The translations under genes and the position numbers were made by a program. A stretch of DNA of 64,000 nucleotides, taken from Vitreimonas flagellata. Lineage in GTDB: Bacteria > Pseudomonadota > Alphaproteobacteria > Caulobacterales > Aquidulcibacteraceae. This document shows positions 1-64,000 of this stretch, piece after piece. The notes under the pieces are model-generated. The model was given only the letters and a program-made list of their open reading frames with translations, was not told where the DNA came from and ran no database searches. Location of the stretch: contig NZ_SBJL01000003.1 of the NCBI RefSeq assembly GCF_004634425.1, positions 124,001 through 188,000 on the forward strand. Reading direction: 5' to 3'. Each line of letters begins with the position of its first letter. Position 1 is the first letter of the stretch.

Positions 1-1098
1 ATCGATGGACACAACGATCTGCCGTGGGAAATCCGCGATAGCCACAACAACAATCTCGATGCCGTCGATCTCAATAGCGATACGCGCCAGCTCACGCCGC
101 CGCTGCATACCGATATCGCGCGCCTGCGCGAAGGCCGCGTGGGCGGGCAATTCTGGTCGGTCTATGTGCCGGCGGCCCTCAAAGGCACTGCGGCGACCGA
201 AGCTGTGTTCGAGCAGATTGATCTCACCCGCCGCATCATCGCGCGTTACCCGCGCGCGTTCGAATTCGCCGATAGCGCCGACGACATCGTGCGTATCCAC
301 CGCGCCGGCCGCATCGCTTCGATGTTCGGCATGGAGGGCGGCGAGGCGATCAACAACAATTTGGCGATGGTGCGCGAATTCCGCCAAGCGGGCGTGCTCT
401 ATATGACTCTGACGCACGGCCAGAACACCGATTGGGTCGATAGCGCCACGGCCGAGCCGCAGCACGGCGGGCTGACGCCGTTCGGTGAGGATGTCGTGCG
501 CGAGATGAACCGCGTCGGCATGCTGGTGGATCTGAGCCACGTGTCGGCCGATGCGATGCGCGATGCGCTGCGTGTCAGCACGGCGCCGGTGATTTTCTCG
601 CACTCCTCGGCGTTTGCGATCACGCCACATCCGCGCAACGTGCCGGATGACGTGCTGGAGCTGGTGCGCGCCAATGGCGGCGTGGTGATGGTCAATTTCT
701 ATCCGGGCTTCGTCGACAACAACGTGCGCAGCTGGAGTGCGAACCGCGCCGCTGAAGAAGCGCGGCTGAAGGCGCTCAATCCTGGCAGCGCTGCTGCGGT
801 GAGCCAAGGGCTGGTCGCGTGGGCGGCGGCAAATCCGCGTCCGACAACGCCGCTCTCAGCTGTCGCCGATCACATTGAGCACATTGGCCGCGTCGCCGGC
901 CGCGCGCATGTCGGCATTGGTTCGGATTATGACGGCGTGCCGTTCCTGCCCGAAGGTCTGGACGGCGTGGAAGATTATCCCGCGCTGTTTGTCGAGCTCG
1001 CGCGCCGGGGCTGGAGCGATGCGGAGCTGGCGGGCCTCGCCGGCGGCAATCTCTTGCGAGCGCTTCGCCAAGCCGAACGCGTCGCCGCGCGGGATTGA
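1..1098 (+). CDS. Membrane dipeptidase (peptidase M19), 5' truncated by window edge
   Basis: The frame is open from base 1, so the N-terminus, probably with a signal peptide, lies outside the window; 365 residues are visible. It begins with DGHNDLPW, whose H-x-D supplies two zinc ligands in the renal-dipeptidase family. Further ligands expected in the family are the Glu of FGMEGGEA, the His of LVDLSHVS and the His of IFSHSSAF. The C-terminal GIGSDYDGV and LAGGNLLR motifs are also typical. The enzyme should hydrolyse dipeptides in the periplasm or at the membrane. It precedes ybgC by about 46 bases on the same strand, but functional linkage to Tol-Pal is not implied. Confidence 0.93.
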   Translation: MDGHNDLPWEIRDSHNNNLDAVDLNSDTRQLTPPLHTDIARLREGRVGGQFWSVYVPAALKGTAATEAVFEQIDLTRRIIARYPRAFEFADSADDIVRIHRAGRIASMFGMEGGEAINNNLAMVREFRQAGVLYMTLTHGQNTDWVDSATAEPQHGGLTPFGEDVVREMNRVGMLVDLSHVSADAMRDALRVSTAPVIFSHSSAFAITPHPRNVPDDVLELVRANGGVVMVNFYPGFVDNNVRSWSANRAAEEARLKALNPGSAAAVSQGLVAWAAANPRPTTPLSAVADHIEHIGRVAGRAHVGIGSDYDGVPFLPEGLDGVEDYPALFVELARRGWSDAELAGLAGGNLLRALRQAERVAARD

Positions 1099-1144
1099 GG
1101 CGCAAGCCTTGGCTCTCTTGCTCTCAATCGTGTAGCGCTACCGC

Positions 1145-1591
1145 ATGAGCCAAGACGCCCCCAGCGCCGGCCGGTTCGAGGGCCGGGTCCATATTTTGCC
1201 GGTGCGGATCTATTACGAGGACACGGATTTCACCGGCCTCGTCTATCACGCCAATTACGTCCGCTATTGCGAGCGCGGGCGCAGCGATTTTCTGCGCCTC
1301 GCCGGTGTGCGCCATTCGCTGTTGCTGGCGGAGGCCGAGCCGCTGGGCTTTGCGGTTAACAAAGTTAACCTCGAATTTCTGAAGCCGGCCTGGATCGATG
1401 ACGCGCTGATCGTCCGCTCCATGTTCGAAACAATCAAAGGCCCGCGCATTTTCATCAGTCAGGAGATTGAGCGGGCGGGGGAAATCCTGGTTCGCGCCGA
1501 GGTCCAAGTCTGTTGCATAAGCCTCACAGGTAAGCCCAAGAGGCCGCCACCGGTGCTTTTGGACCGGCTTAAACCATTTCTAGAGCCGTGA
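1145..1591 (+). CDS. ybgC: Tol-Pal-associated acyl-CoA thioesterase YbgC
   Basis: A 148-residue hotdog-fold protein, normal for YbgC. The signature YYEDTDFTGLVYHANY spans residues 23-38, with D28 the family catalytic Asp and YHANY following. YbgC hydrolyses acyl-CoA thioesters and is almost always the first gene of the tol-pal cluster, as here. A perfect GGTTAAC-AAA-GTTAACC dyad occurs inside the gene but reads as ordinary codons (V-N-K-V-N). The gap to tolQ is 94 bases, so it may share a promoter with tolQ or be expressed separately. Confidence 0.95.
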   Translation: MSQDAPSAGRFEGRVHILPVRIYYEDTDFTGLVYHANYVRYCERGRSDFLRLAGVRHSLLLAEAEPLGFAVNKVNLEFLKPAWIDDALIVRSMFETIKGPRIFISQEIERAGEILVRAEVQVCCISLTGKPKRPPPVLLDRLKPFLEP

Positions 1592-1620
1592 GCGTCCAGC
1601 TTTTGACAAACTCCCCTGGC

Positions 1621-1638
1621 CTTAACGCACAGGTTAAG
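1621..1638. promoter_or_regulatory. Dyad CTTAAC-N6-GTTAAG upstream of tolQ
   Basis: A perfect 6-bp inverted repeat lies 48 bases before the tolQ start. It contains two TTAA cores separated by 8 bases. The CtrA consensus in Caulobacterales is TTAA-N7-TTAA, so this is one base off and only suggestive. It has no poly-T tract and does not look like a terminator. Confidence 0.3.
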
Positions 1639-1685
1639 CCAGCGGGGGCGCGGCTGAATCCTTAGTCGCGGAAGCGGGAGCGAGC

Positions 1686-2375
1686 ATGGAATCCGGCGCA
1701 GAACAGATCACCGTCTTTTCGTTGTTCCTTCAGGCCGACCCGGTCGTGAAGGCGGTGATGCTGATCTTGGCTATCGCCTCGATCTGGTCGTGGGCAGTGG
1801 CCGTCGACAAATGGATGCAATTTGGCGACCTGGAGCAGGCCGCACGCAAATTCGAACGCGATTTCTTTTCGGGTCGCACCGTCGATGAGATCGACGATCG
1901 CGGCGGCGACAAGCCGCGCGATGCGCTGGCGCGGGTGTTTGCGGCGGCCTCTCGCGAATTCCGCGAAGCGCGTCGCACCGGAATGCCGACGGGTGACGCC
2001 GCCAATCTTCTGCTCGCGCGCGCTGATCGCCTGATGCAAGCGCAAGTCTCGCGCGAACTCGGCCGCGCTTCGCGCAATTTGGGCGTGCTCGCCACGGTGG
2101 GCGCCGCATCGCCGTTCATCGGCCTCTTCGGCACGGTTTGGGGCATCATGAACGCCTTCACCGACATCGCCGAGCAACAACAAACCAATCTCGCCGTCGT
2201 GGCGCCCGGCATTGCCGAAGCTTTGTTCGCGACCGGCCTCGGTCTTGTCGCCGCTATCCCTGCGGTTATTTTCTACAACAAGTTCTCGGGCGATCTCGAT
2301 CGCTTCGCGGATCGTCTTGAGACGTTCAGCGATGAAGTCGCCGCGCGTCTATCGCGCCGTCTGGGCGAACGCTAA
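1686..2375 (+). CDS. tolQ: Tol-Pal system proton channel subunit TolQ
   Basis: A 229-residue inner-membrane protein of the MotA/TolQ/ExbB family. One membrane helix lies near residues 15-40. The conserved pair in the C-terminal half includes the [19 protein letters not shown] stretch (about 138-156) and [18 protein letters not shown] (about 178-195). TolQ with TolR forms the proton-driven motor that energises TolA during envelope constriction. GGGAG (within GCGGGAGCGAGC) precedes the ATG. The stop overlaps the tolR start by one base (TAATG), implying coupled translation. Confidence 0.97.
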
Positions 2376-2845
2376 TGGGCATGGGTTTAGCGCCCTCGTC
2401 GGGAGGCGGGCGTCGCGCACGACGTCGCCGCGGCCGGCTCAGCGAAATCAACGTCACGCCGTTCGTAGACGTGATGCTCGTGCTGCTCATCGTGTTCATG
2501 GTGACGGCGCCGCTGCTGACTGTGAGCATTCCCATCGAACTGCCGCGCACGGAGGCCAAGCAATCGCCAGCCGAGACCGAGCCGCTCTCGATCACCATTC
2601 GCGATGACGGCGTCATCTTCCTTCAGGAAACCCAAGTCACGATCGAAGAATTGGTGCCGAACCTGCGCGCCATTTCCGACAACGGCTATGATCGCGCGAT
2701 CTACATTCGCGGCGATGCACGCACGTCGTGGGATACGATGGCGCAAGTGCTGGCGAGCGTGAGCTCTGGCGGCTTCACCAAGCTGCAATTGGTGACGGAC
2801 ACCCAAGAGGGCGGCCAACGACGCGCGTCTGGCGGGGGCGACTAG
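2375..2845 (+). CDS. tolR: Tol-Pal system protein TolR
   Basis: A 156-residue single-pass ExbD/TolR protein. The Arg-rich cytosolic tail (residues 10-21) and ISEINVTPFVD-like entry (here SEINVTPFVD) lead into one membrane helix at about 33-52. D32 is the family's essential proton-path Asp. The periplasmic domain follows and contains the usual IRGDAR stretch. It overlaps tolQ by one base and tolA starts 4 bases downstream, so the four tol genes are a translationally coupled block. Confidence 0.97.
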   Translation: MGMGLAPSSGGGRRARRRRGRLSEINVTPFVDVMLVLLIVFMVTAPLLTVSIPIELPRTEAKQSPAETEPLSITIRDDGVIFLQETQVTIEELVPNLRAISDNGYDRAIYIRGDARTSWDTMAQVLASVSSGGFTKLQLVTDTQEGGQRRASGGGD

Positions 2846-2849
2846 GCAC

Positions 2850-3581
2850 ATGCGCCCCGGCGTCTTCGTCTCGATCATCGGCCATATCGGCGCCGTCTGG
2901 ATGACGATGCTGGCTTGGGAGGCGCGCCCCGCGCTGCTGCCGATGGCGGGCGCTGTGGTCCCGGTTGAGATCGTGGACGTCGCGGTGGAGTCCAACGTGC
3001 GCGCGCTGCAAGAAGCGGACGCGCAGGAAGAAGAAACCGCAGCACAAGACGAGACGATCCCTGAAGAGGCGGAGACAACGCCCGCTTCGGCGCCTGAACC
3101 CGCGCCGCGCCCACGCGATCGGAATCGGGACGCCTTCGAAGAATTGCTCAACGATCCAGGCCTGATCGACCGCAGCAAGGATCGTGCGCGCCCGCGTCCA
3201 AACAACGGCGAAATCGCGGAAAACACGCGCCAAGGCGCGGGGCCAGGCACGGCGGAATATGTGGCGCTTGAGGATCGCGCCCGCGCTCTGGCGCGCGCGC
3301 ATCTGCGCCGCTGCTGGCGCATGCCGGCCGATTTGCCCGATCCCGATCGCTTGGTGGTGACGGTTGAATTCGATCTCAACCGCAACGGAACACTGAACGG
3401 CCAGCCGCGCGTTACCAACCCGCGCAATTCGACGTTCGACCCCGCCATGCGCACGGCTGTTGAAGCGGCGCTGCGAGCCGTCCGTACCTGTGATCCTTTC
3501 CCGTTCGCTGACGATCCAGTTGTTGGTGAGCGTTATGACGTCTGGCGCCGGCAGGTTTATACCTTCCGTCCGAGTTTGTGA
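2850..3581 (+). CDS. tolA: TolA-type energy-transducing protein, short form
   Basis: At 243 residues this is much shorter than the E. coli protein. There is one N-terminal membrane helix (about 4-22) carrying S8-IIG-H12, the S-x3-H motif by which TolA/TonB contact TolQR or ExbBD. A Glu/Pro-rich acidic linker (about 50-95) follows in place of a long helical domain. The C-terminal TolA/TonB-like domain (about 135-243) contains two Cys (CWRMP and TCDPF) that could form a disulfide. It links the motor to TolB/Pal. Identity rests on operon position plus these features, since TolA sequence is poorly conserved. Confidence 0.9.
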
Positions 3582-3592
3582 GAGAGACCAAA

Positions 3593-4906
3593 ATGCGCTT
3601 GATCCGAGCCTTTTTCGCCGCGTTCGCCGTAGCGCTTCTCTTTGCCTTCGCGGCCCCCGCAAGCGGGCAGCTCCGCGTGGACATCAACGAAGGCCACCTC
3701 AATCCGATGCCTATTGCGGTGAACGATTTCATGGGCGGCACGCCGGCGGCCCAGCAGGTCGGCCGCGATGTTGCGGGCGTGATCCGCGCCAATCTCGAAC
3801 GCTCCGCGCTTTTCCGTCCAATCCCGTCGAGCGCCTTTATCGAGCGTATCAGCGCCATGGAAGTGCCGCCGCGCTTTGCCGATTGGCGCATCATCGACGC
3901 ACAAGCTCTGGTCGTCGGCCAAGTCACGCCGCTGCCGGACGGCCGCATCCGCATCGAGTTTCGCCTGTGGGATACGTTTGGCGAAACGTCGCTGACCGGT
4001 TTCCAATACGCAACCACACCGGACAATTGGCGCCGCATTGCGCACCGCATCTCGGATCAAATCTACGAGCAGCTCACCGGTGAGCGCGGCTATTTCGACA
4101 CGCGCATCGTGTTCGTGTCCGAAAGCGGCCCGCGCACGCGCCGTGTGAAGCGGCTGATGATCATGGATCAGGACGGCGCCAATCCGTTCTTCCTGACGGG
4201 CTCGGATGCAATGGTGCTGACGCCGCGCTTCTCGCCCTCGACGCAAATGATCACGTACATGAGTTTCGAGACGGGCGCGCCGCGCGTGTTCCTCTACAAT
4301 CTCGAAACCAATCGCCGTGAGGTGCTCGGTGATTTTCCGGGCATGACGTTCTCGCCGCGCTTTGCGCCGGATGGCTCGCGTATCGTGTTCACGCTCGATA
4401 TGAACGGCAATTCCGAGATTTTCTCGATGGACATGCGCTCGCGCGCACGCACCCGCCTCACCAACCACGCCGCGATCGATACATCACCGAGCTATTCGCC
4501 GGATGGATCGCAGATCGTGTTCAATTCGGATCGCGGTGGCTCACCACAGCTTTACGTGATGAATGCCGATGGTTCGGGCCAGCGCCGCATCAGCTTCGGT
4601 GAAGGCCGTTACTCAACGCCGGTGTGGTCGCCACGCGGCGATCTCATAGCGTTTACGCGTCAAGGTGGTGGGCGTTTTGCAATCGGCGTTATGCGCCCCG
4701 ATGGTTCTGGTGAACGCATCTTAACCGAAAGCTATCTCGACGAAGCGCCGACGTGGTCGCCTAATGGGCGTGTGATCATGTTCTTCCGCGAAGGACGCGG
4801 CACGGGCCCACGCTTGTGGTCCGTTGACCTTACCGGGCGCAATTTGCGTGAGATTCCAACGCAAACGGACGCATCTGACCCGGCTTGGTCGCCACTTTTG
4901 CCGTGA
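3593..4906 (+). CDS. tolB: Tol-Pal system beta-propeller protein TolB
   Basis: A periplasmic protein of 437 residues. The ATG at 3593 is preferred because it begins a clean signal peptide (Arg3, hydrophobic core, cleavage near ASG-Q) and has GAGAGA just upstream. A GTG at 3578 overlapping the tolA stop is also in frame. The N-terminal domain is followed by WD40-like PD40 repeats ([44 protein letters not shown]). TolB binds Pal and is released by TolA. It ends 106 bases before pal. Confidence 0.96.
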
Positions 4907-5012
4907 TCACGTCACGTTTCTGCGCTAGGAACAATTCGTCTTGTGCAACATTATCGCTCCGAGCCGGGGCGCGAGCGTTCGCTGAACGCCACGCTGAAAG
5001 GGGACTAACCAT

Positions 5013-5510
5013 ATGCGTAAGTTTTTGATCGCCACCGCCGCTGTCGCGTCGCTCGCTGCATGCGCCAGCCGCCCGGAGCCGACCCCGACCCCGACGCCGA
5101 CCCCGACGCCGCAGGTTGAAACGCCGCAAGGCCCGGTCCCGGGTTCGGTTGAAGACTTCCGCGTGTCGGTCGGTGATCGCGTGTTCTTCGGCTATGACCG
5201 CTTCGATCTCTCGGCTGAAGCCCGCTCGGTGCTCGAGCGCCAGGCTGCTTGGCTCCGCCAATATCCGAACGTTCGCATCCTCGTCGCCGGCAATGCCGAC
5301 GAACGCGGCACGCGTGAATACAATTTGGCGCTCGGCGCCCGCCGCGCCGCCGCTGTGCGCGACTATCTCGTCTCGCTCGGCGTCGCCGCGAACCGCACCG
5401 AAACCGTCTCGTACGGCAAGGAGCGTCCGCTCGACCCGCGCACCAACGAGGAAGCCTGGAGCGTGAACCGCAACGGTCACACGCAGATCGTTTCTGGCGC
5501 TGTCTCGTAA
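5013..5510 (+). CDS. pal: Peptidoglycan-associated lipoprotein Pal
   Basis: A 165-residue outer-membrane lipoprotein with lipobox LAAC, so C17 is the lipidated residue. A Pro-Thr repeat (PT x5, residues about 22-32) encoded by near-perfect CCGACC/CCGACG hexamers forms a tether. The OmpA-like domain from about residue 60 contains GNADERGTREYNLALGARRA, with the Asp and Arg that bind meso-diaminopimelate. GAAAGGGGAC upstream is a strong ribosome-binding site. Pal anchors the outer membrane to peptidoglycan and partners TolB. Confidence 0.97.
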   Translation: MRKFLIATAAVASLAACASRPEPTPTPTPTPTPQVETPQGPVPGSVEDFRVSVGDRVFFGYDRFDLSAEARSVLERQAAWLRQYPNVRILVAGNADERGTREYNLALGARRAAAVRDYLVSLGVAANRTETVSYGKERPLDPRTNEEAWSVNRNGHTQIVSGAVS

Positions 5511-5553
5511 ACGTCAAAATTTGGCCCGAGCGAGTCGGCTAGGAACTTCGCCC

Positions 5554-6420
5554 ATGACGCATCGTTCGGCCTCCATTTTGAAACACACCCGGCTCGCGGC
5601 TTTCATCGCCGCGGCCGGGCTTTCTTTTGCAGCGCCCGCAATGGCGCAAACCACGTTGCCGCCGCCGGCTTTCGGCCAGGCGGATGCGCGCCAGGATCGC
5701 ATCGAGGAGCTGGAAGGCCAGCTCCGCGAAGCCACGGCTGAAAACGAGCGCCTGCAATACGAAATCATCCAACGCGATCGCGAGATCACGCGCCTGCGCG
5801 GCATGGTGGGCGAACTCGCTGGCGTGAACCAATCTCTCTCGACGCCGCCCGCAGAGGGGGCCGCGCCCGCGCCGGGTGCTGCGACCCCCGCGCCGAATGG
5901 CGGCGGCGGCCAAGCTTCCAATTCCGGCCTGAACGAGGCGCAGCGCGCCGCTGTCGGGACGCTCGGCGCTATACCGGCCGCGACTGCGCCTTCGGGCAGT
6001 AACCCACCGCCCGCAGCTGCCGCAGCGCCAGCCGATCCGGCCGCGCAATACAGTCGCGCGCGCGAGTTGCTTGTCGCGGGCCAACTCGCCGAAGCGGAGA
6101 CGGCGTTTGCAGATTTCCTGCAAGCCCATCCGCGTGCGAACACCGCCGTCGATGCACGTTTCTGGCTCGCCTACACGCAGCTGGCGCGCAACAATTACAA
6201 CGATGCGGCCACAAACTTCCTTGCATACATGCGCGCAGCGCCGAACGGTCCGCGGGCGGCCGAAGCGCAAGTGCGTCTCGGCATGGCGCTCATCGGCGGT
6301 GATCGCCGCGCCGAAGGCTGTGGCGCGTTCACCTCGCTCGCCACGCGCTATCCCAACGCGCCGCGCAACATCCGCGACCTCGCCACCCGCGAAGCCCGCG
6401 CCGCGCAGTGCGGCGCTTAA
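5554..6420 (+). CDS. cpoB: Cell division coordinator CpoB (YbgF)
   Basis: A periplasmic protein of 288 residues from the ATG at 5554, which has AGGAAC upstream and starts a signal peptide cleaved near AMA-Q. A TTG at 5521 would add residues before the signal peptide and is less likely. A coiled coil (about 40-85, RIEELEGQLREATAENERL) is followed by an Ala/Pro-rich linker, then TPR repeats (about 160-285: YSRARELLVAGQLAEAE, DARFWLAYTQLARNNYNDA). CpoB couples Tol to septal peptidoglycan synthesis. It closes the tol-pal operon before tilS. Confidence 0.93.
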   Translation: MTHRSASILKHTRLAAFIAAAGLSFAAPAMAQTTLPPPAFGQADARQDRIEELEGQLREATAENERLQYEIIQRDREITRLRGMVGELAGVNQSLSTPPAEGAAPAPGAATPAPNGGGGQASNSGLNEAQRAAVGTLGAIPAATAPSGSNPPPAAAAAPADPAAQYSRARELLVAGQLAEAETAFADFLQAHPRANTAVDARFWLAYTQLARNNYNDAATNFLAYMRAAPNGPRAAEAQVRLGMALIGGDRRAEGCGAFTSLATRYPNAPRNIRDLATREARAAQCGA

Positions 6421-6435
6421 TTCACTGAAGCCATC

Positions 6436-7668
6436 ATGCTCGATCGCCTAACGATCGAGCGCATGCGCGCCACCGGCGGCCCGGTGCTTGTCGCGCTCTC
6501 TGGCGGCGGCGATTCCGTTGCGCTGTTGGGTATGCTTGTTGCGGAATTTGGTGCTGATGCGGTGCGCGCAGGTGTGGTGGATCATGCCTTGCGCGAAGGC
6601 TCCGACGCCGACGCACGCCGCGCCCTCGGTTTCGCTGAGGCTGTGCGCGTGCAGGGCGCACTTCTCACGCTCGCTTGGCCAGAAGGCGCAAACCGCGCCC
6701 AGCAAGCGACGCGCAAAGCACGGTACGCGGCGCTCTGTGAACATGCCCGCCAGATCGGCGCCCACGTAATCGCCACCGCTCACAGTTCAGACGATCAAGC
6801 AGAGACGGTGTTCATGCGCGCCGGCGTCGGTTCAAGCTGGCGCGGCCTTGCCGGCATCGCGCCCTTTGCCGCCGCGCCGATCTGGCCGGAAGGACGCGGT
6901 CTCTATGTCGCGCGGCCGTTGCTAGGCGCCCGACGCGAGCAGCTGCGTGCTTATCTGCGCGAGCAGGGCGCCGAATGGATCGAAGATCCCGCCAACGCCA
7001 ATCCGAGATTTGAACGCGTGCGTATCCGCGCGCGGCTCGCAAACTTGGAGGCCGCGGGTTTTGATCCAATGCGGCTCGTCGCACTCGCGGCGCGCTTGCG
7101 TACCCAGGCTGACGCGCTCGATCGCGCGGCGCTCGCGCTGATCGAGCGCGCGGCCACCTTCGAGCCCAACATCTCGATCACGCGTGATGCGTGGCGTGCG
7201 CCAGATCTTGTGCGTCAACGCGCGCTGGCCGTTCTCACGGCGGCGGCAAGCGGTGGCGCGCGCGAGGCGTCGCTGGCGACGATGGCGGAGCTTGAGCCGC
7301 GCGTGGTCGCGCCGGACTACGAAGGCGGCACACATGGTGGTGTCGGCTTCCGCAATGCTGGCGCGCGACTCGTTCTGAGCCGCGACCCAGGCGCCGTGCT
7401 TGGCCGCGCTGACGGCGCAGCGCCGCTACATTCCGTCGAGCTACCGGTAAACGTGACTAAGGTTTGGGACGGCCGCATTGCGATTACCGCGCGCGAACCC
7501 GGTTGGCGCGCCGTTCCAGAACGTAACGCCGCCTTCGTCGCCGTCGAAAAGGGCGGGCGCCGTTTGACGCTGCAAGCCGCCAACGGTCTGCTCGACTGGC
7601 GTTCCCTTGCGCGGGATCGTGTGTCGCATGCGCTGGGCGCTACGGTTAATCCGCCGAAACCCTTGTGA
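6436..7668 (+). CDS. tilS: tRNA(Ile)-lysidine synthetase TilS
   Basis: A cytosolic protein of 410 residues. The PP-loop SGGGDS at residues 22-27 binds ATP. VVDHALR, TAHSSDDQAET and RPLLGARREQLRAYL are standard TilS blocks. It lysidinylates C34 of the tRNA-Ile that reads AUA. The C-terminal region (about 250-400) is divergent, as usual in Alphaproteobacteria. It sits 15 bases after cpoB and 152 bases before ftsH, an arrangement common in this class. Confidence 0.95.
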   Translation: MLDRLTIERMRATGGPVLVALSGGGDSVALLGMLVAEFGADAVRAGVVDHALREGSDADARRALGFAEAVRVQGALLTLAWPEGANRAQQATRKARYAALCEHARQIGAHVIATAHSSDDQAETVFMRAGVGSSWRGLAGIAPFAAAPIWPEGRGLYVARPLLGARREQLRAYLREQGAEWIEDPANANPRFERVRIRARLANLEAAGFDPMRLVALAARLRTQADALDRAALALIERAATFEPNISITRDAWRAPDLVRQRALAVLTAAASGGAREASLATMAELEPRVVAPDYEGGTHGGVGFRNAGARLVLSRDPGAVLGRADGAAPLHSVELPVNVTKVWDGRIAITAREPGWRAVPERNAAFVAVEKGGRRLTLQAANGLLDWRSLARDRVSHALGATVNPPKPL

Positions 7669-7820
7669 AATTAGGGCAAATTTCCACGTTCGCGTTCACC
7701 GGCCCTTGACCGGGATCGTGCTAGTTGGGGGTGTTCAGCGGCGGGCGCGGTCCCTATCTTGCTGAAGGAAGAGTTTCCGCGCCGGGCACGAACGCTCGGC
7801 GGCGGCCAGAAGGTTGCTCA

Positions 7821-9743
<1,923 letters not shown>

Positions 9744-9763
9744 AAGGGCGCATAAGACACGAA

Positions 9764-9793
9764 CCGCCGGCCACTGGCCGGCGGTTTTGTTTT
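9764..9793 (+). terminator. Intrinsic terminator of ftsH
   Basis: A perfect 9-bp stem, CCGCCGGCC (9764-9772) and GGCCGGCGG (9776-9784), has an ACT loop and is followed by TTTTGTTTT. It lies 20 bases after the ftsH stop and separates it from the VOC gene. Confidence 0.9.
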
Positions 9794-9825
9794 GGGGCTA
9801 GGGTTGCGCCTCAGAGGAGGCGCCC

Positions 9826-10200
9826 ATGCTTGCTGCAGCATCATTCACGCCGTTGATCGGTACGCTGAAGCCCGACGCCGCGAAGGCGTTTTACGGTGAC
9901 GTGCTCGGGCTCAAATTCGTCAATGATGACGGCTTCGCGCTTGTGTTCGAGGGCAAGAACGGCAGCATCCGCATCTCGCGCGTGCCCGCGGTGACGCCGC
10001 CGGCCTACGCTGTGCTGGGCTTCACCGTCGACAACATCGAAGCGACCGTCGATGGGCTCACCGCGAAGGGCGTCGTGTTCGCGCGCTATCCGTTCTTTGT
10101 GCAGGACGCGAAGGGGATTTGGTCCGCCCCGGATGGCGCGAAGGTCGCGTGGTTTCACGATCCGGATTTGAATCTGCTGAGCTTGGTGCAACCGGCCTAG
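9826..10200 (+). CDS. VOC (glyoxalase/bleomycin-resistance fold) family protein
   Basis: A cytosolic protein of 124 residues. Paired beta-alpha-beta-beta-beta modules are recognisable: FTPLIGTLKPDAAKAFYGDVLGLKFV at the N-terminus and AWFHDPDLNLLSLVQ at the C-terminus, giving the usual metal-site Glu/His-type positions only partly. The substrate cannot be inferred. GAGGAGG sits 6 bases before the ATG, a very strong ribosome-binding site. It converges on the SRPBCC gene, with the stops overlapping in the 10197-10200 region. Two other VOC proteins occur in the window. Confidence 0.82.
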   Translation: MLAAASFTPLIGTLKPDAAKAFYGDVLGLKFVNDDGFALVFEGKNGSIRISRVPAVTPPAYAVLGFTVDNIEATVDGLTAKGVVFARYPFFVQDAKGIWSAPDGAKVAWFHDPDLNLLSLVQPA

Positions 10201-10634
10201 GCTAACGCACTCACCAGATCGCCGATGATCTTCGTCCAACCTTGTTGCGTGCGCTCCGCGTACTCCGCCCAATCGGGGTGCAGGCGATGCGTCAGCACCA
10301 GCGCGCAGCTTTCGCCTTGCGGCGTGAGCTCGATCGTCACGACGCTGAGATCGCCTTGCTCGGCATCGACGCCCCAGGTGAAGACCAGCCGACGCGGGCG
10401 ATCGATTTCGCGATACGTGCCGGTGTGATTGATCTCTACGCCTTGGCGCGTGACGCGGTAATTGAACCCGCCGCCCACATACGCCTGATTGCTGAGGCTG
10501 ACGATCTGCTCGTCGCGCAGATGTGGGCCGAACATGAAGCGGCCGATCCAAACTGGATCGAGCCAGGCGTCGAACACGCGCTCTGCCGTTGCTTGGATTG
10601 TGCGTTCGACGCGGATGCTTGGCGCCTCGCTCAT
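10197..10634 (-). CDS. SRPBCC/AHSA1-type ligand-binding domain protein (second of pair)
   Basis: A 145-residue single-domain protein. The N-terminal RTIQATAERVFDAWLDPVWIGRFM and the middle GTYREIDRPRRLVFTW are diagnostic of the AHSA1 branch of the START-like superfamily, followed by HPDWAEYAERTQQGW near the end. Such proteins bind small hydrophobic ligands and usually accompany ArsR regulators. The ATG overlaps the stop of the upstream paralogue (ATGA), so it is co-translated as the third gene of an ArsR-SRPBCC-SRPBCC operon. The ligand is unknown. Confidence 0.85.
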   Translation of the reverse strand: MSEAPSIRVERTIQATAERVFDAWLDPVWIGRFMFGPHLRDEQIVSLSNQAYVGGGFNYRVTRQGVEINHTGTYREIDRPRRLVFTWGVDAEQGDLSVVTIELTPQGESCALVLTHRLHPDWAEYAERTQQGWTKIIGDLVSALA

Positions 10635-11155
10635 AGGCGCGTCTCATACGCTTCGTGCGCGGCGACGACGTCAGCCCAGAAATGATTGGCCGGCTTGCCC
10701 GCGAGCACGCTCGCCAGCGTTTCCAGATGCGCCGTCCAGCCGCCGGCGAAATCGCGCAGCGACGCTTCCGTGTCGATCTTCGTGTGGGTGAGCTTCAGGT
10801 GCGTTTCCTCACCCTTCGCGGTGAACTCGAAGCGCACCTCTGAAACATGCTGCTCGCCATCGCCCCATGTGATCGCGAGCAAGCGCGGGGGATCGAACGC
10901 GAGCACGCGGCCGGTCATCGGAAATTCGCCGCTCTCCATCTGCGCCCAGCGTTCGGGCGGCTTTTCGCTGGTGATGTTGCGGTGTGCGAAGAGGATGCTG
11001 AAGGCTTGGCCGTTAGCGCTCAGCGTATCGCCGCCTGTGAACCAGCGGCTGCGTTTGTCGCCGTCGACGAAATATGACCACACGCGCGCGATCGGCGCTT
11101 TGAGCGTGCGTTCGAGGACGAAGGTGTCAGGCGCCGTGGCGCGACCGAATTCCAT
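10631..11155 (-). CDS. SRPBCC/AHSA1-type ligand-binding domain protein (first of pair)
   Basis: A 174-residue paralogue of the downstream gene. Family landmarks are LERTLKAPIARVWSYFVDGDKRSRWF, VLAFDPPRLLAITWGDGE and the C-terminal GGWTAHLETLASVLAG. AGGAGCTCATC lies directly before the ATG. It begins 9 bases after the arsR-type gene and overlaps the next SRPBCC gene by four bases. It is likely derepressed together with its regulator. Confidence 0.86.
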   Translation of the reverse strand: MEFGRATAPDTFVLERTLKAPIARVWSYFVDGDKRSRWFTGGDTLSANGQAFSILFAHRNITSEKPPERWAQMESGEFPMTGRVLAFDPPRLLAITWGDGEQHVSEVRFEFTAKGEETHLKLTHTKIDTEASLRDFAGGWTAHLETLASVLAGKPANHFWADVVAAHEAYETRL

Positions 11156-11164
11156 GATGAGCTC

Positions 11165-11491
11165 CTAATCCTTGTGTTCGGCCAGCGCGCGCTCGAGCGC
11201 GTCGAGCCTGGTGTTCCAGAAGGCGCGTTGCTGCGCGATCCAGGCGGCGGCTTCGTCGAGCGGGGCGGGGTTCAGCGAAAGAACGTGCTCGCGACCGGAT
11301 CGGCGCCGGCGCACCAAAGTGGCGCGCTCCAGGATGCGGATGTGCTTGGAGACGGCGTTAAGCGACATCGCGAACGGCGCGGCGAGATCGGTGACGCGGG
11401 CTTCGCCGGCGGCCAACCGGCTGAGGATCGCGCGCCGGGTCGGGTCGGCTAGGGCCAACATCGTGTCGTCGAGGGCTGCGGCTGCGGACAT
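11165..11491 (-). CDS. ArsR-family winged-helix transcriptional regulator
   Basis: A 108-residue protein from the ATG whose complement is 11489-11491. Longer in-frame starts to 11788 run through antisense sequence and are rejected. The ArsR fold is clear: LADPTRRAILSRLAAGEARVTDLAA, recognition-helix segment MSLNAVSKHIRILERATLV, and wing RRRRSGREHVLSLNP. No Cys metal-binding motif is present, so it probably senses a non-metal signal. A 22-base palindrome sits on its start codon, consistent with autorepression of the three-gene operon. Confidence 0.9.
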   Translation of the reverse strand: MSAAAALDDTMLALADPTRRAILSRLAAGEARVTDLAAPFAMSLNAVSKHIRILERATLVRRRRSGREHVLSLNPAPLDEAAAWIAQQRAFWNTRLDALERALAEHKD

Positions 11492-11512
11492 ATTCAACCA
11501 ATAGGTTGAATA
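11491..11512. promoter_or_regulatory. Probable ArsR operator
   Basis: TATTCAACC and GGTTGAATA form a perfect 9-bp inverted repeat around a 4-base AATA centre. The left arm begins at the last base of the arsR-type ATG codon. The size and placement fit an autoregulatory ArsR-dimer site. It also lies upstream of the small gene on the other strand. Confidence 0.6.
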
Positions 11513-11566
11513 ATTGCGTGCGTCAACCCTGCTCTGGCCCTGCCAGGGCGGATCAGTTATGCGGGC

Positions 11567-11701
11567 GTGACTCTGATTTTGTGGGCGAAGCCGATGCTCG
11601 ACTTCTTTTTGATGTTCACCAACCCCGCCATGATCGCGATCCTGGCCTTCATCGCGGCCATCATCGTGCTGAACGTGATCGAGTTCGGTCGCGTCGACTA
11701 A
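11567..11701 (+). CDS. Small single-pass membrane protein (44 aa or 35 aa)
   Basis: An open frame from GTG 11567, or from ATG 11594 (35 residues), to TAA 11699-11701. The shorter form begins MLDFFLMFTNPAMIAILAF and continues into one hydrophobic helix of about 20 residues, ending with the charged tail IEFGRVD. It lies between the divergent arsR-type start and the convergent pgsA end, overlapping the pgsA stop by three bases. Upstream sequence has only a weak ribosome-binding site (GGCGAAG before 11594). The membrane-helix composition suggests a real gene; function unknown. Confidence 0.5.
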   Translation: MTLILWAKPMLDFFLMFTNPAMIAILAFIAAIIVLNVIEFGRVD

Positions 11702-12300
11702 TTGCGCTTCAAGAGCGCGCCCAGATATTGCGCGCCGCTCAATAGCGCCAACGCCGCCGCCGCCCAGATCAGCACGCGCGCGGCCCAATCCAGACCATCA
11801 ACGATGCCGGCGTCCGCCTGCAAAAGCGCAGCGGTCTGAAACGCCAGGAACGCGCCGACGCCCGCCATCTCGGCGGCGGCTTTCCATTTGCCGAGCTGGC
11901 TGACGGGCAGCGATTTGCCTTGCGCGGAGATGCCTTCGCGCAAGCCGGCCACGGCGACGTCGCGGCCAAGGATCAGCACCGCAGCGGCGACCAAGCCAAT
12001 CGGCAGCGCCGCGAAGGCGAGCGCGACCAGCATGCACGTGATCAGCACTTTGTCGGCGGCGTGATCGAGGGCGGCGCCCAGCGGCGTCACCGCGTCGAGC
12101 TTGCGCGCGAGATAGCCGTCGAGCCAATCGGTGAGGGCGGCGATCACAAAGAAGACGAAGATCAGCGCGTAGATGAAACCCGCGCGATGGGGAGCATCGT
12201 AAAGCAGCGTCGATGCGTAGAGCACCGCGCCCGCGAGCAGGGGCGCTGCGACGATGCGGAACGCAGTGAGCATGGTTGGAAGGTTTTTCACGTCGTTCAA
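11698..12300 (-). CDS. pgsA: CDP-diacylglycerol-glycerol-3-phosphate 3-phosphatidyltransferase PgsA
   Basis: An integral membrane enzyme of 200 residues with about five hydrophobic segments. The CDP-alcohol phosphotransferase motif D-G-x2-A-R-x8-G-x3-D-x3-D is present as DGYLAR...PLGAALDHAAD (about 63-85). It makes phosphatidylglycerolphosphate, the committed step to PG and cardiolipin. It lies downstream of uvrC on the same strand, the same order as the uvrC-pgsA pair of enterics, but a palindromic element separates them here. Confidence 0.95.
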   Translation of the reverse strand: MNDVKNLPTMLTAFRIVAAPLLAGAVLYASTLLYDAPHRAGFIYALIFVFFVIAALTDWLDGYLARKLDAVTPLGAALDHAADKVLITCMLVALAFAALPIGLVAAAVLILGRDVAVAGLREGISAQGKSLPVSQLGKWKAAAEMAGVGAFLAFQTAALLQADAGIVDGLDWAARVLIWAAAALALLSGAQYLGALLKRN

Positions 12301-12304
12301 CCTT

Positions 12305-12397
12305 CGGACCGCCGGCTTCCAGCCGGCAATTGTGTTTCAGCAAGGCGGCGCTTGTACATGTGCAAGCAGCGTGTGCCGGCTGGAAGCCGGCCGTCCG
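12305..12397. repeat. Nested palindromic element between uvrC and pgsA
   Basis: A 24-base arm at 12305-12328 is repeated inverted at 12374-12397 with one mismatch. Each arm itself contains the self-complementary GCCGGCTTCCAGCCGGC. The 45-base spacer holds a further near-palindrome, CTTGTACATGTGCAAG. The whole 93-base block can fold into a long cruciform. It may act as a REP/BIME-like element or attenuate uvrC-pgsA read-through; there is no T tract. Confidence 0.65.
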
Positions 12398-12399
12398 CA

Positions 12400-14520
12400 C
12401 TAGCGTTTGTTGTCGTGGAAGAAGTCATAGATGCGCTTCGCCAGTTCTTTGTTGACGCCTTCGACGCCTTCCAATTCCGCCAAGCCCGCCCGCGACACGC
12501 CGCGCGCTGAACCGAAGCGATCGAGCAGCGCGCGTTTGCGCGCAGGGCCGATGCCGCCGATTTCGTCGAGCGGATTCTTCGCGATGCCGGCGCTGCGTTT
12601 GCCGCGATGGGCGCCGATGGCGAAGCGGTGCGCTTCGTCACGCAACCGCTGCAGATAGTAGAGGACGGGGCTTTTCTCGTCGAGCCGGAAGGGCGCGCGC
12701 CCCGGAATGAAGAAGCGCTCGCGGCCTGCATCGCGGTCAACACCCTTGGCGATGCCCGCGATGCGGATTTTGTTTTTGAGGCCGAGCTCTTCGAGCGCTT
12801 CGAGTGCGGCGTTGAGCTGGCCTTCGCCGCCGTCGATCAGCACGAGATCCGGCCAGGCGGCAAACTTGGTGTCGCTGGCTTCGAAATCGCGCTCCTTGGA
12901 GAAATCAACGCCGCCATCTGCGATTTTGCCGCCGCCTTCCGATGCTCCCCCGTTTACGGGGGAGTTGTCGCGAAGCCACTGAGGCGGCGAAGCGGCGCTG
13001 TCTTCATGCGGACTTTCCTCCTCCGGCTCGCGGACGCTCGCCACCTCCCCCGCTTGCGGGGGAGGCGTTTCGTCGTCTTCGCGCTCCGCCAGCATCCGCG
13101 CGAACCTCCGTCGGATCATGGCTTTCATCATCGCGAAATCGTCGCCGTTGAACTCGGCGGTCTTCATGTTGAACTTGCGGTACTGGTTCTTGATGAAGCC
13201 TTCGGGCCCCGCGACAATCATGGCGCCCAGCGCGTTCGTGCCTTGGATGTGCGAGTTGTCGTACACCTCGATGCGTTCAGGGCGCTGCGCTAAGGCGAAC
13301 ACTTCTTGCACGCCGTCCAGCAATTTCGCGACGCTGCCGGTTTCGGCCATACGTCGGCCCAGCGCTTCGCGCGCGTTGAGCAAAGCGGCTTCCACGATCT
13401 CGCGCTTCTCGCCGCGCTCCGGCTTGCGGATTTCGACCTTGCACTCGGCGCGGATGCAGAGCGCTTCTTCCAGCAATTCGCGATCGGTGGGTTCGATATT
13501 GGTGAGCACGAGCTTTGGCGGTTCGCGGTCGTCGTAGAATTGCGCAAGGAAGGCGGAGAGAATTTCCGCCGGCGCTTCTTCGACATTGTGGCGCGGGAAG
13601 TACGCGCGATTGCCCCAGTTTTGGCCGGCGCGGAAGAAGAACACCTGAATGCAGGATTGGCCGCCTTCATTGTGCAGCGCGAACACATCGGCTTCATCGA
13701 ACGTGGACGGGTTGATGCCTTGCGAAGCCCGCACGCTGGCCAGCGCGCGAATGCGATTGCGCAGGCGCGCGGCGTGTTCGAACTCAAGCTTGTCGGCGGA
13801 CTCGCGCATCTCGACCGCCAGGCGATCCTGGAGTTCGACCGAGCGGCCTTCGAGGAAATCGACGCTGTCCTTCACCAGCGCGGCGTATTCTTGTTCGTTC
13901 ACGAGCCCGACGCACGGCGCTGAGCACCGCTTGATCTGAAACAACATGCAGGGCCGCGTGCGGCCGGTGAAGGTAGAGTCCGAACATGAGCGCAGCAGGA
14001 AGGCTTTCTGCAACGTGTTGAGCGTGCGGTTGACGGCGCCGGCGCTGGCGAACGGGCCGTAGAATTTGCCTTTGAAGCTCTTGGCGCCGCGATGCTTTTG
14101 CAGCGCCGCGAAATCGTGATCGGTGCGGATGGCGATGTACGGGAAGCTTTTGTCATCCCGCATCAGCACGTTGTAGCGCGGCTTCAGCCGCTTGATCATA
14201 TTGGTTTCGAGCAGCAGCGCTTCGGTTTCAGTCGCGGTGACGATGATTTCCATCGACGCCGTCTGATGGATCATGCGATAGATCGCGTTGGTGTGGCCGC
14301 GGCCCTGCGCGTACATCGAGACGCGGTTCTTCAGGCTCTTGGCTTTGCCGACGTAAAGCACCTCGCCGTCAGCGCCGAGCATGCGATAGACGCCGGGCTT
14401 GGCCGGCATGCGCTTCCACGCATCGCGGATCGCCTCGATGCCTTTCAGCTCGGGGGGCGGCGCGTCCTCGCCGGGCAGGCCCTCAAGTTCGGGCAGGGTG
14501 GGTTTGTCGGCGCCGCTCAT
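12400..14520 (-). CDS. uvrC: Excinuclease ABC subunit UvrC with in-frame repeat insertion
   Basis: A 706-residue nuclease, longer than the roughly 610-640 usual for the family. The GIY-YIG domain (KPGVYRMLGADGEVLYVGKAKSLKNRV, about 38-65), UVR motif (about 235-270), RNase H-like C-nuclease core (WPDLVLIDGGEGQL) and C-terminal helix-hairpin-helix pair (GIGPARKRALLDRFGS) are all present. Residues about 480-530 are an extra Pro/Glu/Ser-rich segment encoded by two palindromic repeats. The insertion keeps frame and falls in a variable linker, so activity is probably retained. It makes both incisions in nucleotide excision repair with UvrAB. Confidence 0.96.
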   Translation of the reverse strand: MSGADKPTLPELEGLPGEDAPPPELKGIEAIRDAWKRMPAKPGVYRMLGADGEVLYVGKAKSLKNRVSMYAQGRGHTNAIYRMIHQTASMEIIVTATETEALLLETNMIKRLKPRYNVLMRDDKSFPYIAIRTDHDFAALQKHRGAKSFKGKFYGPFASAGAVNRTLNTLQKAFLLRSCSDSTFTGRTRPCMLFQIKRCSAPCVGLVNEQEYAALVKDSVDFLEGRSVELQDRLAVEMRESADKLEFEHAARLRNRIRALASVRASQGINPSTFDEADVFALHNEGGQSCIQVFFFRAGQNWGNRAYFPRHNVEEAPAEILSAFLAQFYDDREPPKLVLTNIEPTDRELLEEALCIRAECKVEIRKPERGEKREIVEAALLNAREALGRRMAETGSVAKLLDGVQEVFALAQRPERIEVYDNSHIQGTNALGAMIVAGPEGFIKNQYRKFNMKTAEFNGDDFAMMKAMIRRRFARMLAEREDDETPPPQAGEVASVREPEEESPHEDSAASPPQWLRDNSPVNGGASEGGGKIADGGVDFSKERDFEASDTKFAAWPDLVLIDGGEGQLNAALEALEELGLKNKIRIAGIAKGVDRDAGRERFFIPGRAPFRLDEKSPVLYYLQRLRDEAHRFAIGAHRGKRSAGIAKNPLDEIGGIGPARKRALLDRFGSARGVSRAGLAELEGVEGVNKELAKRIYDFFHDNKR
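12945..12964. repeat. Palindromic repeat unit A inside uvrC
   Basis: CTCCCCCG and CGGGGGAG are separated by TTTA. The outer flank GTTGTCGCGAAGCCACTGAGG resembles the tail found after unit B. It is translated in frame within uvrC. Confidence 0.7.
13044..13065. repeat. Palindromic repeat unit B inside uvrC
   Basis: CCTCCCCCGC and GCGGGGGAGG form a perfect 10-bp stem with a TT loop. It lies 79 bases from unit A. Its tail (GTGGCGAGCGTCCGCGAGCC, minus strand) points towards the tail of unit A, so the two form an inverted pair of REP-like units. Confidence 0.7.
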
Positions 14521-14640
14521 TCCAAGTCTGCAATCTAGACCATCACAAATGGGGATTGATGGTCGTTGATCATATCGCCCTACGGGGGTACGCCTTGTGG
14601 AAATCTCGCCCAGAACGAGAACCGGTCCAGGGGAGGCGCA

Positions 14641-15099
14641 ATGCTTAGGTGGGAACGGGCGCTTAGCGCCGGGCTCGCCGTGGCCGCATGGGGAGCGCCG
14701 AATGCGCTAGCCCAGGACATGCGGGTGCGGGGGTATCTCGAACATGGCATGGCTGTCCATGCCGCCGCGGGCTATGCGCGCGACCAAACCATTCCAGATT
14801 TGGAAACGCCGATGCGGCTCGACCAGCCGCATCTCTGGTCGATCTATCTGAACCAGGGCGTGAATTATCGCATCTACGGCGCGTGCGACGATGCCTGCGC
14901 CGATCTCGATATGGAAGCGTATGGCGCGGACGGCGCGTGGATCACGCGACACACCGCGCGTGACGACACGCCGTTCGTTCAGATCACGCCCACCCAATCC
15001 GGGCGCCATTTCGTGCGGCTTTGGCTTTACGCCTGCGCCGCCGAGACATGCGCCGTCGCCGCCCGCGTCATGTCTGGGGGAAGCCCGACAGCACGCTGA
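14641..15099 (+). CDS. Unknown secreted protein
   Basis: A 152-residue protein from the ATG at 14641, which has GGGGAGGCGCA upstream. A signal peptide (Arg3, Arg6, hydrophobic core, cleavage near ALA-Q) is followed by a domain with four Cys (GACDDAC and ACAAETCAV), suggesting disulfides in the periplasm. YIRIYG-like strands (here YRIYGACDD) and HFVRLWLYAC suggest a small beta-sandwich. I do not recognise the family. Its stop overlaps the next start (TGATG), so the two products are probably made together. Confidence 0.72.
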   Translation: MLRWERALSAGLAVAAWGAPNALAQDMRVRGYLEHGMAVHAAAGYARDQTIPDLETPMRLDQPHLWSIYLNQGVNYRIYGACDDACADLDMEAYGADGAWITRHTARDDTPFVQITPTQSGRHFVRLWLYACAAETCAVAARVMSGGSPTAR

Positions 15100-15425
15100 T
15101 GTTCAATCAACGGGGCGGGGGCTCGGAAGATTTCGATATGATCAAAGTGATTGTGGTGCTGGCCCCAGATGCGGCCATGCGTTTGGCTGGCGCGTCGCAG
15201 CAGGATGTTGCGGAGGCGCGTCGGCGTACTTTGGCGCTGGCGCGGTTTTGGGCGCGCGACCTGCGCTCGGACATTCACATTAGTTACGCAGACGGCCCGC
15301 CGCCTGACGTAAAGACTGGCTCTTCGATCCGCATTCCGGTCGTGTTTCGCGGCATCGGCAAGGCTGAATTGCGGGTCGTCGGCGATGTCTTTGACCCCTC
15401 AAAAGGCAAGTTCCGGCGCTCCTAA
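15099..15425 (+). CDS. Unknown protein translationally coupled to the upstream secreted protein
   Basis: A 108-residue protein. The ATG at 15099 shares its A with the upstream TGA. An earlier in-frame start at 15021 overlaps the upstream gene and is disfavoured. There is no signal peptide. Visible features are MIKVIVVLAPDAAMRLAG and an Arg/Ala-rich helix (about 40-55), then a beta-rich C-terminus with IRIPVVFRG. It is not recognised; the pairing suggests joint function with the secreted protein. Nonstandard secretion or a missed frameshift joining the two genes cannot be excluded. Confidence 0.6.
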   Translation: MFNQRGGGSEDFDMIKVIVVLAPDAAMRLAGASQQDVAEARRRTLALARFWARDLRSDIHISYADGPPPDVKTGSSIRIPVVFRGIGKAELRVVGDVFDPSKGKFRRS

Positions 15426-15481
15426 CCCTGCGGCCCCGCGCCCCCTGGACGACCATTGCTGATCGGCCCAAGAGACAAATT

Positions 15482-15829
15482 ATGGATGATGTCCGACACG
15501 ACAAACTGAAGGCCGAGGGCGATTTCGCAGCGCTCGACCCGCTCGATTGCAAAACCATGCTCGATGTCCGCGCTGGCGTGGACGAGATCGACCGCATGCT
15601 GGTGGCGCTGATTGCGCGCCGTCAGGGCTATATGGACGCCGCCGCCCGCATCAAGCCGAGCCGTTCGGTGGTGCGTGACGAGGCGCGGATCAATCAGGTT
15701 CTGGCCAATGTGAAGGCCGAAGCCGAGAAATACGGGCTCTCCTGGGCCATCGCCGAGCCGGTGTGGCGCGAGATGATGGAACGCTGCATCGCCTACGAAT
15801 TTGATGTCTGGGACGCCACACGCGGCTGA
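15482..15829 (+). CDS. Chorismate mutase, AroQ type
   Basis: A 115-residue all-helical protein. The AroQ pattern is visible: DVRAGVDEIDRMLVALIARRQGYMDAAARIK with the R-x-D and R-x2-Y/M positions of helix 1, then VRDEARINQVLANVK and the C-terminal WREMMERCIAYEF. It converts chorismate to prephenate for Phe/Tyr synthesis. The size fits monofunctional cytosolic enzymes; there is no signal peptide, unlike the secreted AroQ-gamma type. Salicylate-forming isochorismate-pyruvate lyase is a related alternative. Confidence 0.88.
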   Translation: MDDVRHDKLKAEGDFAALDPLDCKTMLDVRAGVDEIDRMLVALIARRQGYMDAAARIKPSRSVVRDEARINQVLANVKAEAEKYGLSWAIAEPVWREMMERCIAYEFDVWDATRG

Positions 15830-16058
15830 GTTCGCGTTGTGCACATGCTGTGGTGGGTTCACCCATCGCGTTGCATCGTGGTAACCCTCCGGCTCTGGGG
15901 GGGCGCTATCCGGGTTGGCTGATGGCGCTCAAAAACTTGGTAAAGGTTCGCGCTTGGCGCGATACTGAGCGCGCGTTTGCAAGCGTGCAAGGTCGCGCGT
16001 GGCGGGCCGGTTCCACCAATGATAAGGCGTTTCGCTTCCGCGAAGGGGAAGGCGGCGC

Positions 16059-17093
16059 ATGAGGTGGTTTCTCTGGTTTGTTTTGGTGATCGCTTTGATC
16101 ACGGGGGCGCTCTACGGCGTCGGCCGCTTCCTGTTGCCCAACAATCTCGAAGTCGTGCGTGAAACCACGGTCGAGCGCCCGCGCGCCGCGGTGTTCGCGA
16201 TGATCAATGATCTGCGCATCGCGAAAGAATGGTCGCCCTTCTACGCGCGCGATCCGGACGCCGACTACAGCTTCTCCGGCGAACCGGGCTCGGGCCAGTC
16301 TATGCGCTGGTCGAGCAATGTGCGCGAAGTCGGCGCCGGGCGCATGTCGATCGTCAATTCCTCGGAGAACGAAGAGGTCGAAGCCATCATCGAGATCGGT
16401 GAACGCGCGACGCTCAACTCACGCCAAGAATTGCGCCGCGTCGAAACCGGCACGCACGTGCAATGGCGCGTGACGGCGCAATGCGCCGATACCTGGATCA
16501 ACGTGCCGTGCCGCTACATGAACCTCGTCATGCGGGGCATGGTGCAGACTGAGCTCGACAACGGCTTGGCGCGTTTGAAGACGCTGGCCGAGCAATTGCC
16601 GAACGTCGATTTCGAAGGCCTCAATCCGATGTTCGATACGGTTGAGCCGCAATCGTTCGTCTATTCGACGGTGGAGACCTCGACCTCGGATCAAGCCGAA
16701 ATCGATCGCGCCGAAGCCATCGGCCTCGATCAAGTTCGCCGCTTCATGACCGAATACAATCTGACGCAAGCTGGGCCTTTGGTGCGGGTTGTCACGGATT
16801 TTGACGCCAATAGCGGGCGCATGAGCTTCCGCGTGGGCTATCCGTTCTCGGGCCCGACGCCGCTCACCGTGGTGGGCGTGCAGCTTGGCCAAACGCCGTC
16901 AGGCGAGGCGATGCATGTGTTGGTCGAAGGCTCGCGCACGCAAGTCCGCACCGCCTATCTGCAGATGAACGCGTATCTCCAAGCGCATCGCGTGCCGCTG
17001 CGCGAAAACGGCTTGCCGTGGGAAGTTGTGCATCAACAAGCCACGCCCGAAGGCGGCCAGACGCGCATCGAGATCTTCATGCCGCTGCAATGA
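16059..17093 (+). CDS. Membrane-anchored SRPBCC (polyketide cyclase-like) protein with effector-binding-like C-terminal domain
   Basis: A 344-residue protein. An N-terminal membrane helix (about 3-24) is followed by an SRPBCC domain (about 30-180: ETTVERPRAAVFAMINDLRIAKEWSPF) and a C-terminal domain (about 205-344) resembling GyrI-like effector-binding domains (FVYSTVETSTSD, VRVVTDFDANSGRMSFRVGYPF). Many proteobacteria have this combination annotated as polyketide cyclase/dehydrase; true catalysis is unproven. GGGGAAGG precedes the ATG. The terminator at 17149 follows. Confidence 0.8.
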   Translation: MRWFLWFVLVIALITGALYGVGRFLLPNNLEVVRETTVERPRAAVFAMINDLRIAKEWSPFYARDPDADYSFSGEPGSGQSMRWSSNVREVGAGRMSIVNSSENEEVEAIIEIGERATLNSRQELRRVETGTHVQWRVTAQCADTWINVPCRYMNLVMRGMVQTELDNGLARLKTLAEQLPNVDFEGLNPMFDTVEPQSFVYSTVETSTSDQAEIDRAEAIGLDQVRRFMTEYNLTQAGPLVRVVTDFDANSGRMSFRVGYPFSGPTPLTVVGVQLGQTPSGEAMHVLVEGSRTQVRTAYLQMNAYLQAHRVPLRENGLPWEVVHQQATPEGGQTRIEIFMPLQ

Positions 17094-17148
17094 TCCGAGT
17101 GCGGGGTCTTCAGACGAGCGCCGCCAATGTCGGACGAGAAATGAAAAA

Positions 17149-17180
17149 GGCCCGCCGTTTCCGGCGGGCCTTTAATTTTG
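17149..17180. terminator. Bidirectional terminator
   Basis: A 9-bp perfect stem, GGCCCGCCG (17149-17157) and CGGCGGGCC (17162-17170), has a TTTC loop. AAAAA precedes and TTTAATTTT follows, so it can serve both the SRPBCC gene (+) and the cold-shock gene (-). Confidence 0.88.
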
Positions 17181-17195
17181 CGCTCAACGCAAAGA

Positions 17196-17888
17196 TCAGT
17201 CGTTGATCTTCAGGTTCACGGCCTTTGGACCTTTGCCCTTCGTGTCAGGCAGGGTCTGGAAGTTGACCTTCTGGCCTTCGACGAGCTCCGTCAGGCCAGC
17301 GCGTTCGACAGCACTCACGTGGACGAACACGTCCGCGCCGCCGCCGTCCGGCGTGATGAAGCCGAAGCCGCGCGCGCCATTGAAGAATTTCACGACGCCA
17401 TCCTGCGGATCACCCAGGGGCTGACGCGGGGGGCGATCGCCGCCGCCGAAGCCGCCGCCGCCTTCACGCGGGCCGCTGCGGAAACCGCCGCCGCCGCCAC
17501 CGCCACGATAGCCGCCGCCACCGCCGCCGCCGCCGTAACCACCGCCGCCGCCGCCGCGATAGCCGCCACCGCCGCCACGATCACCGCCGCCGCCGTAGCC
17601 GCCGCCACCGCCGCCGCGATATCCGCCGCCGCCGCCGCGATCACCACCACCGCCGCCGAAGCCGCCACCGCCGCCGCGATACCCGCCGCCGCCGTAGCCG
17701 CCACCACCGCCGCCACGGTCACCGCCGCCGCGATAGCCGCCGCCACCGCCGCCGCCGTAACCACCGCCGCCGCCGCCGCTTTCACCACCAAATTCCGGCG
17801 TCGCGTCACGTTCACGACCGCGGCCGCCGCGCTTGTCTTTCTTGCGATCGTTGTCGTTGTCGTCGCCAAAATCGTCGTCGAAACTCAT
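17196..17888 (-). CDS. Cold-shock domain protein with long N-terminal Gly/Arg-rich (RGG-like) region
   Basis: A 230-residue protein. ATG at 17888 is preferred because AGGAAAAAGTGGAA precedes it. Residues 1-30 are an acidic then basic head ([10 protein letters not shown]...[12 protein letters not shown]). Residues about 34-150 are almost entirely G with spaced YR, DR and F ([12 protein letters not shown]-type repeats). Residues about 160-230 form one cold-shock domain with RNP1-like ARGFGFI and RNP2-like VFVHVSA. CSD proteins bind single-stranded RNA/DNA. The low-complexity arm is expected to be disordered and RNA-binding or condensate-forming. This N-arm/C-CSD order is unlike the usual 70-residue CspA. 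Confidence 0.9.
17435..17785. repeat. GCC/CCACCG-rich low-complexity tract in the cold-shock gene
   Basis: About 350 bases of near-perfect trinucleotide-type repeats (CCGCCGCCACCG with periodic CGATAG/CGATCA) encode the Gly-rich arm. Such tracts are prone to slippage, so arm length may vary between strains or be mis-assembled. Confidence 0.85.
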
Positions 17889-18100
17889 TTCCACTTTTTC
17901 CTGATTAGAGACCGTGGCGCACGCCAACGGTCGCGCGCACGCAAGGGCGTCCGCACGGTACCGCGAATTTCAGCTTTGTTGGGGGAAAGAAAACTTGCCG
18001 CACGCTGCGGAACTTCGCACCTTCGCCGGGCTCTTCCGGCTTTTCACGTACTCAGCTTATGCTGGAGGGCCCGAACCTAAGCAAGCGGCAAAGTGCGGGT

Positions 18101-18718
18101 TTACGCCGGATTCATCTCGTTTGCTGCGGTTTTGCGCTCTTGCGCTGCAACAATCTGAGACACCACCCAGGCGCCCAAGAGCTTTGAGGCGATGCCGGTC
18201 AGCACCGTGCCCCAGGCGAAAATGTCGGGCACGACGAACGAAGCGAGCCAGATAAAGACCACCTGATCGAGCGGCGCCGAGGCCAGGCTGGAGATCATGA
18301 TCCGCTGGGAAAGCGGGCGCTTGGAGAAGGTGTAAACCGCCCAATCGACGCTTTCGCTGATGAGAAACGCCGCACCGCTCGCCACCACGATGGTGATCCA
18401 GGAGGTGAGCGTCGAGAGCGCGAGGCCCACGATCATCGCGCCCCAGACCCAATGCTTGATCTCGCGCTGGGTGAAATCGCGGACGACCAGAACGAGGCCC
18501 GTCACGATCGCGAGCGGCTGAAAGGCGCCGCCGCCGAGATATTCCGGAATGGGGAAGGTTGGCACCGCCGCGAACGACCAATTGATCAGCGGCATCAGGC
18601 CGACATAAAGCGCCGTCCACCGCCGCCCGGCCAAGAACAAGCCCGCCATCGTCGCCAGAACGATCGGCACGGCGATGTGCGGCTGTTGCAGGTATTCCAA
18701 GATTTCGGTGGCGTTCAT
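18101..18718 (-). CDS. VUT family membrane transporter (queuosine-precursor-transporter-like)
   Basis: A 205-residue protein from the ATG at 18718. An in-frame GTG at 18772 would add 18 polar residues. Six or so hydrophobic helices are visible. RDFTQREIKHW, ISESVDWAVYTF and SSLASAPLDQVVFIWLASF match the Vut_1/YhhQ family, in which members import queuosine precursors such as preQ0. Substrate assignment is by family only. The gene is transcribed towards the cold-shock gene without an evident intrinsic terminator. Confidence 0.78.
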   Translation of the reverse strand: MNATEILEYLQQPHIAVPIVLATMAGLFLAGRRWTALYVGLMPLINWSFAAVPTFPIPEYLGGGAFQPLAIVTGLVLVVRDFTQREIKHWVWGAMIVGLALSTLTSWITIVVASGAAFLISESVDWAVYTFSKRPLSQRIMISSLASAPLDQVVFIWLASFVVPDIFAWGTVLTGIASKLLGAWVVSQIVAAQERKTAANEMNPA

Positions 18719-18851
18719 GGAGGCGGAGCCTGCCCGAAGCCGGCCTGCTTCGTCCAGCGTGACCAAAGGCACAGAGCCCCGGCGCGATCGCGGTTAGCTT
18801 CCACTCATCGCAAGACGCGATCGCGGAAAAGCAAATTTTGGGAGCACGCCG

Positions 18852-18944
18852 ATGACGAAGTTCTACAGCCTGATCGCCGCCGCCGCCGTGTTCGTCCCGG
18901 TTGCCATGGCCACCCTCAACCAAGCTGCGATGATCGTCTCCTGA
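18852..18944 (+). CDS. Small hydrophobic peptide (30 aa)
   Basis: The ATG at 18852 is preceded by GGGAGC at a good distance. The frame starts MTKFYSLIAAAAVFVPVAMA and ends NQAAMIVS before TGA. It looks like a single-helix membrane peptide or a bare signal-peptide-like sequence. A perfect intrinsic terminator follows 29 bases later, giving a self-contained transcription unit divergent from the VUT gene. Function is unknown. Confidence 0.62.
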   Translation: MTKFYSLIAAAAVFVPVAMATLNQAAMIVS

Positions 18945-18973
18945 ACTAAGTAGAGACACTCGTGGCAAGGGGG

Positions 18974-19001
18974 AAAGGGCGCGGAGCGATCCGCGCCCTT
19001 T
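18974..19001. terminator. Bidirectional terminator between small peptide gene and rlmJ
   Basis: A 12-bp perfect stem, AAAGGGCGCGGA (18974-18985) and TCCGCGCCCTTT (18990-19001), has a GCGA loop. The A/T ends work on both strands; it abuts the rlmJ stop. Confidence 0.85.
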
Positions 19002-19827
19002 AACTTGTGACGAGGCGCCAACCGCTTTTGCCCTTGGTCAGCGCATCGGCCAGGAAGGGCAGAGCTTCGCGCAGGGCTTCTTCCAAACCGTAGGGCGGGT
19101 TGATCAAGAAGATGCTGGAGCCGACGAGCTTGCCCTCGGGCGTCACGGCCGAGGTCCAAAGATCGGCGCGGAGCGTTTCACGGGCGCCGTGCGTATGGAT
19201 TTCCGCGTCGGCTGCATTGAGCGCGCTTTCGCTCTTCATCGGCCGCCACCAGAGATACGAGCCGTGACCGAAGCGTTTCAGCGCGCGTGTAATCGTTTGC
19301 GCCGAGGTGGCGAGCTCATCCGGCTGCTCATAGGGCGGATCAATTACAACCAGGCCGCGCTTCTGCGTCGGCGGCAGCAGCGCGCCCAGCGCTTCATAAC
19401 CATCGCGCGCATGCAGCCGCACGTTCGCTACGCGCGGCAGGGAGCGGCGCAGCGCCGCGTATTCCTCGGGATGGAGTTCGCACGCCGCCAATGCATCGTC
19501 CGGCCGCAGCGCGGTGGTGATGAGCGCCGGCGAGCCTGGATAGATGCGCAGCGCGCCGTCCGCGTTGAAGCTGCGGATCGCATCGAGATAGCGCGCGATC
19601 AGCGGCGGCGGATCGGGCCAATCCCAGAGCCGACCGACGCCATCGCGCCATTCCGGGCTGCGCTCGGCTTCTTCCGCCGCGAGATCGTAGAGGCCGCGTC
19701 CAGCGTGCGTGTCCAACACCGCAAACGGCGTCGGCTTGCGCTTCAGCGCATCGAGGCAGAAGAGCAGGGCGGCGTGCTTAAGGACGTCAGCGTGGTTGCC
19801 GACGTGGAAGGCATGGCGATAATTCAC
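19000..19827 (-). CDS. rlmJ: 23S rRNA (adenine-2030-N6)-methyltransferase RlmJ
   Basis: A 275-residue protein starting at GTG with the family N-terminus NYRHAFHVGNHADVLKHA. The SAM-binding region is LDTHAGRGLYDL, and the catalytic N6-adenine motif is DPPY in LVVIDPPYEQ. It methylates A2030 of 23S rRNA. The start is fixed by family N-terminus conservation rather than by a strong ribosome-binding site. It diverges from the VOC gene at 19855 with 27 bases between starts, so their promoters must overlap each other's coding sequence. Confidence 0.95.
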   Translation of the reverse strand: MNYRHAFHVGNHADVLKHAALLFCLDALKRKPTPFAVLDTHAGRGLYDLAAEEAERSPEWRDGVGRLWDWPDPPPLIARYLDAIRSFNADGALRIYPGSPALITTALRPDDALAACELHPEEYAALRRSLPRVANVRLHARDGYEALGALLPPTQKRGLVVIDPPYEQPDELATSAQTITRALKRFGHGSYLWWRPMKSESALNAADAEIHTHGARETLRADLWTSAVTPEGKLVGSSIFLINPPYGLEEALREALPFLADALTKGKSGWRLVTS

Positions 19828-19854
19828 CGCATCGACTTAGCCGGAGGCGAGGCA

Positions 19855-20238
19855 ATGGCAAAGGTGTTGGGTGTCGGCGGCGTGTTCTTCAAATCGCGTG
19901 ACGGTGATGCGGTGCGCGAATGGTACGGCCGCGTGCTCGGCATGGAATTCTCGGATTGGGGCGGGGCGCTCTTCCTGCCGCAAACCGCCGCCGCGCATCC
20001 AGGTGCTGCCACCGTGTTTAGTTCGTTCAAGCACGACAACGATTATTTCGCGCCCTCGGACAAGGAATTCATGTTCAATCTGATGGTCGATGACCTCGAC
20101 GCGGTGCTCGCGCGCGCCAAGGCCGAAGGCGTCGAGCCGGTGAAGCTGTTCCCGAACGAGGCCAACGGCAAGTTCGCGCACATCATGGATTTGGAAGGCC
20201 GCAAGATTGAGTTGTGGCAACCGAAACCTATGTCATGA
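19855..20238 (+). CDS. VOC family protein
   Basis: A 127-residue protein from the ATG at 19855, with CGGAGGCGAGG upstream. FFKSRDGDAVREWYGRVLGMEF and the terminal MDLEGRKIELWQP are glyoxalase-fold landmarks, the latter carrying the usual Glu metal-ligand position. The substrate is unknown. Its stop overlaps the next start (ATGA), forming a two-gene operon with a GNAT protein. Confidence 0.85.
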   Translation: MAKVLGVGGVFFKSRDGDAVREWYGRVLGMEFSDWGGALFLPQTAAAHPGAATVFSSFKHDNDYFAPSDKEFMFNLMVDDLDAVLARAKAEGVEPVKLFPNEANGKFAHIMDLEGRKIELWQPKPMS

Positions 20239-20513
20239 GCATGAGCCAAGTTCGCGACAATGCCGACCACCACCGCTACGAACTCGACGCGCCCGAGGGC
20301 AATTCGTTCGCGGATTACCGCGACGCGCAAGGGACCCGCCAAATTCTCCACGTCGAAACCGCGCCCGAAGCGCAGGGGCGTGGCTACGCGGCGAAGCTGA
20401 TGGACGGCATCGTCGAAGACGCCCGCGCCAACGGCCGCAAGATCACACCGTTCTGCTCGTATGCGCGCGCATACTTTGCGCGGAATAAGAGCGCGGGCGA
20501 CGTGCTGGGATAA
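20235..20513 (+). CDS. Small GNAT-family N-acetyltransferase (Acetyltransf_CG type)
   Basis: A 92-residue protein of the short YjdJ-like GNAT group. RYELDAPEGNSFADYRDAQG leads to the CoA-binding HVETAPEAQGRGYAAKLMDG, with the Q/R-x2-G-x-G/A loop, and ITPFCSYARAYFARN near the end. The ATG overlaps the VOC stop by four bases. The substrate is unknown. The terminator at 20519 follows directly. Confidence 0.87.
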   Translation: MSMSQVRDNADHHRYELDAPEGNSFADYRDAQGTRQILHVETAPEAQGRGYAAKLMDGIVEDARANGRKITPFCSYARAYFARNKSAGDVLG

Positions 20514-20518
20514 GTGAA

Positions 20519-20543
20519 GAGGGCCGGCGTGAAGCCGGCCCTC
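20519..20543. terminator. Hairpin between convergent GNAT and peroxiredoxin genes
   Basis: A 10-bp perfect stem, GAGGGCCGGC (20519-20528) and GCCGGCCCTC (20534-20543), has a GTGAA loop. T-rich tails are weak (GAATTTA), but placement between convergent stops supports termination. Confidence 0.65.
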
Positions 20544-20547
20544 GAAT

Positions 20548-21207
20548 TTACTTCGGTTGCGGCACGACGCGCAGATACGGCTTCACCGTCGTCCAGCCAT
20601 TCGGAAAGCGCGTCTTGGCTTCGTCGTCCGATACGGCCGGCACGATGATGACGTCTTCGCCGTTCTTCCAATTCACCGGCGTCGCCACTTTGTGGTTGGC
20701 CGTGAGTTGGATCGATTCAACGAGACGCAGCACTTCATCGAAATTGCGGCCCGACGACATCGGATAGATCAGCATCGCCTTGATCAGCTTGTCCGGGCCG
20801 ATGATGAACACCGTGCGCACCGTCGCGTTCGTCGCCGCAGTGCGGCCTTCGGAGGTGCCGCCCGTATCCGCCGGCAGCATGTCATAGAGCTTCGCGACGT
20901 TGAGATCGCTGTCGCCAATCATCGGGTATTGCACGTCGCCGCCGGTGACTTCTTTGATGTCGCCGCGCCAACGCTCGTGGTTCTCGACCGGATCAACGGA
21001 GAGGCCGATGATCTTCACGTTACGCTTTTCAAACTCCGGCGCGAGCTTGGCCAGATAGCCGAGCTCTGTCGTGCAGACCGGTGTGAAATCTTTCGGGTGC
21101 GAGAAGAGAATGCCGTAGCTGTCGCCCAGCCATTCGTGGAATTTGATCCGGCCCTTAGTGGTTTCCGCTTCGAAATCCGGGGCTTTGTCGCCGATACGCA
21201 GCGCCAT
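20548..21207 (-). CDS. 1-Cys-type peroxiredoxin (Prx6 family)
   Basis: A 219-residue cytosolic protein. The ATG at 21207 has AGGAGACCC upstream; in-frame starts further 5' would add a stretch unlike the family. The peroxidatic Cys is C45 in FTPVCTTE, preceded by HPKDF. The long C-terminal extension (VATPVNWKNGEDVIIVPAVSDDEA...PNGWTTVKPYLR) marks the Prx6 subgroup. It reduces peroxides and possibly peroxynitrite. It is monocistronic, facing the GNAT gene. Confidence 0.95.
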   Translation of the reverse strand: MALRIGDKAPDFEAETTKGRIKFHEWLGDSYGILFSHPKDFTPVCTTELGYLAKLAPEFEKRNVKIIGLSVDPVENHERWRGDIKEVTGGDVQYPMIGDSDLNVAKLYDMLPADTGGTSEGRTAATNATVRTVFIIGPDKLIKAMLIYPMSSGRNFDEVLRLVESIQLTANHKVATPVNWKNGEDVIIVPAVSDDEAKTRFPNGWTTVKPYLRVVPQPK

Positions 21208-21356
21208 GTTGGGTCTCCTAAATGTTTGCTTGGCCGCGAGATAGCACTTGAGCTGCGGCCCCGCCACAGAAGATGGGCTTCTCGCGGGCGCGAACAATAT
21301 AGCCGCGCTTAACGAAAGCTGCGGCATAAACTAAAGCGAGTGCGGCGGAGGGCGTT

Positions 21357-22208
21357 TTGAAGGCTTTGTTTGCATGGTTTGGCGCGCATCCGTTGCGCCC
21401 GGCTTTGGTCTCGATCGTCGCCATTCTGGTGTTGGGCTCGGCCGCCGCGATCAGCGGCCCGGCGCGCGCCGACCGCAATTGGTATCCGTATCTTGGCCGT
21501 GATGTGAGCATCGAGCTGAACCAAGGCGCGTTCTCTGTCTCTCCTGTAAGCGATTGGCGTTATTTGGGCGCGGAGGTCGCCGAGGAACGCTATTTCGATG
21601 CGTCGTTCGACGTGGCGGACTTGCGCAATGTTTGGTTCGTCTTGGAGCCGCAGCCGGGCTCGACGCTCGCGGCGCACACGTTGTTGCTATTCGAATTCAG
21701 CGACGACCGCATCGTCGGCCTCACCATCGAAGCGCGCCGCGAAGTCAACGAGGATTATGATGCGCTGGTCGGCATCTTCAACGCGTTTGAGCTGGCCTAT
21801 GTGTGGGGCACCGCCCGCGACTTCCTGACGCGACGCGCCGTGATGCTCGATCATGAAGTGTTCGTGTATCCGGTTGCGATCAGCGACGAACAGAAGCTTG
21901 TTCTGCTTACGCGTTTGATCGAGCGCACAGACGCGCTCGAACGTACGCCGCGTTATTACAATACGATCTTCTCGAACTGCACGAACGAACTCGCGAAAGC
22001 CGCCGGTTTCGATTGGGCGCCGGCGTTCATTCTCACAGGACGCTCGGACGAATATCTCTACGAGCGCGGCATTCTGCCGGGCGCGAGTTTCGAACAAGCG
22101 CATCGACGTTCGGATATGACCGAATTCATCCAGGCGTTGAACCAAGCGCCGCCAGAAATGTTCGATGCGGCGCTGCTGGCGGAGCTCCGCCGCCGCAATG
22201 GGATGTGA
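21357..22208 (+). CDS. DUF4105 (Lnb N-terminal periplasmic domain-like) protein
   Basis: A 283-residue protein starting at TTG with GCGGAGGGC upstream. One N-terminal membrane helix (about 15-37) anchors a periplasmic domain. NWYPYLGRDVSIEL, TLLLFEFSDDRIVGLTIEARRE and the conserved YYNTIFSNCTNELAK identify DUF4105, in which Cys and His positions are thought to be functional. No enzymatic activity is firmly assigned to the family. It converges on a small membrane gene with stops adjacent. Confidence 0.82.
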   Translation: MKALFAWFGAHPLRPALVSIVAILVLGSAAAISGPARADRNWYPYLGRDVSIELNQGAFSVSPVSDWRYLGAEVAEERYFDASFDVADLRNVWFVLEPQPGSTLAAHTLLLFEFSDDRIVGLTIEARREVNEDYDALVGIFNAFELAYVWGTARDFLTRRAVMLDHEVFVYPVAISDEQKLVLLTRLIERTDALERTPRYYNTIFSNCTNELAKAAGFDWAPAFILTGRSDEYLYERGILPGASFEQAHRRSDMTEFIQALNQAPPEMFDAALLAELRRRNGM

Positions 22209-22301
22209 TCATTTCTCGTGCGTGATGGCGGTAACGAGACCGAGCACGGCGAGAAACGTCGCCATCGCGCCAACCACGAACCAAACGAACCAATGCAGCA
22301 T
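22209..22301 (-). CDS. Small membrane protein (30 aa)
   Basis: On the minus strand the ATG at 22301 follows GGGAGAGACGAGT. The product begins MLHWFVWFVVGAMATFLAVL and ends AITHEK: one hydrophobic helix with a charged tail. The stop is immediately adjacent to the stop of the DUF4105 gene. It lies 65 bases downstream of the pseudouridine synthase on the same strand. Function is unknown. Confidence 0.58.
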   Translation of the reverse strand: MLHWFVWFVVGAMATFLAVLGLVTAITHEK

Positions 22302-22366
22302 ACTCGTCTCTCCCAGACGCGGAGAGGATAGATTCGCGCGCACGCGCCGCTTTGAGGCGGATCAAT

Positions 22367-23125
22367 TCATTTGCTGTCGCGGATTATGGCCGCGCGTTCG
22401 GTCTCTGTCAGCGCGCGCCATTTGCCTTCGGGTAAGTCGCCGATTTTGAGCGGGCCGATACGAATGCGGTAAAGGTCGGTGACGTCGAGATCGACCAATT
22501 CGCACATGCGCCGGATTTGCCGGTTGCGGCCTTCGGTCAAGGTGAAACGCAAGCGTTGCGGCTCGACCTGTTCGATCTTCGCCGGCTTCAATATGCGGCC
22601 ATCGAGCGACAGGCCATGCCGCAGCAATGCAAGCTTGCGATCATTGATCGGTCCGGCGACGCGAACGAGATATTCTTTGTCGAGCTTCGAGTCCGGCCCG
22701 ATCACGGCTTTCGTCAGTACGCCGTCTTCGCTGAGCAGCAAAAGACCGCGTGAATCTTGGTCGAGCCGGCCGAGCGGGGGCAGGCTTGTCGTTTTCGTCG
22801 GCATCACTGGCGCCGCGCCGATCAAGTTTGCCTGTGTCAGCAGACGCGCCGCGGGCGCCTGATCCCGTTCGGGCTGCGACGATACGAAGCCGGTCGGCTT
22901 GTTGATCACCGCGCTGATCTTCGCTGCGGCGTGCGCTGCGCCAACTTCGATCTTTTGCCCCGGCAGAATCTTACGGCCCGGATCGTCGACGCGTTGGCCA
23001 TCGATGCGCACTTGACCCTTCGCGATCAACTCCTCAGCTTCGCGACGCGAGCAGACGCCCTCGCTCGCGAGCCATTTATTGACGCGCTGCGGCTCCGCAC
23101 CGGCATAGGTTTTCGACCAAGTCAC
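22367..23125 (-). CDS. RsuA/RluB/RluF-family pseudouridine synthase
   Basis: A 252-residue enzyme. An N-terminal S4 RNA-binding domain (RVNKWLASEGVCSRREAEELIAKG, about 14-37) precedes the catalytic domain. The catalytic Asp is D122 in GRLDQDSRGLLLLSEDG. GRNRQIRRMCE is the RluF/RluB-type RNA-contact motif. It converts uridine to pseudouridine in rRNA or tRNA; RluF-like specificity seems likeliest but is not proven. It starts at GTG, 9 bases after the TIR/Sel1 gene, so the two are probably co-transcribed. Confidence 0.9.
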   Translation of the reverse strand: MTWSKTYAGAEPQRVNKWLASEGVCSRREAEELIAKGQVRIDGQRVDDPGRKILPGQKIEVGAAHAAAKISAVINKPTGFVSSQPERDQAPAARLLTQANLIGAAPVMPTKTTSLPPLGRLDQDSRGLLLLSEDGVLTKAVIGPDSKLDKEYLVRVAGPINDRKLALLRHGLSLDGRILKPAKIEQVEPQRLRFTLTEGRNRQIRRMCELVDLDVTDLYRIRIGPLKIGDLPEGKWRALTETERAAIIRDSK

Positions 23126-23134
23126 CCAGCCTTG

Positions 23135-24592
23135 TTAGCGGCAGGTTGCACTCGCTTGCAACGCACGCAGGCGCTGCACGGCCAAGGGCTGGATACGCAA
23201 TTCGTCGCGCATGCAGGCCAGGCCCTGGTAAAGCACGATCGCGCGCGCACGCTCCTCAGGCAAACCGCTGCGCAGCATGTCGGCCAGATTGAACATGGAC
23301 GGCGCATGGTTCGCGCGCGCCGCCATCTCATAAAGCGCCTTGGCGCGGCCTTCGTTGCGCTGCACGCCGATGCCGTCGCGATAGAGCGTGGCGAGCATGT
23401 GCTGCGCGTCGGTTTGGCCCTGGGTGACGGCTTGTTCGAGGAAAGGCAAAGCCGCTGTCGGATCGCGCGGGCCAGCGGGGCTGTCGCGCAGCCAACGCGC
23501 GTAGAAGAATTGGCCGCGCGCATCGCCGCGTTCGGCGGCGGCGAGAAAGAGCCGGCCGGCTTCGGCTTGCGCGTCGATCGAAGAACTGCCGGCGAGCACT
23601 TGCGCATAATCGATTTGCGCGTTGGTCCAACCCAAGCGGGAGGCTTCAGCAAGACGTTCACGCGCCGCCGCTTCGCTGATGCCCGCATGCGGCGCTGCGC
23701 GACGCAGCACCCAGGAATAATAGAGTCCAGCCGGTTGGTTTTGCGCAGCGGACGCGTCGCAGAATTCTCGCGCCGCCGTCGGGCTCGGCAGGAAGCCTTC
23801 GGCGCCGGCGAGGTGGCCCAGGCAAGCGAGCGCTTGCGCAATCGGCTCGCCGCGCTCGGCGCCAGATTTGATCTCGCGCGCACTCGCCGCATCAATCCGC
23901 GCCGCCGTATCGCGCCATGCTTCGGCTTGCAGGCGCGAAACGGCAAAGCGCGCCCCTTCCGCCGGCGGTGCGTTCGCCGCAGCGATCTGCGCACGTGGCG
24001 CGGGCGCTGATGTTGGTGCGGCGTCGGCCATTGCGGTGAGGAAGGCGAAATCGCCGTTGCGGAACGCGTTGATCAAACGCCCGGCGCCGAAGCCGACGAC
24101 GAACAGAACAGCGAGCGCGATACCGAGCGTTGCGAGGCCGCCGCTCTTCTTCTCTGGCGTAGTGCGCAGCAACGCCGCGCGCGCCGCCGCCAGCGCTGCC
24201 GGCATGGCGGCCGGATCGGCTTTGGTCGGCGAGAGCTTGTCGAGTTCGACGATCAGCGCGCCGAACCGCTCTTTGAAAATGGTGCGATCGCCGCGCGCGA
24301 GATCAATGCGCGGCGCTGCGCGGAAGAGGGCGGGTGTCGCGTCCTTCTTCAGTTCCGCGTTGACCAGCTTCTTGCGGTCGAGCGCCATCGTCACTGCGGC
24401 GGTCAGCCAAGTCGGCGCTGGCTCCGCGGACCAGAGCGTCAAAACGCACTTGGCCGCTTCCACCTTGGCGGGGATTTCGGCTTCGGCCGGGGGTGCGGCG
24501 TCGGCCTTGAAGCCGAGAGCGCAGAGCACTTCGGCGAGGCCGCGCGCTCGCGCTTCCTCACCCGGCGCCGCAGCAATCCAAAGCTCCGCCAT
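23135..24592 (-). CDS. TIR-like domain, transmembrane, Sel1-repeat protein
   Basis: A 485-residue protein from the ATG at 24592 (AGGGACAG upstream). Residues about 3-115 resemble a bacterial TIR_2-type fold (ELWIAAAPGEEARARGLAEV, then CVLTLWSAEPAPTWLTAAV). A single membrane helix lies at about 152-174. Residues about 230-470 contain Sel1-like repeats (GWTNAQIDYAQVLAGSS, GDARGQFFYARWLRDS, TDAQHMLATLYRDGIGVQRNEGRAKALYEMAA). The TIR assignment is weaker than the Sel1 one, and I cannot place a catalytic Glu. It may be a membrane-tethered scaffold or sensor. It is followed closely by the pseudouridine synthase. Confidence 0.72.
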   Translation of the reverse strand: MAELWIAAAPGEEARARGLAEVLCALGFKADAAPPAEAEIPAKVEAAKCVLTLWSAEPAPTWLTAAVTMALDRKKLVNAELKKDATPALFRAAPRIDLARGDRTIFKERFGALIVELDKLSPTKADPAAMPAALAAARAALLRTTPEKKSGGLATLGIALAVLFVVGFGAGRLINAFRNGDFAFLTAMADAAPTSAPAPRAQIAAANAPPAEGARFAVSRLQAEAWRDTAARIDAASAREIKSGAERGEPIAQALACLGHLAGAEGFLPSPTAAREFCDASAAQNQPAGLYYSWVLRRAAPHAGISEAAARERLAEASRLGWTNAQIDYAQVLAGSSSIDAQAEAGRLFLAAAERGDARGQFFYARWLRDSPAGPRDPTAALPFLEQAVTQGQTDAQHMLATLYRDGIGVQRNEGRAKALYEMAARANHAPSMFNLADMLRSGLPEERARAIVLYQGLACMRDELRIQPLAVQRLRALQASATCR

Positions 24593-24793
24593 CTGTCCCT
24601 CGCGCGACCATCTCAACCGAAACGAGGGCAGCGCCGTCAAGCGTCGGATTGGAACATTGCAGCGTCTTAAGCTATTGCCCGCGTTGCGGATTGTCGCCGG
24701 TCGCATTTCCCGCACGGGAGGCTGGGAAATTGCTGGCGAGGGTGTCGGCGTCCGGCCACATCGTTCGTCTTTGCAGGTATGAGGCCCTATCCG

Positions 24794-25153
24794 ATGAAAT
24801 ACGCGCTCCTTTGCTACAATGACGAAGCCGCCGTCTTTTCCTGGACCAAGGAAGAGGACGAGGCCGTGATGGCGCGCCTCAATATCGTGCACGAAAAATG
24901 GGAGAAGGCCGGCAAGCTGAAGCCGTCGATCCGGCTGTTGCCGACGAGCGCTGCGACCACGTTGCGCAAGAAGGACAACGAAGTGCTCGACGGCCCCTAC
25001 GCGGAGACCAAGGAGCAATTGCTCGGCTTCTACATCATCGACGTCGACAGCTTGGAAGAGGGTCTTGAGTTCGCGCGCGAACTGACGGCGGCCAATCCAG
25101 GGGGCGCCTACGAGCTGCGGCCGATCATGATCTACAACGAAGGCGCCCGCTAA
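24794..25153 (+). CDS. YCII-related (DGPF) protein, partner of ECF42 sigma factor
   Basis: A 119-residue protein. The ATG at 24794 matches the family N-terminus (MKYALLCYNDE) and has GAGG upstream; an in-frame ATG at 24779 adds five residues. It contains VLDGPYAETKEQLLGFYIIDV, the DGPF-type signature (here DGPY-x-E-TKE). In known systems DGPF genes sit beside ECF42 sigma factors and are among their main targets. It abuts the sigma gene with no gap. Confidence 0.9.
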   Translation: MKYALLCYNDEAAVFSWTKEEDEAVMARLNIVHEKWEKAGKLKPSIRLLPTSAATTLRKKDNEVLDGPYAETKEQLLGFYIIDVDSLEEGLEFARELTAANPGGAYELRPIMIYNEGAR

Positions 25154-26395
25154 GTGGGTGATCTCGCCTGGATCGATGCTGCGCTTGTGTCGGCGCGGCC
25201 CCAGGCGGTCGCGGCGCTGCTGCGTTATTTCCGCGATCTCGATCTGGCCGAGGAAGCGTTTCAGGACGCTTGCCTGCGCGCGCTGAAGAATTGGCCGACC
25301 AACGGCCCGCCACGCGATGCGGCCGCTTGGCTCATTATGGTGGGCCGCAACGCGGCGATCGATGTGACGCGGCGGCGGGCGAAGCAGACGGCGCTTCCCG
25401 ATGAGGGGACGCTTTCCGATCTGAGCGACGTCGAAGAGGCGGTCGTTCAGCGGTTGGATGAAGCCGATTATCGCGACGACGTTTTGCGCTTGCTGTTTAT
25501 CTGCTGCCACCCGGATTTGCCGGCGACGCAGCAAGTTGCATTGGCGTTGCGCATCGTGTCTGGGCTCAGCGTGCAACAGATCGCGCGTGCGTTTCTCGTC
25601 GGCGAAAGCGCGATGGAGCAGCGGATCACACGCGCCAAGGCGAAAGTCGCCGGCGCTGGCGTGCCGTTCGAGGCGCCGGGCGCTGCGGAACGCGCGGAGC
25701 GTTTGGCTTCGGTGATGGCGATGGTCTATCTCGTGTTCAACGAGGGCTATTCCGCTGCTGATCCCGCGAGCGACCGGGCCTCGTTGTGCGATGAAGCGAT
25801 CCGGTTGGGACGTTTGCTTTTGCGTATGTATCCATCGGAGCCTGAACTGATGGGCTTACTTGCTTTGATGCTGTTGCAGCATTCGCGTTTGGCGGCGCGG
25901 TTTGATGCTGAGGGCAATCCGATTTTGTTGGACGATCAGGATCGCACGCTGTGGAAGCGTGCGCCGATCCAGGAAGGCTTGGCGCTGATCGATAAGGCGA
26001 TGCGATCGCGCAAGCCTGGGCCTTATCAAATTCAAGCGGCGATTGCTGGGCTTCATGCCGTCGCCGATACGCCCGCTGAAACGGATTGGGCGGAGATCGA
26101 TGGGCTCTACGCGGCGTTAGAACAACATTCTCCCTCTCCTGTGGTGACGCTCAATCGTGCGGTGGCGGTGTCGAAATTACGTGGGCCCGAAGCAGCGCTG
26201 GCTATGATAGCGCCGCTGGCGGAGCGGTTGGATAAGTATTTTTACTTTCACGGCATGCGCGGCGCGATGCTGAAGGAGTTGGGCCGCACGAAGGAAGCGC
26301 GAGAAGCCTTCAATCAAGCGATTGCGCTGGCGAACACGCCGGCGGAAGCGGCGCATATTCGTCAGCATCTGGATTCGCTCGCGCAGATAAAATGA
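25154..26395 (+). CDS. ECF42-type RNA polymerase sigma factor with C-terminal TPR-like extension
   Basis: A 413-residue protein starting at GTG directly after the YCII stop. Sigma region 2 spans about 10-80 (LAEEAFQDACLRALKNWP, AAWLIMVGRNAAIDVTRRR). Region 4 spans about 125-175 (LRIVSGLSVQQIARAFLVGESAMEQRITRAK). A long alpha-helical C-terminus follows (VFNEGYSAADP, ALIDKAMRSR, LYAALEQHSPSPVVTLNRAVAVSK) instead of an anti-sigma partner. This size and neighbourhood define the ECF42 group, where the extension is thought to control activity. Confidence 0.93.
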   Translation: MGDLAWIDAALVSARPQAVAALLRYFRDLDLAEEAFQDACLRALKNWPTNGPPRDAAAWLIMVGRNAAIDVTRRRAKQTALPDEGTLSDLSDVEEAVVQRLDEADYRDDVLRLLFICCHPDLPATQQVALALRIVSGLSVQQIARAFLVGESAMEQRITRAKAKVAGAGVPFEAPGAAERAERLASVMAMVYLVFNEGYSAADPASDRASLCDEAIRLGRLLLRMYPSEPELMGLLALMLLQHSRLAARFDAEGNPILLDDQDRTLWKRAPIQEGLALIDKAMRSRKPGPYQIQAAIAGLHAVADTPAETDWAEIDGLYAALEQHSPSPVVTLNRAVAVSKLRGPEAALAMIAPLAERLDKYFYFHGMRGAMLKELGRTKEAREAFNQAIALANTPAEAAHIRQHLDSLAQIK

Positions 26396-26455
26396 ACCGC
26401 TCTGTCGGTTCGCTGCGGGCTCGCTCGTCCTAGGTTCAGTCAAATGGAGACGAAC

Positions 26456-26911
26456 ATGACAAACTACGAACTCGCGATTGAACTCGAACTCGATGCGCCA
26501 GCGGAGAAATTGTTTCGCTGCTATGCGGAGCCGAATTTGCTAAAGCAATGGTTCGCACCGCGCCCATGGACAATCAAAAGCGTCGACAATGATTTTCGTC
26601 CCGGCGGCCGCAGTTCGTTTGTGATGGCCTCACCCGAGGGCGAGGAATATCCGAACGCGGGGCTCTATCTGGAGATCGTGCCGAACAAGAAGATCGTCTC
26701 GACCGATGCGGTGACGCCCGATTTCAAACCGGCGGGGCCTTTCATGATTGCGGAAATCACGTTCGAAGATCTCGGCAACGGCAAAACCAAATACCGCGCT
26801 GTTGCGCGGCACTGGACCGAAGAGACGATGAAGCAGCACGAGCAGATGGGCTTCAAGGAAGGCTGGACGCAAACGGCGCGGCAAATGGAAGAGCTGGCGA
26901 AGACGCTTTAA
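26456..26911 (+). CDS. SRPBCC/AHSA1 protein in the ECF42 cassette
   Basis: A 151-residue protein from the ATG at 26456, chosen because GGAGACGAAC precedes it; an ATG at 26444 is in frame. IELELDAPAEKLFRCYAEPNLLKQWFAP and the C-terminal EQMGFKEGWTQTARQMEEL are AHSA1 landmarks. It lies 60 bases after the sigma gene on the same strand and is a likely member of its regulon. The ligand is unknown. Confidence 0.87.
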   Translation: MTNYELAIELELDAPAEKLFRCYAEPNLLKQWFAPRPWTIKSVDNDFRPGGRSSFVMASPEGEEYPNAGLYLEIVPNKKIVSTDAVTPDFKPAGPFMIAEITFEDLGNGKTKYRAVARHWTEETMKQHEQMGFKEGWTQTARQMEELAKTL

Positions 26912-26963
26912 TCTCTGCGCAAGAAAGCCGCGACCTTCTGTCCGTACATTGGGGGCGTCACTG

Positions 26964-26977
26964 TTGATCATAATCAA
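26964..26977. promoter_or_regulatory. FNR/FixK-type binding site upstream of ompW
   Basis: TTGAT-CATA-ATCAA is a perfect match to the FNR/FixK/Anr consensus TTGAT-N4-ATCAA. It is centred about 65 bases before the ompW start, which suits a class II activator position. It implies oxygen-responsive control. Confidence 0.7.
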
Positions 26978-27035
26978 ATCGCGATCGTGACGCCTCCGTC
27001 ATCATGGCTCCGCTGTGAAAGCACAGGGGTAATCC

Positions 27036-27641
27036 ATGATGAAGTTTGGGGCGGCCGCAGCAGCGGCCTTCGCGGCCTTAGCGCTGGCGACGCCCGCCAA
27101 TGCGGGCATTCTTGACAATTTCCAGATCAAGGTCGGCGTCTCCGGCGTTCTGCCGGATGAGAGCGGCGACCCAATTCCGGTCGACATCTCCGACGAATGG
27201 GTGCCGTCGGCGCAGATCGAATATTTCTTCAACGATCACGTCTCGGCTGAATTGCTCTGTTGCGTTGCGACGCATGATGTGACGGCGTTGAATGGCACGA
27301 TTGATCTCGGCGAAGTTTCGCACTTCCCGCCGACCGTGACGCTCAAATATCGTTGGACCGATTTCGGCGCGTTCGAGCCCTATGTCGGCGCCGGCGTCAA
27401 TTTCACCACCTTCTACGACAGCAATCCGCCGTCGGGTTTGGACGTCGAGTATGATGACTCGTTTGGTCCGGCTTTGCAGATCGGCGCCGATTATCGCGTC
27501 GATGAGCATTGGTTCGTGAATTTCGACGTGCGCCGCATCTGGATCAACACGGACGTGACGATCTCGGGCGCGGTCAATGCGACGGATGAAGTCGATATCG
27601 ACCCGTGGGTGGTCTCGACCTCGATCGGCTATCGCTTCTGA
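27036..27641 (+). CDS. ompW: OmpW-family outer membrane protein
   Basis: A 201-residue eight-stranded beta-barrel. The signal peptide is cleaved near ANA-G. Diagnostic segments are FQIKVGVSGVLPDE, SAQIEYFFNDHVSAEL, PTVTLKYRWTDFGAFEPYVGAGVNFTTFY and the C-terminal WVVSTSIGYRF, which ends in Phe as BAM substrates do. OmpW forms a narrow hydrophobic channel. Known members in enterobacteria are FNR-responsive, consistent with the box upstream. No partner genes are nearby. Confidence 0.93.
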   Translation: MMKFGAAAAAAFAALALATPANAGILDNFQIKVGVSGVLPDESGDPIPVDISDEWVPSAQIEYFFNDHVSAELLCCVATHDVTALNGTIDLGEVSHFPPTVTLKYRWTDFGAFEPYVGAGVNFTTFYDSNPPSGLDVEYDDSFGPALQIGADYRVDEHWFVNFDVRRIWINTDVTISGAVNATDEVDIDPWVVSTSIGYRF

Positions 27642-27756
27642 ACCTTCACGGGGTGCGGGCGAGTCCTCTCCCTTCACGCACGGACCTGCATCTCTTCAGA
27701 AGTGATCTGGGGACGCGCGACGAAGTTTCGGCTTCGTCGCGCGTAGCCTTTTGGGC

Positions 27757-28152
27757 ATGCGTCGGCGCCCCGCTTTGGCAGGGTGTGTGCGTTTGGCGAT
27801 GTTGCGGCGTTTAGCTTGTGTCGGAGAAGGCGGGGCATCTGTGGCGCGTGTTGCGCGGGGGGCGTTTTCGCGAGGCGAAGTTTCGGCGGCAGCATGCGAT
27901 CGGGCCTTAGGTGGTGGATATCGCGTGCGTGAGTTTGCATCTGGTGATGGAAGTCGATGGACCGTCGCATGGCGATGCGGAGCAGGCGGCGTTTGATGCC
28001 AAACGCACAGCTGGTCTCGAACGCTGGGGCGTGGCGCGGATCGCGAATGTCGATGTGTATGCCGGGGCGACGGGTTCTACGATTTTCTCTATCGCGCGCT
28101 TCAGCCGCCCGATGAGTTAGCGAATGCGCGGCAAACCTTGGTCAAAGTCTGA
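27757..28152 (+). pseudogene. Decayed DUF559 (Vsr-like endonuclease fold) gene
   Basis: Three reading frames together spell one DUF559 protein of about 130 residues. The first frame gives MRRRPALAGCVRLA. A shift near 27810-27835 leads to LWRVLRGGRFREAKFRRQ, then an in-frame TAG at 27908-27910 where the family has Tyr in IGPYVVDF. The reading continues VVDIACVSLHLVMEVDGPSH. A second shift near 28055-28072 leads to GFYDFLYRALQPPDEL. Intact members are small putative endonucleases of unknown role. The order and spacing of motifs are preserved, so the decay is recent. Confidence 0.8.
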
Positions 28153-28208
28153 GCATCGGGAAGGTTGTATTTGAACTCATGTCTGTTGCGGTACGAGCGT
28201 CGTTGTCA

Positions 28209-30533
<2,325 letters not shown>

Positions 30534-30617
30534 GACTTGGAATAATGGGCGCCCCGAAGGCCAAATTCCAGCCACGGATTGCGCGGACAGATTGTATGCT
30601 GCCATGTAAGAGAGCGC

Positions 30618-31748
30618 ATGAGCGATTTGCGGGACGGATACATCGTTGGCACGGGCGTGTTTCTGCCGGGCGAGCCGGTTGGGAACGACGCGATGGAGGA
30701 TCATCTGGGCCGCATTGCGGGCCGGGATTCCCTCTTCGGCAAGAAGGCGTTGCGCTGGAATGGCGTCGAGAGCCGCCATTACGCGATGCGCCCGGATGGC
30801 AGCGTGACGCACACATTGGCCCAGATGAGTGCAGAGGCGGTGCGCACGGCGCTGGATGCGGCGGGGCTTGAGCGGCGCGATCTTTCCATGCTGGCGAGTG
30901 CGGCGACGCAAGGCGATTATCTGGTGCCGGGCCATGCGTCGGCCGTGCACGCGGAATTGGGCGCGGGCGCGCTTGAGGTGGCGAGTTTTCAGAGCGTGTG
31001 CGGCTCGTCGCTAATGGCGGCGAAATCGGCTTGGCTTGCGGTGCGTGCGGGTGAGCACGATGTGGCGGCGGCGTGCGCGGGTGAGTTTTCGTCGCGCTGG
31101 TTTCGGCCGAGCTTCTATGAAGGCACGGCGCTCGTGGATGCGAAGGGGCGTCTGCGCGCGGAGGCGGATTTTCTGCGCTTCACGCTTTCCGATGGCGCCG
31201 GCGCGATCGTGGTGGAGCCGAAGCCGCGGCCGGGCGCGCTCAAGATCAATTTCATCGACATCGTCTCGCTCGCCGATCGTTTCGATCCGTGCATGTGGGC
31301 CGGCGCGCCGGTCGAGACACGCGCGGACATGGCGAGCGCATGGGCGCATGTGGGTCCGCGCGCGGCGCATGAAGCGGGCGCGATGGCGCTGCTGCAGGAT
31401 TTCGAACTTCTGAAGAAGGTGATCCGCGCTTGGGTCGGCGCTTATCTGCAGAAGGTGGACGAGGGGCGGATCGTGCCGGCGGAGGTCGATCATTGCCTAG
31501 TGCATTATTCGGCGAAATCGCTGCGCGCTGAGATCGTGTCGCTGTTGGAAAACACTGCGGGCATGGTGCCGGAAGAGAAATGGTTCTCGGTGTTGCGTGA
31601 GGTTGGCAATGTCGGCTCGGCCTCGATCTGGGTGATGCTGGATCGCTTGGTGCGGAGCAGGCGCGTGCAGCCGGGGCAGAAGATTTTGTGCGTAGTGCCG
31701 GAGAGCGGGCGTGCGCTGGTCGGCTTTATGATGCTGGAGGCGGTGTGA
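30618..31748 (+). CDS. StlD/DarB-family beta-ketosynthase (KAS III-like)
   Basis: A 376-residue thiolase-fold enzyme from the ATG at 30618 (AAGAGAGCGC upstream). [21 protein letters not shown] at the N-terminus and [20 protein letters not shown] at the C-terminus match DarB/StlD rather than housekeeping FabH. The catalytic triad is C128 (SVCGSS), H296 (LVHYSAK) and N331 (GNVGSAS). Characterised relatives condense two acyl chains into cyclohexanediones, precursors of dialkylresorcinols or stilbenes. The dedicated aromatase usually found beside DarB is absent here; a di-iron oxidase follows instead. Confidence 0.85.
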
Positions 31749-32413
31749 TGTCTGATGCTGCGTCCGATGTGCTGCGCAAGCTCACCATCGTGTTCACCGA
31801 ATTTGAAGGCCGCCTCGAGCAAACGCATTTGATCCGCAAGCTCACGCGCGGGCGGTTCGAATTGGCGGATTACCAGGCGTTTCTCATTCAATTGCGTCAG
31901 CAGGTGAAGGATGGCGCGCTCTGGATGTCACGCGCGGCGTCGAATATCGATGAAGCGCACTTGGAATTGCGCTCGGCTTTGATGCGCCATGCTGTGACGG
32001 AGCATCGCGATTTTCGTTTGCTGGAAGCGGATTTCATCGCCAGCGGCGGCGACGCGACGATCATTCGTAGCGCGGAGAAGAATGTCGGCTCCGAAGCGCT
32101 GTCGGCCTGGATGTTTCATGAGGCGAGCAAGCCGAACCCGTTTGGTTTGCTGGGCGCGATGTGGATCATCGAAGGCTTGGGCTCGATCAAGGCGCAGGAA
32201 TGGGGCCGGCGCGTGAAAGATACGCTTGCGCTGCCCGATGAAGCGGTGCGCTTCCTGCTTTATCATGGCGAGAACGACGCCGCGCACATCGAGGAATTCA
32301 AAGACATGCTGGCGATGGTGTTGCCGGACGACGCGGTGGCCGCGCGCATCGTGAAGACGGCGCAAGTGACGGCGCGGCTTTATGCGCTGCAGATCGAGGA
32401 AATTCTGCCGTGA
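31748..32413 (+). CDS. Haem-oxygenase-like di-iron oxidase (iron-containing redox enzyme family)
   Basis: A 221-residue all-helical protein of the TenA/HDO superfamily. Candidate metal ligands are spread over the helices: FEGRLEQTHLI, HAVTEHRDFRLLE, MWIIEGLGS and the C-terminal YHGENDAAHIEEF. Family members oxidatively decarboxylate or hydroxylate fatty acids and amino acids. The ATG shares one base with the ketosynthase stop (TGATG) and its own stop overlaps the next start the same way, so all three proteins are made in step. It may tailor the ketosynthase product; that is inference. Confidence 0.8.
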   Translation: MSDAASDVLRKLTIVFTEFEGRLEQTHLIRKLTRGRFELADYQAFLIQLRQQVKDGALWMSRAASNIDEAHLELRSALMRHAVTEHRDFRLLEADFIASGGDATIIRSAEKNVGSEALSAWMFHEASKPNPFGLLGAMWIIEGLGSIKAQEWGRRVKDTLALPDEAVRFLLYHGENDAAHIEEFKDMLAMVLPDDAVAARIVKTAQVTARLYALQIEEILP

Positions 32414-33312
32414 TGGGCGCAACGCTCGATCTCAGCACCTACGATCCGGACGATCCTGATCCGTGGCTGGCGCTGCATCTGGATCAGAGCATGCCGATCG
32501 ATCCGGAGGCGAAGGCGGCGTTGTTGCGCGGCGCTGCATCGTGGTCGCGGCGCTGGATGTTCAACATCATCCGGCCGTTCGTGTTCGTGTTCTTCCTGCT
32601 GGTGAAGATTCTACGCGGGCTTTCGCCGCGCTATCCCAATCTGAACGGCCTGCTGCACAAGACGATCCATTGGGGCCTAAAGACATTCGCGACGCCCGAC
32701 GCGAATTTGCTGATCGTGCGCCATTTCAATATCGGTACGGAGCTGTTGGCCTTCATTAAGGCGAATGCTGGCGATGTTGAGATCAACACCGTGCCGCTGC
32801 GGCCGCGCACGCTGAAGGATTTGGAAGACAACGTCTTCCTGCAGCACGATCTCAACGTCTTCAATTTCGTGATCCAACTGAACGCGAGCCTGCGTAAGCA
32901 AGGCCGCGATCTTATGCCGGTCGACCGGCCGGACTTTTCGATGATCTCGGACGAGCCGTTCAAGATTCCGCGCACCAAGAAGGGCTGGCTCAATTTCGTC
33001 GACGTGCAGACGGCGGTGGAGGTTTACACGCCGCTCTATGCGCTCATGCTGCCGCGCTCGGATTTCATCCGCGCCTCAAACTCGCTGCAGCTCGATGAAG
33101 TGGTGGCGATCTATATCGGCAAGATCCTGGGCACGGATTATCACCTGTCTTTCATCAAGAACGGCCACCCGCTGGTGCCGCTCTCGACCATGCAGGCCGG
33201 GTTCCGGCTGATGCTGCATGGGTTGGATTGTGAGGCGCTGCACGGCTGGCTGCGCCTGATGAAGCGCCGCCAGGCCGCCGGGCTGCCGATGGACCCGCGC
33301 GCGCGGGTTTAG
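32413..33312 (+). CDS. Unknown membrane-associated protein of the ketosynthase/di-iron oxidase operon
   Basis: A 299-residue protein; an in-frame GTG at 32410 is possible but the ATG at 32413 gives the TGATG coupling. One hydrophobic segment (about 50-68, FNIIRPFVFVFFLLVKIL) could be a membrane helix or a hairpin anchor. The remainder is soluble, with conserved-looking LIVRHFNIGTELLAFI, PRTLKDLEDNVFLQHDLNVFN and KILGTDYHLSFIKNGHPLVP. I recognise no catalytic motif. Tight coupling to the two enzymes argues for a role in the same lipid-like pathway. Confidence 0.7.
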   Translation: MGATLDLSTYDPDDPDPWLALHLDQSMPIDPEAKAALLRGAASWSRRWMFNIIRPFVFVFFLLVKILRGLSPRYPNLNGLLHKTIHWGLKTFATPDANLLIVRHFNIGTELLAFIKANAGDVEINTVPLRPRTLKDLEDNVFLQHDLNVFNFVIQLNASLRKQGRDLMPVDRPDFSMISDEPFKIPRTKKGWLNFVDVQTAVEVYTPLYALMLPRSDFIRASNSLQLDEVVAIYIGKILGTDYHLSFIKNGHPLVPLSTMQAGFRLMLHGLDCEALHGWLRLMKRRQAAGLPMDPRARV

Positions 33313-33839
33313 CTCGCGCGCCGCACGCGGTGGCCGGCGCCGCCGCGTGACGAGGTGAGCATAAAGGTTCCCAGAGCGGCTTGGCGGATGGTCACGGTGT
33401 CGCCGACGCGGACATTGGCGGCGCGCTCGGCCTCGACCTGGTCCCAGGACTGACCATTGGACAGGACAAAGCGGCGGCGCTCACGCGAGGCGCCGCTCAC
33501 ATCCACGACTTGCGCCTGGATTTCCTCGATGCCGCCACGCTCGCCGTTGGAGCCCGGTAGAAGACGGCTGAGATTGGGCAGGCTGAAGCCGAAGGATTCG
33601 CGATCGAGCGATTCGGCCTGTTCGCGATCGATGGTGACGATCTGGCCTTGGGTTTGCGCCGTCCGCAATCGACCGACCGCAGAATCGTAGCAGGCGAGAC
33701 GCTGCGTATCGTCCTCGATTTCGGCGCAGCGGAACGCATCGGTCAGGATTTCCGGCGCCTCCGGGCGTGACGTCTGTGCGACAGCCATCGGCGCGCTGAT
33801 CAGGAGAAAAGTCGCCGCAATTATCCCCAGACGCGTCAT
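33309..33839 (-). CDS. Unknown secreted protein
   Basis: A 176-residue protein from the ATG at 33839. The signal peptide MTRLGIIAATFLLISAPMAVA is followed by a Cys pair in AFRCAEIEDDTQRLACYDSAV, a pattern seen in several periplasmic proteins. Later strands (EIQAQVVDVSGASRERRRF, VRVGDTVTIRQAA) suggest an SH3/OB-like beta domain. The family is not recognised. Its stop overlaps the stop of the preceding convergent gene by three bases, leaving no room for a terminator. Confidence 0.68.
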   Translation of the reverse strand: MTRLGIIAATFLLISAPMAVAQTSRPEAPEILTDAFRCAEIEDDTQRLACYDSAVGRLRTAQTQGQIVTIDREQAESLDRESFGFSLPNLSRLLPGSNGERGGIEEIQAQVVDVSGASRERRRFVLSNGQSWDQVEAERAANVRVGDTVTIRQAALGTFMLTSSRGGAGHRVRRAS

Positions 33840-34195
33840 GCCCAACTCCCACCGGATACCGCTGATTTCGTTATACTCTAAGGCTCTGTTTGGGCCTTGC
33901 ACAGTCTGGCTCCCGCTTGGCGCCGTTTGCCTGGGCGCCGTGCTCGCTTTGAGACCAAAAGGCCACACTGAGCGACCAGCAACCGATCCAAGGCGGAAAT
34001 TTGGCCGAACGCTATTTGACCTGGGCCAAAATGTGTCGTTAGCGTTCCGGCCAGCATGGCGGAGGTGAGCCCGAATGATCGTTCGGGCAGTCCCTGGGGG
34101 GACGGCAAGCTTCCGTGAGCCGCCGAGCGATTGTCTCTCGGTCTTTTGAAATAGGTCGTGGCGCCGGGAGGCGGCACTTCTTGGGGGTTCTTAGG
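33840..34195. other. 356-base intergenic region
   Basis: This divergent region separates the secreted-protein gene (-) from the TonB-dependent receptor (+). Besides the receptor promoter-like motif at 34016-34045, I see no conserved frame, repeat or structured RNA. Short open frames here lack signal peptides, good ribosome-binding sites and family resemblance. Confidence 0.6.
34016..34045 (+). promoter_or_regulatory. Promoter-like motif of the first TonB-dependent receptor
   Basis: TTGACC and TAGCGT are separated by 18 bases, 150 bases before the ATG. The same spacing and a near-identical hexamer pair (TTGACG-N18-TAGCGT) precede the paralogous receptor at 41101. This supports a shared promoter type. 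Confidence 0.45.
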
Positions 34196-37100
34196 ATGTC
34201 AAAAAAGACACAGTCCGGTAATCGGCGGTCGCTGTTTGCTGGCGCGTCGGTTCTTGCCGCCGCTGCTGCCGCTCTGACGGCCACGCCGGCGGTTGCGCAA
34301 GATGAAGAAGAAGAAGCGATCGTCGTCACCGGCTCGCGCATTGCCCGTCAGGACTATGTGGCGAACAGCCCGATTGTGACGGTTGGCCAAGAAGCGCTGG
34401 AAATTTCGGGCGCGCAAACGGTCGACACGCTGATTAACCAGCTCCCGCAATTCGCGCCGGGCATCAACCAAAGCGCCAACAACCCGTCGAACGGCGGTCA
34501 GGCGAACATCCAGCTGCGTGGCCTCGGCGCCAACCGTACGCTGGTGCTGTTGAACGGCCGCCGCGTCGTTCCGTCGAACTCGACCACGACCGTCGACGTG
34601 AACGTTCTGCCAGCTCAGCTCGTCGGCAACATCGAAGTTGTGACCGGCGGCGCCTCGGCTGCTTACGGTTCGGACGCCGTCGGGGGCGTCGTGAACTTCC
34701 AACTCCGTGAATTCGAAGGCTTCGAAATCAGCGCTCAGTACGGCATCTCGGAAGAGAGCGACGGCGAGCAGAACTCGATTTCGGCGGCTCTCGGCGGTGA
34801 ATTCGACGGCGGCCGCGGCCGCGCGATGTTCATGGCCAGCTGGGACCAACGCGAAGTCATTTACAACGCCGCCCGTGACTTTGCTGCGTTCTCCGGCCCG
34901 TCGGGCGCCAGCCCGCTCGGCAACACGGTGTTCGAAGCGACCAACGCGCCGCTCGAAGCTACGGTTGACGCTACGGTTGGCACCTCGCTCCTGGCGACCA
35001 ACAACCTGGAAACCTTCGGCTTCAACCAAGACGGCACGCTGTTCTCCTATTCGAACCGCGTTGGCTTCAACAGCCCGGGCGGCATCGGCTTCGACGGCAA
35101 CAATGCGGCCGTCTATCCGGGCAGCCCGATCGCCAGCGCCGACTTCGCGTACACGACCGGCTTCCTGAACTACATGGTTCTGCCGCTTGAGCGTTGGAAC
35201 GCGTTCTCGTCTGTCGAGTACGACATCAACCCGAACCTCACGGCGTTCGGCGAATTCCTCTACACGCAATACACTTCCGCGAACGAGTTGGCGGCGACGC
35301 CTGCGGCAGCCGGCACCGGCTTCCGCGTGCCAACCACCAACCCGTTTATTCCGGCTGAACTCGCCACCCTGTTGGCGAGCCGCCCGACCCCGGGCGGCAC
35401 GTTCCGTCTCGACAAGCGCTTCACGGCGCTCGGCGGTCGCAACGCGGAAGAACGCTACAACGTTTCGCAAACGACGTTCGGCCTGCGTGGTGATCTGACG
35501 GAAGAGTGGACGTTCGACGTCTACGCGTCGTACGGCCGTATGGACCGTGACACGATTCAAACGGGCAACGTCTCGCGCGGTGCGGTTCAACGTCTGTTGA
35601 GCGCGGCCGATGGCGGCGCTTCGCTCTGCACCGGCGGCTTCAACCCGTTCGGCGACCAGGCTCTGTCGCAATCGTGCGTCAACTACATCGGCCGCACGTC
35701 GAAGAACGTCTCGGTCTATGAACAGCGCAACGTGGAAGCCACCATCCAAGGCTCGCTCTTCGAGCTGCCGGCTGGTGAAATCCAAGTCGCTCTCGGCGCT
35801 GGCTATCGCGAAGACTCCTTCGAATTCATCCCGGACGGCTCGCTGTCCGCGGCGATTTCGTTCCAGCCCACCGGTTGCGGCGCGGCGACCAACCCGTGCT
35901 TGACCGGCAACGATGTCGCCGGCTTCAACCCGGCCAACCCGCTCGCGGGCGGCACGGACGTGTTTGAACTGTTCGGCGAAATCCTCATCCCGGTTATCCG
36001 CGACGTGCCGCTCGCCGAAGAAGTCAACTTCACGCTCGGCTATCGCGTGTCGGATTACAGCACGGTCGGCCAAGTCGAGAGCTACAAGGGCGACGTGGAC
36101 TGGACAATGTTCGATGGTCTCCGCTTCCGTGGCGGCATCCAACGCGCCGTTCGCGCACCGTCGGTCGGTGAGTTGTTCGCCATCCCGACGCTCGGCTTCC
36201 CGTCCATCGGCAACCCGCTTGCCGCCGGCGTGCCGGCGTTCAGCGGCGACCCGTGCGACTCCCGCAGCGCATATCGTTCGGTCACAGCGCCTGCCGGCGT
36301 GGGCGACCAAGCGGCCGCGAGCAACACCGACATCGAAAACCTCTGCGTCGCCCTCGGCGTCCCATTGGCTGCGATCAACTCGTACACCTTCACCAACAAC
36401 CAGATTCCTGCCGTCAGCGGCGGCAACCCGGACCTGTTGGAAGAAACGGCTGACACGTGGAACGCCGGTTTCGTCTTCACCCCGCGCTTCGATGGTCTGC
36501 TCGAGAACCTCTCGGTCTCGGTCGACTATTGGAACATCGAGATTGAAGGCATCATCGGCACGGTTGGCGTCGGCACGGCGCTTGACCAATGCTTCAACAG
36601 GAACGGCACCTCGAACCCGACTTACGACTCGAACAACTTCTTCTGCCAGCTGTTCACGCGTGACGCTGGCACCGGCCAAATGACCGACTACGCAGCCAGC
36701 AACCAGAATCTCGGCGGTCTCCGCACCAGCGGCGTCGATATCTCGCTTGATTGGTCGCATGAAGTGGGCCCGGGCGATCTGGGTCTCAACTGGATCGGCA
36801 GCTGGCTGGAAGAATCCACCAACCAACCGCTTCCGGGCGGTCAGTGGATCGACACCACGGGCACGATCGCGAACACGGTCGCTTCGGCTGCGCCGGAGTG
36901 GAAGTGGACGGGTACGCTGTCCTACGCCGTTGGCCCGTTCTCGGTCGCCGGTCGTATGCAGTGGATCGATGAGATGCAAAACTTCAACGTTGCGTCTCAG
37001 CAGATCCCGCAAACCACGTACTACGACCTGCTCGGCAATTGGGACGTGACCGACTACCTGACGCTCCGCGCAGGTGTGAACAACGTCACGAACGAAGAGC

Positions 37101-37198
37101 CGCCGGTTTATACGACGGGTGTGCAGGCGAACACGGACCCGGCGACGTACGACGTCGTTGGTCGCCGCTTCTTCGTCGGCCTTCGCGCGCGCTTCTAA
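34196..37198 (+). CDS. TonB-dependent outer membrane receptor
   Basis: A 1000-residue protein from the ATG at 34196 (TTAGG upstream). The signal peptide is cleaved near AVA-Q. TonB box-like EAIVVTGSRI leads into a plug domain with LRGLGANRTLVLLNGRR and VVTGGASAAYGSDAVGG. The 22-stranded barrel ends VGRRFFVGLRARF with terminal Phe. The length and plug type match receptors for complex organics such as glycans or peptides rather than classic siderophores; the substrate is unknown. There is no TonB or regulator gene adjacent. Two hairpins follow the stop. Confidence 0.95.
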   Translation: MSKKTQSGNRRSLFAGASVLAAAAAALTATPAVAQDEEEEAIVVTGSRIARQDYVANSPIVTVGQEALEISGAQTVDTLINQLPQFAPGINQSANNPSNGGQANIQLRGLGANRTLVLLNGRRVVPSNSTTTVDVNVLPAQLVGNIEVVTGGASAAYGSDAVGGVVNFQLREFEGFEISAQYGISEESDGEQNSISAALGGEFDGGRGRAMFMASWDQREVIYNAARDFAAFSGPSGASPLGNTVFEATNAPLEATVDATVGTSLLATNNLETFGFNQDGTLFSYSNRVGFNSPGGIGFDGNNAAVYPGSPIASADFAYTTGFLNYMVLPLERWNAFSSVEYDINPNLTAFGEFLYTQYTSANELAATPAAAGTGFRVPTTNPFIPAELATLLASRPTPGGTFRLDKRFTALGGRNAEERYNVSQTTFGLRGDLTEEWTFDVYASYGRMDRDTIQTGNVSRGAVQRLLSAADGGASLCTGGFNPFGDQALSQSCVNYIGRTSKNVSVYEQRNVEATIQGSLFELPAGEIQVALGAGYREDSFEFIPDGSLSAAISFQPTGCGAATNPCLTGNDVAGFNPANPLAGGTDVFELFGEILIPVIRDVPLAEEVNFTLGYRVSDYSTVGQVESYKGDVDWTMFDGLRFRGGIQRAVRAPSVGELFAIPTLGFPSIGNPLAAGVPAFSGDPCDSRSAYRSVTAPAGVGDQAAASNTDIENLCVALGVPLAAINSYTFTNNQIPAVSGGNPDLLEETADTWNAGFVFTPRFDGLLENLSVSVDYWNIEIEGIIGTVGVGTALDQCFNRNGTSNPTYDSNNFFCQLFTRDAGTGQMTDYAASNQNLGGLRTSGVDISLDWSHEVGPGDLGLNWIGSWLEESTNQPLPGGQWIDTTGTIANTVASAAPEWKWTGTLSYAVGPFSVAGRMQWIDEMQNFNVASQQIPQTTYYDLLGNWDVTDYLTLRAGVNNVTNEEPPVYTTGVQANTDPATYDVVGRRFFVGLRARF

Positions 37199-37209
37199 TG
37201 TGCAAGGGC

Positions 37210-37238
37210 GGGCTGAGACGGGTTTCTCGTCTCAGCCC
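37210..37238 (+). terminator. Hairpin after the receptor gene
   Basis: An 11-bp perfect stem, GGGCTGAGACG (37210-37220) and CGTCTCAGCCC (37228-37238), has a GGTTTCT loop. There is no T run, so it may act as an mRNA-stabilising hairpin ahead of the true terminator. Confidence 0.55.
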
Positions 37239-37263
37239 TGCTCGAACAGTGGAAGACAAGTTC

Positions 37264-37296
37264 AGGGACAGACCTTCGGGTCTGTCCCTTTTCTTT
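37264..37296 (+). terminator. Intrinsic terminator of the receptor gene
   Basis: AGGGACAGACC (37264-37274) and GGTCTGTCCCT (37279-37289) flank a TTCG tetraloop and are followed by TTTCTTTT. This is a textbook rho-independent terminator. Confidence 0.92.
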
Positions 37297-37438
37297 TGCG
37301 CGTGGGTTTTGAGCGCCGGAGCCCTTACAGGCACATCGTCGGAAGCATGCAGATTCCGCGTTGAAGCTGCGCGCTTCGATTCTTGAAGCGCGCGGAATTA
37401 TGCCGGCGAGGGCGTCTGCACCCCGGACGCGAGCGCGA

Positions 37439-38827
37439 CTAATCGGGAACGATGTCCAGCGCGAACGTCATGCGCACGCCGTCGCCGCTGAACGGAATGG
37501 TGCCGTGCCACATGTAGGACGGAAATAGCGCGATGCTCCCGACGTGCGGCTGGATGAAATGCTCGGCTGGGCAGGGGGGACGTGTTGGCGCGCCAGGCTC
37601 GCCAAACTTGATCCAGCCTTCTTTGCCCGGCGCATCGACGGGGAGCGAAAGGTAGCAGGCCGAGGAGAGCCAGCCTTCGGAATGCACGTGGTTGATATGC
37701 ACGCCGCCGCTCTTCATGCGGATCGACCAGATGCCTTTGATCGCATGGCGCCCGGTGTTGCGAGCGCGCAAGGGATCGGGGCCTGCGCCAAGGCGTTGCA
37801 TGTAGGCTTGGATTGGCGTGTCGAGGGCGATCGGCAATGCGCGAAGCGCTGGCGCGTCGCTGTCGAGGATTGATGTCGCCTGCGTGCCGCGCTTGATCGA
37901 TTGATTAAATGGATGCGCCTTGGCGCGATGCAACGCTTCAAGCGCCGCGCTTAAATCGCGCAGGTAAGCGTCGAGCGTGTCCCAGCCGGCTGGCACGCCA
38001 AGCTTGAAGGCGGCGACGAAGGCGTCGAAATCGTAGAGCGCGCGATAACGCGGATCGCCCAGGAGGCGCCACGCGGTCGCTTCCAATGCGATCGCGTGTT
38101 GGTTGCCCGGCGCGGATTGGCGCAGTCTTTCGATGGCGGGCAGGGCGCGCTCTGACGCCCCCACCGCAAAGCAGGCGCTCGCGAAGGCCACGGCGCTGAC
38201 GGCTGAGTCTGGCGCGAGGCGGTAGGCGGTTTCGCTCAATCTCAACGAGGCGTCAGGCTCGCCCAGTTCGAGCGTGATCTGGGCGAGCGCGGTCAAGATG
38301 CGAGGATCGCCGGGATTGTGCTTGGCGAGCATCAGTAGGCTTTCGCGCGCTTGTGCTTTCTCGCCGGCATTGTCTTGAATTTGCGCCCGCATCAGCTGCA
38401 GCACGATGTCCGCAGGCGCTGCGCCAAGGGCGGCGTCAATGTCCGCCAAACTTCCACGCAAATCATCGCCCGACATCCAGCGCAATTGCGCGAGCTCGCG
38501 CAGCGCGTCGTAATAGAGCGGGCGCCGCCGCAAGGTTTCGCGGAACGCCTTTTCCGCTTCACCCCACTGGCCGTTCTCGACCAGCGCGCGGGCGAAGACG
38601 AGCCAGGTTTCGGGGGCGTCGCCACCTTTGGCGAACGCGGCGCGGACATGCTGTTCCGCCGCCTTCCAGAAACCAGCGTCGCCAAGACCTGCCGCAAAAT
38701 TGTGCTCCGCGACGGCGCTGGTGGGGCGGTCGGCGACTGCTTGCTCGCGGCGCAAGATATCCTGAGCGACGACTGAGGGAATTCGTCGCCGGCGCAGTTC
38801 CGCAACGAGGGGGACGACTTCAGTCAT
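37439..38827 (-). CDS. TPR protein with C-terminal 2OG-Fe(II) oxygenase domain
   Basis: A 462-residue cytosolic protein. TPR-like helices fill about residues 30-250 (AEHNFAAGLGDAGFWKAAEQHV, GEAEKAFRETLRRRP, GDPRILTALAQITLELGEP). The C-terminal domain (about 340-462) resembles the 2OG-FeII_Oxy_5 group: GVHINHVHSEGWLSSACYLSLP, then GSIALFPSYMWHGTIPF. The HINH/H and WHGT histidines are the probable iron ligands. Such proteins hydroxylate peptides or unknown substrates; they are frequent near TonB-dependent receptors in this class. Confidence 0.83.
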   Translation of the reverse strand: MTEVVPLVAELRRRRIPSVVAQDILRREQAVADRPTSAVAEHNFAAGLGDAGFWKAAEQHVRAAFAKGGDAPETWLVFARALVENGQWGEAEKAFRETLRRRPLYYDALRELAQLRWMSGDDLRGSLADIDAALGAAPADIVLQLMRAQIQDNAGEKAQARESLLMLAKHNPGDPRILTALAQITLELGEPDASLRLSETAYRLAPDSAVSAVAFASACFAVGASERALPAIERLRQSAPGNQHAIALEATAWRLLGDPRYRALYDFDAFVAAFKLGVPAGWDTLDAYLRDLSAALEALHRAKAHPFNQSIKRGTQATSILDSDAPALRALPIALDTPIQAYMQRLGAGPDPLRARNTGRHAIKGIWSIRMKSGGVHINHVHSEGWLSSACYLSLPVDAPGKEGWIKFGEPGAPTRPPCPAEHFIQPHVGSIALFPSYMWHGTIPFSGDGVRMTFALDIVPD

Positions 38828-38925
38828 TCATCCGCCGGACGCAGGCGTTCGTATTGTTTGAGTTGATAGCAGGCCGTGGCACGGGCTAAACGGGTAAGAC
38901 ATCTGCAGCAAAAGTCGAGCAGCCA

Positions 38926-40920
38926 ATGGTTAGCGTAAGAAACCTACGCCTCTTCGTGATGACCCTATTCATGTGCGCGATGGCGCCGGTTGCGTTCGCG
39001 CAAACGCGCACGCCGCTGCCGCTGGAGACGCTGACGCGCGAGCCGTTCCTGTCGCAAGTCCAGCTCTCGCCTGACGGTGAGCACATGGCGGCGTTGTCCA
39101 GCCTCGATGGCGAGACCACGCAGATCGCGATTTGGCGCACTGGCGCGCTCAACGAAAATCCGCGTCGCTTTGGCATTGGCGGCGCCGCTGCGCGCCAGAA
39201 TGTGGACTTCTCGTCAATCCAATGGGTCTCGAACGATCGCCTGCTGGTGCTGATGCAACAGCCGGTGCGCGTGGGGTCGGGCAGCGAAGGCCGATTCTAC
39301 ACAGCCATGGCGCGTTTCGTGAACCTTGATGGCTCACAATGGATTGAGCCGCTCGCGCAGGGCGGACGCCGCACCGAGATGGAGCGTTTCGCCGACAAAT
39401 TCTTGTCGGTGCAATTGATCGATACGCTGCCGCGCGAGCCCAATCACGTTCTGATGCTGCGCTCGACGATGGATGAAGACGCGATTTATCGTGTCGATGT
39501 TCGCACGGGTCGCGGCGAAGTGGTGCAACGCATCAGCTCGCGCGAAGGCATTCTGCCGATCGTGGATTCCGCCGGCCGCGTGCGTTTGAAGCAGACGATC
39601 GATTTCGTCGACGGCGATTGGACGATCGGTTTCGAAATCGCTGACGCCAACGGTACGTGGCAACGTCACGACGCGCTGACCTACACGGCGCGCGCGCGTC
39701 GCGGCCTCACGGCGCTTGGTTTTGATCCACAAAACGAAGACATCGTGGTCTTCCTCGACGACCAGAACCGCGACCTCGCTTACGTTCGCGGCTACAGCAT
39801 TTCGCAGCGCGCGTTTGTCGAGGACATGTTCCAGCATCCGCAATACGAAGCGTCCGGTGTGATCATGGATCGCCCGGGCCTCGTGCCGGCCAGCATTGTT
39901 GGTTTCCGTTATAATGGCGATGCGGAGCGTTCGTTCTATACGGATCCGACCTATCGCGCTTTGGCGGAGAGCATTGAGCGCCGCCTGCCTGGCCGCATCG
40001 TCCGCATCGGGCCGCGCAACGGTCGCTATCGCATTATTGCGACGTCGAGCTCGCGTCATGCGCCGGCTTATTATCTGCTGACGGATGAGACGAACCTCAC
40101 ATCGCTTGGCGATTCAGTGCCGGGTGTGCCGAGTAACGGTCTCGCGGAAACGCAGCTGGTTTATTACAACGCGCGCGATGGCCTGCGCATTCCGGCGTTC
40201 TTGACGCTGCCGCTGGGCTATCGTCCGGGCGTTGATGCGCCGTTGCCGACGATCATCCAACCGCACGGGGGTCCGTGGGGCCGGAACGAAGCGGATTGGG
40301 GCGGCGGCGATATTCCTGTCACGCAATATTTCGCATCGCGCGGCTTTGCGGTGCTGCAACCGCAATTCCGCGGCTCGACGGGTTTCGGCAACGCGCTCTG
40401 GCGCGCCGGCGACGGCGAGTGGGGCCAGAAGATGCAGGACGACAAGGACGACGGTCTTGCCTGGCTCGTGGAGCAGGGCATCGCCGACCCGAACCGCGCG
40501 ATGATCTACGGCTTCTCGTATGGCGGCTTTGCGGCCATCGCAGCGACCGTGCGTCCGAATCCGCCCTATCGCTGTGCAATTTCGGGCGCGGGCGTTGCGA
40601 GCTTGCAGCGTCTGGGCACATTGTGGAGCAGCAACCGCGTGCAGCGTCAGCTGCAGGGCACAACGGTGCGGGGTATGGACCCGCTCGAAAACGCCTCACG
40701 CGCGAGCATTCCAATTCTGCTTTATCACGGCGACTACGACACGGCGGCCGACATCTGGCACTCGGAGCGCTTTGCTGCGGCCTTGCGCTCTAACAACAAG
40801 CCGCACGAGTTCGTGGTGATTCCAGAAATGCCGCACGGTGCGGTAAATCCGGAGATGCGCCGTCGCGAGTTCCAACTCGTGGAGGACTTCATTCGCGGAA
40901 CTTGCGGTATTTCCTACTGA
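38926..40920 (+). CDS. S9-family prolyl oligopeptidase-type serine peptidase
   Basis: A 664-residue secreted enzyme. The signal peptide is cleaved near AFA-Q; ATG 38926 gives a slightly long N-region and ATG 38959 is an alternative. Residues about 40-400 form a beta-propeller (VQLSPDGEHMAALSS). The alpha/beta-hydrolase domain contains the oxyanion-side HGGPWGRNEADW, nucleophile S531 in GFSYGGFAA, Asp in YHGDYDTAAD and His in PEMPHGAVN. It degrades oligopeptides in the periplasm, possibly feeding adjacent receptors. Confidence 0.94.
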   Translation: MVSVRNLRLFVMTLFMCAMAPVAFAQTRTPLPLETLTREPFLSQVQLSPDGEHMAALSSLDGETTQIAIWRTGALNENPRRFGIGGAAARQNVDFSSIQWVSNDRLLVLMQQPVRVGSGSEGRFYTAMARFVNLDGSQWIEPLAQGGRRTEMERFADKFLSVQLIDTLPREPNHVLMLRSTMDEDAIYRVDVRTGRGEVVQRISSREGILPIVDSAGRVRLKQTIDFVDGDWTIGFEIADANGTWQRHDALTYTARARRGLTALGFDPQNEDIVVFLDDQNRDLAYVRGYSISQRAFVEDMFQHPQYEASGVIMDRPGLVPASIVGFRYNGDAERSFYTDPTYRALAESIERRLPGRIVRIGPRNGRYRIIATSSSRHAPAYYLLTDETNLTSLGDSVPGVPSNGLAETQLVYYNARDGLRIPAFLTLPLGYRPGVDAPLPTIIQPHGGPWGRNEADWGGGDIPVTQYFASRGFAVLQPQFRGSTGFGNALWRAGDGEWGQKMQDDKDDGLAWLVEQGIADPNRAMIYGFSYGGFAAIAATVRPNPPYRCAISGAGVASLQRLGTLWSSNRVQRQLQGTTVRGMDPLENASRASIPILLYHGDYDTAADIWHSERFAAALRSNNKPHEFVVIPEMPHGAVNPEMRRREFQLVEDFIRGTCGISY

Positions 40921-40957
40921 AGTTTCGCCAAGAACGCCTAATCGGCAGACAAAGGCG

Positions 40958-40990
40958 CCCCCACATCGGTCTCCGGTGTGGGGGTTTTGT
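40958..40990 (+). terminator. Intrinsic terminator of the S9 peptidase gene
   Basis: CCCCCACATCGG and CCGGTGTGGGGG pair over 12 positions with one T-G wobble around a TCT loop, then TTTTGT. It lies 37 bases after the stop. Confidence 0.9.
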
Positions 40991-41031
40991 CACTTAATCG
41001 ACGGGTGACGTTCAAACTTTGGTCACAGTTG

Positions 41032-41061
41032 TTGACGCCGCGCCTTTGGCCCCTCTAGCGT
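41032..41061 (+). promoter_or_regulatory. Promoter-like motif of the second TonB-dependent receptor
   Basis: TTGACG and TAGCGT are separated by 18 bases, ending 39 bases before the ATG. It mirrors the pair before the receptor at 34196. Confidence 0.5.
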
Positions 41062-41100
41062 GGCCGCCTCGCGTACTGTTGAGGGTGCAGGGGTTCATTT

Positions 41101-44100
41101 ATGTCGAAATCCAAGAAGAGTTTCTTCAAGAACTCTGTTGCTTTGGCGATGCTTGCTGGCGTCATGACCACGGGTCAGGCGTTCGCTCAGAACCAAACGA
41201 CTGAGGAAGAAGCCGAAGAAGAAGAAGCCATTGTTGTTACGGGTTCGCGCATTCGCAGCGAATTCAACTCGGCTTCGCCAATCCAAGTCATCACCACCGA
41301 TGCAGCGTCGCTGGCAGGCGTCACTGACACGGGCGACATGGTGCAGAGCTCGTCGCTCGCGGCCGGTTCGCCGCAGATCGACGCCACCATTTCGAGCGCC
41401 TTCGTCACCGACGGCGGCCCTGGCGCGCAAACGATCTCGCTGCGCGGCCTTGGCGCCAACCGCACGCTCGTTCTGCTGAATGGCCGCCGCGCTGGCCCTG
41501 CCGGTACGCGTGGCGCCGTTTCGGCGTTCGACTTGAACGTTCTCCCGCTCTCGATGATCGACCGTGTCGAAATCCTGAAGGACGGCGCATCCTCGATCTA
41601 CGGTTCGGACGCCGTCGCCGGCGTTGTGAACATCATCACCCGCGACGATCTCGATGGCGGCGCGGCCACGCTGCGCTACTCCCTGCCGGAAGAAGACGGC
41701 GGCTCGGAAATCGCCGGCGACATCACCTGGGGCACCACGTTCGATCGCGGCTATTTCAACGTCTCGGTCGATTATTACCTGCAAGAAGAAACGCTTGCTG
41801 GTCAGCGCGACTACACCAATTGCGCCGTGGACCGCACCTGGGACGTGGCCACGGGCCTGCGTAACGACGTGATCGACTTGCGTACGGGCGAGCGCGCGTG
41901 CCGCAACAACGTCCGCACCGGCCTTGTTTGGCTCTATGACTATTCGGGCTCGGGCAATCTGCAGCGCGGCGTCGGCGCCAACTTCATCCAATACGACCCG
42001 ACCGGTCAGATTGGTGTGGTGAACCCGGGTTCGATCTTCCCGACCCCTGGCGGCCCTGCAGAGCCAGGCGCTCCGGCGAATTGGTTCCAGGTTGACTACA
42101 ACCGCGCCAGCCTTGGTCTGAACAACTCGAACTCACCGTTCGAGCAGAACTCGTCGGTCGTGCCGGAAATCGAACGCGCCACGTTCTTCACGAACGCTGG
42201 TTTCGACATCACGCCGCGCATCGAAGCGTACGCTGAAGTGCTGATGAACCGTCGCGAAACGGCGGTGAATGGCTTCCGCCAAGTCTGGACTTACCTCTAC
42301 AGCTACGATTTGGGTGACTCGTTGAACCCGGGCTGGACGGGCATCACGGTGCTCAGCCCGACGCCGACCACGGATCACGCTGACGCGTCGCAACGCGTCG
42401 ACTACATGCGCGCGGTTGCGGGCGTTCGCGGTGATTTCGACGGCTGGTTGAGCAATGTGAACTGGGACATCTACTTCCAGCACAGCCTCTCCGACGCCGA
42501 ATACACCAATGATCGCATCCTCGCGGACGCTGTGTACTCGGCCGATGGTCGTAGCGATTTCGGCACGACGGGCCTGTTCAACGCGAACTCGATCCCGCGT
42601 CCGACCGCATCGTGCGTCGGCTACAATACGCCGATCTCGAACCGTCCTTGCGTGGACGTCGACTGGATGTCGGCGAACCTGATGTACGGCGGTGGTTTCT
42701 CCGCTGAGGAAGAAGCATTCCTCTACGGCGTTGAAACCGGCACGACCGAATACACGCAGACCTACGTCGAAGCGTCGATCGGAACAGACTTGTTCACGAT
42801 GCCGGCCGGCAACGTGGCGGCAGTGCTCGGCGCAGTGATGCGTCAAGACGAACTGACCGACACGCCCGGCGAGATCACACTCGCTGGCAACGCGTGGGGC
42901 TCTTCGGCTTCGGGCATCACCCAAGGCGACGACACGACGACTGAAGTGTTCGGCGAATTGGCCATCCCGCTGCTGCGCGGGACTGAAGCCGGCGATCTCG
43001 AGGTCTCACTCTCGGGCCGCTACACGGACGTTGAATCGTTCGGCGAGGAATCCACCTACAAGTTCGGCGTCACCTGGCGTCCGAACTCGGAATTCCTTGT
43101 GCGCTTCACGCAAGGTACATCGTTCCGCGCTCCGGCGTTGTTCGAACTGTATCTGAACGGCGAAAGCTCCTTCGTGGGCCAACGCGCGGTCGATCCGTGC
43201 ATCAACTGGGCGCAAAACCTGATCGACGGCGTGATCAGCCAACGTATCGCTGATAACTGCAACGCTGACGGCGTTCCGGGTAACTGGACGGGTGCTGGCT
43301 CGTCGGCGACGTCGTTCCGGAGTGGCGGCGCGGGCCTGTTGCAGGCGGAAACATCCGAGGCGCAGGTTCTGGGTCTCGTGTGGACGCCGAACTTCGCCAA
43401 CCTCAGCGTTGCGGTCGATTACTTCGAGATCGAGGTCGAAAACGAAATCGCAGCGCTTGGTCCGGCTGCCATCGTGTTCGGCTGCTACAATTCGCTGAGC
43501 TTCCCGACAGATCCGCTCTGCGGCTTGTTCAATCGTGTTGGCGGCGGCGGCGCGAACCAGTACCTGATCGAGAACATCAATAACTCGTTCCTGAACATCA
43601 ACTCGCAGGTCAACCGCGGCCTCGATTTGACGGCGCAATATGGTCACGAGTTCTCGTTCGGCGATCTGACGCTGGCGGCGCAAGCCACTTGGCAGTTCGA
43701 AGACACGCTCGAGCTGTTTGATGGTACGGGTCAGGACAATAACGGCCGCAACGGCGATCCTGACTTCGTCGGCAATCTCGATGCGCAATTCGAGCACGGC
43801 GATTGGACGTTCTTCTGGCGCACCCAATTCATCGGGCACGCGTCGGATATCGACACCATCCCGGATACGAACGGCGCGGGCACGATCCGTTACGACATCG
43901 ACCAGGAGTTCATCACGTATCACTCGGCGTCGATCAGCCGTGACTTCGATCGCTGGGGCATCGTGCTTGGCTTGGCCAACCTGACCAACCAAGAGCCGCC
44001 CCAAGTGACGACCATCGGCGCCGCGGGCCAAAGCAATTTGGGCCCATCGCTGCTGGCTTCGCAGTATGACTATGTCGGTCGCCGCTTGTTCTTGCGCGTC

Positions 44101-44115
44101 TCGCGCGATTTCTAA
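41101..44115 (+). CDS. TonB-dependent outer membrane receptor (paralogue)
   Basis: A 1004-residue protein closely related in plan to the receptor at 34196. A signal peptide (cleavage near AFA-Q) is followed by an acidic stretch and the TonB box-like EAIVVTGSRI. Plug motifs are SLRGLGANRTLVLLNGRRAG and VEILKDGASSIYGSDAVAG. The barrel ends YVGRRLFLRVSRDF. Several paired Cys occur in predicted extracellular loops (NCAVDRTW, ERACRNNV, SCVGYNTP). The substrate is unknown. It is flanked by terminators on both sides and is thus monocistronic. Confidence 0.95.
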   Translation: MSKSKKSFFKNSVALAMLAGVMTTGQAFAQNQTTEEEAEEEEAIVVTGSRIRSEFNSASPIQVITTDAASLAGVTDTGDMVQSSSLAAGSPQIDATISSAFVTDGGPGAQTISLRGLGANRTLVLLNGRRAGPAGTRGAVSAFDLNVLPLSMIDRVEILKDGASSIYGSDAVAGVVNIITRDDLDGGAATLRYSLPEEDGGSEIAGDITWGTTFDRGYFNVSVDYYLQEETLAGQRDYTNCAVDRTWDVATGLRNDVIDLRTGERACRNNVRTGLVWLYDYSGSGNLQRGVGANFIQYDPTGQIGVVNPGSIFPTPGGPAEPGAPANWFQVDYNRASLGLNNSNSPFEQNSSVVPEIERATFFTNAGFDITPRIEAYAEVLMNRRETAVNGFRQVWTYLYSYDLGDSLNPGWTGITVLSPTPTTDHADASQRVDYMRAVAGVRGDFDGWLSNVNWDIYFQHSLSDAEYTNDRILADAVYSADGRSDFGTTGLFNANSIPRPTASCVGYNTPISNRPCVDVDWMSANLMYGGGFSAEEEAFLYGVETGTTEYTQTYVEASIGTDLFTMPAGNVAAVLGAVMRQDELTDTPGEITLAGNAWGSSASGITQGDDTTTEVFGELAIPLLRGTEAGDLEVSLSGRYTDVESFGEESTYKFGVTWRPNSEFLVRFTQGTSFRAPALFELYLNGESSFVGQRAVDPCINWAQNLIDGVISQRIADNCNADGVPGNWTGAGSSATSFRSGGAGLLQAETSEAQVLGLVWTPNFANLSVAVDYFEIEVENEIAALGPAAIVFGCYNSLSFPTDPLCGLFNRVGGGGANQYLIENINNSFLNINSQVNRGLDLTAQYGHEFSFGDLTLAAQATWQFEDTLELFDGTGQDNNGRNGDPDFVGNLDAQFEHGDWTFFWRTQFIGHASDIDTIPDTNGAGTIRYDIDQEFITYHSASISRDFDRWGIVLGLANLTNQEPPQVTTIGAAGQSNLGPSLLASQYDYVGRRLFLRVSRDF

Positions 44116-44138
44116 AAGCGGTTAACGACCTGAAACTG

Positions 44139-44170
44139 ATGGCGGTGCAGCTTGGCTGCACCGCCATTTT
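44139..44170 (+). terminator. Intrinsic terminator of the second receptor
   Basis: A 13-bp perfect stem, ATGGCGGTGCAGC (44139-44151) and GCTGCACCGCCAT (44155-44167), has a TTG loop and a TTT tail. Confidence 0.85.
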
Positions 44171-44208
44171 CATGTTTGGGTGTCGGCGAACGGAAGCGAC
44201 GAACGACG

Positions 44209-45006
44209 ATGGTGCAGACAGTTAGAATTAGTCTCGATCGGGACAATCTGAACGAAGAGGGCGCGCGTTTTGCGAAGGCGCCGCTGGCGAAGCCTGTTTT
44301 GCTGAACAGCGTGCCCAAGTGCGGTACGCACCTGATCCGCAACATTGTACGCATGTTTGTGCTGCCTGAGCAGCAATACGATCGCGACTTCCTGCAGCAC
44401 GCGATCCTGCTCATGCATCGCGGCGCGCTCGATCCGGCCAAGCCGCAGCTGAGCTGGGGCCATCTGTTTTTCTCGGATGTCGCCGCCGTGTTGCTGCGCG
44501 ATGTGAACCACATCGTGTTGGTGCGTGATCCCTATGATTGGGTGCTGGCGCGCACGCGGTTTTTTCTGTCCGAACAATTCAACGGCAATTTGAACCACAT
44601 CAAGAATGGCGCGGCGGGCGTCCGCGAGGTGATGAACCTCATGATTTTCGGCGCGCTCGATAAAGCGCCGTCGCTAGCCGACATCTTCAATTTCAACGGC
44701 GTCGCTTGGCTCGGCGCCGGCGCGCATGTGATGCGCTATGAAGACATCATCAAGCACCTGAAGGCCATCGAAACGCCCGCGGCCGAGGCGTTCTTCCGCG
44801 ATCTGATTTGCACCAAGGCGGGCATCACGGAATGGCCGGAGGATTGGAAGGAGCGGGTGCTGATCGGCTCTGACCGCAAACACAGCGGCACCGCCCGCGA
44901 GCATCTGCGCCATGACATCGAAGTGCCGGAGGTGCTGCCCGACATGCAGAAGCGGCTGGTGGATTACCACGCGCCGGGCCTGCGCCAGATCCTGGGCTAT
45001 GCCTGA
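44209..45006 (+). CDS. Sulfotransferase-domain protein
   Basis: A 265-residue protein from the ATG at 44209. LLNSVPKCGTHLIRNIV is a P-loop-like 5'-phosphosulfate-binding motif (family PKSGT, here PKCGT). IVLVRDPYDWVLAR is the 3'-phosphate motif, and RHDIEVPEVLPDMQKRLVDYH is near the C-terminus. It should transfer sulfate from PAPS to an unknown acceptor, perhaps a glycan or lipid. It lies downstream of a receptor, separated by a terminator. A 264-base promoter region before rpsL follows. Confidence 0.82.
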   Translation: MVQTVRISLDRDNLNEEGARFAKAPLAKPVLLNSVPKCGTHLIRNIVRMFVLPEQQYDRDFLQHAILLMHRGALDPAKPQLSWGHLFFSDVAAVLLRDVNHIVLVRDPYDWVLARTRFFLSEQFNGNLNHIKNGAAGVREVMNLMIFGALDKAPSLADIFNFNGVAWLGAGAHVMRYEDIIKHLKAIETPAAEAFFRDLICTKAGITEWPEDWKERVLIGSDRKHSGTAREHLRHDIEVPEVLPDMQKRLVDYHAPGLRQILGYA

Positions 45007-45094
45007 TCTGGGCGATCGGGGCGGCGCGCGGGATCGCGCTGCCATAGCCGGTCCAAAAGCGGGCGTTTCGGGCTGAAAGGGCGGGTCAGCCACC

Positions 45095-45123
45095 TTGACG
45101 CCCATGGGGCCCGCCAGTATGTG
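45095..45123 (+). promoter_or_regulatory. Probable sigma-70 promoter of the rpsL operon
   Basis: TTGACG (45095-45100) and TATGTG (45118-45123) are separated by 17 bases. TTGACGC matches the alphaproteobacterial -35 consensus. It predicts a 5' leader of roughly 140 bases before rpsL. Confidence 0.55.
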
Positions 45124-45270
45124 TCGCCCCTCATTCGGAACGGCTGCGGTCCCAAGCGTACGAACCGCCCCGCCGATTGGCTTTATCTAAGGCGCGCCAC
45201 CTGGCGGTTCCCGGAAAAGGGCCCGCTTGGCGCGCTGTTCGAGTTTGAAAGTACGGAACGGAAGAGGCGA

Positions 45271-45642
45271 ATGCCGACGATTAATCAGCTGATCCGCAAG
45301 CCGCGGTCCCCGAAGCCCGAGCGCAATAAGTCGCCGGCTCTTAAGGCCAGTCCGCAGCGTCGCGGCGTCTGCACGCGCGTTTACACCACGACCCCGAAGA
45401 AACCGAACTCGGCGCTTCGTAAGGTCGCCAAGGTCCGTCTCACCACCGGCATCGAAGCCGTGTGCTACATTCCGGGCGAAGGCCACAATCTGCAGGAGCA
45501 CTCCGTGGTGCTCATCCGCGGCGGCCGCGTGAAGGACTTGCCGGGCGTTCGCTATCACATCCTGCGTGGTGTGCTCGATACCCAAGGCGTCAAAGACCGC
45601 CGCAAGCGCCGCTCGCTCTATGGCGCGAAACGACCGAAGTAA
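45271..45642 (+). CDS. rpsL: 30S ribosomal protein S12
   Basis: A 123-residue protein from the ATG at 45271 with GAAGAGG upstream. [18 protein letters not shown] and [17 protein letters not shown] are invariant blocks; the Lys residues equivalent to E. coli K43 and K88 are wild type, so no streptomycin-resistance substitution is present. It acts in decoding fidelity. It is the first gene of the str operon, 12 bases before rpsG. Confidence 0.99.
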
Positions 45643-46125
<483 letters not shown>

Positions 46126-46149
46126 TCAGCTTAATCGCCGGCACGCGCC

Positions 46150-46189
46150 GGCTTTAGAGACCGCCGTTCCCCTGGGACGGCGGTCTAAA
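46150..46189 (+). other. Hairpin in the rpsG-fusA gap
   Basis: The gap contains ACCGCCGTTCCC, then GGGACGGCGGT, which pair as a 10-11 bp stem with a CTG-type loop. There is no T tract. It may be a processing or attenuation site between rpsG and fusA. Confidence 0.5.
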
Positions 46190-46205
46190 CACGGACAGAA
46201 TTGTC

Positions 46206-48287
<2,082 letters not shown>

Positions 48288-48309
48288 GCCCATTGGCAGG
48301 GGACGCACC

Positions 48310-48340
48310 AAGGGCCGCTCGCAAGAGTGGCCCTTTTGCT
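48310..48340 (+). terminator. Intrinsic terminator after fusA
   Basis: AAGGGCCGCTC (48310-48320) and GAGTGGCCCTT (48325-48335) pair with one G-T wobble around a GCAA loop, followed by TTGCTTT. Confidence 0.88.
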
Positions 48341-48423
48341 TTGGGCTGTTCCGGCCGCGCGCGAAGTGTGCCAACCATAGTGGCGAGGGAGCGCCGGTTC
48401 GGCCGGCAAGTAGCGGGGAATCT

Positions 48424-50658
48424 ATGCGCGCGTTGATCGCTTTTGTCGCCATTGTGCTCATGACATCGAGTGCGGTCGGCCAATCTTCGGCTGAACGTAC
48501 ATTCGAGGGCAATCTCAGCGCACGGGGCGCACGCGCCAGCTTCAACATTCAGCTCGAAGCCGGCCAGATCGTGACGCTGACGACCTCTTCGAGCACGAAC
48601 CTCGACACAGTGCTGACGCTGAATGGGCCGGATGGCCGGCGCGTTGCCGAGAACGATGACCAGCAACCCGGCGTGCTCTCGTCGCGCATCGTGCACGCGC
48701 CGACGACGGGCGGCGCCTACACGGCTGTCGTGACCGGCTACAATGGCGCGACCGGGCCGTTTACGTTGAACGTGTCCTATGGCGTGGACTTTGGCTTGTC
48801 CGACGCGGCGCAGGTGTTGCGCGAAGAAACGGTCTCGCTCGATCGCCGCCGCACCGAAGCGCGCTATCCGATCGAGCTGCGCGATGGAGACATATTTGTG
48901 GCGTCCACGTTCGCGTTGACCGAAGGGTTCGACACGACGTTGACGCTGAATGACGCAAGCGGGACCGCTGTGGCGTCGAACGACGATTCCGGCGACGGCT
49001 CCCTCAATTCGCGCTTGGCGTATCGTGTGGGCGCGACGGGCCGCTACGAATTGGTGGCGAGTTCGTACTCGGGCAACGCGGTCGGCAATTTCGTGCTCTC
49101 GATGGCGACCGACGCGAACGCGCAGGCGCCATTCAATTTCGCCGCGATCGACGGTCCGCAGATCGCTGCGCACGAAGGCGAAATCACCAATGCGCAGACC
49201 TCGTTCGAATATCAGGTGCAACTCGCGGCCGGGCAGACCGTGCTTGGCGTTCTGGACACAACCAACGGCAATCTTGATCCGGTGCTGCGCGTGAATGGGC
49301 CGGATGGCTATCCCGTCGCGCTCAATGACGATCGCGGCGATGGTTCGCTGAACTCGGCGGTGGCGTTCACCGCGCAAGTCGCGGGCGCGTACACGGCTGT
49401 GGTGTCGCGCTATCGCCAGGGCGACAGCCGCGGGCGCTTTCGTCTCACGCTATCGTCGGTCGATGCCTCGGTTGTGGACGAGCTGCAGGCGCAGTTCGAA
49501 AACCAAGTGGCGATGAGCGGCCCCGAGCAAGTGATCGAGACGCAGGATTTCCAGGTGATCTACACGACGGAAGGCCGCGACGCTTCAACGGCGGAGTATG
49601 CGCAGGCGACGGCCCTGGTGTTGCAGGAAGTGTTCGACGCGCAATTGCGCTTGGGCTTCGCAGCGCCGGTTCGCGATAGCGACGGCCGCTATCGCGCTTA
49701 CATCGCCGATGCGCTGGGCAATATGGGCTACACCAAGCCCGTGCAGGTGGTGTTTGACAATCCCAACACCCCGAACGCGCGCGAGACGGCGGCGGCGCGC
49801 GGTGTGTTCGTGATCGACAATGATTTCCAAGGCATGGGCAAGAAGGCGTCGCCCTTGAGCTTGATGCGCGCGACCGCGACGCACGAACTCAACCACATGA
49901 TCCAATACGGCTACGATTCAGAGGAGGGTCTACAATGGCTCTATGAATCGACGGCGTCGTGGGTCGAAGTGGCGACGGTCGGCACGGATCAGGATGCGTC
50001 CGGCTATGTCGAGACCGATTACGAAGCGCCGCAGCGGTGCTGGACGACAAACGAGCGCGGCCACAATTATAGCCAATGGACGCTGCTGCAATCGCTTGCC
50101 GACGCGCATGGCGATCGCATCGTGGTGCGGCTTTGGGAAAATGCCGTGACGTACGATGGCATGGAGACGATGTCGCGGACGTTGGCCGAGGTGGGCACGA
50201 CGACCCCGGACGCGATCCAGCGTTGGCGCGTGCAGAATTTCGCGCGCGATTATGATCTCGCGCCATTGTTCGATCGTTCGGTTGCGCTGAATGGCACGAT
50301 CAGCCGCCTCGGTTCGTGGTCGCCGCGCGGGCGCGTTGAGCAATTAGGCGCGCACTACATTGCGGTGCGCCTCGATGGCCCGCGCAATTTCACGCTGCGC
50401 GGCGATGCCAATATCGAATTGGTCGGCCTGGGCCGTCGTAATGGCGAGATCGAGGTCGTGCCGCTTGGGCGCGGCGGCGTGTTTGATGCTTCGGTATACG
50501 AATACGCGGCGTTGATGGCGTTCAATCGCGCTGTCCCGGCGACGCCCGGCGCGTGCAGCGGCGCGAGCTACAGCATTAACGTGTCCGCCGCGACCGGCAC
50601 AATGGCCCCGCCGCGCTCTCGCTTCAGCGCAGCGCATTTCGCGCCGCCATCGAACTAA
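48424..50658 (+). CDS. Secreted zinc metalloprotease with three PPC-like domains
   Basis: A 744-residue protein from the ATG at 48424. A signal peptide (cleavage near AVG-Q) is followed by three pre-peptidase C-terminal-like beta domains in tandem (about 22-120, 125-235, 240-350). Each carries the pattern D-x-V/T-L-x-L/V-N...ENDD/SNDD/LNDD then Y-x-A/L-V-V/A-x-S-Y. The peptidase part holds the gluzincin-like site H487-E-L-N-H491 and a downstream Glu in WLYESTASWVE (E508 candidate), resembling the MXAN_6640-type putative metalloproteases. PPC domains normally aid secretion or substrate binding. Cleavage targets are unknown. Confidence 0.82.
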   Translation: MRALIAFVAIVLMTSSAVGQSSAERTFEGNLSARGARASFNIQLEAGQIVTLTTSSSTNLDTVLTLNGPDGRRVAENDDQQPGVLSSRIVHAPTTGGAYTAVVTGYNGATGPFTLNVSYGVDFGLSDAAQVLREETVSLDRRRTEARYPIELRDGDIFVASTFALTEGFDTTLTLNDASGTAVASNDDSGDGSLNSRLAYRVGATGRYELVASSYSGNAVGNFVLSMATDANAQAPFNFAAIDGPQIAAHEGEITNAQTSFEYQVQLAAGQTVLGVLDTTNGNLDPVLRVNGPDGYPVALNDDRGDGSLNSAVAFTAQVAGAYTAVVSRYRQGDSRGRFRLTLSSVDASVVDELQAQFENQVAMSGPEQVIETQDFQVIYTTEGRDASTAEYAQATALVLQEVFDAQLRLGFAAPVRDSDGRYRAYIADALGNMGYTKPVQVVFDNPNTPNARETAAARGVFVIDNDFQGMGKKASPLSLMRATATHELNHMIQYGYDSEEGLQWLYESTASWVEVATVGTDQDASGYVETDYEAPQRCWTTNERGHNYSQWTLLQSLADAHGDRIVVRLWENAVTYDGMETMSRTLAEVGTTTPDAIQRWRVQNFARDYDLAPLFDRSVALNGTISRLGSWSPRGRVEQLGAHYIAVRLDGPRNFTLRGDANIELVGLGRRNGEIEVVPLGRGGVFDASVYEYAALMAFNRAVPATPGACSGASYSINVSAATGTMAPPRSRFSAAHFAPPSN

Positions 50659-50661
50659 GCA

Positions 50662-50689
50662 AAAGGGCCGCTCGATTGAGCGGCCCTTT
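50662..50689. terminator. Bidirectional terminator
   Basis: AAAGGGCCGCTC (50662-50673) and GAGCGGCCCTTT (50678-50689) form a perfect 12-bp stem with a GATT loop. It lies between the convergent metalloprotease and GST genes and ends in CAATTTTC. Confidence 0.9.
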
Positions 50690-50695
50690 CAATTT

Positions 50696-51334
50696 TCAAG
50701 CTGCTTTATTGAAATCGCTGAGCTGTGCGTCGAGTGCGCGCTTGAAGGCGGGGCGGGCGGTACAGCGTTCGACGTAGGCTTTGAGGCGCGGCTCTGCGTT
50801 GGTGAGTTCCGGCATGATGCGGAGCACCGTGGCCATCATCAGGTCGCCGGCGGTGAAGCGCTCGCCATCAAGATAGCGCTTATCGCCCAGATTGTTGGCG
50901 AGGCATTTTAAGCGCCAAGATGCGAATTCAACCGCGCTCGGGCGGCGGAGGATGGCCCATTCTTGATCCTTGTAGAAAAGATCAATGGACGCGACCTGCT
51001 GAATGAACGGCTCTATCGAATTGAGCGCGGCGATCAGCCATTGCGTCGCGCGTGCGCGCGCCGCCGCATCCTTCGGCAGTAGCGTTTCGCTGCGTTCACC
51101 GATGTGGAGCACGATGGCGCCGGACTCGAAAAGCACGAAGCCGTTCTCTTCGAAGATCGGCACTTGGCCGAACGGTTGCAGCGCGCGGTATTCGGGTTTG
51201 TCTTGATCGCCCATCGCGAGCAGTCGTGACTGATACGGCAGGCCGGCTTCTTCGAGCGCCCAGCGCACACGCAGATCGCGCACTTGGCCTTGCGCGAAAT
51301 CCGGCGCCCATTGGAAAGCGGAGATCGTGATCAT
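50696..51334 (-). CDS. Glutathione S-transferase family protein
   Basis: A 212-residue protein. The ATG at 51334 overlaps the YCII-related stop (ATGA). The thioredoxin-like N-domain (RVRWALEEAGLPYQSRLL, QPFGQVPIFEENGFVLFESGAIVLHIGE) contains the cis-Pro QVPIF and the E/S-S/G glutathione contact FESGAI. An all-helical C-domain follows (about 85-212, RFTAGDLMMATVLR). It conjugates or reduces electrophiles; the specific substrate is unknown. It is the last gene of the ArsR-SRPBCC-YCII-GST operon. Confidence 0.9.
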   Translation of the reverse strand: MITISAFQWAPDFAQGQVRDLRVRWALEEAGLPYQSRLLAMGDQDKPEYRALQPFGQVPIFEENGFVLFESGAIVLHIGERSETLLPKDAAARARATQWLIAALNSIEPFIQQVASIDLFYKDQEWAILRRPSAVEFASWRLKCLANNLGDKRYLDGERFTAGDLMMATVLRIMPELTNAEPRLKAYVERCTARPAFKRALDAQLSDFNKAA

Positions 51335-51699
51335 TTCAGGTCGTCCATTGTTGGGATCGGATTGCACGGCATGATTTCGACGGCGTCGCCGGGGAAGACC
51401 GAGAAGTGCGGGTGATTTTCGAAGAGCTTCGCGGCGGCATCGTGCGAAGCGGTTTCCACGATGACATAGCCGGCGACGGCGTTTGAAATGTCGCTCACGC
51501 CTTTTACATCGACGCGCTTGGTTTTGCCGAGCGGGCCGCCTTCATCGGCCAACACGCTCTTGTTCTTCTCTTGCCACGCGCCCCAGGCCTGCATGCCTGC
51601 GATCTCGCGTTCTTTGCGCGATTTATCATCGAGTTTGTCCCAGCCGGAGCGCGCGAACGCGTCTGGACTGCCGACATAAAGCGCCATGAATTTTGGCAT
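51331..51699 (-). CDS. YCII-related domain protein
   Basis: A 122-residue protein from the ATG at 51699 with AAGGACTAATC upstream. MPKFMALYVGSPDAFAR and the C-terminal ENHPHFSVFPGDAVEIMPC match the YCII/DGPF-like ferredoxin fold, in which a His (HPHF) is conserved. Function is unknown; the family is common beside SRPBCC and sigma/ArsR regulators. It overlaps the GST start by four bases. Confidence 0.85.
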   Translation of the reverse strand: MPKFMALYVGSPDAFARSGWDKLDDKSRKEREIAGMQAWGAWQEKNKSVLADEGGPLGKTKRVDVKGVSDISNAVAGYVIVETASHDAAAKLFENHPHFSVFPGDAVEIMPCNPIPTMDDLK

Positions 51700-51701
51700 G
51701 A

Positions 51702-52166
51702 TTAGTCCTTCCCTTGATGTTGCGCCGCGTAGGCCGCGAGCTTGTTGAAGAGTGATGTCCAGCCGCCGACGTGAGAGTCGCGGCGTTCGACGCTGGTGAA
51801 TGGCGTCTGATGGAAGATCTGCGTGGTGCGACCGTCCGCTTCTTCGCGGAAGGTGATGGTGATCGTGGTGTTGGTGTCGGACGCGGGGCCTTGCTCCCAG
51901 CGCCAGGTGAAGACGAGCCGATGCGGGCGATCGATCTCGACGTATTCGCCGTGAAACCAATTATCCCCGTGCTCCTTGGAACGGATCATGCCGCGATATT
52001 TTCCGCCGACGCGGAAATCCATCTCCATCTCTTCGCAATTGAAGCCTTCGGGCCCCATCCATTTGCGGAAGTGATTGATGTCGCTCCAGAGCGAGAACAT
52101 CAAAGCAGGTGATGCATCGAACGTGCGCGTGATGAGCAATTCGTCGTCGGCAAGGGTGGCGCTCAT
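51702..52166 (-). CDS. SRPBCC/AHSA1-type protein
   Basis: A 154-residue protein. LITRTFDASPALMFSLWSDINHFRKWMGPEGF, GEYVEIDRPHRLVFTWRWEQG and HVGGWTSLFNKLAAYA are AHSA1 landmarks. The ATG overlaps the ArsR stop by four bases. It is a member of the second ArsR-controlled operon in the window; the ligand is unknown. Confidence 0.88.
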   Translation of the reverse strand: MSATLADDELLITRTFDASPALMFSLWSDINHFRKWMGPEGFNCEEMEMDFRVGGKYRGMIRSKEHGDNWFHGEYVEIDRPHRLVFTWRWEQGPASDTNTTITITFREEADGRTTQIFHQTPFTSVERRDSHVGGWTSLFNKLAAYAAQHQGKD

Positions 52167-52504
52167 TTCGGCGTGTCCTGGTTTTTGAGTTTGGCGATGT
52201 AGGCATCCATTTTGTCGAAGCTGCCGGTCCAGAAGCGCCGGTAAGATTCAAGCCAAGCATCAACGTTCTGCAGCGCCTTCGTTTCCAAGCGGCACGGGCG
52301 CCATTGCGCGTCGCGACCGCGAGAGATGAGGCCGGCGTGCTCAAGCACTTTGAGATGCCGCGAGATGGCGGGGAGGCTGATGTCGAAAGGCGCGGCGATC
52401 TCGTTGACGGTCGCTTCGCCCTCGGCCAGCCGCGCGAGGATGGCGCGGCGAGTGGGGTCGGCGAGGGCGAACAGTGTCTCGGAGAGGGGATCAGATGGTT
52501 GCAT
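52163..52504 (-). CDS. ArsR-family winged-helix transcriptional regulator
   Basis: A 113-residue protein. FALADPTRRAILARLAEGEATVNEIAA and the recognition segment SLPAISRHLKVLEHAGLISRGRDAQWRP are typical. No Cys metal site is visible. It heads a four-gene operon (SRPBCC, YCII, GST). A palindromic region begins at its start codon, as with the ArsR gene at 11.2 kb, suggesting autorepression. Confidence 0.92.
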   Translation of the reverse strand: MQPSDPLSETLFALADPTRRAILARLAEGEATVNEIAAPFDISLPAISRHLKVLEHAGLISRGRDAQWRPCRLETKALQNVDAWLESYRRFWTGSFDKMDAYIAKLKNQDTPK

Positions 52505-52538
52505 TTAACCGATTAGGCAATTAACGTAACGGTTAAAT
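52503..52538. promoter_or_regulatory. Probable ArsR operator region
   Basis: ATTTAACCG (52503-52511) and CGGTTAAAT (52530-52538) are perfect inverted 9-mers 18 bases apart. Inside, TTAAC-N6-GTTAA (52521-52536) is a second dyad. The left arm overlaps the start codon. Confidence 0.55.
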
Positions 52539-52586
52539 AAAGGGCGGAGACAGTCGCGTCAAGCGGTGAGGACTGCGCAAAAGAAA

Positions 52587-52612
52587 GCGCCCCAACCTCA
52601 CGGTTGGGGCGC
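52587..52612 (-). terminator. Terminator of the first barrel-protein gene
   Basis: GCGCCCCAACC (52587-52597) and GGTTGGGGCGC (52602-52612) form a perfect 11-bp stem with a TCAC loop. On the minus strand it is followed by TTTCTTTT. Confidence 0.9.
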
Positions 52613-52640
52613 AGTCGTTTGAAAAGGATGCGCTGAGCGC

Positions 52641-53381
52641 TTACGGAACGATCGCCGCCAGACCGCCGGCGAGGGCACGCCCGCCCGACATGCCAGGGCC
52701 GGAAGTCGCACGCTCCTGCAGCGAGCCCGTGCCGAGATCGAAGTTCAGGCCGATCGTCCAAGCGTCGGAATCTTCGTCTTCGATTTCGGTGGTGCGATAA
52801 CCGAACGTGACGCTCGTCGGGCCTGAGAAACGCCATTCGCCACCGACGCCGTACGTGGTCCAGTCAGCGTCGATGCCGTCTTCGCCTTCCGAATGGCTGA
52901 TAAGGCCATTCACGGCGAAGTTTGGCGTGACGAAGTAAGACGCATCTGCCGCGATCGTGGTCGTCTGCAGATCGAAATCTGAGAAGTCGATCTGGCCGAG
53001 CGCGCCATTGACGACGAAATTGTCGAAATACATGGCGCCCTCGACGCCATAGCCTAGGCCTGAAAAGCCGAAGAAGTCGTTCAGCGAGACCACGCCGGCG
53101 AAGGCATAGCTGTCGTTGCGCACGCCGTAATGCATGGCGCCATAACCGCTGCTGTTGCAGCAGCCGCCAGCGTCAACGCGATTATACTCGGCATCGAATT
53201 GCAGGAACGTGCTGCTGAAATCGTGGCTCAGGGCGCCGTTGAAGCCGTAAGCGTCGAAGTCGAAGCTGTCGAATTCGGTGTTGCCGTACTGGATGCCGAC
53301 AACCGCATTGGTTTCAGCAGACGCCATCGCAGGCGCGAGAATGGCGGCGGCGGCGGCGGCCCCGACCAGAAATTTCTTCAT
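52641..53381 (-). CDS. Outer membrane beta-barrel protein (paralogue 1)
   Basis: A 246-residue protein from the ATG at 53381 (signal peptide cleaved near ASA-E). Alternating amphipathic strands such as SVTFGYRTTEIEDEDSDAW and IGLNFDLG fit a small porin-like barrel. A CC pair (AGGCCNSSG) lies in a predicted loop. After the last strand there is an extra tail, SLQERATSGPGMSGGRALAG, ending VP rather than an aromatic residue. Function unknown. It has its own terminator and promoter region. Confidence 0.8.
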   Translation of the reverse strand: MKKFLVGAAAAAAILAPAMASAETNAVVGIQYGNTEFDSFDFDAYGFNGALSHDFSSTFLQFDAEYNRVDAGGCCNSSGYGAMHYGVRNDSYAFAGVVSLNDFFGFSGLGYGVEGAMYFDNFVVNGALGQIDFSDFDLQTTTIAADASYFVTPNFAVNGLISHSEGEDGIDADWTTYGVGGEWRFSGPTSVTFGYRTTEIEDEDSDAWTIGLNFDLGTGSLQERATSGPGMSGGRALAGGLAAIVP

Positions 53382-53597
53382 GTAAGATTCCCCTAAAAGG
53401 TGCGCCGTCTGTGCGGCTGCGCGCAAATTAGGCGAGGGGCGCCGGTTTCGAAAGCAAGATCGTGAGGTATTGGCCAGGTACTCGGTAGTACGTGGCGCCG
53501 TTGTCACATATTGTTATGGTTAATCAAAGGTATTTGTGTCGGAAATGGTCGAAATTCCTCAATACCCATCGACGTTTACCTGCAATTCAAAAAGAAA

Positions 53598-53626
53598 ACG
53601 CCTCGGTCGCGAAACGACCGAGGCGT
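53598..53626 (-). terminator. Terminator of the second barrel-protein gene
   Basis: ACGCCTCGGTCG (53598-53609) and CGACCGAGGCGT (53615-53626) form a perfect 12-bp stem with a CGAAA loop. Minus-strand T tract TTTTCTTT follows. Confidence 0.9.
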
Positions 53627-53653
53627 AAATATTCAGTTAACGCTATTTAGTGC

Positions 53654-54415
53654 TTAGAGCAGACCAGCGAAACGGCCGAGACCGCCGCCACGCGACAGGC
53701 TGGCGCCCGAACGATTGCGCTCCAGCAGCGTCTGGCCGCCGAAATTATAGCGCACGCCAACGCTGAGCGAATCCGCTTCAGCGTCAGCGTCGTCGATTTC
53801 GGCATGCTGCCAGCCGCCGAAGAGGCTGATCGGGGCCGAGGCGAATTGGTACTCGGCGCCCAGGCCATAGCTGATGACGTCCGCCTCATCGCCAGCGCCT
53901 TCGATCGAGCCGAAGCCGACGCCGCCGCTGAAGGAGAAATTGTCGGTGAGGAAGTGCGTCGCGCCGAGATCGAGGCCGGTGAACTCGGCGTCGATGTCGT
54001 CGCCTTCGCCGTACGACAGCGCGGCGTCGAGCGTGGTGCGCGAGAGGTAATATTGGCCTTCGAGACCGACGGTCCAGGCGTCGACTTCGTCGCCGCCGTC
54101 AACGTCGGTGTTGCCGTAATTGGCGAAGCCGCCGAACAGGTAATTGCCGTTGCGGGTGAAGAGGTGGCCGCCAACATTGTAGCTTGAAGAATCTTCGGCT
54201 TCGCCCACGAGCGCGTCGAGCTGCACGCCAAACGTGCCGTCGCCGCCCCATGAGGTCGCGCCGCCAAGCGTCCAGCCTTCGCCGTCAGCTTCGAGACCGC
54301 CGACATCGGCTTCGGCCGATTGGTAGCTCAGATCGACATAGCCATTTTGCGCAGCAGCGACGCTGGGTGCTGCGATGGCGAGAAGCGCGGCGGCGCCGAG
54401 CAGATACTTTTTCAT
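53654..54415 (-). CDS. Outer membrane beta-barrel protein (paralogue 2)
   Basis: A 253-residue protein. The signal peptide (MKKYLLGAAALLAIAAPSVA) is cleaved near AAA-Q. Repeated strands with Asp-rich turns (DALVGEAEDSSSYNVGGHLF, YLFGGFANYGNTDVDGGDEV) end with DSLSVGVRYNFGG. A tail LLERNRSGASLSRGGGLG follows the final strand, as in the two neighbours. Function unknown; possibly a porin or structural barrel. Confidence 0.8.
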   Translation of the reverse strand: MKKYLLGAAALLAIAAPSVAAAQNGYVDLSYQSAEADVGGLEADGEGWTLGGATSWGGDGTFGVQLDALVGEAEDSSSYNVGGHLFTRNGNYLFGGFANYGNTDVDGGDEVDAWTVGLEGQYYLSRTTLDAALSYGEGDDIDAEFTGLDLGATHFLTDNFSFSGGVGFGSIEGAGDEADVISYGLGAEYQFASAPISLFGGWQHAEIDDADAEADSLSVGVRYNFGGQTLLERNRSGASLSRGGGLGRFAGLL

Positions 54416-54647
54416 TATGAGGGTTCCCCTTAGAGGTCGCCGTTTATCGGCTGACCGCTAGGTGGGATGATCTGCGACCGCGACCTAGATACACGCTGCA
54501 GTGGATTCAGCGACTTGTTCCGCACTGTGCTTCCGGCGCAACAGATTTATGAATGAAAACATAATGATGGAGGCGGAAAAGCGGCGCTGTGGCGGCGCTT
54601 CTGGCGACAATCCACAGGCGAGCAAAACAATACCGCGCCAAGAAAAA

Positions 54648-54670
54648 ACGCCCCGGCGAAGCCGGGGCGT
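54648..54670 (-). terminator. Terminator of the third barrel-protein gene
   Basis: ACGCCCCGGC (54648-54657) and GCCGGGGCGT (54661-54670) form a 10-bp stem with a GAA loop. The minus strand continues TTTTTTC. Confidence 0.9.
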
Positions 54671-54707
54671 TGAGCAGTTTTACTAGAGGTCGTTTGGCTG
54701 CGTCAGC

Positions 54708-55448
54708 TTAGAGGCCGAAAGCGCTGCCGAGGCTGCCGAGCACGTTGGCTTGGCTTGCGCCATTGCGATCGCGATCGCGCAGCGTGCCGCCCCAATTGTA
54801 GCGAACCGCGAGCGACAGCGTGTCGGCTTCGGTGTCCACTTCGTCGAACTCGACGTGGCTCCAGCCAGCAGCGACGCTGACCGGGAGCGAGGCGAATTGG
54901 TATTCGCCGCCGAGGCCGTAGCTGAACGCGTCGTCTTCGCCGAAGCCGTCATAATCGATCGTGGCCCAGCCAATGTTGCCGTTCAGGCGGAAGTTGTCGT
55001 TGATGAAGTAACGGGCCTCGGCGTTCGCGCCCCAGCCGTCAGAGCCGAAATCGTCGTTGTTGCCGTAAGCGACGGCGCCAGCGAGGGTCCAGTTCGTGTA
55101 GTACTTCGCGGCTTCGACGCCGACCGTCCAGGTTTCGGAGTCGTCCGAGCCAGCGACGCCGACGAAACCACCGATCAGGCGGCTGTCGTTGCGGCTGTAA
55201 ACGTGGCCAACGAGGCCGTAGCCCGTGTCGGTGTCGTCGCTGTCGCTGAGCGCGGCGTCGACTTCGAACACGATCGAGCCCGAGCCAGCGAACGCAACAG
55301 CACCCTCAACGCCGTAAGCGTCGAAATCGTCGCCGGCGTCGAATTCGGTGTTGCTGACGACGGCGCCAACGTAGCCCGTCTGGGCCGCGGCGACGCCCGG
55401 CACGGCGAGCGCCAGCACGGCGGCCGCACCGATAATCCAATTACGCAT
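54708..55448 (-). CDS. Outer membrane beta-barrel protein (paralogue 3)
   Basis: A 246-residue protein. The signal peptide (MRNWIIGAAAVLALAVPGVA) is cleaved near AAA-Q. Strands SIVFEVDAALSDSDDTDTG, GLVGHVYSRNDSRLIGGFVG and TLSLAVRYNWGG align in plan with paralogue 2. The C-terminal tail is LRDRDRNGASQANVLGSLG. It is a tandem duplicate, with own terminator. The acidic loops may bind cations; this is a guess. Confidence 0.8.
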   Translation of the reverse strand: MRNWIIGAAAVLALAVPGVAAAQTGYVGAVVSNTEFDAGDDFDAYGVEGAVAFAGSGSIVFEVDAALSDSDDTDTGYGLVGHVYSRNDSRLIGGFVGVAGSDDSETWTVGVEAAKYYTNWTLAGAVAYGNNDDFGSDGWGANAEARYFINDNFRLNGNIGWATIDYDGFGEDDAFSYGLGGEYQFASLPVSVAAGWSHVEFDEVDTEADTLSLAVRYNWGGTLRDRDRNGASQANVLGSLGSAFGL

Positions 55449-55831
55449 TAGGTTTTACCCCTGTCTGAGATCACCCGTTCTGGTGAGTGGCCGTCACATG
55501 GGCGCGCGCCGTGGCGGGAGCAATTCCGTACCTCACATTTATCGACGATTAACCATGGGCGATGCACCAGCGACACAGCTTAAGCTGCGATAAACAAAGC
55601 GAAATTCGCGCATTTGGGGAATTGGCGGCCGAGCGCGTCGCAGCGTGTCTCGATGCTGCGTTGGCGCGCTGGCCGTGTCGTGAATTTCACAATCGAAATG
55701 CATCGCCAAACGTCGCTCGCGCAGAGCGGTGGAGAGCGCGCAAACAGGCGCGAATGCGCCTTGTCGGCCACGGCAAATCGATTCACTCCCTTTGCCCGGG
55801 ACGCGTTTGGCGTCGATTTGTGGAGGGTAGT
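55449..55831. other. 383-base intergenic region
   Basis: This divergent region lies between barrel paralogue 3 (-) and a VOC gene (+). Overlapping open frames exist on both strands but show no family resemblance, signal peptide or coupled ribosome-binding site. The part near 55480-55560 is less G+C-rich than its surroundings and probably carries the barrel promoter. No repeat or structured RNA was seen. Confidence 0.55.
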
Positions 55832-56221
55832 ATGCCTGCAGCGATTTCTTGCGTCACGGTTCCGGTCGATGATTTGCAAAAGTCAGTGGGCTTCTACAAA
55901 GCGCTCGGCCTCACGCCGGAAGAATCCGATGAAGATAGCGCAGCGTTCGATCTCGACGGCGTCTATCTCGTGCTGCTGCAACGTAGCGAGTTCGGCGTGT
56001 ATGTCGAAAGCGTCGGCCACGGCGCGGCGAGCAAAGGTTCGTCGGAAACCATCCTCAGCTATTTCACCGATAGCCGCGGCGACGTCGATGCGCTGCTCGC
56101 GAAGGCAAAGGCTGCTGGCGCGGGCGCAGTGACGCCGGCCGAAGACGACGAAGGCTCGTATTCGGGCTATTTCACCGATCCGGACGGCCACATCTGGGAA
56201 GTTCTCTACGACGCCGGCTAA
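55832..56221 (+). CDS. VOC family protein
   Basis: A 129-residue protein from the ATG at 55832 with TGGAGGGTAG upstream. SCVTVPVDDLQKSVGFYKALGL and the terminal SGYFTDPDGHIWEVLYD are classic glyoxalase-fold segments; H and E of DGHIWEV are probable metal ligands. AILSYFT-like sequence (ETILSYFTDSRGDVDALLAKAKAAG region) is typical of lactoylglutathione-lyase-like proteins. The substrate is unknown. It converges on the flavin oxidoreductase gene. Confidence 0.9.
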   Translation: MPAAISCVTVPVDDLQKSVGFYKALGLTPEESDEDSAAFDLDGVYLVLLQRSEFGVYVESVGHGAASKGSSETILSYFTDSRGDVDALLAKAKAAGAGAVTPAEDDEGSYSGYFTDPDGHIWEVLYDAG

Positions 56222-56239
56222 TTGAAATTGGCTTTGCGC

Positions 56240-57535
56240 TCATCCGCGACGGGCGCGAAGCCAATTCTTGTGCGTGGCTTCCACTTCGTTGAGTGCGGCG
56301 AACACGCTGCGCTCGGGCGCTGTGGCGCCGGTGCGGCCCAGCGCGTAGATCTGCGCATAAAACCAATATTGCGTGGCGAAGCCGTCAATGGCGCGGATCG
56401 ATTTTATGCGCGTGAGAAAGCGTAGCCGCGAGGGCAACAACGCCAATTCGTTTTCCGCGCGCGGCAACTCGGCTGCCCCGTTTAGAAGCGCGTTCGGGCC
56501 ATCGGTCGCGACACAGAGTGGGCGGCCGAGGCCGATGACGTCAGCGGCGCCTGACCCCAATGTCTCCACCATCGCCGCACGCGTGCGAAGGCCGCCCGTC
56601 ACCATGAGCGGCGTCGATACCGCGGCTTTCATCGCCTTGGCGAAGTCCACGAAATAGGCTTCGCGCGCGATCGTGCTGGCCGCGACGTTGCGTTGCGCTT
56701 CGGGCGGCTCCAATCCTTCGATGCCGAGCAATTTGGGTTGCTCGTAGGTGCCGCCGGAAATCTCGATGAGATCGACGCCCGCTTGCTCCAGCCATTTCGC
56801 GACTTGTAAGCTGTCCTCGAAAGCGAAGCCGCCGCGCTGAAAATCGGCGCTGTTGAGCTTCACCGAAACGGGAAATTCAGCGCCCACACTTGCGCGTACT
56901 TTGTTGACGACCTCAAGCAGCAAGCGTGCGCGGTTTTGGAGTGCGCCGCCCCATTGGTCCGTGCGTTGATTGGAGCGGGGGCTCAGGAATTGCGAGATGA
57001 GATAACCGTGCGCGGCGTGCACTTGCACGCCGGTGAAGCCTGTTTCTTTGCACACGCGCGCCGCGCGCACGAAGCCGGCGATCACGTTCGCGATGTCGGC
57101 TTCGCTCATGGCGACAGGTTCGCCGAATTGCCCGCCTGGCAGGCCAAGCTTCACCGCCGACGGCGCTTTCGGGTGCGGGTTGACGCTTGTCATGGTTTGG
57201 CGCCCGGCGTGGCTGATCTGCGCCCAGAAATGAGCGCCATTGCTCGTGGCCGCGCGCGCCCAACTAGAGAGGCGTTCGCGCATGGTCGCGTCCGGCTCGC
57301 GATCAATGATTACGTTGCCGGGGCGCTCCAGATGGTCCGCGTCGATCTGGATGTTGCCGGAGAGAAGCAGGCCCGCACCGCCGCGCGCCCAAATCTCGTA
57401 CAAACGATCAAGCTCTGGCGTGGGCCGGCCTTGTGGGTCGGCGAGGCCTTCAGTCATCGCTGCTTTCGCAAGCCGGTTCCTCAGAATTGCGCCGCACGGC
57501 AGCGTGAAGGGAAGATCGATCAAGATGGGCTCCAC
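56240..57535 (-). CDS. Old-yellow-enzyme family NADH:flavin oxidoreductase
   Basis: About 431 residues if GTG 57535 is used. TTG 57589 and TTG 57523 (with GGAG just upstream) are alternatives. The TIM barrel binds FMN. Landmarks are RNRLAKAAMTEGLAD, HFWAQISHAGRQT, GVQVHAAHGYLISQFLSP (the HxxH/N active-site region), NRARLLLEVV and the C-terminal ADVIGLGRPLC. It belongs to the 2,4-dienoyl-CoA-reductase-like/xenobiotic reductase branch without the second FAD/4Fe-4S domains. It reduces activated alkenes; the physiological substrate is unknown. Confidence 0.9.
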   Translation of the reverse strand: MEPILIDLPFTLPCGAILRNRLAKAAMTEGLADPQGRPTPELDRLYEIWARGGAGLLLSGNIQIDADHLERPGNVIIDREPDATMRERLSSWARAATSNGAHFWAQISHAGRQTMTSVNPHPKAPSAVKLGLPGGQFGEPVAMSEADIANVIAGFVRAARVCKETGFTGVQVHAAHGYLISQFLSPRSNQRTDQWGGALQNRARLLLEVVNKVRASVGAEFPVSVKLNSADFQRGGFAFEDSLQVAKWLEQAGVDLIEISGGTYEQPKLLGIEGLEPPEAQRNVAASTIAREAYFVDFAKAMKAAVSTPLMVTGGLRTRAAMVETLGSGAADVIGLGRPLCVATDGPNALLNGAAELPRAENELALLPSRLRFLTRIKSIRAIDGFATQYWFYAQIYALGRTGATAPERSVFAALNEVEATHKNWLRARRG

Positions 57536-57626
57536 AGCGTAACCGGTGTTGAGGAGCCAAGAAGAAGCACGCGCCTGCGTGCGCCGCAACGCTGACGGCG
57601 CGTCGCATCGAAATTCGGTGAGGCGC

Positions 57627-59705
57627 TTAGACGCTTGTCATCCGCGCCAATCTTGGCGCTTGCAGCGCGGCGAGGCTGTCAAGCAGCGCTTGGTGCGTGA
57701 ACGGCTTTTGCAGGAATGAGATCGTGCGCGTATCGGCGTCGAGTTTTTCCTGCGTGTAGCCAGAGATCAGCAGAATCTTCATGTCGGGCGCGTGGACGGC
57801 GAGATCGCGTGCGAGGTCGGCGCCGGATTCGTTGGGACCGAGCGCGACATCAATGATAGCGCGATCGAATTGTGCGGCGCTGATCGCTTCCAAAGCGGCG
57901 TTCGGCGTCGCCACGGCGGTCACGTCGAAGCCGTGCTCTCTCAGCATGTGCGTGATCGCGGCGCGGACGAGGTCATCGTCGTCCACCAGGAGGATACGTG
58001 TATGCGTGTCGAGCTGCGCGCGCTCATGCGCAAGAACGCGCGGAACAGGTGCGGCGTCTGACGGCGGGAAGGTCAACGTGAAGCGCGCGCCTTGGCCGGG
58101 CGAGCTTTCGACCTCGATCGCGCCGCCGGATTGATTGACGAACCCATGCACCATGGAAAGGCCGAGGCCCGTGCCGAGGCCGGCGCTCTTGGTGGTGAAG
58201 AACGGGTCGAAAATCTTTGCGGCGATCTCGGGGCTCATGCCGATGCCTGTGTCGGTGAATTCAAGACGCGCGCGGCCGTCCGCATCTTGCGTCGTTGCCA
58301 GATGCAATACGCCGCCTTCGGGCATCGCGTCGGCGGCGTTGATGGCGAGATTGAGGATCGCGTTCGAGAGTTGTGCTGGATCGAGCATCGCCCAAAGCGG
58401 CTCGGGGTGCAGTGCGCTCTTGATCTCTATTTTGTCGCTTAGCATGGGCGTGAGCAGCGCGATCGCTTCTTCGACGGCGACGTTGAGATCGAGTGCGCTT
58501 GGATTGAGCACTTGCCGGCGCGAATAGGCGAGGAGCTTCGTGGTGAGGTCGCCGGCGCGCGTCGCGGCTTTCGCGATGGCCGCGCCGAGGTGCGCCGTGC
58601 GTTGCTCGGGCGCGTTTTCGAGCAATTCGGCGGAGCTCAGGATCGCTGTCAGCACATTGTTGAAATCGTGCGCGACGCCGCCAGTGAGGCGGCCGATGGC
58701 TTCGAGCTTCTGTGCTTGCAGAAGCTCTTCTTCAAGACGCACGCGCTCGGTGATGTCTTGAAAGGCGCCAATGATCACTTTGACGTCGTTCTCGGTCACG
58801 GCCTTGCCGGTGACGCGGACCCATTTCTGTTTTCCGCTCGGCAATGCGAGCGGCAATTCACGCACCCAGGGCGCGTCGGAGATCAATGAGTCCCGCAGAG
58901 CCTTGACAATGACGGGCTGTGCTTCGGGCGCGTAGAGCGAAAGTCCGAGTTGTAAATCGGGCTGCACGCCTTCGCCCAATTCCATGATGCGCCGCGTCTC
59001 GGGGCTCCATTGTAAGATTTGCGTTGTCGGTTCGAAGCGCCAGCCGCCCACCTTGGCGACGGCGGTGGTTTCCTCCAGGAACGCATTGCTTTCCGCGAGT
59101 GCGCGCGTGACGCGCTCTAGTTCTTCGTTCTTGTGCATCAGGTTTCGGTCTGATGCGCGCAGCGCGATCGCGCAGGTCACCACGGAGATACAGGCGCCCA
59201 TGGTGGCGACCATGCCGAGAAAAGCGGCGAGGGGCGGCGCGTGTGCGCTGAGGTGCAGAGATAGCAGCAGAAAGAATGCGCTGAGCGGCGGCCCCAACAA
59301 CAAAGCGGAGACGCGAGCATCCTTCTGCCCGCCGACGATGCCAGCGAGCGCTGTAACCAGCAAGCAAACAACCGCCGCCATGCGCGCGACTTCGGTGTCC
59401 GCGTTCCAGAGCAGAAGTGAGCCGGCGACCCACATGGCCGAGATCGCGCCGATCGCGATGAAATAGGGCTTGCGCAGACGCTGGTCGCCGGCGGCGATGC
59501 GCGATCTGATCCAGGTCGTGCCGCGCTCGATCAGCAGCATCAGCGCCAGCCAGCCGAGGCCCAGCCCGCTGTCAGCGAGGCCGACGATCATGCCGCCAAA
59601 GGCAAAGACGATAGGAAGGCGTATCCAGCCGATGCGCGCGTTCAGCCGCGCGCTCTGCTCCAGCGCCGTAAGGTGGCGCGGTTCTGCGCTCGCTGTCGTT
59701 GGCAC
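57627..59705 (-). CDS. Membrane-bound hybrid histidine kinase (PAS-HisKA-HATPase-REC)
   Basis: About 692 residues from GTG 59705, which has GGAG upstream; an ATG at 59870 is in frame but adds an Arg-rich stretch. Several membrane helices lie in about residues 30-180. A PAS domain follows ([27 protein letters not shown]), then HisKA with H346 ([11 protein letters not shown]). ATP-binding boxes are [30 protein letters not shown] and GLGTGLGL. The C-terminal receiver has phosphoacceptor D619 (AIIDVAL) after the acidic DDDD. No cognate regulator or output gene is adjacent, so the stimulus and target are unknown. Confidence 0.93.
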
Positions 59706-60054
59706 GGCTCTGATGATCTCCGGAGAGGAGGCGTAGTTCCCACCAAGATCAGACTCGGACCTCGTGCGCCAACGGAAAGCGCAGGCAAAGGCAGCGAATG
59801 CCAATGGGGCTAGGTCATCTGGCCGAGCGGACGCGGATACTGGGCCGCTTTGTGGTATTGGAGGCGTCATCGGCGCTGCGCGGGTGCTGTGGTTGAGGCG
59901 CCCACGCTGGCCTTGCATCGGCGTTTGGCCCGGACTAGAAGGTCGCCTTCCACAAAATGCGGCTATTCGGAAATCTCGGCGCGCACTTTTGTCCCTGCGT
60001 AAACCCTGGTTCACGTCGGCATTTTGCGGAAAAACCCTGTAGAAACAGGCGTGT

Positions 60055-60130
60055 AGGAGTTTAGCTCAGCTGGTAGAGCATCGGTCTCCAAAACCGAGGG
60101 TCGTGGGTTCGAGTCCCTCAACTCCTGCCA
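60055..60130 (+). tRNA. tRNA-Trp (anticodon CCA)
   Basis: A 76-base cloverleaf. Acceptor arms AGGAGTT and AACTCCT, D arm AGCTCAGCTGGTAGAGC, anticodon stem TCGGT/ACCGA with loop CTCCAAA (anticodon CCA at 60088-60090), T arm GTGGGTTCGAGTCCC, discriminator G and encoded CCA. It sits directly upstream of secE, the conserved bacterial order. Confidence 0.98.
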
Positions 60131-60201
60131 TTGCCTGCTTGTCGTCGGGGCGAGCCGGTACGATGTGAATGCCGACGACAACAGGAACACGAAGAAAACG
60201 C

Positions 60202-60435
60202 ATGTCGATGGAAACGGCCGATCAAGATGGTGAACCGCGGCGCAAAGGCGGCGGTCCGTTCAAGTTCTTTGGCGAAGTGCGCGCGGAAGCACGCAAGGTC
60301 ACCTGGGCCACGCGCCAGGAAGTTACGGTGTCCGTCATCATGGTGCTGATCATGACGTCGGTGGCGGCGGTGTTTTTCTTTCTTGTCGACTTGATCCTCC
60401 GCAATCTCATTGCGTGGTTTTTGAATCTCGGTTGA
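60202..60435 (+). CDS. secE: Preprotein translocase subunit SecE
   Basis: A 77-residue protein from ATG 60202; ATG 60169 would add 11 basic residues. A short cytosolic helix (FKFFGEVRAEARKVTWATRQEV) precedes one membrane helix (about 45-67, IMVLIMTSVAAVFFFLVDLIL). It clamps SecY in the translocon. The TGA overlaps the nusG ATG by one base (TGATG), so the pair is coupled. Confidence 0.96.
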   Translation: MSMETADQDGEPRRKGGGPFKFFGEVRAEARKVTWATRQEVTVSVIMVLIMTSVAAVFFFLVDLILRNLIAWFLNLG

Positions 60436-61022
60436 TGTCCATGGTTGAAGTTCAAGAAACCCAAGCTGCACCGCGCGCCTCTTCAGGCCGCGCCCGCTGG
60501 TACATCGTTCACGCCTACTCGAATTTCGAAGGTAAGGTCGCTGAAGCGATCCGAGATCAAGCTGGCCGACAAGGCCTTGAGGCGCAATTCGAAGACATCC
60601 AGGTGCCGACCGAGGAAGTCACCGAAGTCGTGCGCGGGTCTAAGAAAGTGCGCCAGCATCGCCACTTCCCGGGCTATGTGCTCGTGAAGATGGAAATGAC
60701 CGACGAGGCCTATCACCTCGTGAAAAACACGCCGAAAGTCACGGGCTTCCTCGGCACGCAAAACAAGCCGCAGCCTGTGAGCGACAAGGAAGTCGAGCGC
60801 ATTCTCGGCCGCGTCGCCGAGCAGGGCGTGGCCAAGCCGCGTCCAGTGGTGAATTTCGAAACCGGCGAGCGCGTGCGCGTGTCGGATGGTCCGTTCCAAA
60901 GCTTCGAAGGCTTGGTCTCGGAGGTCGATGAAGAGCGGGGCCGCTTGAAGGTCGCCGTTATGATCTTCGGTCGCGAAACGCCGGTCGATCTGGAATACGG
61001 CCAGGTCGAGAAGCTGCGCTAG
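60435..61022 (+). CDS. nusG: Transcription termination/antitermination protein NusG
   Basis: A 195-residue protein. The NGN domain starts ARWYIVHAYSNFEGKVAEAI and contains RQHRHFPGYVLVKMEM. The KOW domain FETGERVRVSDGPFQSFEG follows, ending GRETPVDLEYGQVEKL. It couples RNA polymerase to Rho and ribosomes. It normally precedes rplK; here its stop overlaps that of a convergent TonB-C gene (shared CTAG) and no terminator is visible between them. Confidence 0.97.
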   Translation: MSMVEVQETQAAPRASSGRARWYIVHAYSNFEGKVAEAIRDQAGRQGLEAQFEDIQVPTEEVTEVVRGSKKVRQHRHFPGYVLVKMEMTDEAYHLVKNTPKVTGFLGTQNKPQPVSDKEVERILGRVAEQGVAKPRPVVNFETGERVRVSDGPFQSFEGLVSEVDEERGRLKVAVMIFGRETPVDLEYGQVEKLR

Positions 61023-61372
61023 TCAGCCATTCTGTAAGCGATCGGAAGCGTCACGCGATTGCCGACGGCGACGCGCGGATCGTCCGCGCTTGCAATGTAG
61101 AGCGCCGACAGGCGCAACGCGGCGGCGCCGAAGCCGTACTCAAGCGGCGTTTCGTTGTGAATGGCGCAATCGAGCGTGCGATCGTCGCGCACGGTGCAGA
61201 GCAAATGCACGTGCCCTTCAACGCCTTCGCTGAGCGCGCGCGTCGGATACGTTGCATACACCTGCGCCAGTGTGGGCTGCTGCTCGGCCCACGACGCCAA
61301 GCTTTGCGCATTCGCTGACGGAGGAGTCAGCGATAGAGCCGCCATCACAGCAAGAAAAGCAAATCGCACCAT
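61019..61372 (-). CDS. Secreted TonB C-terminal-domain protein
   Basis: A 117-residue protein from the ATG at 61372, with AAAAGGTGCACAA upstream. The signal peptide (MVRFAFLAVMAALSLTPPSA) is cleaved near ANA-Q. The mature part fits a TonB_C domain: YPTRALSEGVEGHVHLLCTVRDD, then DCAIHNETPLEYGFGAAALRLSAL. There is no ExbB/D-contacting helix or long linker, so it cannot itself transduce energy. Two Cys could form a disulfide. It diverges from a TonB-dependent receptor gene 129 bases away. Confidence 0.78.
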   Translation of the reverse strand: MVRFAFLAVMAALSLTPPSANAQSLASWAEQQPTLAQVYATYPTRALSEGVEGHVHLLCTVRDDRTLDCAIHNETPLEYGFGAAALRLSALYIASADDPRVAVGNRVTLPIAYRMAD

Positions 61373-61501
61373 TTGTGCACCTTTTAGCGCAAGTCTCGCG
61401 TCGAGAAAGCGGCTCAATTCGGCGCTGACGGGAAATGTTTTGCGCTGTGCGGCGCTGCAGGTCAGGAGGCGCGCGTGCAATTGATGTGGCGGGAGCAAAG
61501 C

Positions 61502-63715
61502 ATGCGGCTCAACGTTTTGGTGGCGTGCGCGTTTGTAGCGAGCGTTTCGCCGGCGTTCGCGCAAGAGAGCGACGAGATCGTCGTGATGGCCGACAAACGC
61601 GGCGATACGCTCGCGCAAGATTTGCCGCTCGCGCTCAACGTGTTTGGCGCTGACGACATCGCGCGCCGTCACGTCGAAGATTTGCAGAGCTTGAGCTATG
61701 CGATGCCGAACGTGCAGCTCGAAGATATTGCGACGGCGCGCGGCATTGCCAATTTCACCGTCCGCGGCGTTGGCGTGAATTCCTCCATTCTCGCAACTGA
61801 TCCAGCTGTCGGCGTGTTTGTCGATGGCGTGTATCAAGGCGTGAACGCGGGCTCGATCACAGAGGGTTTCGATCTGCAAGCGATCGAAGTGCTGCGCGGC
61901 CCGCAAGGCACGCTCTATGGTCGCAACGTGACGGGCGGTGCGGTGCTCGTGCGCTCAGCCGCGCCCACGGACGTGTTTGAAATGCGCGGCCGCGTTGCGG
62001 TGGAAACGGGGCTTAACGTCATCACCGAAGGCGTGATCTCCGGGCCGCTGGCTGAAGGCGTGCTCTCGGGCCGTTTGGCGCTTTATCATGCGAACGATGA
62101 AGGCTGGTTCGAGAACGATTTCGACGGGTCCCAATTCGGAGAGAATGAAACCAGCATCTATCGCGGCACGCTGCGCTTCACGCCGACGCGCGATCTGGAA
62201 TTTTTGCTGCGCGCGGAGCAGGGCTTTGTCGATGGCGACGGCCCGGCGGGTCAGAACCATGCTTTGTTCGATCGTGGCTCGTTCGATTTCGCGATCAACA
62301 ATAGCGGCTATGCGGCGACCGATTGGGAGCAAGCGACGCTTGAGACCAATTGGAATGTCGCGTTCGGCGATGGCGTGGTGACGAACATTGTTGGTTGGCG
62401 CTCGGTCGAAGTGCCGTGGAGCGCTGATATCGATTCTACGCCGAACTTCACGTTCCATACGCGCGTGCTGAACACGCAGGAGCAATGGAGTGAAGAGCTG
62501 CGCTACGCCGGCACGTTTGGAATCGCGGACGTAACGGCTGGGCTCTATTATTTCGAGCAGGACGTACTCTATATCGATGAGCGCAACCTTTCGCCCGCCG
62601 CCGTGCCGGGCTCAGGTTGTGGACCTTTCGACGCCGCACTCTGCCGGGTTGGCGGTGGGCAAGGCGAGTTTTCGACGGCTGCGGCTTTTGCGAATGTTGA
62701 TTGGCGTTTGAGCGATACGCTGACGCTAAGCACCGGGTTGCGCTACACGCACGAAGAAAAAGATGCACGCATCTCGCGCGTGCGCGCCGCGACGGACAAT
62801 CTCGATGGGCCGCTGGTTGTGCCGGGCGAAGGCGTTGTTGGCGGCAGCATCGATGATCGCACGCTCAATTTCTCGGATGCGCCGTACTCACTCTCATGGA
62901 ATGACGCCTCGCCGCGCGTGGCGCTGCAATGGCGGCCGAATGACACGACGAACATTTATGCGTCGTGGTCGCGCGCGTTCCGTTCGGGCGGTGTGAACTT
63001 CCGTGTGGCGTCGCTGGGCACGGCGACGGTCGCGCAACCGCCACGCACCTATGACGCGGAAGAAGTGGAGGCGATTGAGCTTGGCTGGAAGCAGGATTTT
63101 GCGGAAGGCCGTGGCCGCGTGAACCTCGCACTCTTCCACAACACGATCGACAATATGCAGCGCGAAACCAACGTGCCGGGCATTTCGGTCGTGCAGCAAA
63201 CTACGCTGAATGCGGGTGATGCTGTGATCGAGGGCGCAGAGCTAGAGGCGCGCTATGCGCTGACGGACGGGCTCACGCTCGCTGCGTACGCCGGTTACAC
63301 ACACGGCGAATATGATCGCCTGTTCACCGATTTCACCGGCGACCTCATCATCGATGAGCGTGATCTCGCCCTGGAAATTCCGCGCGTGGCGCCGTGGTCC
63401 TATGGCGTGAGCGTCGATTATGTGACGCCGCTCGCGGGCGGCGAGGTGAGCGCGCGGCTGGCGTACAATCACCGCGACGCGGCGTTCTACAGCGACAACA
63501 ATGTTGGCCGCTTGGCCGAGGCCGATATGGTCGAGGCGAGCATTGCCTATGGCCCGGCCGATGGCCGCTGGTCGCTGGCGGCTTATGGTGAGAATTTGTT
63601 GGACGAAGCCACCTGGGGCAACGACACCATCATCGGCGGTGGTTCGCCGCCGCCGACCTTTTCGCCGCTCAACAAAGGCCGCGTCCTGGGGTTTGAGCTG
63701 CGCGTGCGCTATTGA
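61502..63715 (+). CDS. TonB-dependent outer membrane receptor
   Basis: A 737-residue protein from the ATG at 61502 (GGGAG upstream). The signal peptide is cleaved near AFA-Q and is followed by the TonB box-like DEIVVMADKRG. The plug contains FTVRGVGVNSSILATDPAVG and IEVLRGPQGTLYGRNVTGGAV, which resemble the siderophore/xenobiotic-type (FecA/pupB-like) plug of sphingomonad and caulobacter receptors. The barrel ends NKGRVLGFELRVRY, terminal Tyr. It differs in size and type from the two 1000-residue receptors. The substrate is unknown. The partial membrane gene starts 23 bases downstream. Confidence 0.93.
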   Translation: MRLNVLVACAFVASVSPAFAQESDEIVVMADKRGDTLAQDLPLALNVFGADDIARRHVEDLQSLSYAMPNVQLEDIATARGIANFTVRGVGVNSSILATDPAVGVFVDGVYQGVNAGSITEGFDLQAIEVLRGPQGTLYGRNVTGGAVLVRSAAPTDVFEMRGRVAVETGLNVITEGVISGPLAEGVLSGRLALYHANDEGWFENDFDGSQFGENETSIYRGTLRFTPTRDLEFLLRAEQGFVDGDGPAGQNHALFDRGSFDFAINNSGYAATDWEQATLETNWNVAFGDGVVTNIVGWRSVEVPWSADIDSTPNFTFHTRVLNTQEQWSEELRYAGTFGIADVTAGLYYFEQDVLYIDERNLSPAAVPGSGCGPFDAALCRVGGGQGEFSTAAAFANVDWRLSDTLTLSTGLRYTHEEKDARISRVRAATDNLDGPLVVPGEGVVGGSIDDRTLNFSDAPYSLSWNDASPRVALQWRPNDTTNIYASWSRAFRSGGVNFRVASLGTATVAQPPRTYDAEEVEAIELGWKQDFAEGRGRVNLALFHNTIDNMQRETNVPGISVVQQTTLNAGDAVIEGAELEARYALTDGLTLAAYAGYTHGEYDRLFTDFTGDLIIDERDLALEIPRVAPWSYGVSVDYVTPLAGGEVSARLAYNHRDAAFYSDNNVGRLAEADMVEASIAYGPADGRWSLAAYGENLLDEATWGNDTIIGGGSPPPTFSPLNKGRVLGFELRVRY

Positions 63716-63738
63716 GGCGGCCGCGTTAAAAGAGGCGC

Positions 63739-64000
63739 ATGGCTGACTCGTCCGCGACGAATGAGACTAATGCGCGCTGGGAGGCGTGGCGCGCGCGCAT
63801 CTTCGAAATTGCGCCGCACGTGTTTGCGGCGATCGCGTTCCTCGCAGGCCTGTTCACGATCGTTGCGGTGGCGACGCCGGCGTTGCCGCGCATTCGTGGC
63901 ATCGATGGCGTCGAGCGCTTCGTCAGCGAACTCCCCGAAATAAGCGCGAGCCTCGCGGGTCTCGCCCTGATGGGTTTGGCGACGGGCTTGCGTAAGCGCG
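63739..64000 (+). CDS. Start of an MprF-like membrane protein (3' truncated by window edge)
   Basis: The ATG at 63739 has AGAGGCGC upstream; 87 codons are visible. After a polar head (MADSSATNETNARWEAW) comes a membrane helix HVFAAIAFLAGLFTIVAVATPAL, a short soluble loop, then a second hydrophobic segment ISASLAGLALMGLATGLRKR. This two-helix pattern resembles the region before the catalytic domain of phosphatidylglycerol lysyl/alanyltransferases (MprF). Identification is tentative because the catalytic part is outside the window. Confidence 0.5.
   Translation, partial: MADSSATNETNARWEAWRARIFEIAPHVFAAIAFLAGLFTIVAVATPALPRIRGIDGVERFVSELPEISASLAGLALMGLATGLRKR

Follow-up and report, generated by a model that had tools for sequence, protein, structure and literature searches.

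A conserved gene trio encoding a DarB-like ketosynthase, a haem-oxygenase-like oxidase and a DUF6999 protein, and its possible role in ring-lipid formation

What might be made by three overlapping genes of Vitreimonas flagellata in which a DarB-like ketosynthase is followed by an oxidase in the place of the DarA aromatase? The window referred to here is the whole stretch of DNA that was analysed, 64,000 nucleotides in length. The three genes are called KS, HDO and DUF6999, and their features are as follows:

30618-31748, + strand: KS, a DarB/StlD-like ketosynthase, 376 aa
30999-31001, + strand: codon for the KS nucleophile C128 (basis: invariant in 73/73 KS rows)
31503-31505, + strand: codon for KS H296
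31608-31610, + strand: codon for KS N331
31746-31750, + strand: TGATG stop/start overlap of KS and HDO (basis: sequence)
31748-32413, + strand: HDO, a haem-oxygenase-like dimetal oxidase, 221 aa
31988-32011, + strand: HDO helix motif H81-x3-E85-x2-D88, with the D88 codon at 32009-32011
32264-32287, + strand: HDO ligand motif H173-x3-D177-x2-H180 (with E142)
32411-32415, + strand: TGATG stop/start overlap of HDO and DUF6999 (basis: sequence)
32413-33312, + strand: DUF6999 (PF22523) gene, 299 aa

The original prediction for this locus held that each gene pair overlaps by one base within a TGATG motif, and both junctions were found at the positions given above.

Relatives of the trio were collected with a DUF6999 alignment in a scan where each species was represented by a single genome, which identified 546 relatives among 593 candidate stretches. 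Only the best 80 of these 546 were kept as loci; distant members are thereby under-represented, and many of the rows are close kin (the DUF6999 protein of L016 is 96% identical to that of the window). Following the removal of rows with short coverage, conservation was counted over 73 KS, 84 HDO and 85 DUF6999 rows, window included. HDO lies upstream of DUF6999 on the same strand in all of the best 80 loci, and KS lies upstream on the same strand in 77 of them; the three loci without KS (L038, L071 and L073) are cut by a contig edge. Chance does not account for this arrangement, since 77 of 80 loci show the order KS-HDO-DUF6999 and the remaining three are contig-cut, and the proposal that the trio is a conserved unit holds among the best 80 of 546. 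HDO is separated from the aligned DUF6999 start by at most 83 bases in 74 of the same 80 loci. The six exceptions comprise L072, L087 and L085, which have inserted ORFs (two unassigned ones in L085), and L066, L067 and L084, where the spacer measures 132-355 bases. Single-frame fusions of KS and HDO occur in 6 of the 77 loci, and the phylum sample adds three further fusions (L003-L005, with the full KS in L110, L113 and L114). When pairwise distances for the three proteins were compared across 73 loci, correlations of 0.89-0.94 were obtained, a pattern that may come from shared descent alone.

The three-gene order is not confined to Alphaproteobacteria but extends to Gammaproteobacteria and to Acidobacteriota, the latter represented by metagenome bins only. 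A more distant trio is carried on a Pseudoalteromonas replicon, and the single match among the plasmid records searched was from Pseudoalteromonas. DUF6999 is present in 5 of 299 sampled genomes of the phylum and in 9 of 60 genomes of the window's own family; these nine are found among 30 genomes of the window's genus, with none among 30 outside it. This patchy occurrence within the family indicates that the trio is dispensable. DUF6999 and HDO are present in Caulobacter vibrioides, and locus L023 of that species contains all three genes. Whole or partial trios were also observed in bins that carry Bordetella, Anaerolineae or Acaryochloris labels (L060, L073, L082 and L089). As the DUF6999 proteins of L060 (65%) and L073 (63%) are about as identical to that of the window as many alphaproteobacterial ones are, misbinning is possible.

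The first gene was predicted to have DarB/StlD hallmarks and a complete C128/H296/N331 triad, and both are present. KS scores 318 bits against NCBIfam model NF005293 (cut-off 450) and 268 bits against the DarB model NF053539 (cut-off 550), whereas the best FabH-type model gives 63.5 bits and TIGR00747 fabH gives 51 bits. As its scores are below both the 450 and 550 bit curated cut-offs, KS does not count as a DarB on this criterion. Its best sequence match in the PDB is StlD (5gk0), which aligns near full length with an E-value of 2.1e-60. The triad is invariant in 73 of 73 KS rows, window included, and is shared by FabH. When NF005293 was scored over the 299 phylum genomes, three groups were obtained: seven genomes at 560-601 bits, five at 302-344 bits and the rest at 66.3 bits or less. 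The seven highest-scoring genomes exceed the NF005293 cut-off and carry true DarB, while the five with a mid-scoring KS are the same five that carry DUF6999. Neither HDO nor DUF6999 was found within about 1500 bases on each side of any of the seven DarB loci.

A tree of 51 of 95 KS rows was constructed after thinning at 78% identity, by a quick search with SH-aLRT support and with StlD left out. In this tree, the trio KS proteins (fused forms included) adjoin DarB, with support of 86 for the trio branch and 73 for the DarB branch, and FabH is set apart at 100% SH-aLRT, with a long branch leading to the FabH root. An alignment of 35 trio, 8 DarB/StlD and 9 FabH rows contains 22 columns in which trio KS and DarB/StlD share a residue unlike the commonest one in FabH. 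E156 is not diagnostic because FabH has it too. On these sequence comparisons, KS groups with DarB and away from FabH, with the split between trio and DarB itself not firmly resolved.

Because KS belongs to the FabH-like fold family and has the triad, it could be argued that it serves as an ordinary start enzyme of the FabH type, with HDO and DUF6999 as unrelated passengers. We consider this to be exceedingly improbable for three reasons. First, FabH is separated from KS with full SH-aLRT support. Second, two FabH genes that exceed the fabH cut-off are present elsewhere in the window's genome. Third, unrelated passengers would not be expected where the trio order is kept in 77 of the best 80 loci. 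The identification of KS as a housekeeping FabH was ruled out by the tree and the signature columns, and the model scores agree with the earlier expectation that it would cluster elsewhere.

In a passage of PMC3949708, darA ("DAR-aromatase") is listed next to darB, and a protein of about 305 aa is encoded beside darB at most DarB loci. The 305-aa protein used as the putative DarA query was named by this position, without a family-model match. Putative DarA, putative DarH and putative DarG were each found in 7 of 7 DarB genomes versus 0 of 5 trio genomes. The trio therefore appears without the usual dar partners, an absence that goes beyond DarA alone. Nor are these partners seen elsewhere in the window's genome, as a whole-genome search found no DarA-, DarH- or DarG-like protein. 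The claim that no DarA-type aromatase accompanies the trio is thus borne out genome-wide with the putative DarA query. The further suggestion that HDO takes the place of DarA fits this mutual exclusion (7/7 versus 0/5), but its chemical part stays conjectural.

The second gene had been read as a haem-oxygenase-like oxidase, and this assignment is sustained by a match to Pfam PF14518 above the cut-off (E-value: 8.3e-11) and by an AF2 model with a pLDDT of 95.7. Based on this model, HDO is predicted to have a haem-oxygenase fold. Foldseek comparison gave TM scores of 0.87 for 3dde (the nearest fold, of unknown function), 0.85 for CADD, 0.78 for UndA and 0.76-0.78 for true haem oxygenases. As the score for UndA is no better than those for true haem oxygenases, the fold by itself gives no preference for UndA.

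The predicted metal site of HDO is both strongly conserved and altered. H81, E85, D88, E142, H173, D177 and H180 are each present in 100% of 84 HDO rows. Twelve trio rows were compared with 15 other PF14518 members, which were those aligned from 30 fetched loci and include several near-copies. E142 and the H173-x3-D177-x2-H180 motif match in 15 of 15 of these other members. In the helix-1 ligand column, however, Asp (D88) is found in 12 of 12 trio rows versus His in 15 of 15 others, and 3dde also has His. At position 81, a single turn ahead of E85, every trio row has His and the 15 other HDOs do not, while 3dde has His there. FlcD is described in part of PMC11363339 as binding iron via a Glu and a His of helix 1 and a His of helix 3. 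As this helix-1 His coordinates iron, the position that is changed in the trio corresponds to a known ligand site, and chemistry like that of UndA may not transfer to an HDO in which the ligand is missing.

Since CADD, with a TM score of 0.85, is one of the nearest folds, HDO might instead be a self-sacrificing p-aminobenzoate synthase of that type, in which case the trio would be no lipid pathway. CADD and NePabS are reported in a section of PMC11965152 to use Y27/25 and K152/159. In an alignment of 48 HDO rows, the columns that are invariant or nearly so include no Tyr before Y42, and HDO accompanies, and is sometimes fused to, a DarB-like KS. We regard a CADD-like function as very improbable.

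Our preferred reading, which we put forward tentatively as a possibility, is that the trio is a self-contained pathway for a ring lipid built from two fatty-acid thioesters, with KS forming the ring and oxidation by HDO replacing DarA; its product and chemistry are what we infer from the protein families. KS would join a beta-ketoacyl thioester to a 2-enoyl thioester and close the ring as DarB does. DarB is stated in part of PMC5515871 to give 4-carboxy-2,5-dialkylcyclohexane-1,3-diones, and the KS product would accordingly be a 4-carboxy-2,5-dialkylcyclohexane-1,3-dione. HDO would then use O2 at its dimetal site to oxidise this intermediate, in the role held elsewhere by DarA. UndA converts fatty acids to 1-alkenes and CO2, according to a passage in PMC13108848, and an UndA-like oxidative decarboxylation is the chemistry that we would favour for HDO: loss of the C5 hydrogen and of the C4 carboxyl as CO2 would create a C4=C5 bond and, by tautomerisation, a 2,5-dialkylresorcinol, so that a single step would suffice. 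Finally, the DUF6999 protein, which its hydrophobic helix might anchor in the membrane, may modify, bind or move the product. The KS-HDO fusions (6 of 77 among the best 80 of 546 loci) suggest that HDO acts on the KS product. If correct, decarboxylation of the KS product by HDO would explain both the absence of DarA and the fusion of KS to HDO. UndA-like chemistry should be viewed with caution, given that a ligand column is altered and that the fold comparison does not settle on one neighbour.

Two other outcomes were considered for the same enzymes. KS may make a linear product, such as a beta-keto acid or head-to-head ketone, which HDO would convert to an alkene or ketone in the way that UndA acts on lauric acid. 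We judge this to be rather improbable: HDO is predicted from its model to share the fold of UndA, and characterised HDOs mostly act on fatty or amino acids (as summarised in a passage of PMC13108848), but KS has the 22-column DarB/StlD signature and adjoins DarB in the tree. Alternatively, the ring may form and HDO may hydroxylate or cleave it; the resulting lipid would be hydroquinone/quinone-like or ring-opened, and would then be processed by the DUF6999 protein. The invariant Asp at the usual His ligand column suggests chemistry unlike that of known HDOs, and the many invariant polar residues of DUF6999 are as in an enzyme, but the neighbour clusters provide no pointer to quinone metabolism, and we consider hydroxylation or cleavage to be somewhat unlikely.

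The third protein had been described as unassignable; a family was in fact found, as it matches PF22523 (DUF6999) over nearly its full length with an E-value of 5.6e-116 and 386.8 bits (curated cut-off 27). The names DUF6999 and PF22523 were absent from the open-access literature searched, and the family is named as one of unknown function. The AF2 model (pLDDT 93.8, pTM 0.92) is nearly all-alpha, with twelve helices. Foldseek searches with this model gave no match at E ≤ 0.001 in the PDB (best E-value: 1.5) and none at E 0.001 in a viral library (best E-value: 0.22), and the sequence matched nothing in the PDB better than an E-value of 1.1. The original prediction of one hydrophobic segment proved accurate: a 19-residue stretch at residues 49-67 has a mean hydropathy of 2.1 (next best, 1.2) and falls within the single hydrophobic helix of the model (residues 44-70). 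A 19-residue window with mean hydropathy of at least 1.6 is found in 76 of 85 DUF6999 rows, with exceptions that include L005, L007 and L094. DUF6999 is conserved to the same degree as KS and HDO, which counts against our preferred pathway because its part there is only loosely assigned. It contains many invariant His, Asp, Glu, Arg and Asn residues (for example, H104, H145, D146, D197, D228, H269 and E274). These invariant polar residues fit a predicted active site.

No gene was found consistently beside the trio by neighbour clustering, in which ACP genes lay outside the named queries and neighbours can be missed because the rough gene caller used placed some calls on the wrong strand. An Aas/LplT-like protein is encoded beside the trio in 6 of 85 loci (L007, L046, L079, L091 and L095, with only the MFS part in L075), upstream in L046, L075 and L079 and downstream in L007, L091 and L095. 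The Aas-like proteins of L079 and L091 contain MFS, acyltransferase and AMP-binding Pfam domains. In L087, a fatty acid desaturase gene (L087:997-1863) is located between the KS-HDO fusion and DUF6999. Although present in a minority of the 85 loci, these lipid-related neighbours (the six Aas-like proteins and the desaturase of L087) count in favour of a lipid pathway. A gene for a CDGSH iron-sulphur protein lies between HDO and DUF6999 in L072 (L072:9589-9837), and this protein is a possible electron donor. Elsewhere in the window, positions 37439-38827 (- strand) encode a TPR-repeat protein that also has a putative 2OG-Fe(II) oxygenase domain.

Upstream of the trio and divergent from it is uvrB (window 28209-30533, - strand); a divergent upstream uvrB is found in 21 of 85 loci searched, at distances of 85 to about 7100 bases. 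SOS control shared with uvrB was rejected, as GTTC-N7-GTTC with at most one mismatch has 51 matches in the window versus 55 expected, and no LexA-type box is present in the gap between uvrB and KS (30534-30617). Scans for promoters and terminators between 30300 and 33600 gave 0 and 4 sites, respectively, versus 0.6 and 3.2 in shuffled sequence.

The trio is a compact, widely kept unit for which we found no described product, and no description of KS, HDO and DUF6999 as a trio was found among the literature matches listed (open-licence papers). Its most far-reaching interpretation, which we put forward as a doubtful one, is a new class of ring-lipid pathway. In it, a DarB-related KS would supply the ring and an HDO subfamily, joined to KS as one protein in some lineages, would use a rearranged metal site to aromatise it by oxidative decarboxylation; together with a DUF6999 enzyme of new alpha-helical fold, they would make an undescribed lipid in at least two phyla, Caulobacter included. 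If true, DarB-type rings would have a second finishing route, the HDOs would gain a member whose metal site is altered, and DUF6999 would receive its first function and fold. Because Caulobacter vibrioides, a model species, carries the trio, these proposals are directly testable.

Among known systems, the trio most closely recalls the DarA/DarB dialkylresorcinol pathway (flexirubin, arcuflavin). The trio KS has the same triad and signature columns as DarB and is adjacent to it in the tree, but the trio contains HDO and DUF6999 instead of putative DarA, DarH and DarG. With UndA and other HDOs, the trio HDO shares the predicted fold, E142 and the H173-x3-D177-x2-H180 motif, and differs from them in having Asp at the helix-1 His column and an invariant H81. 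StlD (5gk0), the solved structure closest in sequence to the trio KS, was aligned with DarB in the signature columns; its product, a styryl-dialkylcyclohexanedione according to part of PMC5515871, would distinguish it from the trio.
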